Part shown: positions 1 to 22,840 of the stretch, piece after piece
Position numbering within the stretch: the stretch's first letter is position 1
Layout: every line of letters begins with the position of its first letter
Origin: a virus
Strand: one strand, 5' to 3'
Length of the DNA: 22,840 nt
IMG/VR virus record: IMGVR_UViG_3300033149_005032
Span: 1 to 22,840 of that record
The notes under the pieces: model-generated
Seen by the model: only the letters and a program-made list of their open reading frames with translations
Database searches by the model: none
Told to the model about the DNA's origin: nothing
Position numbers and translations under genes: made by a program

Positions 1-44
1 GCAATTTCCCATTTTTTCTGTCTTTCTTTTTCTGTTTCCGGCAT
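1..44 (-). CDS. Partial hypothetical protein (5' end only, runs off the window)
   Basis: An open frame begins with ATG at 44 and reads about 14 codons (MPETEKERQKKWE...) before the window ends. An AGGAG lies at 60-56, eleven bases upstream, which is a little far. A second ATG at 52 in another frame is also open, but it sits only two bases from AGGAGT and gives a very lysine-rich peptide. The first is preferred on composition. It follows the terminator-like hairpin at 79-152. No function can be assigned. Confidence 0.35.
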   Translation of the reverse strand, partial: MPETEKERQKKWEI

Positions 45-78
45 TCTTTCATATACTCCTAATTTAATTATTCCTGCA

Positions 79-152
79 TAAAAAAAAGAGCCAACTCAAA
101 AAGACTCGATAATAAAGTCTTTTTAGATTGGCTCTCTAAAAATGGAGCTCTG
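79..152 (-). terminator. Terminator-like hairpin 1 with AGAGCT box
   Basis: Read on the minus strand: AGAGCTCC box, short A/T spacer, GAGCCAA arm, internal AAAAAGACT/AGTCTTTTT stem, TTGGCTC arm, then seven or more T. The arms (88-94 with 128-134, 98-106 with 116-124) pair perfectly. This is a classical intrinsic terminator shape downstream of the methyltransferase gene. It lies about 20 bases before the ribosome site of the next gene, leaving no promoter space. Its box and layout are shared with the elements at 7976-8036 and 10051-10114. Confidence 0.75.
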
Positions 153-266
153 TTTATTTATTTTTATTATAACACTTTCTTTAATTTTTACAAATTTACT
201 TCTTTAATCCTCCAGGATACCCTAAATTCAACCGTGGAGTGCCTCTCTTCTTGTATCTTTACATTC

Positions 267-779
267 TTAAGGTAACTGGTAGCCTATTATCCATTTACCG
301 CCTATAATTACACTTTTTTTAAAGTCATTTTGTGCCCATTCGCTTATATGGGCTTCATATTCGTTGTCAAACATTGTGCCCTGTCCACTTACATAATTGG
401 GGGTCGATACTATCCAATGCTTGGCTTTCTTGAGTATTTCAAGTCCTTTTTCTTTTTCTATATGTTCGACAACATCCATGAATAATACCAGATCATAATT
501 CGCTAATATTCCATCGTTTTTAGTTATGTCCTGGTTATAAATATTATTATAAATTATAGTATACCAGGGTAGTTTTATATATCCTTCAAAAATTTCTATT
601 GCGTCTATCCGTTTTTTCCACTCTTCCGGATATAACCGGCCTTGCCAGACTTCGAGATATTCCCTTAACAAAAAACCCCATTTCCCGAAACCGGAGCCTA
701 CGTCAAGGATAGAATCCGGATTGATTTTCATTATTAAATCAATTACCGGACTGATTATATTGGGCCTACCTGATGGCAT
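267..779 (-). CDS. Class I SAM-dependent methyltransferase
   Basis: A 170-aa protein with the SAM-binding motif I ILDVGSGFGKWG at residues 24-35 and an acidic residue at the end of the next strand (IDAIEIFE, about 58-65). A motif IV-like strand YDLVLFMDVVEHI is at 95-107, and STPNY at 125-129 is typical of small phage or cell-surface methyltransferases. The substrate is not shown; a sugar, lipid or small-molecule hydroxyl is plausible given the adjacent glycosyltransferase (inference). The start follows AGGGGATTAGG, and the ATG comes right after the stop of the glycosyltransferase, so the two are likely co-translated. All three frames just past the stop stay readable for some 20 codons, so a frameshifted C-terminus cannot be excluded. 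Confidence 0.8.
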   Translation of the reverse strand: MPSGRPNIISPVIDLIMKINPDSILDVGSGFGKWGFLLREYLEVWQGRLYPEEWKKRIDAIEIFEGYIKLPWYTIIYNNIYNQDITKNDGILANYDLVLFMDVVEHIEKEKGLEILKKAKHWIVSTPNYVSGQGTMFDNEYEAHISEWAQNDFKKSVIIGGKWIIGYQLP

Positions 780-780
780 C

Positions 781-1722
781 CTAATCCCCTTTTATAATAT
801 CTTTAATTTGTTTTAACTGATTTTTAAGTGTCCAGCCCTTGCCGATAATCCAATTCCTATATTTACCGCTATTATATTCTTTACTCATTATTTTATTGGC
901 TGCCTCATCAATGGTATTGAAAATAGCCTTTTTGGGATATAATTCTTTGGCCCCTCTAAAATTATGGATCACCGGTTTGATTCCCCTGGCCATGGCCTCA
1001 AAAATTCCATATCCAAAACTTTCATGTATCGATGTATGAAGCAGGTAATTTTTATCTTCCCAAAATCCTCGCATATCATCGATCCAGCCGTAGAATTTTA
1101 CATTATCCTGCAGCCCCATTTCCTTGATCATATATTCCAGGTATATTTTATATCTCGAATCCTGGAAGGAACCGGCTACGTGCAGCATATATCTTTTATC
1201 AGTATTGTATAGTCCCTCAGTTAATTTCTTCAGTATCTGCAAGGCCATCTGGGGATTCTTTTTGTAGTTAATGAATCCAACCCAAGCTATATTATATCCG
1301 GGTTGCATTTTCTTCCAATGGGTAGAATTCAGGTCAATCCCATTAAAAATGATTTCTATTTTAACTTTCTTTTCAATATCCGGGATAAATATTTTCAGAA
1401 TTTCCCTGATATGAGGGGCTACCAGAATCAGTTTATCTACCACAGGCCAATTGATCTGTTTAGGAAAATCCGTAAATATCTCGTAGCTGTGAAGCCTGAT
1501 TATAATCTTTTTACCCTTGATCCCCTCGTAATTCGTCCCTATGATGGCCGTCTGATTACACCATTCCAGCCAGACAATATCAGCCCAGTCGATCGCATTA
1601 TATATTTCCTGTTGGGTCCTGATTATAAATTTCCTTATGGTATAATCGCCTGATAGTCCTTTGATTATTGGATCTATAAATTGGTCAAGTCCTGCCAGGC
1701 ATATAAAACCTATCTTTTTCAT
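781..1722 (-). CDS. Glycosyltransferase, GT-B fold (family 4-like)
   Basis: A 313-aa protein. The C-terminal half is a clear GT1/GT4 nucleotide-sugar domain: IIFNGID at 124-130, YNIAWVGFINYKKNP at 143-156, HVAGS at 181-185, NVKFYGWI at 207-214, and the E-x7-E motif ESFGYGIFE at 234-242 followed by a conserved small/Pro region. The N-terminal acceptor domain is short but carries the typical RLHSYEIF segment near 76-83. It should transfer a sugar from a nucleotide donor to an unknown acceptor in the cytoplasm. It abuts the methyltransferase gene on one side and has a Shine-Dalgarno site (GGAG) on the other. Phages use such enzymes on DNA, virion proteins or host surface polymers; the sequence does not say which. 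Confidence 0.85.
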   Translation of the reverse strand: MKKIGFICLAGLDQFIDPIIKGLSGDYTIRKFIIRTQQEIYNAIDWADIVWLEWCNQTAIIGTNYEGIKGKKIIIRLHSYEIFTDFPKQINWPVVDKLILVAPHIREILKIFIPDIEKKVKIEIIFNGIDLNSTHWKKMQPGYNIAWVGFINYKKNPQMALQILKKLTEGLYNTDKRYMLHVAGSFQDSRYKIYLEYMIKEMGLQDNVKFYGWIDDMRGFWEDKNYLLHTSIHESFGYGIFEAMARGIKPVIHNFRGAKELYPKKAIFNTIDEAANKIMSKEYNSGKYRNWIIGKGWTLKNQLKQIKDIIKGD

Positions 1723-1737
1723 TTATTACTCCTTTCA

Positions 1738-2052
1738 TTATGTTTCGAATTTTTCGCCTGATTCTCTACTGATCGCAATCCCCTGTTTGATAGCTTTTAA
1801 TTTTGCTGCTGCTTCGGATTTTTCATTGCCAGCTTTATAGGTATAACAAGTTCCGCTATCCCCATATTTCCAGCCTGGTTTATCATCTTTTCTACACTTC
1901 ATTAATGGCATTTTATTCCTCCCCTTTTTTTTCTTAATTCTCTCCTCTTCGTAAATCATAAAATCAACACCTGAAAATTTTTCAATAAGCTCCAGACTGC
2001 CATCAGGTTTTAAATAAGGATTTTTGTTTTTATCTTTTTTTCTTTTGGCCAT
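1738..2052 (-). CDS. Small phage protein with Cys-containing KPGWKYGDSG motif
   Basis: A 104-aa protein in two parts. Residues 1-47 are highly charged and lysine-rich. Residues 48-100 start with MPLMKCRKDDKPGWKYGDSG and contain CYTY, then an A/K-rich helix and QGIAI. I recognise the second part as a small domain often encoded in phage morphogenesis regions, sometimes alone and sometimes fused to head or protease proteins; its function is not established as far as I know. M48 could be an internal start, which would explain the low-complexity leader. The gene begins in a TAATG overlap with the stop of the JAMM-domain gene, so translation is coupled. Confidence 0.6.
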   Translation of the reverse strand: MAKRKKDKNKNPYLKPDGSLELIEKFSGVDFMIYEEERIKKKKGRNKMPLMKCRKDDKPGWKYGDSGTCYTYKAGNEKSEAAAKLKAIKQGIAISRESGEKFET

Positions 2053-2588
2053 TATTTATTCAACCACCTTTTATATTCTATGCCATATTTTTTGGCAAAT
2101 ATTTCCATTGCCTCATGGGTATGCTTTTGACTTGTCGCTTCTGTTGCAAATCTTATCGCTTCGTTATAATCAACTCCAGTATTTATTAACCTAGCGCGCT
2201 CCCTTTCATAAATCGTCTGATATTTATTCTGTAATATGCTATTTTCTATTTTGTAAAGATTTTTTACTTCGGCCCCGGAACCTGGGAATTTTGCATTATT
2301 TATTATTTTAACACTATATTCATATTTCGTCCCTACTGCCCTCACTTCAGTCCCTCTTTTGTACGCTCCCAGCATATTGAGATCATCACCGGAAAAACTG
2401 CTCCCGGAAGGATGATTATGCGTAAACAGCATATTATCAACATTCATTTGATCAAAATCTGTTGCTGTGAAATTTACATAATTTCTGGTGCCGGATTTTT
2501 TAAATATTATATTTCCTTCTCTATCGACTGCAATGCAATGTTCTATTTTTGCATCAGCATATTTTTTGTTAAATTTCTTTATTTCCAT
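2052..2588 (-). CDS. JAMM/MPN (RadC-like) domain phage protein
   Basis: A 178-aa protein. Residues about 12-95 form a RadC/JAB-like domain: IEHCIAVDREGNIIF at 15-29, then THNHPSGSSFSGDD, which fits the metal-binding JAMM signature H-x-H-x6-S-x2-D (H57, H59, S66, D69). The rest (about 100-178) is helical and charged and resembles the tail of gp7-associated head proteins. By family, JAMM domains are zinc metallopeptidases or isopeptidases, while in RadC-like proteins the activity is unclear. Placed directly after the head protein with a TAATG overlap, it may process head or scaffold proteins or be a delivered effector. The position is seen; the role is inference. Confidence 0.7.
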   Translation of the reverse strand: MEIKKFNKKYADAKIEHCIAVDREGNIIFKKSGTRNYVNFTATDFDQMNVDNMLFTHNHPSGSSFSGDDLNMLGAYKRGTEVRAVGTKYEYSVKIINNAKFPGSGAEVKNLYKIENSILQNKYQTIYERERARLINTGVDYNEAIRFATEATSQKHTHEAMEIFAKKYGIEYKRWLNK

Positions 2589-2956
2589 TAATGTTTTTCT
2601 CTTCCGGTTACCTTTGTGGGTATAAATCCAGGCCTGGCCGGCTCAGTAATCCCGATTTTGGGCATGGTTATTTGTGTTACGCTATCTTTTAGCTTAAAGT
2701 CCGCCGTAAAGTTATCTCTTATAAAATATGGTGTATTCTTATATCCTGCTATTTTAGAAGAATTTGCTTTTATCCAGTTCGCCGCCTTTTTGGGAATCCT
2801 CGAAATATACTTCGATTTGGAGATCTTCCCGGTTTTCATGAATTTAAGCGAATCTTTTTCATTTAGCATGATTGAGGTTGTATAGCATAAACAGCCTACA
2901 TGCCAGGTCATGAATATAAAGCCCTTCGGGTATTTGCCAGCCAGATCATCACACAT
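2588..2956 (-). CDS. SPP1 gp7/Mu F-like head morphogenesis protein, C-terminal fragment
   Basis: This frame carries the distal half of the Phage_Mu_F head-morphogenesis domain. CDDLAGKYPKGF is followed by a W-H...C-x-C segment (WHVGCLCY), the usual conserved end of that domain. Reading the same frame upstream past the nominal ATG gives LHLSASHPRLDM, which also belongs to the domain. The true coding segment therefore starts near 2985, inside the upstream fragment, and no ribosome site precedes the ATG. It is the out-of-frame continuation of the gene at 2908-3624. The last about 60 residues are a basic tail with MPKIGITEPARPGF. It is a fragment, or is made only by frameshifting. Confidence 0.7.
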   Translation of the reverse strand: MCDDLAGKYPKGFIFMTWHVGCLCYTTSIMLNEKDSLKFMKTGKISKSKYISRIPKKAANWIKANSSKIAGYKNTPYFIRDNFTADFKLKDSVTQITMPKIGITEPARPGFIPTKVTGREKH

Positions 2957-3624
2957 ATCAAGCCGGGGATGGGAAGCTGATAAATGTAAGAACTCCTGTA
3001 AATTCCCGCTCCCGGATGGTAGCCTCTGGCCGCCTTGCTCAGGACAAGTCTTTCCTCTTGCCTTACCCTTCTGAATAACCTGTTCGGCTCATTCAAATAT
3101 TGTTTAATATCCCCTGCAATCTCTGCCGCACTTCTCCCGGTAGATATACCCGAAGCGAGATAAAGTTCCAATTGATCTTTTGCTCCTTTGGTCAGATTCC
3201 AGACTCTTTCGCTCAAATTCATTCCGGCTGCGGTCCGGGCAAGGAAAGTATCCAGCGCCATCAGGTTTAGTTGATTAAACGATATGGGTATGTCATATCC
3301 GCTTAATTTTATTCCGTCTGTCCAGTTACCCACTAATTTATTATTCTTTAAATTAGCCATATCCCAATGGCTTATAATCCCTTCTTGTATATTGACCCGG
3401 ATATCTCTATTAAGTTTATTCAAGATTACATCTATTTGTTTTTCTATTCCTTTGTTTATTTTGTAGAAAGAGCCCTGGGATATTTTAGTCGGGTTTCTCA
3501 ATTCAAAGATAGCGGTTTTCATTGCTAAATCCTTAGACGCTTGGTTCAATACTGCTTCGATTTTCCTATTGTGCCTGATTATGTCCAGCATATTCCTGTT
3601 TTCAAATTGCTCTTCAATCCCCAT
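2908..3624 (-). CDS. SPP1 gp7/Mu F-like head morphogenesis protein, N-terminal part (frame-broken)
   Basis: A 238-aa reading frame matching the N-terminal two thirds of the gp7-type minor head protein. It has a helical start (IEEQFENRNMLDIIRHNRKI), then the segment with LSERVWNLTKGAKDQLELYLASGI near residues 156-179, SAAEIAGDIKQYLNEPNRLFRRV, and SKAARGYHPGAGIYRSSY near residues 195-212. In intact relatives this leads into a KNA-x-R-x-x-R-T-E segment and, some 35-40 residues later, the CD-x-L-x-G-x-Y-P end. Here about 35-40 codons are missing and the reading frame changes by -1 near 2980-3000. The tail IYQLPIPGLICV... is therefore probably nonsense. The start ATG lies in the last 11 bases of the dehydrogenase-like gene. 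Confidence 0.75.
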   Translation of the reverse strand: MGIEEQFENRNMLDIIRHNRKIEAVLNQASKDLAMKTAIFELRNPTKISQGSFYKINKGIEKQIDVILNKLNRDIRVNIQEGIISHWDMANLKNNKLVGNWTDGIKLSGYDIPISFNQLNLMALDTFLARTAAGMNLSERVWNLTKGAKDQLELYLASGISTGRSAAEIAGDIKQYLNEPNRLFRRVRQEERLVLSKAARGYHPGAGIYRSSYIYQLPIPGLICVMIWLANTRRALYS

Positions 3625-4411
3625 TCAAGGTCCCTTTCTCCAATAAATTCATATTTTCTTTATCGGCCATTATCGTTACTCTGGGTATAATTCCCTTTTT
3701 CCTTGCTGCCCTGATCAGAAATTTGATATCTTTGGAAAGACATTTGCCCCCTGCTCCCCGGTAACCATCGAATAATGGATCAAGGTGCATTGCGTTAATA
3801 TATTTGTCTAATTTAAAAGCCTCAAATAATTTATAATAATCTGCCCCGTATTTTTGGCATATATCGTATAACTCATTACCGAATACTACTTTTACGGTAT
3901 ATAAGCTATTCAGAGATACCTTTAATATTTCCGCTTCTACCGGACTCATCATTATTATTTTATTTTTATTGTCTACCACCGGTTTAAATAATTCTTTAAA
4001 TATTTCGCCTGTTTCTCTTTTTCTGGCCCCTATAATTATTTTGTCAGGGCAGATTTCATTTAAAAATGCTGTCCGCTCCCGCAAGAATTCAGGCAGATAT
4101 ACAAATTCTCTCTTATATTTTTTTATAAACTTATCAGTCATCCCCGGTATAATGGTAGATCTTATAGCAATAATTCCTTTTTTGTTTTTAGAGGTTATAT
4201 AATTTACCGCCATCTTGACATCTTCAAATATCATGTCGGCTTTGGTGGGTACACAAATAAAAACAATTTCGCACAAAGTTATATCGCAACCGAGCAATTT
4301 AGCTGGATCATATCGTTGAACAAAATGCCCCATATCTTCTAACAATTTGGCAAGGCTTTCACCGATAACTCCACAACCCACTATGCCAAGATTCATTCTT
4401 TTAAGCTTCAT
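3614..4411 (-). CDS. Short UDP-glucose/GDP-mannose dehydrogenase-like protein
   Basis: A 265-aa protein with an N-terminal Rossmann motif GIVGCGVIG (9-17), FICVPT (51-56), RSTIIPG (84-90) and YLPEFLRE (105-112). The central helix EAEILKVSLNSLY lies at 159-171, and the catalytic-cysteine motif GAGGKCLSKD at 219-228 puts C224 where the UDP-sugar dehydrogenase nucleophile sits. Family members are about 400-450 aa and oxidise a nucleotide sugar C6 alcohol to a carboxylate using NAD. This one stops just after the cysteine motif, lacking the C-terminal nucleotide-sugar-binding Rossmann domain, so activity is uncertain. It sits between portal and head-protein genes. The start follows GGAGAATCTT; M6 is an alternative start. 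Confidence 0.8.
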   Translation of the reverse strand: MKLKRMNLGIVGCGVIGESLAKLLEDMGHFVQRYDPAKLLGCDITLCEIVFICVPTKADMIFEDVKMAVNYITSKNKKGIIAIRSTIIPGMTDKFIKKYKREFVYLPEFLRERTAFLNEICPDKIIIGARKRETGEIFKELFKPVVDNKNKIIMMSPVEAEILKVSLNSLYTVKVVFGNELYDICQKYGADYYKLFEAFKLDKYINAMHLDPLFDGYRGAGGKCLSKDIKFLIRAARKKGIIPRVTIMADKENMNLLEKGTLNGD

Positions 4412-4437
4412 AAGATTCTCCTAATTTTGCTGTTTCG

Positions 4438-5754
4438 CTATTTTCTTTTTCCATTCTTTTGATATCTTCTTCTGACAGCTTCGTCCTGGCTCATTATCGC
4501 TTCCCCTCCGCGGGCCACCGATAAAGACTTTATCATTTCCGTTATGCTTTGTGGTAGAACTTCCCCGAATTGAATTGATACATCCAACTCCTCTAAACTC
4601 TTTTTAGATTTCACATCGGTTACTGATAATATTGCTTTTAATAAATTTATTCTTCTGGTCAATCCCTCTCCGAATATTTCCTCTTTGTCTTTTGCTTTTA
4701 GGATCGAATCCATGAAAAGGAATTTGAGAGCTTCGCCTGATGTCTTTGTCAGGCCTTGTACGTTATTGAAGGATAAATCAGGTGTAGAGGTTAGGGAGTA
4801 TATGATATCTTTTAAGGTCTTATATTCTAATTCAGTGGCTTCCGGTGCATGCTTCCAAGTTAAATAATCGGCATCGCCATATTCTATTTTGCCTTCTGCT
4901 CCAACTTCGCCTTCAAACTGTAATGTCTTGCCTATTTCTCCTTTTTCTGGTGGGTTTTTTATTTTGCCTTTTAATTTTATTATAGGTGCTCCAAAGTAAT
5001 CGTTAGTATCGGCAAATTTGCTAATCAACATTTCTACCCTATCAATTTCGCTTTGTACGTCTGCCCATTCCGGTTCGGCCTGCGCATAGTATATAACGGG
5101 GATCTTGCCATATAGATTATCTTTCTTCTCTACTTGCCAGGCTTCCTTTTTTATTCCGAAAATGAAATTTTCAGCAGTATAAATATCTACATGCTCATAA
5201 GTCTTTTCATCTGCACTTTCTAGTTTATACCGTCTCGTGAAGGTATCCAGATCGCCGTTATTGTCAAAATGGGCATATATCTCATCGCCATTCTTATCAC
5301 ATAACAGGACCACCTTGATATGTTTTACATTATCGCTATCAATTATTACATACCAAAGCTCGGCCACCTTCGTTTCCACAAATAGCCGGCGTGCTAGTTT
5401 TTTATTGAAATAATCTAATTTGTTTTTGTCCCAGACGTTATTTATCAAGTCAAAAGTTTCCTGGTATTTATCCTCTTTGTTATTCAATATTAGCTTGGCA
5501 GGTTCACCGAATAAGAAGGATACTGCCATATTAACAATTTTCTTTTGATATCGGATAACCAGTTTAGCCTGGGCAATTGTCTTTAGCGTTGCTCCTTTTC
5601 CAATGGTCTTTACTGGCCTATCGAGGATATCATGTTCTCCTTCGTACTGCTTTTCGTAAGTCTCGACTTTTCGTTCTACCGGGTCTTTACACAGAATGGT
5701 TGTTAACTTTGAAAAATCGCTTTCATACTTTTCTAAAATCTCTTTTATATTCAT
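4438..5754 (-). CDS. Phage portal protein, SPP1 gp6-like
   Basis: A 438-aa protein of the SPP1 gp6 portal family, which forms the dodecameric ring for DNA entry at one capsid vertex. Visible hallmarks are NIKEILEKYESDFSK at the start, YEGEHDIL near 37-44, and YQKKIVNMAVSFLFGEP near 69-85. A beta-rich wing follows, with IPVIYYAQAEPEW near 224-236 and the DRVEMLISKFADTNDYFGAP stretch. The conserved C-terminal helix region contains SLTSTPDLSFNNV. Length is in the normal range. A good AAAGGAGATC ribosome site precedes the ATG. It lies 67 bases after the terminase gene, the usual terminase-portal-head order. Confidence 0.9.
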   Translation of the reverse strand: MNIKEILEKYESDFSKLTTILCKDPVERKVETYEKQYEGEHDILDRPVKTIGKGATLKTIAQAKLVIRYQKKIVNMAVSFLFGEPAKLILNNKEDKYQETFDLINNVWDKNKLDYFNKKLARRLFVETKVAELWYVIIDSDNVKHIKVVLLCDKNGDEIYAHFDNNGDLDTFTRRYKLESADEKTYEHVDIYTAENFIFGIKKEAWQVEKKDNLYGKIPVIYYAQAEPEWADVQSEIDRVEMLISKFADTNDYFGAPIIKLKGKIKNPPEKGEIGKTLQFEGEVGAEGKIEYGDADYLTWKHAPEATELEYKTLKDIIYSLTSTPDLSFNNVQGLTKTSGEALKFLFMDSILKAKDKEEIFGEGLTRRINLLKAILSVTDVKSKKSLEELDVSIQFGEVLPQSITEMIKSLSVARGGEAIMSQDEAVRRRYQKNGKRK

Positions 5755-5821
5755 AATGATCTCCTTTCCTTTATTACTATACGTAATTCCTGTTATAGGA
5801 CTTTGCCCTCTTTATCTACTT

Positions 5822-7057
5822 TTAAAATATTCCTAGTTCCTGGGCGGTATAAGGTTTTTCTTCTTTCTTCTCGAAAATCCTGTCGTTAAGGATAAAATGA
5901 TTATTTTTATCCACCGGTTCATTAATGGCTATCCCGTCTTTATTCTTCTTCCACTGGTATAGTTGAATTTCATTAATTGCATTCTGGCATTTCCTGTCAA
6001 TTATAATTTCGAATTGTCTCATGTATTGAATACCAAAATTGACACTTCCCGGACCTTTCTTGGCCGCTAGGGCTTCTATGCCGTATCCTCTTAATTCTGC
6101 TATTGATTTAGGTTCGTTATCACATCTTATGTACTCTTTGTTTATTGTAGGTTTTAACTTATTTGCTATAAGATTATTGGTCAGGCCTAACTCGTAAATT
6201 ATCTCTTCCAGGATATATAATTTCTTCCCCTTTATAGCCTGTCTCCCTGCCGCTGTCGGGTCATTCGAATAGCCAAAATCCAGACCGTTATAGTAAGTAC
6301 CGAAAGTATTTTTAATCCCGGAAAGATCCTCAATTTTCCAATTAGTAAATATCAGATCCCCTAAAATTCCCCAGTTTCCTAAGGTATAAACTTCTCTATA
6401 ATATGGATCTTGCTCATTTTCTAATTCGTCTATATCGTCTTGTTCTAGGAATTTATTATCCTTATAGGTTGTCTTTAGAATCGATAACCTTTCATCATGA
6501 TATTCAAATTCCCCTTCTACCCAGTTTTGGAAGTATTCTTTAAATATCCAGTGGCTCCGGATAATAGGATTGAAACATAAAGTCATACGTTTTAATACTT
6601 TAGATCTACCTCTTAATCTTTTGTATAATTGCTTAATATCATCTCTTTTTGTCTCGGTTGCTTCCTCCACTATGATATCGGTAATAACGCCCTTTTCCGG
6701 TATTATTGATTTAAGTTTTTCAGCATCATCTAGCCCCCTAAAAAGAATTTGATATCCGGTAATACAGGTTATAGTCATTTCTGTTTTGTTAATTTTGAAT
6801 AATTTTTCTAAATTAAATTCTAATATAACTTTCCTAATTTCATTGAATACCGAGGTCCGCAGGGTATTTGCCGTATTCCTTATTACAAGATAATTTCTGC
6901 CACCTTCTAAAAGGTCAATTACGCACCTTTGAGAAATAAATACAGATTTTCCAGCAGAAGATCCACCGAAAAATATTTGTGTCCTAGTATTATTATCCAG
7001 GTATGGGATATAAACTTTATTAAATATTTTTTTAGAAATTTGTATATTAACATTCAT
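5822..7057 (-). CDS. Terminase large subunit (PBSX/Terminase_3 type)
   Basis: A 411-aa packaging motor with ATPase and nuclease. Walker A-like GGSSAGKS is at 31-38, and an adenine/arginine region LVIRNTANTLRTSV at 57-70. The Walker B strand and catalytic glutamate are in TDIIVEEATE (126-135), and the coupling motif FNPIIRSHW at 162-170. The RNase H-like nuclease begins with GLDFGYSNDPTA (258-269), with further acids at CDNEPKS (312-318) and near the C-terminal NHFILNDR. The start overlaps the small-subunit stop by four bases (ATGA). The frame past the stop (NILKVDKEGKVL in another frame) looks slightly coding-like but is too short to interpret. Confidence 0.95.
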   Translation of the reverse strand: MNVNIQISKKIFNKVYIPYLDNNTRTQIFFGGSSAGKSVFISQRCVIDLLEGGRNYLVIRNTANTLRTSVFNEIRKVILEFNLEKLFKINKTEMTITCITGYQILFRGLDDAEKLKSIIPEKGVITDIIVEEATETKRDDIKQLYKRLRGRSKVLKRMTLCFNPIIRSHWIFKEYFQNWVEGEFEYHDERLSILKTTYKDNKFLEQDDIDELENEQDPYYREVYTLGNWGILGDLIFTNWKIEDLSGIKNTFGTYYNGLDFGYSNDPTAAGRQAIKGKKLYILEEIIYELGLTNNLIANKLKPTINKEYIRCDNEPKSIAELRGYGIEALAAKKGPGSVNFGIQYMRQFEIIIDRKCQNAINEIQLYQWKKNKDGIAINEPVDKNNHFILNDRIFEKKEEKPYTAQELGIF

Positions 7058-7506
7058 TCGGTAAATTCCACTTTAATATTCAAATCTTTTGTTTCGTCCG
7101 CCTCCCCCATCATAAGCAGGTCGAGTTTACCCAGTTTTTCATAACAATTAACTATATCCTTTAATTGGCCTGTATTATTCACATCGATTATATTATTTGC
7201 TTTAAAATCTTTAATAACATTATTTAGGATGGCCTTTATTATATTTAATTGAGTCTTAATTTCGGCCCGGTAATTAGCCTTTGTATTAACTACCGCTTTG
7301 TCGGTTTTCTTTCCAAGAGATTTAGCGTTCTCAATATTCCTTTGATCCACCCTTTCTTTCCAGTTAAATTTTTTATACCAGTTCCAAAAAGTTCTCTCGG
7401 ATATATGAAACTTTAATGCAACTTTTCTGCAATTTTTAATAATGGCCGCTCCGCCCATACTATAAAAATATTCAAAGGCTTCGATATGTTTAAGTTTCTC
7501 TTTCAT
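7054..7506 (-). CDS. Terminase small subunit
   Basis: A 150-aa DNA-binding protein. An N-terminal helix-turn-helix of the phage-terminase type is visible: YSMGGAAIIKNCRKVALKFHI followed by SERTFWNWYKKFNWKERV near residues 34-52. A central helical oligomerisation region (about 75-130) and an acidic end follow, as in small terminases that recognise the packaging site. It overlaps the SLOG gene upstream and the large subunit downstream by ATGA four-base overlaps, so all three are translationally coupled. Assignment rests on the HTH type and on its position before the large subunit. Confidence 0.85.
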   Translation of the reverse strand: MKEKLKHIEAFEYFYSMGGAAIIKNCRKVALKFHISERTFWNWYKKFNWKERVDQRNIENAKSLGKKTDKAVVNTKANYRAEIKTQLNIIKAILNNVIKDFKANNIIDVNNTGQLKDIVNCYEKLGKLDLLMMGEADETKDLNIKVEFTE

Positions 7507-7952
7507 ATATTTAAAACTTCTTCCGTATTATTTAATTCATTTAGGTTATTTCCTATGTCGAATTGGTCGATATTTGCATCGATATTTTCCTTCTGTATCT
7601 TTATTAAGTGATAAGTATATAGCTTACCGAATCTTCTCACTAGGTTAAATTCATTCTTTGTTCCTTTACTTTTTCCATCGTGTATTAAAATAACATAATC
7701 GGAATCTTCTATTGTTGATATGCTCCTATGTTGGAATGCTCCCCTAGCATGTCTTTTAAAATCTAAATTATATAGCTTCAATGTAATTCCATTATTTATA
7801 CAATAATATTTTACTAATTTACATACACCATCAGGGGCGCCGGAAGTTATAACCATTCCCGGGTTGTGTTTTTTAATCTCCATTTCTATTATTTTTAATA
7901 CTTCTTTTTTCCTTATTTTTAATGAGCGGCTACCGAAAAATGCTAATTTCAA
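7503..7952 (-). CDS. SLOG-fold (DUF2493/YspA-like) protein
   Basis: A 149-aa protein. FGSRSL at 6-11, MVITSGAPDGVCKLVKYYC near 33-51, and DSDYVILIHDGKSKGTKNE form the pattern of SLOG-superfamily nucleotide-binding proteins: a Rossmann-like fold with a first glycine loop, an SGxxxGV loop and a terminal D-G-x-S-x-G-T segment. In this superfamily, members bind or cleave nucleotide-derived ligands; phage copies have no agreed function. The start is TTG with a good GGTAGGGG ribosome site. It is the first gene after terminator-like hairpin 2 and leads into the terminase genes, overlapping the small subunit by four bases. Confidence 0.7.
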   Translation of the reverse strand: MKLAFFGSRSLKIRKKEVLKIIEMEIKKHNPGMVITSGAPDGVCKLVKYYCINNGITLKLYNLDFKRHARGAFQHRSISTIEDSDYVILIHDGKSKGTKNEFNLVRRFGKLYTYHLIKIQKENIDANIDQFDIGNNLNELNNTEEVLNI

Positions 7953-7975
7953 TTTTTTCCCCTACCTTTCAAAAT

Positions 7976-8036
7976 AAAAAAAGGGCCACCTAAGAAGCTA
8001 TCGCTTCTTTAAATGGCCCTCTATAAATGGAGCTCT
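7976..8036 (-). terminator. Terminator-like hairpin 2 with AGAGCT box
   Basis: Minus-strand order: AGAGCTCC box, A/T spacer with TAGA, GGGCCA arm (8019-8014), internal AAGAAGC/GCTTCTT stem with a 4-base loop, TGGCCC arm (7988-7983), seven T. It lies between the SPL-like gene and the TTG start of the SLOG gene. Only 23 bases separate the T-run from the start, filled by the ribosome site. It should stop or attenuate transcription entering the terminase operon. Confidence 0.75.
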
Positions 8037-8071
8037 ATAATATTTAATTGTTTAAAATCTAATCTTTTTTG

Positions 8072-8902
8072 TTAAAATAATGTAGGTTGTAATACCTTTG
8101 TTTCTTCCGGCATTATTTTTATCCTAGGTTTTTTAAGCGTTAAATAGTCCTGATCAATATACCTATCATCCAATTTTATATTCATATATTTATATAAATC
8201 TTTTTTGATATAGAAATTTGCTTTAAAGTCAATTAATCTTTTTGTTATTGTATTACCAAAGCCGCGCCAGTCTATTTGATATGGTAGTTGATAGTGATTC
8301 ATTTTGCCTACTTTGTATTGATCAATATATCCTTTGGTTAATTCCAGTAATTCTAAGGTAATTTTAGGCTTTATTACCGGTTCAAAGCTTGCCCAAGTCT
8401 TTATATTTTCTTCGTGTATAATCCTTAGGGTTTCCATTCTTTCAGAAGGTAGAGACGCCCCAGGTTCGTAATATAGGCTATCTTTAGGATCTATCAAGGT
8501 TAGACTTGCACCAATCTTAATTTTTTTGAATTTTTTAAATAGATCCATATCCCTTAAAATTCTTTTACCGCCTTTAGATAATATTGCGGTTGGTATATCG
8601 TATTTCAGTAATATCTTTAATATTTCCCTTGTCGTTTGGTATTGTGTATCTGCCCTGCAGTAAGGATCACCCACAAAGCATAAGAGTACCTGTTCGGTTA
8701 TTTCTTGTTTTTTTAATTGTTTTTCTAATTTTTCTAATATATTCTCTCGCGGTTTTATTTCCTCATTAGATACTTTTTTGTAATATGGCATAGCTTTTAC
8801 ATAGCAGTATTTGCAGTTATGATCACATCCGTTATAAATATTTAAGGAATAGGGGCTGTATTCCCTTGCTTTCCCTCTCGGTATATATATTATATCACTC
8901 AT
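8072..8902 (-). CDS. Radical SAM protein, SPL/Rv2578c-like
   Basis: A 276-aa protein with the radical SAM CxxxCxxC cluster motif at C26, C30, C33 (NGCDHNCKYCYVKAMPYY), followed by the GDPY-containing strand LLCFVGDPYCRAD that is typical of the spore-photoproduct-lyase-like and Rv2578c-like branch. Later come AILSKGGKRILRDMD, KIGASLTLIDP and ASFEPVIKP, covering the TIM-barrel strands. Reductive cleavage of SAM at a 4Fe-4S cluster is expected. True SPL repairs spore UV lesions, but phage members of this branch have no proven substrate. The ribosome site is AAGAAGG. It is the last gene before hairpin 2 and follows the Trm1-like gene by about 40 bases. Confidence 0.8.
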   Translation of the reverse strand: MSDIIYIPRGKAREYSPYSLNIYNGCDHNCKYCYVKAMPYYKKVSNEEIKPRENILEKLEKQLKKQEITEQVLLCFVGDPYCRADTQYQTTREILKILLKYDIPTAILSKGGKRILRDMDLFKKFKKIKIGASLTLIDPKDSLYYEPGASLPSERMETLRIIHEENIKTWASFEPVIKPKITLELLELTKGYIDQYKVGKMNHYQLPYQIDWRGFGNTITKRLIDFKANFYIKKDLYKYMNIKLDDRYIDQDYLTLKKPRIKIMPEETKVLQPTLF

Positions 8903-8941
8903 ATTTTAACCTTCTTTTTTATTATTATATCACGGAAAGTC

Positions 8942-9499
8942 TTATTTCGCAACGGTTACAGACGGAATGTATATATATTTTTTATTATTTTTATTAATTA
9001 TTATTATCTTTTTAACACCGTTCATCGCCAGATACTGTTTAAATTTCTCTATCCCATTCCGGTTAAATATAGTAGGGCATTTCCTGATCATGTTTCTTGT
9101 GTATCCTATCTTCGTTAACATTCTTACAGGTAATCTGCCGAATATACTTTGAATAAAGGTTATAAATAATATTCCCCTGTATTTTTTTTTGAATATTACT
9201 TCCAGTTGTTTAAAGGGAATCCCATAAGCATCCAGGTCTATTATATCATATTTATCTAAATCCATTCCCTTGAGATATTTTACATTATCGCCTTTTAATG
9301 TGCTACCGTAAGATATTCTATCAATCCCTATTACGTTTATATTTCTAAATGATCTTCTTTGTATTTCTTTCCATATCTTTGACCGGCCAGCAAAGCAATC
9401 GAGCACTTTTATGCTTTTTTTATCCGGTAGGTGATTCATTCTTAAATTTATTTTAGTATTTAAATAGGAATTGTCTGTTTTAATTTGCCGTCTGTTCAT
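8942..9499 (-). CDS. Class I methyltransferase-fold protein, Trm1-like motif
   Basis: A 185-aa protein. VLDCFAGRSKIW at 32-43 is a SAM-binding loop, INVIGIDR at 54-61 gives the ribose-binding acid, and YDIIDLDAYGIPF at 84-96 resembles the DLDPFG catalytic motif of tRNA guanine N2-methyltransferases (Trm1). The C-terminal half is basic and shorter than Trm1, with no visible zinc motif. It may methylate RNA or be a divergent relative with another role. Phages carry many uncharacterised proteins of this shape. It overlaps the 3' end of the ParB-like gene by 20 bases, with AAAGGCG as ribosome site. Confidence 0.6.
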   Translation of the reverse strand: MNRRQIKTDNSYLNTKINLRMNHLPDKKSIKVLDCFAGRSKIWKEIQRRSFRNINVIGIDRISYGSTLKGDNVKYLKGMDLDKYDIIDLDAYGIPFKQLEVIFKKKYRGILFITFIQSIFGRLPVRMLTKIGYTRNMIRKCPTIFNRNGIEKFKQYLAMNGVKKIIIINKNNKKYIYIPSVTVAK

Positions 9500-10037
9500 A
9501 TTCGCCTTTTCCTATTATTTTGTTTTTTATTATTTCTAATTCCTGATTTATCTCGTCATAAGAATCTACGTTTACGGAAATTAATATATGGACCCTTTTA
9601 TATTCCCTTATATCTTCCTCTTTTTCTATATCCTCTGTAGCCTCGAATGTTGTATCTTCCAATTCTTCTTCGGTAAATCCCACATCTAATAATAATTCCT
9701 CATCAAAAGTGGCCAATACATCAAAATCCCATCCTGCTAAATTCTTGTTTTCCCTCAAATTTGCTTCTTTAAATTCCTTTTTAGTCAGCTTCCTATTTGG
9801 GGCCCTTACATCAATTTCCTCTTTTCCCCGGCCTAATAGCTGCAGTATTTTCATTCTTTGGTGGCCTGATATGATAGTATTATCGGTATTAATTACCGGG
9901 ATAGACATAAGATTAAATCTTTTCAAACTTTCCTCTAGGTCGTGTTTTTGTTTTGCATTCATAGTTCTGGGATTTTCTTTATATGGTATTAAGTCATTGA
10001 TTATTCTTTGTTCCGTATGCCATTTTAATTTTTGCAT
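9480..10037 (-). CDS. ParB/Srx-domain protein
   Basis: A 185-aa protein from the ATG at 10037, chosen because GAAAGGAGAA precedes it and because a longer start would begin inside the terminator-like hairpin. The ParB N-domain is clear: LIPYKENPR (16-24), a helix, IPVINTDNTIISGHQRMKILQLLG (46-69) with the GHQR nucleotide-binding motif, then LRENKNLAGWDF. The C-terminal half is acidic. In phages this domain usually works with DNA methyltransferases or in CTP/ATP-dependent DNA binding. Here the methyltransferases are far upstream (18072-20236), so pairing is only a possibility. Confidence 0.8.
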   Translation of the reverse strand: MQKLKWHTEQRIINDLIPYKENPRTMNAKQKHDLEESLKRFNLMSIPVINTDNTIISGHQRMKILQLLGRGKEEIDVRAPNRKLTKKEFKEANLRENKNLAGWDFDVLATFDEELLLDVGFTEEELEDTTFEATEDIEKEEDIREYKRVHILISVNVDSYDEINQELEIIKNKIIGKGEYEQTAN

Positions 10038-10050
10038 ATATTCTCCTTTC

Positions 10051-10114
10051 AAAAAAAATAGCCAGGCCAAAAAAGCAATTTCTGCTCTTTCAATCTGGCT
10101 ATCTAGTAGCTCTA
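10051..10114 (-). terminator. Terminator-like hairpin 3 with AGAGCT box
   Basis: Minus-strand order: AGAGCTAC box with TAGA, TAGCCAG arm (10101-10095), weaker inner stem AGCA/TGCT, CTGGCTA arm (10065-10059), eight T. The T-run ends 13 bases before the ParB-like start codon, and the ribosome site follows it directly. It is the weakest of the three in its inner stem but keeps the outer stem and the box. Confidence 0.7.
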
Positions 10115-10147
10115 AATTTTATTATATTTTTAATTAATCCTTTAATC

Positions 10148-10333
10148 TTACTTTTCTTTTTTACTATATGTTATATGATTTTTTAAATCTCTTAAGATAA
10201 GTCTTATATCATCTAAATTATCATTAATATTATTTAGGCATTTCAATATACCATACTCAAAATAGGTCATTTTTTCAATTTTGGTAATATTTTTTAGATC
10301 TCCTATGATTTTTCTCATTCCCTCATCTTTCAT
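10148..10333 (-). CDS. Small hypothetical helical protein
   Basis: A 61-aa, Lys/Asp/Asn-rich protein that looks like two or three amphipathic helices, with no recognisable motif. Start ATG is preceded by GGGGGT; M6 is an alternative. It lies just upstream of terminator-like hairpin 3. No function can be assigned. Confidence 0.5.
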   Translation of the reverse strand: MKDEGMRKIIGDLKNITKIEKMTYFEYGILKCLNNINDNLDDIRLILRDLKNHITYSKKEK

Positions 10334-10456
10334 TTTTAAACCCCCAATTTTTTATTTATTTTTAATTTTATTCCTTTAATTTCACCACCACCTTTTATTC
10401 AACTTTCTCCTCTATTTTAATTTTAACTTCTAATGTACTCCAATATATTATCTATT

Positions 10457-10858
10457 TTATGTTCTTTCTCCTGTTCTTTCGGCAAAATCTTCATAAATCT
10501 TCATTTTCTTATTTTCAAATTCACACTTTAGTAAATTATAATTAATTCCATCTGGCATAATTTCTATCATTTCCTGATACATTTTCTTTGCGAGAGGATT
10601 TAAAGATGCAATTATTTCTTCTTTATTAATCGGCTTATTTAATCGTTTTTTAATAATTTCGGAGTTTTCTATAAACCCAAATCCTGTATTTTTTTCAAGT
10701 TCTCTTATTTCTTTATATTCAGGGCTATCTATGAAATCTCCTCCAATAACATGAGTAATGTATTCTTTCCCTTCAAATTTACAAGTACCTATTATAGGTA
10801 ATTTCCCTCTCTTTTTTATCTCTTCATCTACATTTTTATTAACTTTTTCTTTAGACAT
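10457..10858 (-). CDS. Hypothetical phage protein
   Basis: A 133-aa charged protein with a good AAGGAGAG ribosome site. The N-terminal part has GTCKFEGKEYITHVIGGDF near 24-42; the middle and C-terminal parts are helical (ASLNPLAKKMYQEMIEIMPDG near 84-104). I recognise no domain. It sits between the zinc-ribbon gene and the small 61-aa gene, in the early/middle DNA-metabolism block. The 120-base gap after it holds short purine-rich stretches but no convincing gene. Confidence 0.6.
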   Translation of the reverse strand: MSKEKVNKNVDEEIKKRGKLPIIGTCKFEGKEYITHVIGGDFIDSPEYKEIRELEKNTGFGFIENSEIIKKRLNKPINKEEIIASLNPLAKKMYQEMIEIMPDGINYNLLKCEFENKKMKIYEDFAERTGERT

Positions 10859-10870
10859 TTTTACTCTCCT

Positions 10871-11110
10871 TTATTTATTTTTTAACCTCACAACCACCTT
10901 TTCCTCAATCTCACTTGTGATAATATTAATAGCTCCACATTTTGGACATTTAAGTTCTAATATTTTTGGTTTTCCATATATATCAAATCCTGGAGCCCCT
11001 ATAAAGAATCTTCTATTACAGGGTCTTTTATTACCATATTTATCTATAATTGTCCCCTTACATCTTACTTCTATCCTTTTCATTTTATATCGCTTGCCCT
11101 CATTAGTCAA
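10871..11110 (-). CDS. Com-like zinc-ribbon protein
   Basis: A 79-aa protein with two cysteine pairs: C17 and C31 in RCKGTIIDKYGNKRPCNRRF, and C55-x2-C58 in LELKCPKCG. This is a four-Cys zinc ribbon as in the small phage Com-like family, where the first pair is widely spaced. Com of Mu is a translational activator, but most relatives are uncharacterised. The long form uses TTG at 11110, overlapping the nuclease gene region; an ATG at 11083 giving MKRIEVRC is an equally possible start. Confidence 0.65.
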   Translation of the reverse strand: MTNEGKRYKMKRIEVRCKGTIIDKYGNKRPCNRRFFIGAPGFDIYGKPKILELKCPKCGAINIITSEIEEKVVVRLKNK

Positions 11111-11551
11111 TTATTCCCATCCGGGAATTAACTTGCTATATTTTTCCATTTCTTTATAACTTATTATTTCCTCAAAATTTATTCCCAGATCATCGCATAA
11201 AAATTTTATCATTTCTCCATTAGCTTTTGATCTTGAATATTTATCCGGTATTATAAATTTTAACCTGGCAAATTCTTCCGGATAGTATTTTCTGAATCTC
11301 CTTAGTTTCGTTTTATCATTTCGCCTAAAAAATCCTTTAACCTCGATTAAGAAATGGTCATCCAGGTAATATATTACGAAATCTGGTTTATAATATCTTT
11401 GGCCCCTTTTTATTTTACTAAAGAAATATTCAATAGGTTCATACTTCCATTTGCACTCTCTTAAATTAAAATATCTCGCGATGTTCGCTTCCATTTTGCT
11501 CCGGAAATATTGTTTTAGATCTTCCCGGTAACCGCCTTTAGCTACTTCCAT
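11111..11551 (-). CDS. PD-(D/E)XK nuclease-fold protein
   Basis: A 146-aa protein with the catalytic arrangement of the PD-(D/E)XK superfamily: E21 in RSKMEANIARYF, E38 in WKYEPIEYFF, P56-D57 in RYYKPDFVIYY, then E70-V-K72 in HFLIEVKGFF. The short length and the YxPDF...IEVKG spacing match the phage endonuclease/Holliday-junction-resolvase-like group (T7 endonuclease I or DUF1064-like). It likely cuts branched or foreign DNA during replication or recombination. Its start lies inside the last 10 bases of the radical SAM gene upstream. Confidence 0.8.
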   Translation of the reverse strand: MEVAKGGYREDLKQYFRSKMEANIARYFNLRECKWKYEPIEYFFSKIKRGQRYYKPDFVIYYLDDHFLIEVKGFFRRNDKTKLRRFRKYYPEEFARLKFIIPDKYSRSKANGEMIKFLCDDLGINFEEIISYKEMEKYSKLIPGWE

Positions 11552-12432
11552 TTTTTATATTCCTCCCAGGTGCAAGATTTGAATATCCAGGGGTTGTTTA
11601 CCCACCTCATAAAATCTTTATATTTTCTGGTTTTTAATGTATTATTATAATTCATGACATAAGCCTTAATAAATCCTCGTTCATCCTTAATATCTCTTAG
11701 CCTTTGTATTCTGTAAAGATCTTCTTCGAATGTAGTGTCAAAACCGATCAGGACATATACAGTTATATTTCTTGGCCTGATCCCTGCCTTAATAATAAAT
11801 TCTAATCCTTTTATTATCTCGGTTTCATCTTTAATATTATCCCAGGCAAATCTTATCATTTCTTTATATTTTATCTTGGCCAACAGCTTGGCATTTTCTT
11901 TATTTATAAGCCAGGCATCTAATCCCTGGTTAAAATCCATTCGCCAGCCCTTATCAATATACTTTTGTAATTTCTTAATATGAGAAGGTAAGGCCAGAAA
12001 ATTATTATCTAATAAAACCACTATGTTAGATTTAGGATTTAAAAATTCTTCCACTTCTGCGTGCTCTCTGATTTTTCCTTCCTTCTCCGGTACTATGCAA
12101 AATTTGCAATTTCTGATACAGCCCCGGGTAGTGAAGCCTAGAGAATATTTAAGATTATATAAATCATAATCAGGTTTTATATGCTCTATATATTTGGGCA
12201 ATAATGTTAAATATTCAAAACCCGATCCACCGCAAATCATTCTCTTTCTTATATAGCCATCGTTCTTGTGGTTCTTCCTGAATATCTTAGAGCAGTAAAT
12301 TATGTTGTAGGTATAACCCCATAGGGGATTATAGAATTCTACTTTATCACCTTTTTGCTTATGGTGGGCAGACAGTTTCATTAAGGCTAAATTGTGGTAT
12401 TTTGAATCGATATCAAATAAACCGATCTTCAT
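11542..12432 (-). CDS. Radical SAM protein with B12-binding-like N-terminus
   Basis: A 296-aa protein from the ATG at 12432 (GGGGAAG ribosome site). A longer start is possible but would overlap the 50-aa membrane gene completely. The N-terminus MKIGLFDIDSKYHNLALMKL and residues to about 90 resemble the B12-binding-like Rossmann domain, without an obvious DxHxxG cobalamin motif. The radical SAM cluster is C105-x3-C109-x2-C112 (TTRGCIRNCKFC). Later strands are VVLLDNNFLA, RMDFNQGLDA, IRFAWDN and ITVYVLIGFDTT. The substrate is unknown; such genes recur in phage DNA-metabolism regions. Confidence 0.8.
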   Translation of the reverse strand: MKIGLFDIDSKYHNLALMKLSAHHKQKGDKVEFYNPLWGYTYNIIYCSKIFRKNHKNDGYIRKRMICGGSGFEYLTLLPKYIEHIKPDYDLYNLKYSLGFTTRGCIRNCKFCIVPEKEGKIREHAEVEEFLNPKSNIVVLLDNNFLALPSHIKKLQKYIDKGWRMDFNQGLDAWLINKENAKLLAKIKYKEMIRFAWDNIKDETEIIKGLEFIIKAGIRPRNITVYVLIGFDTTFEEDLYRIQRLRDIKDERGFIKAYVMNYNNTLKTRKYKDFMRWVNNPWIFKSCTWEEYKKWK

Positions 12433-12434
12433 AA

Positions 12435-12587
12435 CTAAATCTTCCCCGACATTTTTAATATTACTAAAACTTCCATAATTATTACTGCTGCAAACAAAGC
12501 CCACCATGCCCAATCGTTAACCTCTTCTGCTTTTTTAACTGGACTGCTAAATCCTTTAATTTTTTCGTTTCCCCATCTTAAACTCAT
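12435..12587 (-). CDS. 50-aa single-pass membrane protein
   Basis: A small gene whose ATG at 12587 directly follows the stop of the DUF6166 gene, with AGGAG eight bases upstream. Its stop ends two bases before the ATG of the radical SAM gene. The protein starts MSLRWGNEKI, has an acidic/amphipathic stretch, then a hydrophobic segment from about residue 26 to 45 (WAWWALFAAVIIMEVLVIL), and ends KMSGKI. The packing between neighbours and the ribosome site argue for a real gene. Topology and function are unknown. Confidence 0.65.
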   Translation of the reverse strand: MSLRWGNEKIKGFSSPVKKAEEVNDWAWWALFAAVIIMEVLVILKMSGKI

Positions 12588-12893
12588 TTAATCATCTCCT
12601 CTTTTATCTATCCAATTCTGAATTTCTTCCGAAGTGATCTCCCAAGTATCTTTCCATCCCGATACAAAGCTAAATTTAAAATCCTGATATAAACTGTGCG
12701 ATGGTTCTTTTCCCAAATGATCCCATAAAATACTACGAGCCAAATCTGCCGGACCCGAACCACCATACCCCCAATTAAAACCATCGGGGCTGTGATATAC
12801 CTTATGTTTTAATGGTTCACTATTGACGGTGACCATGACATTAGAAAGAGTTCCTTCTTCTGGATTTAACCTTCTTCCTTTATAAATTCTCAT
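12588..12893 (-). CDS. DUF6166 family protein
   Basis: A 101-aa protein with the pattern I associate with DUF6166: YKGRRL at the start, VMVTVNSEPLKHKVYHS, then FNWGYGGSGPADLARSILWDHLG (about 39-61), YQDFKFSFVSGW and WEITSEEIQNWI. The WGYGGSGP-A-LA signature is the strongest part. The family is common in phages and plasmids and has no established function. The start overlaps the stop of the upstream 67-aa gene by four bases. Confidence 0.75.
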   Translation of the reverse strand: MRIYKGRRLNPEEGTLSNVMVTVNSEPLKHKVYHSPDGFNWGYGGSGPADLARSILWDHLGKEPSHSLYQDFKFSFVSGWKDTWEITSEEIQNWIDKRGDD

Positions 12894-13093
12894 TTAAACA
12901 TTCCCTCCATCTTTTTTATTTTTAATTTTTCTTCTTTTTCCTTTCTTTCAGCTCTTCTAATATTTTCTTGAAGATCGAATTTACTGGTTCCTTTGTGGGT
13001 TTTTGCTTCATAATTATGCTGTTTTTTTATCTCCTTCTCTCTCCGTCTATTTTTTAACCATTTTCTCTTTTTTAGATGACTTAATTTACTCAT
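12890..13093 (-). CDS. Small basic coiled-coil-like protein
   Basis: A 67-aa, strongly basic protein (many KK, RR, KE repeats) with an N-terminal LKKRKWLKNRRREKEIKKQ stretch and a C-terminal charged helix. A good AAGGAAGGTG ribosome site precedes the ATG. No domain is recognised; nucleic-acid binding is possible from charge alone. It lies between the SpoIIID-like and DUF6166 genes. Confidence 0.5.
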   Translation of the reverse strand: MSKLSHLKKRKWLKNRRREKEIKKQHNYEAKTHKGTSKFDLQENIRRAERKEKEEKLKIKKMEGMFK

Positions 13094-13097
13094 TTAA

Positions 13098-13430
13098 TCA
13101 CCTTCCTTTTGACGGCCTACCGCCGAATTTTTCAATACCTTCTGAACGTTCTTCAAAATCATCATCTATATCTCCTTGATTATCTATTGCTTTTTCTTCA
13201 CTTATTCCTTTATGAGAATTGATAAAATAATCTATATCTTCATATCTATCCGGGTTTATAAGTGGTAATCTTTTTCTCATATCCCGCCAAACTGTAGTTA
13301 TAGAAACTTTAAATTTTAACGCGGTAATTTTTAAAGTTGTGTTATTTCTTAGCATAAATTCAGACTCATCGAATACCCTTTCAACAATACTTTTGGAAAA
13401 ATTAGATTTGATATTAACTTTAGGTTTCAT
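13098..13430 (-). CDS. SpoIIID-like transcriptional regulator
   Basis: A 110-aa protein with a helix-turn-helix at about residues 33-52 (LKITALKFKVSITTVWRDM), followed by RLPLINPDRYEDIDYFINSHK. That order of HTH, then RLP-x-INP, then a helix with a conserved HK matches the sporulation regulator SpoIIID and its relatives. The acidic linker and GGRPSKGR end are not part of SpoIIID. In a phage it could act as a middle-gene regulator, or tie phage expression to host development if the host sporulates. Family likeness is seen; the role is inference. Confidence 0.7.
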   Translation of the reverse strand: MKPKVNIKSNFSKSIVERVFDESEFMLRNNTTLKITALKFKVSITTVWRDMRKRLPLINPDRYEDIDYFINSHKGISEEKAIDNQGDIDDDFEERSEGIEKFGGRPSKGR

Positions 13431-13433
13431 GGT

Positions 13434-13988
13434 TTATTTTCTCCTTTCCTTATTCTTAACAATATCCAAAAATAAATTTTTACTCTTAGTAACATTCTCT
13501 TTATTTTTTTTAATTTCTGAATCGCTTAATTTCTTTTTCATTCTTAAATCATTCTTAATACATTCTTGTTTGTGTTGCCCCGCTCTACCTCTGTTCAACC
13601 CCTGTTCGGGCGGTCGTTCTACCTTCTGTTCTACCCTCTGTTCCTCTTTAGATTGGTAAAGGTCATAGTTTACAATGGTTATAATGATAAATCTGTTAGT
13701 CGTTCTGATAGTACACATTTTGTCATTTTCGAGGGCTTTTAAGTAAGATGATGTCCTTTTGTATGTCCACCCGAAAATTTTTTGTAATTTAAGTTTCGAG
13801 GTTAAGAATTGCCCCCTTTTGACCTCAATGTATTCGTTTCTGACATTGATTATCCCTTCTTTATGATTAGCCCTCGAACAAAGATAACACCAGGCATAAC
13901 CATCACACCAGGGCTTTCTTTCTGATATCCAGTGAATGAATTGTGCTCTATATAATTTTGTCCATTTTGTCCACCCTTTATTTTTCAT
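13434..13988 (-). CDS. Phage replication-type winged-HTH protein
   Basis: A 184-aa protein. The N-terminal part (W-T-K-LYRAQFIHWISERKPWCDGYAW, then EVKRGQFLTSKLKLQKIFGWTYKRTSSYLKALE) is the winged-helix pattern of phage replication-initiation or DnaD-like proteins. In this pattern an RGQ-x-x-TS turn is followed by a helix that reads as the recognition helix. MCTIRTTNRFIIITIVNYDLYQ finishes the wing. From about 115 the sequence is low-complexity (EQRVEQKVERPPEQ) and then lysine-rich. The DnaC/helicase-loader partner often found beside such genes is absent, perhaps displaced by the cassette upstream. The ribosome site is GAAAAGG. Confidence 0.65.
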   Translation of the reverse strand: MKNKGWTKWTKLYRAQFIHWISERKPWCDGYAWCYLCSRANHKEGIINVRNEYIEVKRGQFLTSKLKLQKIFGWTYKRTSSYLKALENDKMCTIRTTNRFIIITIVNYDLYQSKEEQRVEQKVERPPEQGLNRGRAGQHKQECIKNDLRMKKKLSDSEIKKNKENVTKSKNLFLDIVKNKERRK

Positions 13989-14022
13989 TTAATTACCTTT
14001 TCTGTTAACATTTTTATTACAT

Positions 14023-14225
14023 TTTTTTCCGGGGACAGGTAAAATAGCCACAAAAACCTGCCCCCGCCACTTTAAGCACTCTTATAAAACTACAAAGAGA
14101 TATCAAATCACAATCAAAGGCACCACCTCACTTTAAATATCCCTGCTCCCCTGAAATATGGTCAAAGGGGCAGGGACCGGCAATCCGGTGAAATATGGTC
14201 AAAGGGGCAGGGACCGGCAATCCGG
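14023..14225 (+). repeat. Left long direct repeat of the cassette
   Basis: Begins TTTTTTCC, then a hairpin (arms 14030-14040 and 14056-14066, 15-base loop), then a 115-bp core (14075-14189) identical to 17516-17630, then a second copy of a 37-bp unit. It contains further palindromes (TCCCTGCTCCCC against GGGGCAGGGA; CCGGCAATCCGG). The style resembles REP/MITE-like dispersed repeats. I see no coding potential. It occupies most of the gap between the HTH gene and the saccharopine dehydrogenase gene. Confidence 0.9.
14152..14225 (+). repeat. 37-bp tandem duplication
   Basis: Two perfect, adjacent copies (14152-14188 and 14189-14225) of a unit beginning TGAAATATGG and ending GGCAATCCGG. The right repeat has one copy only, followed directly by phage sequence. 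Confidence 0.9.
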
Positions 14226-14279
14226 AGAACTCTGGAGAGAAAGCCGGACCGCCGGGAATCAATTCCTTTTAGATATTTT

Positions 14280-14297
14280 TTCCCGCAACCGCGGGAA
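14280..14297. other. 7-bp perfect inverted repeat
   Basis: TTCCCGC, AACC loop, GCGGGAA, about 40 bases past the end of the saccharopine dehydrogenase gene. It lacks a T-run on the minus strand (A-run instead), so it is a weak terminator candidate. Confidence 0.4.
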
Positions 14298-14337
14298 TTT
14301 AAAACCTAATTACATTAAATTCTTTCTATTAATATAA

Positions 14338-15666
14338 TTACGAAAGAAATTCTTCTCTTTCTTTAAGCAAGATACCTTCTTTTTCAAGCTCATCTAAACA
14401 GGAATTATAAATCTCTGGAAGAACTGGAGCTTGAACTCCAGTTGCGGTAACTTTACCTTGAAGGATAAGTTTTGCACCAATAGCAGGTGGAATTCCTGTA
14501 GTACGAGCAACGGAGGAATCGTTATCTGGGATACCGTAATTAATTAATGTAGAAGTATAGCGGACACGTTTTTGATTTTTAGGGAAAAAGGCAACATAGC
14601 GGTGTTCCATAATAACAAGGTCTTGTTCTCCTTTTTCGTAATTCAACTTTTCTAAGAAAAGATACAAAATCACATCTCTTGGACTACCTTTCTTTAATGG
14701 AATATACTCATCGGAAAGAAGACCAAGCCATTTAATCCGATGTAAAACTGCTGTGTAAGGCTCTAAATTAAGAAATTTCCTTAATGCCTCTTCAATATCG
14801 CATTCTTTGGGTGCTCCAATGAGTCGGCGTGTAAATTTCTTATATGAAAGGTTTTCTAACTCCCAATAATCTTCTTCAAAAAGTCCCATATCGAGCATTT
14901 TAGATATTGTCTCACTCCAACCAATATAACGTATTGTCCCTCGATAAACGTTTTTTGCTTCAGGTATATCATAGAGCTTGATATACGGGAAAGAGTTTGC
15001 ATTAGCATACTCCTCGAACCATCCAAGATCTCTAATGTGAATAAAATTGGGATAATGGAAAGTTTTTCCCGAAGGTAAGATAACTTCTTTACCATTTCTT
15101 AAGAATCTTGCTTCGCGCTTACCTGCCCCTACCAGACGACTAGGAGCCCAAGAAAGCTTATATCCAAATGGATTAGTATTAGCTTGGAGAGAGGGAAGAG
15201 CCCCACAACAAGACCAAAAAGACTCCACCAGTCCACCTTTATTGTGAATCATCTTAATAGTTCTCGCAGCAGACATATGATCTATTCCTGGATCTAATCC
15301 AAGTTCACATAGGATAAGCACACCTGCCTTGTGAGTCGATTCATCGAGGTTTTGCATTTCTTGAGTTATATAAGATGGATGAATCATTGAAATCTGAGAT
15401 TCGATACAAAGTTTAGCAATATAAACCATAAATTGACTTGGAAGAAGATTTATAATTATATCTGGTTTAACCTTATCAATAAGTTTTTTTGCTCCCGAGG
15501 TAGCATCATCTACTATTATTGTTCCCCTAGGGTGCCCATTTACTACACGGTTAACATTTTGCGAATTTTTATCTACTACAGTAACATTATAATCGGGATA
15601 TTTTAAAAGATATTGTACGCAGGGACGTGCTATCCGACCTGCTCCAAAAATAAGAATTTTTTTCAT
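14338..15666 (-). CDS. Saccharopine dehydrogenase-family protein (Lys9-like)
   Basis: A 442-aa protein with an N-terminal NAD(P)-binding motif IFGAGRIARP (6-15), then VVDK near 35-38 and IINLLPSQF near 75-83. The family segment CELGLDPGIDHMSA follows, with SWAPSRLVGAG and ARFLRNGKE in the substrate domain, and ARTTGIPPAIGA near the end. Full length for the family. Such enzymes interconvert saccharopine with glutamate and aminoadipate semialdehyde; close relatives act on carboxynorspermidine or other amino-acid adducts, so the exact reaction is open. No lysine-ketoglutarate reductase is visible. It follows the NhaC gene with a good AAAGGAGT site; both lie between the long repeats, making a cellular origin likely. 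Confidence 0.85.
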   Translation of the reverse strand: MKKILIFGAGRIARPCVQYLLKYPDYNVTVVDKNSQNVNRVVNGHPRGTIIVDDATSGAKKLIDKVKPDIIINLLPSQFMVYIAKLCIESQISMIHPSYITQEMQNLDESTHKAGVLILCELGLDPGIDHMSAARTIKMIHNKGGLVESFWSCCGALPSLQANTNPFGYKLSWAPSRLVGAGKREARFLRNGKEVILPSGKTFHYPNFIHIRDLGWFEEYANANSFPYIKLYDIPEAKNVYRGTIRYIGWSETISKMLDMGLFEEDYWELENLSYKKFTRRLIGAPKECDIEEALRKFLNLEPYTAVLHRIKWLGLLSDEYIPLKKGSPRDVILYLFLEKLNYEKGEQDLVIMEHRYVAFFPKNQKRVRYTSTLINYGIPDNDSSVARTTGIPPAIGAKLILQGKVTATGVQAPVLPEIYNSCLDELEKEGILLKEREEFLS

Positions 15667-15698
15667 AATAATTTAACTCCTTTCTATTCATTTTATTG

Positions 15699-15729
15699 GT
15701 GAGGAGAGGAATATCTTTCCTCTCCTCAC
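15699..15729. promoter_or_regulatory. 13-bp perfect hairpin between NhaC and dehydrogenase genes
   Basis: Arms GTGAGGAGAGGAA and TTCCTCTCCTCAC with a 5-base loop, perfectly paired. There is no T-run on the minus strand, so it is more likely an mRNA processing, stability or attenuation element than a terminator. It sits 33 bases before the dehydrogenase start. Confidence 0.6.
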
Positions 15730-15744
15730 TTCTATTTAACTAAT

Positions 15745-17301
15745 TTATATATTATTTTTTTTATCTTTTAAAAGATCTATTGCAATAGTATTCTTTATCT
15801 TACTCCCCCAAATTTTTCCAAAAACAACAACAAAGAGAAGTAGTAAACTTATAGCAAAAAATAATACTATTGGTGAAGCCATAAATCCTGCCACTATATA
15901 AGCAATAACACTCGCTAATGCTACAGTCATTGCATAAGGTAATTGTGTCTTAACATGATCAATATGGTCACAAGCTGCTCCCATAGATGAAAGAAGTGTA
16001 GTATCAGAAATAGGTGAGCAATGATCCCCAAAAAGCCCCCCACTAAGAACTGCACCAATAGATACATACATAGGTGCTCCGAGTGCGTTAGCCATTGGAA
16101 TGACAAGAGGCATAAGGATTGCAAATGTTCCCCAGGAACTACCAGTAGCAAAACTGATTCCTGCTCCTGTAATAAACATCATCATGGGAACCATCCATCC
16201 CGGAATATTGCCCTGTGCTAGAGCAATAATGTAGTTGGCTGTGCCAAGTGCTTTACAGATAGATCCGAGAGACCACGCCAAAACAAGAATCATGAGAATA
16301 AATACAATTTCTTTGGTACCTTCAAAATACATATCAAATGCTTCACTGAAGTTTTTAACTTTATATTTAATCATGAGAAATATGCAAGATACAGCACCAA
16401 GAAAATAGCCTGTACACAAAGACATCCGTAAGACAGATCCAGATACTATTTTGGCAGGGAATCCGTTAGAAATAAGCAGACCAAAAAAACAAACAAGAAG
16501 AACAATCATGGGGATAACCATCATCGGAGCCCGAGGCTGGACCCCTTCCTCAACTTTGATAGAAACAGCAGGACGAGCAGGTTTTGCATCAGGCCATAGA
16601 GGTTGTCCTGTATCTATTGTTCTTTTTTCTGCTTTGTACATTTCACTAAATTCGAAACCTAGAAATGCTACAAGAGGAATCATTACCAAAGCACCAATAG
16701 CATAAAATTGGAATGGAATAACTTTCATAAAGACAGTCCATTCAGATTCAACAATATTAAGAGCAACATATTCTTTGTGGATAAGTCCCATAATGTAAAT
16801 ACCCCATCCAATGAAAGGAATAAGAATGCAAACAGGTGAAGCAGTACTATCCAAAAGCCAGGCAAGTTTTTCTCTGCTAATTCGAAGTTTATCAGTAATA
16901 GGTTGAAATGCAGGACCAAGAATTAGTGGATTCCCAGAGTCTGAGAAGAATATAACCAGGCCACCTATCCAAACCGCTAATTGAGCTCTAACCCTGTTAT
17001 TGATCCAGATTATAATTTTTTCAGCAAAAGCCGTGGCCCCTCCGGAATGGGTAATTACTCCAACAAAACCGCCAATGAAGATCATCATAACCAATAAGCT
17101 AGAGTTATAACTATCCGAAGCCTGTACAAAAATGTAATCCTTAATCAAAACAGTTAATCCGGTCAAAAGATTCCAGCGAGATAAAATTACTGTGCCTAGA
17201 AAAGTTCCCAGAAAAAGCGCCATTAAAACATTGCGGTATTTAATCGCTAAGACTACTGCAATAATCGGTGGTAAAATTGATAAAAAACCATAATTTTCCA
17301 T
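15745..17301 (-). CDS. NhaC-family Na+/H+ antiporter-like transporter
   Basis: A 518-aa polytopic inner-membrane protein, the usual length of the NhaC family. It starts MENYGFLSILPPIIAVVLAI and has about 11-12 hydrophobic segments. Conserved features include GGFVGVITHSGG (about 77-88), FFSDSGNPLILGPAF (about 118-132), SFATGSSWGTFAILMPL (about 383-399) and GGLFGDHCSPISDTTLLSS (about 418-436). The family includes Na+/H+ exchangers, but also malate/lactate and amino-acid-linked antiporters. With an amino-acid dehydrogenase downstream, a lysine- or amino-acid-linked substrate is possible (inference). The ribosome site is AAAAAGGAGA. It is the first gene of the cassette, and its 170-base leader presumably holds its promoter. 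Confidence 0.9.
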   Translation of the reverse strand: MENYGFLSILPPIIAVVLAIKYRNVLMALFLGTFLGTVILSRWNLLTGLTVLIKDYIFVQASDSYNSSLLVMMIFIGGFVGVITHSGGATAFAEKIIIWINNRVRAQLAVWIGGLVIFFSDSGNPLILGPAFQPITDKLRISREKLAWLLDSTASPVCILIPFIGWGIYIMGLIHKEYVALNIVESEWTVFMKVIPFQFYAIGALVMIPLVAFLGFEFSEMYKAEKRTIDTGQPLWPDAKPARPAVSIKVEEGVQPRAPMMVIPMIVLLVCFFGLLISNGFPAKIVSGSVLRMSLCTGYFLGAVSCIFLMIKYKVKNFSEAFDMYFEGTKEIVFILMILVLAWSLGSICKALGTANYIIALAQGNIPGWMVPMMMFITGAGISFATGSSWGTFAILMPLVIPMANALGAPMYVSIGAVLSGGLFGDHCSPISDTTLLSSMGAACDHIDHVKTQLPYAMTVALASVIAYIVAGFMASPIVLFFAISLLLLFVVVFGKIWGSKIKNTIAIDLLKDKKNNI

Positions 17302-17465
17302 TTTTTAATATCTCCTTTTTGATTTATTTTATTTTAAGATAACTTATTCTTTTTTCCTAAGACCTAAAATTCTCCCAGTATTAATTTTTTTTCTCTTCCC
17401 ACCTCCTTATTTTTTAGGGGGACATCATATAGCATTTTCCCCAGTTAATCCAGCAATTTACACCC
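17302..17465 (-). promoter_or_regulatory. Leader of the cassette operon
   Basis: 164 bases between the right repeat and the NhaC gene. On the minus strand, TTGCTG (17456-17451) and TATATG (17431-17426) are 19 bases apart with TGC just before the second box. They are a poor to fair sigma-A-type promoter. An AAGGAGG with no good start codon follows. I see no recognised riboswitch. Confidence 0.25.
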
Positions 17466-17630
17466 TTTTTTCCGGGGGCAGGTTTTGTGGCTATTTACCT
17501 GTCCCCGCCTTTTTTAGCACTCTTATAAAACTACAAAGAGATATCAAATCACAATCAAAGGCACCACCTCACTTTAAATATCCCTGCTCCCCTGAAATAT
17601 GGTCAAAGGGGCAGGGACCGGCAATCCGGT
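17466..17630 (+). repeat. Right long direct repeat of the cassette
   Basis: Same orientation as 14023-14189 and identical over 17516-17630 (115 bp). The leading hairpin (arms 17473-17483 and 17497-17507) is, however, the reverse complement of the left one, apart from two loop bases. It overlaps the last 28 bases of the 133-aa gene, whose stop codon lies in the repeat. Confidence 0.9.
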
Positions 17631-18004
17631 TTGTATAATTCGCAAATAGCTTTTAATTGGGGTTTACCATAGAATTCATAATTTTCTAAATTATTCCACT
17701 TCTTTAAGAATTCATCCTGGCCATCTAGCCATAGCCAAGCTCTCATATGCATAAGTGATCTGCCCGCACTTATCCCCCGGCAATCGTTAGCCTTTTCCCA
17801 GGCAAAATCCATATACTCTTTAATCTTTTCTGCGGGTTCTTTTTCTACGCCTTCTTCCCAATCCTCTTTTGTCATACCTTCTTTCGCGTAGGGTTTTGCA
17901 TGTTCAAAATCTAAATAATATAAATATTCCAATGATTCCCACCCGCCTGTATCATTATCTTTTCTTTCTTCGAATTTCTTTAATATTTCTTCTTGTGTTC
18001 TCAC
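17603..18004 (-). CDS. Phage protein of unknown function, C-terminus truncated by repeat
   Basis: A 133-aa protein with GTG start (GGGGGTG ribosome site). HAKPYAKEGMTKEDWEEG, YMDFAWEKANDCRGISAGRSLMHMRAWLWL (about 64-93) and YGKPQLKAICELY are a pattern I recognise from phage hypothetical proteins of about 140-150 aa. Relatives continue after ICELY with an aromatic/acidic tail. Here the last nine residues, from KP to the stop, are encoded by the right long repeat. The end is therefore replaced, not natural. Function unknown; the SAGRS-x-x-HM-x-AWLWL helix is the conserved core. Confidence 0.65.
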   Translation of the reverse strand: MRTQEEILKKFEERKDNDTGGWESLEYLYYLDFEHAKPYAKEGMTKEDWEEGVEKEPAEKIKEYMDFAWEKANDCRGISAGRSLMHMRAWLWLDGQDEFLKKWNNLENYEFYGKPQLKAICELYKPDCRSLPL

Positions 18005-18026
18005 TTAATCACCCCCTTTTTTTATA

Positions 18027-18054
18027 GAAATACCAATATTTTTTATAGTATTTC
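18027..18054. other. Short AT-rich inverted repeat
   Basis: GAAATAC (18027-18033) and GTATTTC (18048-18054) flank a 14-base A/T spacer between the methyltransferase and the 133-aa gene. CTATAAA-like words recur nearby. There is no T-run on the minus strand; a regulatory role is possible only. Confidence 0.3.
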
Positions 18055-18071
18055 CATAGTTTATTTATAGT

Positions 18072-19604
18072 TTAAAATAAGTTAGGCTGGACCTTCTTAA
18101 TCCTCTTTTTAGCCATATCAATATATTCCTGTTTTATCTCAATACCGATAAATCTTTTTCTTTGTTTCAAAGCCACTAATGCAGTAGTCCCGGCCCCCAT
18201 GAATGGATCTAAAACTATACCGGATTCAAAACCGGCATTACAGCCACAATCAGAATATCCTTTAGATTTATATTCTGAATTTGCTTTAACTTTAAATTTT
18301 GTTTTTGTTTCTTGCCCGGCATGATGTTCTTCTAAATTTCCCTTGCCGAGATATTCTTTGTATTCTTCTGTAGGCTCTAATATTTTTACCCTTGCCATAC
18401 CGCATTTTTTACAGACAAATTCCGGGCAGCCCGCTTTAATCGGTATCTCAATTAACCCTTCCGGATATACTGCAAAATGGGCTTCCGGGTAAGGTGAAGT
18501 TGGAATGGTCCAGACTGCTCTCATGTTTCGGCCTTGCTTGTTTGGCCTCATATTCCTATCTCGGTAGGTACTCTGTCCTGTTCCTTTATCCCAATCGCTT
18601 TTATTTACTGCTTTTAATTTATTCCCACCCCATCGATCTAATGGTCCCTTGTATTCCTCAAATTGCTGCTCAAACCAATAATCGTGACCGGTCCAGAGGG
18701 ATACTTTTTTATATCCTTCTTTTGCATAGTTTGATTTTTTTCTTAAAGGAAGTTTAAATGTTTCATCTCTACTTGGTCTTTGCCAGCTGCTTTCTTTTTT
18801 CTGCCACTCCCAATCTCTGCCTTCTATTCCCTTAATACCTAAAGGCTTTTTATTTAAACATTCTAAAGTTTTCTCATTGGTCCAGAATATAGCTTTATTA
18901 TTTTTGGTAAAGAAAAACAGATATTCAAAATCTATAGTGAACCTGTCGTTTGCACTTGAGGGCATGCAATTCGGTTTTTCCCAGATAATTGTATTTCTCT
19001 TGATCCAGCCCCGGTTAATCATTTCTATTGAAAATCTATAGGGAATATCTAATAGGCTTTTTTCATAGCCTCTAGTAGTCTTTTGATTCCCCTGGGAAGC
19101 TCCCATCTCCAAAGTCTTATAACCTAAATTTCTTGTATGTTCTTTGTGTCCTGAAGCATTCCCACTACCGCCATAGGAATCCCCGATATTTACGAAACAA
19201 ACCCCATCTTTCCTTAATACTCTTTTAACTTCATCAAAGATATCGCAAAGATGTTTTATATATAATTCAAAGGTTGGCTCGAGGCCCAGACTCCCGCGCC
19301 AGGCTCCACATTTAGAGCAAAACCCCGCTTTTGTACTACCAAAGCCGTGCAGATTTTCTCTATATTTTGGATTGCCTAGCGTGCCACCATCTAAATTTTG
19401 CCTATTCTTGTGTAATAATTTTGAATCATATTCATTAAATTCGTGATTACAATTCTTATCCCCATCCCATATAACCGGTTCAATGCCATAATCCCGAAGT
19501 CCCCAGTATGGAGGAGAACATACACAGCAATTAACTGATTCTGACGGTAATTTTGGAAGTATCTCTAGATCATTGCCACATAATATTTTATTTATGTAAT
19601 CCAT
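18072..19604 (-). CDS. DNA N4-cytosine/N6-adenine methyltransferase, beta-class order
   Basis: A 510-aa protein. The catalytic motif SPPYWGLRDYG is near the N-terminus (30-40), and the SAM-binding motif DPFMGAGTTALVAL near the C-terminus (466-479) with FIGIEIKQEY. This gives the catalytic-first (beta) order. SPPY, rather than DPPY, favours N4-cytosine but does not prove it. Two Cys pairs are visible, one at FCSKCG near residue 97 and one at FVCKKCG near 390-396, so a zinc finger is plausible inside the long central insert that probably reads the target. No restriction gene is adjacent, as for solitary phage methylases that protect phage DNA. Ribosome site GAGG; ends 67 bases before the 133-aa gene. 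Confidence 0.9.
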   Translation of the reverse strand: MDYINKILCGNDLEILPKLPSESVNCCVCSPPYWGLRDYGIEPVIWDGDKNCNHEFNEYDSKLLHKNRQNLDGGTLGNPKYRENLHGFGSTKAGFCSKCGAWRGSLGLEPTFELYIKHLCDIFDEVKRVLRKDGVCFVNIGDSYGGSGNASGHKEHTRNLGYKTLEMGASQGNQKTTRGYEKSLLDIPYRFSIEMINRGWIKRNTIIWEKPNCMPSSANDRFTIDFEYLFFFTKNNKAIFWTNEKTLECLNKKPLGIKGIEGRDWEWQKKESSWQRPSRDETFKLPLRKKSNYAKEGYKKVSLWTGHDYWFEQQFEEYKGPLDRWGGNKLKAVNKSDWDKGTGQSTYRDRNMRPNKQGRNMRAVWTIPTSPYPEAHFAVYPEGLIEIPIKAGCPEFVCKKCGMARVKILEPTEEYKEYLGKGNLEEHHAGQETKTKFKVKANSEYKSKGYSDCGCNAGFESGIVLDPFMGAGTTALVALKQRKRFIGIEIKQEYIDMAKKRIKKVQPNLF

Positions 19605-19612
19605 GTTTTACC

Positions 19613-20236
19613 TCATTTATTTGCCTCAAAAAATGCTTTGGCAAATCCCAGTGGGGTTATGCTTCTTAACATTTTCCTATTTTTTGTTTTACCGCCTGTT
19701 TTGCCCCAGAGTGGCGGGAATCTTTTGCCGGCTGAAATATAGAAAATTGGTTCTATTGAATTCTTTTTTGGTATATTAAAATATCCCCATAAATCAGTTT
19801 TCTTTGTATAAGGATCTCCGAAGTCATAAGGATTAAAAGTGAATACCGGTTTACCCAAAAATTGTCTTAGAATACCCATCGGATTTTCTAAACACCAAAA
19901 AGCTAATTTATGATCATAACGACATTCCCAGATTATATTTAAGCAAGCTATAACTAATTTCATACCTTGCCTAAAATCTCTCGGTGTTTTTGCCCGGGTC
20001 CTGGCTAAGCTAAACATAGTACAAACCGGTGAGGCCAGTATTCCATATATATCATTAATTTCTACTGCGATTGGCAATTTGTTTCCGCCCTTAAAAATTA
20101 TATATTCTCCCATAATTTTAGTTTTTAAAATATCGTAAAAAGGCAAAGTAACATTTATCACAATATACCCAGCCTCTTTATATTTTTTACTCCAGGCTCC
20201 AGTTCCACCGCATAAATCAAGAATTATTTTTGACAC
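19613..20236 (-). CDS. Cytosine-C5 methylase-like phage protein
   Basis: A 207-aa protein with SAM motif LDLCGGTGAWSKKYKEAGY (6-24), a catalytic-type loop ILASPVCTMFSLAR (66-79) with C72 at the position of the C5-methylase nucleophile, and FWCLENPMGILRQF (113-126) matching the ENV-type motif. ITPLGFAKAFFEA at the end resembles motif X. It lacks a large target-recognition domain. It is probably a small C5-methyltransferase relative, of a kind common in phages, beside the second DNA methyltransferase. GTG start directly after the stop of the 47-aa gene; the ribosome site AAAGGAA is somewhat distant. Confidence 0.75.
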   Translation of the reverse strand: MSKIILDLCGGTGAWSKKYKEAGYIVINVTLPFYDILKTKIMGEYIIFKGGNKLPIAVEINDIYGILASPVCTMFSLARTRAKTPRDFRQGMKLVIACLNIIWECRYDHKLAFWCLENPMGILRQFLGKPVFTFNPYDFGDPYTKKTDLWGYFNIPKKNSIEPIFYISAGKRFPPLWGKTGGKTKNRKMLRSITPLGFAKAFFEANK

Positions 20237-20380
20237 TTAGTTACAGTTTCCTTTTTGAATCTTTTTATAATTTCGCCTTCTTAGATACTTCAATAGCTTA
20301 AAAAGTTTAATATCGTTCTCTTTATCTAGTTTTCTTAGTTCTTCTTCAGTTTTACGAAACATAATAATTGGTATCTTCAC
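20237..20380 (-). CDS. Small basic hypothetical protein (47 aa)
   Basis: Reads from a GTG at 20380 (GGGGGTAAGAA upstream, overlapping the TGA of the zinc-binding gene) or from an ATG at 20362, to a TAA at 20237 directly before the next GTG. The product MFRKTEEELRKLDKENDIKL... is a charged helix followed by a basic YLRRRNYKK segment. The tight fit between two genes supports it. No family is recognised. Confidence 0.5.
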   Translation of the reverse strand: MKIPIIMFRKTEEELRKLDKENDIKLFKLLKYLRRRNYKKIQKGNCN

Positions 20381-20559
20381 TTCTTACCCCCAGTTATTTT
20401 TTCGATTACTTTTTTCTTTATTTTTTCTAACATAGTTAAAGCGCATTTCTTGTGATAAATTCTATGATCATAGAAAATCATATCGCTTTCTTTTTCTATC
20501 TTTTTCCCGCACCGGAAGCATATCCAGGCAAGCCCTTCTTGGAGTCTGTATTTTTTCAT
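20377..20559 (-). CDS. Small treble-clef-like zinc protein
   Basis: A 60-aa protein with C14-x2-C17 (WICFRCGKKI) and H36-x2-C39 (YHKKCA), a LIM/treble-clef-like zinc site, then a lysine-rich helix (LEKIKKKVIEKI). It is probably nucleic-acid- or protein-binding; function unknown. The start overlaps the upstream 87-aa reading frame by 92 bases and has no clear ribosome site, so it may rely on translational coupling, or the upstream frame may end earlier in nature. Confidence 0.6.
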   Translation of the reverse strand: MKKYRLQEGLAWICFRCGKKIEKESDMIFYDHRIYHKKCALTMLEKIKKKVIEKITGGKK

Positions 20560-20731
20560 CGAGACATTCTACATTAAAGACAGTTCCATTTTCTGGTAAA
20601 AAAGCATATTGTCTCCACCTTCCAAACCATTTAATAATTCCTAGTCTATCTCCATGAAGTTTGGATGTTACTTCGATAACTTTTGTTTTGGGTTTTTTCT
20701 CTATCACGTTAAATTCAAGATATTTGCTCAT
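20468..20731 (-). CDS. Small conserved phage protein (LGIIKWFGRWRQY)
   Basis: An 87-aa protein with a beta-strand N-terminus (LEFNVIEKKPKTKVIEVTSK), then the hallmark LGIIKWFGRWRQYAFLPE (about 30-47), then FNVECLDEKIQ. This pattern recurs in phage small-protein clusters. Relatives usually end soon after the CL-x-x-I segment. Here the frame runs about 20 further residues (RRACLDMLPVREKDRKRK...) over the zinc-protein gene, which looks like accidental read-through of an overlapped frame. Ribosome site GAGAGGAT. Function unknown. Confidence 0.6.
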   Translation of the reverse strand: MSKYLEFNVIEKKPKTKVIEVTSKLHGDRLGIIKWFGRWRQYAFLPENGTVFNVECLDEKIQTPRRACLDMLPVREKDRKRKRYDFL

Positions 20732-20732
20732 C

Positions 20733-20918
20733 TTATTTATCCTCTCGTGGATTATATGTCTGGTTATATGTAGTCTCTATATTAACTGTATGACCTGTTT
20801 TTATTGCATGCTTTCTTGCCTCTTTTTGTGCAGTCATATAATCTTCTTCTCTCCAATCACAATCGTAGCATTCGGCTATAGCACCTATTAAATATTTTCC
20901 AACTCTCTTTTTTCTCAT
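20733..20918 (-). CDS. Small C2H2-type zinc-binding protein
   Basis: A 61-aa protein with C17-x2-C20 (AECYDCDW) and H37-x5-H43 (ARKHAIKTGHTV), a compact C2H2-like layout seen in many small phage and archaeal/bacterial proteins of unknown role. Good GGAGGAAT ribosome site. Ends one base before the start of the 87-aa gene region. Confidence 0.65.
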   Translation of the reverse strand: MRKKRVGKYLIGAIAECYDCDWREEDYMTAQKEARKHAIKTGHTVNIETTYNQTYNPREDK

Positions 20919-20919
20919 T

Positions 20920-21306
20920 TTATTCCTCCAATAAATAAACTTTTGTCAATCTCCGGCCCCACTTTTTAGCCTCTTCATAAGTATCAAAACATAAATCAAT
21001 TTTCCAGCCTTTAATTGCCGAACCCCGATCATTACATTTGCCGGAGCCATAACCTTCAACCCATACCATTTGACCCATTTTTAAAGGTCCAGTTTTATCG
21101 TCAATAGCGATACAGCCCCTACCAGCAATATCACCTATCGCGGTAAAACCATCGTCAAAAGGATAGGTACATTCAGGCCCCGGATAGTATCCGGTGGCTT
21201 CCAGGATAAAATATTTAGGCTCTTCCCCATTCCCCTGTTTTGGTAAAGCTATATAAATTAATAAGATTAATATTATAATTTCAATTAGAATAATTATTTT
21301 TTTCAT
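20920..21306 (-). CDS. 3D-domain cell-wall protein with N-terminal membrane anchor
   Basis: A 128-aa protein from the ATG at 21306 (GAGGATATC site); an earlier ATG would put charged residues before the signal. Residues 3-20 are a hydrophobic signal/anchor. The 3D domain follows: LEATGYYPGPE (35-45), FTAIGDIAGRGCIAIDD (54-70), QMVWVEGYGSGKCNDRGSAIKG (79-100), KIDLCFDTYEEA (102-113). Three conserved acids (D69/D70, D93, D104) give the family its name, shared with MltA and YabE-type peptidoglycan-acting proteins. It likely acts on the wall outside the membrane, as a lysis or entry aid. It overlaps the 31-aa membrane gene by four bases. Confidence 0.85.
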   Translation of the reverse strand: MKKIIILIEIIILILLIYIALPKQGNGEEPKYFILEATGYYPGPECTYPFDDGFTAIGDIAGRGCIAIDDKTGPLKMGQMVWVEGYGSGKCNDRGSAIKGWKIDLCFDTYEEAKKWGRRLTKVYLLEE

Positions 21307-21398
21307 TTCGATATCCTCAATAGATAAATATATAGACCAATACAAAGAATTAATATAATTACCATTTTTATTAAAAAATATATATTTCTGATAAACAT
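21303..21398 (-). CDS. 31-aa hydrophobic membrane peptide
   Basis: ATG at 21398 preceded by GAAAGGGAAT, stop TGA overlapping the ATG of the 3D-domain gene (ATGA). The product (MFIRNIYFLIK..., ending LLRISK) is one hydrophobic helix with basic ends. This arrangement before a wall-acting protein suggests a lysis or envelope accessory, but no family is recognised and short AT-rich frames can arise by chance. Confidence 0.45.
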   Translation of the reverse strand: MFIRNIYFLIKMVIILILCIGLYIYLLRISK

Positions 21399-21402
21399 AA
21401 TT

Positions 21403-21942
21403 TTATTCCCTTTCTACCTTATTATTTTCATAATCATAAACCTGGTAAGATATTACCGGGTATTGTGTAAGTTCATAATCTCGAACTATAGATTTAAAAT
21501 CATCCGCATATAAGGGGTTATAAAGATAATTATTAGAATAAGTATATTTACCACCCTCAACATATATCCCCATAACGTGGGGTAATATCAAGGGCAAACC
21601 GTAAAACCCGGTATATTTGCACCACATCATAATTTTATAGACTTTGTATCCATGCTGATGTGCTATCCATGTAGCAAAATTCGCAAAATCATCGCAATCA
21701 CCGGTATCATTCCATCCTTCAAGATTAGCTAGATACATTTGATAGGGGCTGTATGTATGAATACTGATATTCCATTCAAAACCTTCCATATATTTACATA
21801 TCTTTTCAGGTGTATTTAAGCTATTAATAAGTTCTACAAATTCTAGATCATCAGGGCAAACCCATGCATTAAGATTAAAACCATTACAACCGGTTAAAAA
21901 AATTATTGATAAGATACTGATAATTAAAAATGCTTTTTTCAT
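21403..21942 (-). CDS. Lipoprotein with transglutaminase-like fold
   Basis: A 179-aa protein with a lipoprotein signal (MKKAFLIISILSIIFLTGC, lipobox LTGC at 16-19). The mature part has a transglutaminase/papain-like triad layout: C83 in WNDTGDCDDFANFATWIAH, H122 in LILPHVMGIYVE and N137/N138 in YTYSNNYL. Such bacterial transglutaminase-like proteases act on proteins or peptidoglycan-linked substrates at the cell surface; the substrate here is unknown. Strong GAGGAGGT ribosome site. Together with the neighbouring lipoprotein and the 3D protein it forms a surface module expressed first in this direction. Confidence 0.75.
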   Translation of the reverse strand: MKKAFLIISILSIIFLTGCNGFNLNAWVCPDDLEFVELINSLNTPEKICKYMEGFEWNISIHTYSPYQMYLANLEGWNDTGDCDDFANFATWIAHQHGYKVYKIMMWCKYTGFYGLPLILPHVMGIYVEGGKYTYSNNYLYNPLYADDFKSIVRDYELTQYPVISYQVYDYENNKVERE

Positions 21943-21972
21943 AATAATTTACCTCCTCTCGGTCTTTATTTA

Positions 21973-22000
21973 GAGGGGCTTGTCAGACCTCAAGCCCCTT
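21973..22000. terminator. Stem-loop between the two lipoprotein genes
   Basis: GGGGCTTG and CAAGCCCC with a loop of about eight bases, between the stop at 22018 and the ribosome site of the next gene. T-run TTTT on the plus side only. On the minus strand it may reduce transcription past the first lipoprotein gene or stabilise the mRNA end. Confidence 0.5.
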
Positions 22001-22017
22001 TTCCTCTTAATGGTTAT

Positions 22018-22569
22018 TTAACGTGGATAAGCGGTATAATCGGTATATTGTACAAACCACTTACCTTCTTCTACACATTCAACAGCCTTCGGATAATATT
22101 GATCTAGAATTGCTAGATCCTCCTCACTTTCAGCATAAGCATACTTAAATTGAGTGTAATCCCCGACCATTGTGCCACTGGTTCCATCTTCATAAACGAT
22201 TATCTCTACCTGTCCTACAAAAGTATTTTCTGTCTCTAATTCGAATAGAGTATATGCAGCATTACCTGATAATTTTCCTTCTTCATCGATGAACACGATC
22301 CCAGAATATTCCCTATCTGGGTCATTAAAGTATTCTTTTATATCAGCAAAACACCATCCACCATCATCCTGAATCAATGTTGCAGGGCCAAGAGGATCGT
22401 TAATCCAACTATTATAGAGTGAACTGTCAGCATTATATCTTTCAGCATCTTCAAACCAGGTAATAGTAATTAGTTTTTCATCAGGAAACAACCAATCAAA
22501 AAAATCACAACCGGTAAGAAGTAAACCGGCAACTAACATAACCACCACCAATACAGTTAGCTTTTTCAT
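22018..22569 (-). CDS. Lipoprotein of unknown function
   Basis: A 183-aa protein with a lipoprotein signal peptide (hydrophobic residues 4-18, lipobox LTGC at 18-21). The mature domain is acidic and beta-rich (ITWFEDAERYN, AYTLFELETENTFVGQVEIIVYEDG) with no motif I recognise. It would be anchored outside the cytoplasmic membrane. Strong GAGGAGGTG ribosome site. It is the most upstream gene in the window; a lysogeny-linked surface or exclusion role is conceivable, but nothing in the sequence proves it. Confidence 0.7.
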   Translation of the reverse strand: MKKLTVLVVVMLVAGLLLTGCDFFDWLFPDEKLITITWFEDAERYNADSSLYNSWINDPLGPATLIQDDGGWCFADIKEYFNDPDREYSGIVFIDEEGKLSGNAAYTLFELETENTFVGQVEIIVYEDGTSGTMVGDYTQFKYAYAESEEDLAILDQYYPKAVECVEEGKWFVQYTDYTAYPR

Positions 22570-22594
22570 CTTCTTTTTTCACCTCCTCTCTTGT

Positions 22595-22840
22595 GGGACC
22601 TGGCCCGGTTAAAGGGTCTGATAAATTACAGCGGTCCTTACTTCACCGTAATTTACAGTAACCAAGCCAGACCCGGTTATTACTTTCTCATTTTTAATTT
22701 AACTTATAAATAATAAAATATAATTACAGGGGGGGCAGACCTTTGATAGTATTTCCTTTCTGCTCCCCCAGGCCTAAGAAGATAGGGTTGCTATCTTCCA
22801 CTCGGCCGTTAAAATTATAATTGCAGGGGGTAAGCCCAGA
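22595..22840 (-). other. Non-coding, hairpin-rich region upstream of the lipoprotein operon
   Basis: No convincing gene. It holds nested arms 22614-22620/22668-22674 (GGGTCTG/CAGACCC) enclosing 22622-22629/22648-22655 (TAAATTAC/GTAATTTA), an 11-bp hairpin 22729-22739/22759-22769 with one G-T pair, and an 8-bp hairpin 22778-22785/22791-22798 flanked by GGCC. AT-rich 22681-22727 could hold a promoter. A 19-20-base motif recurs at 22715 and 22811. Confidence 0.6.

Follow-up and report, generated by a model that had tools for sequence, protein, structure and literature searches.

That phages carry metabolic cargo is well established. The auxiliary metabolic genes and morons of tailed phages are host-derived metabolic genes that occupy a variable slot between phage modules on the phage strand, features shared by the locus described here. 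Unlike them, this locus carries a complete two-gene operon with an intergenic hairpin, flanked by a duplicated native phage element. In the library of papers searched, none deals with saccharopine dehydrogenase as viral cargo, nor with this enzyme together with NhaC. On the bacterial side, the locus resembles an operon of Synergistota in gene order, close spacing and the hairpin-like intergenic sequence present in several Synergistota loci. The operon differs by an open reading frame ahead of the pair in L025, L026, L029, and L031, which we take, from reading the sequence by eye, to encode a GntR-type regulator; the locus described here lacks this frame. By the terminase large subunit, the only protein compared, the nearest named phages are Marinitoga camini viruses 1 and 2 (57%).

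Phage Context of the Gene Pair

The window, by which we mean the whole stretch of DNA analysed, is a 22.8-kb virus record with nearly all of its genes on the minus strand. Its phage genes include those for terminase, portal, head proteins, DNA methyltransferases, and a DnaD-like helicase loader. The gene pair, hereafter the cassette, lies between two direct repeats, R_B on the left and R_A on the right, and is flanked by the following phage genes.

13434-13988, minus strand: DnaD-like helicase loader, the first phage gene past R_B (replication module); phrog_2514, 7.5e-22
17603-18004, minus strand: phage gene matching phrog_5706, its 3' end replaced by R_A sequence from 17630 downwards
18072-19604, minus strand: phage DNA methyltransferase on the far side of the cargo slot; PF01555, 2.8e-35; phrog_67

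The earlier note had described phage genes running in the same direction on both sides of the cassette, and this arrangement holds for the terminase, portal, methyltransferase, and DnaD-like genes. The DnaD-like gene matches L005 at 81% and L006 at 80%. The gene at 17603-18004 aligns with positions 1-127 of the 149 in phrog_5706, a truncation of about 22 positions, and its homologue in L023 (157 aa) runs on past the break point.

Several other genes were observed along the way. A glycosyltransferase and a UDP-glucose/GDP-mannose dehydrogenase-like gene, the latter matched over the second half of the NAD-binding domain only, lie among the head and packaging genes (781-1722 and 3614-4411). A small SpoIIID-like HTH protein is encoded at 13098-13430 (PF12116, phrog_11726). 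The DNA methyltransferase of L109 (L109:1-1944, 647 aa) contains an internal LAGLIDADG-like stretch (PF14528) with intein-like edges (CVDSETEIL...FITGN/T), which the window methyltransferase lacks.

Genes Between the Repeats

Only two real genes were found between the repeats, and no transposase is among them.

14338-15666, minus strand: predicted saccharopine dehydrogenase of the saccharopine reductase type; intact, 442 aa; PF16653 and PF03435
15698-15730, no strand assigned: inverted repeat between the transporter and dehydrogenase genes; hairpin-like sequences stand at the same place in L025, L026, and L031
15745-17301, minus strand: predicted Na+/H+ antiporter family transporter, 518 aa, intact; PF03553, 1.4e-56

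In profile searches, the product of 14338-15666 matched PF16653 (1.1e-67; 229.4 bits, gathering cut-off 31) and the NADP-binding domain PF03435 (9e-15; 55.6 bits, gathering cut-off 25.1). With both domains above their gathering scores, the predicted protein is a member of the saccharopine dehydrogenase family, and it aligned over its whole length with the solved saccharopine reductase 1e5l (phmmer, 9.6e-69). The transporter scored 192 bits against PF03553 (cut-off 23). It fell below the NhaC equivalog TIGR00931 (48.7 bits vs a curated cut-off of 370) and also below the cut-offs of the ArcD and Tet(35) models. The gene pair had been presented as an NhaC antiporter with a saccharopine dehydrogenase; both genes are full-length and the dehydrogenase domains are confirmed, but the transporter stays far under the score set for NhaC proper. 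Judged by these profile scores, the label 'NhaC' is loose, and the protein can be placed only in the broader PF03553 family. Neither a promoter nor a terminator signal exceeded shuffled sequence.

The two families might point to sodium-coupled exchange or transport and to lysine/glutamate (saccharopine) metabolism during infection as the use of the cassette to the phage, which is the least certain part of our interpretation.

Bacterial Relatives and Composition of the Cassette

We detected the same pair, in the same order and closely spaced, in seven bacterial loci (L024, L025, L026, L027, L029, L030, and L031), six of Synergistota type and one in an Acidobacteriota MAG. Identity reached 73-75% for the transporter (Synergistota and Acidobacteriota MAGs) and 58-60% for the saccharopine dehydrogenase (Synergistota). 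The predicted transporter-saccharopine dehydrogenase pair is thus a known bacterial operon. Since the best identities are 75% and 60%, the donor would be a relative of the compared genomes and not one of them.

The composition of the two genes also sets them apart. AGA and AGG account for a share of 0.36-0.40 of the arginine codons in the cassette genes vs mostly 0.6-0.93 in the phage genes, and purine content is 0.46-0.51 vs 0.55-0.64 in most phage genes. Codon usage and purine content therefore separate the cassette genes from the phage genes and fit a recent arrival. Purine content is no proof by itself, as it is also low in two lipoprotein-like genes near the right end (21403-22569). These two small genes have T-rich third positions and are nearer to the cassette in composition than other phage genes are.

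Neither cassette gene has a relative in the viral contigs searched or in PHROGs. The view that the genes are cellular and have no phage counterpart agrees with the bacterial operon relatives, the foreign codon usage, and this negative result.

A Native Phage Element Duplicated Around the Cassette

The repeats are 97% identical over 134 nt (14056-14189 and 17497-17630) according to a repeat search. Their longest exact match is 115 bp (14075-14189 = 17516-17630), in the same orientation, as had been noted before, and is far beyond chance. Close relatives were retrieved from viral contigs, with the flanking genes and the terminase gene as queries. Compared with them, the repeats prove to be copies of an intergenic element (E) that is conserved in this phage group and native to it, not host repeats. 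The element consists of two modules, X and Y, with three hairpins (H1, H2, and H3), and is represented in the window as follows.

14023-14189, minus strand: R_B, the copy of E adjoining the replication genes; H2 at about 14141-14175, the conserved motif, and H3 at 14030-14066
14190-14277, minus strand: module X of the native element, with H1 at about 14215-14254 and part of H2; abuts the cassette end
14190-14225, minus strand: third, tandem partial copy of a 37-nt unit U, missing from L121, L128, and L110
17466-17630, minus strand: R_A, a partial second copy of E with H3 (17473-17507) inverted; 100% identical to R_B over 115 bp

At least six relatives carry a single copy of the element at the same locus, ahead of the replication genes (L006, L109/L159, L110, L121, L128, and L156/L157, of which L156 and L157 are the same sequence from two samples), with differing neighbouring genes. 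Module X is 93% identical to L005/L110 and 87-88% identical to L121 and L128, and stands at the same place in L156/L157 and L163. Module Y comprises a nearly invariant 29-nt stretch and hairpin H3. In L110 two small genes separate X from Y; L006 and L109 contain only Y, and L163 contains only X. The stem of H2 is retained through changes in both of its strands, the corresponding positions reading C-G, T-A, and A-T in L110, L156, and L163, and the L121 copy folds at z = -3.0 vs shuffles. Comparison with Rfam gave no match above chance. A DNA-level search left the element unmatched in GenBank phages and in GenBank plasmids.

Within the nearly invariant Y stretch (window 14023-14140, minus strand), we observed a possible mini-ORF, TTG ATT GTG GTT TAA, behind a GGAGG-like site. 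The window version reads TTG ATT GTG ATT TGA, and the stop falls at the same codon in the aligned relatives.

In the window, the left-hand copy of the element is complete, while the right-hand copy is partial, has one hairpin inverted, and truncates a phage gene. Each copy ends in a 35-nt hairpin (14030-14066 and 17473-17507), and the two hairpins are mutual reverse complements. The cores are identical over 115 bp vs about 82% to their nearest relatives, which marks R_A and R_B as having been copied recently from a single sequence. An origin of the R_A end in another phage lineage was considered and dropped, as the hairpin inversion explains the GGGGACAGG arm. The few substitutions near the R_A hairpin would fit the same inversion event.

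The hairpin-rich, nearly inverted ends (GGGGACAGG...CCTGYCCCC) resemble REP or MITE sequences, and one might regard the repeats as host REP/MITE or insertion-sequence ends and the cassette as a composite mobile element inserted into the phage by transposition. We consider this very improbable: the phage relatives carry the element as a native sequence, once and at one locus, which largely refutes a host REP/MITE repeat, and a composite transposon or IS element was rejected because no transposase gene lies in, at, or between the repeats. A Y1 transposase (Y1_Tnp) was found neither in the window nor in eight relatives, and the bacterial genomes searched (below) gave no copy of the repeats. An integron gene cassette was likewise rejected, since the tyrosine recombinase family PF00589 is absent from the window and the element is a phage intergenic sequence that keeps its position.

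A further alternative takes the repeats for prophage attL and attR and the cassette for host DNA between two integrated prophages. Some relatives are temperate, with a tyrosine integrase in the L156 and L157 records; however, in the L157 record some 10 kb or more separate the integrase from the element. No integrase occurs in the window or in the L006, L110, L121, L128, and L163 records, some of which are short, and the conserved position of the element is between the replication genes and the cargo genes, with no integrase beside it. This arrangement leaves the attachment-site explanation with very little probability.

The Variable Slot in Related Phages

The element forms the right edge of a slot between the DNA-methyltransferase genes and the DnaD-like replication gene; in the relatives, this slot holds small phage genes. 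Upstream of X, L110 has an 83-aa gene, and L121, L128, and L156 have a 68-aa gene; an HNH-like gene, its family read by eye, precedes Y in L109. In the window, the saccharopine dehydrogenase gene abuts the left edge of X, with the junction at 14277, as other cargo genes do in the relatives. The window lacks two genes found after Y in L110, L121, and L109, one beginning MKFKLGQ and the other presumably HTH-like, as read by eye. The transporter-dehydrogenase pair was not present in any phage relative examined, and a second genome with the cassette was not found. The comparison of phages with and without the cassette that the earlier note proposed thus yielded only the second class, relatives carrying other small genes in its place.

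Captured Cargo or Assembly Join

Both the cellular origin of the genes and their phage flanks are observed, and a 115-bp identical repeat is of the kind that can mislead a short-read assembler. The window could accordingly be a join of two genomes within the core, a phage with the order methyltransferase-E-DnaD and a second molecule, E-cassette-X, from a related phage, a prophage, or a host. A repeated graph node would yield this very pattern, a 115-bp stretch of 100% identity that breaks off on either side, no other viral contig carrying the cassette was found, and the cassette has host-like codon usage. Against this, the cassette ends are tied to the phage element outside the core, by X at 14190-14277 and by the inverted H3 at 17473-17507. 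This would make the second molecule phage-like as well, and a simple host/phage chimera is unlikely, because the host would have to carry X and the inverted-hairpin sequence as well. Overall, we judge an assembly join to be rather unlikely. In its strain-level form, the join might lie inside the core and link two phage genomes that are closely related; a host chromosome or a prophage might also contain X and E.

Neither the element nor its repeats were found in 20 bacterial genomes and 188 Synergistota genomes, none of them established as the host. The same 188 genomes contain no close terminase, and Synergistota was rejected as the phage host; 16 further genomes also gave no close terminase. 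Atribacterota would be a guess at the host.

Two copies of a native element, a variable slot, the operon relatives, the foreign codon usage, and the truncated gene make cargo capture the best reading. The bacterial operon is probably true, recently captured cargo of a tailed phage, acquired by recombination at the phage element. Among the three origins offered earlier (metabolic cargo, repeat-mediated recombination, or an assembler's join of host and phage DNA), cargo acquired by recombination is the best supported, while the plain host/phage join fares poorly given ends that lie in the phage element outside the core. We infer that the cassette and its outer flanks form one molecule and that recombination, not transposition, was responsible.

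In the proposed sequence of events, recombination at the element would bring in the transporter-dehydrogenase operon, either through integration of DNA carrying E-cassette-X or with duplication of E during capture. A second, partial element copy (R_A) would be left upstream of the cassette, the event would truncate the phage gene at 17603-18004, and the two small genes that follow the element in relatives would be absent from the window afterwards. The hairpin inversion and the nearby substitutions may be the trace expected from template switching at a hairpin.

A more specific proposal is that the X-Y element is a dedicated exchange site in this phage group, whose hairpins, folded in single strands, would act as a recombination or template-switch hotspot that swaps whole operons into the slot next to the replication genes; the partial copy with its inverted hairpin would then be the scar. 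We regard this specialised role as improbable.

Significance of the Locus

An intact operon in a phage, a duplicated native element beside it, and a conserved structured element without an Rfam match are the new features of this locus. If the linkage is true, it would document the transfer of a whole bacterial transporter-dehydrogenase operon, intact, to a phage, with a landing site beside a conserved structured element. As the element also borders other cargo in the relatives, the locus would then provide a concrete and testable model for the uptake of metabolic genes by phages that infect uncultured bacteria.
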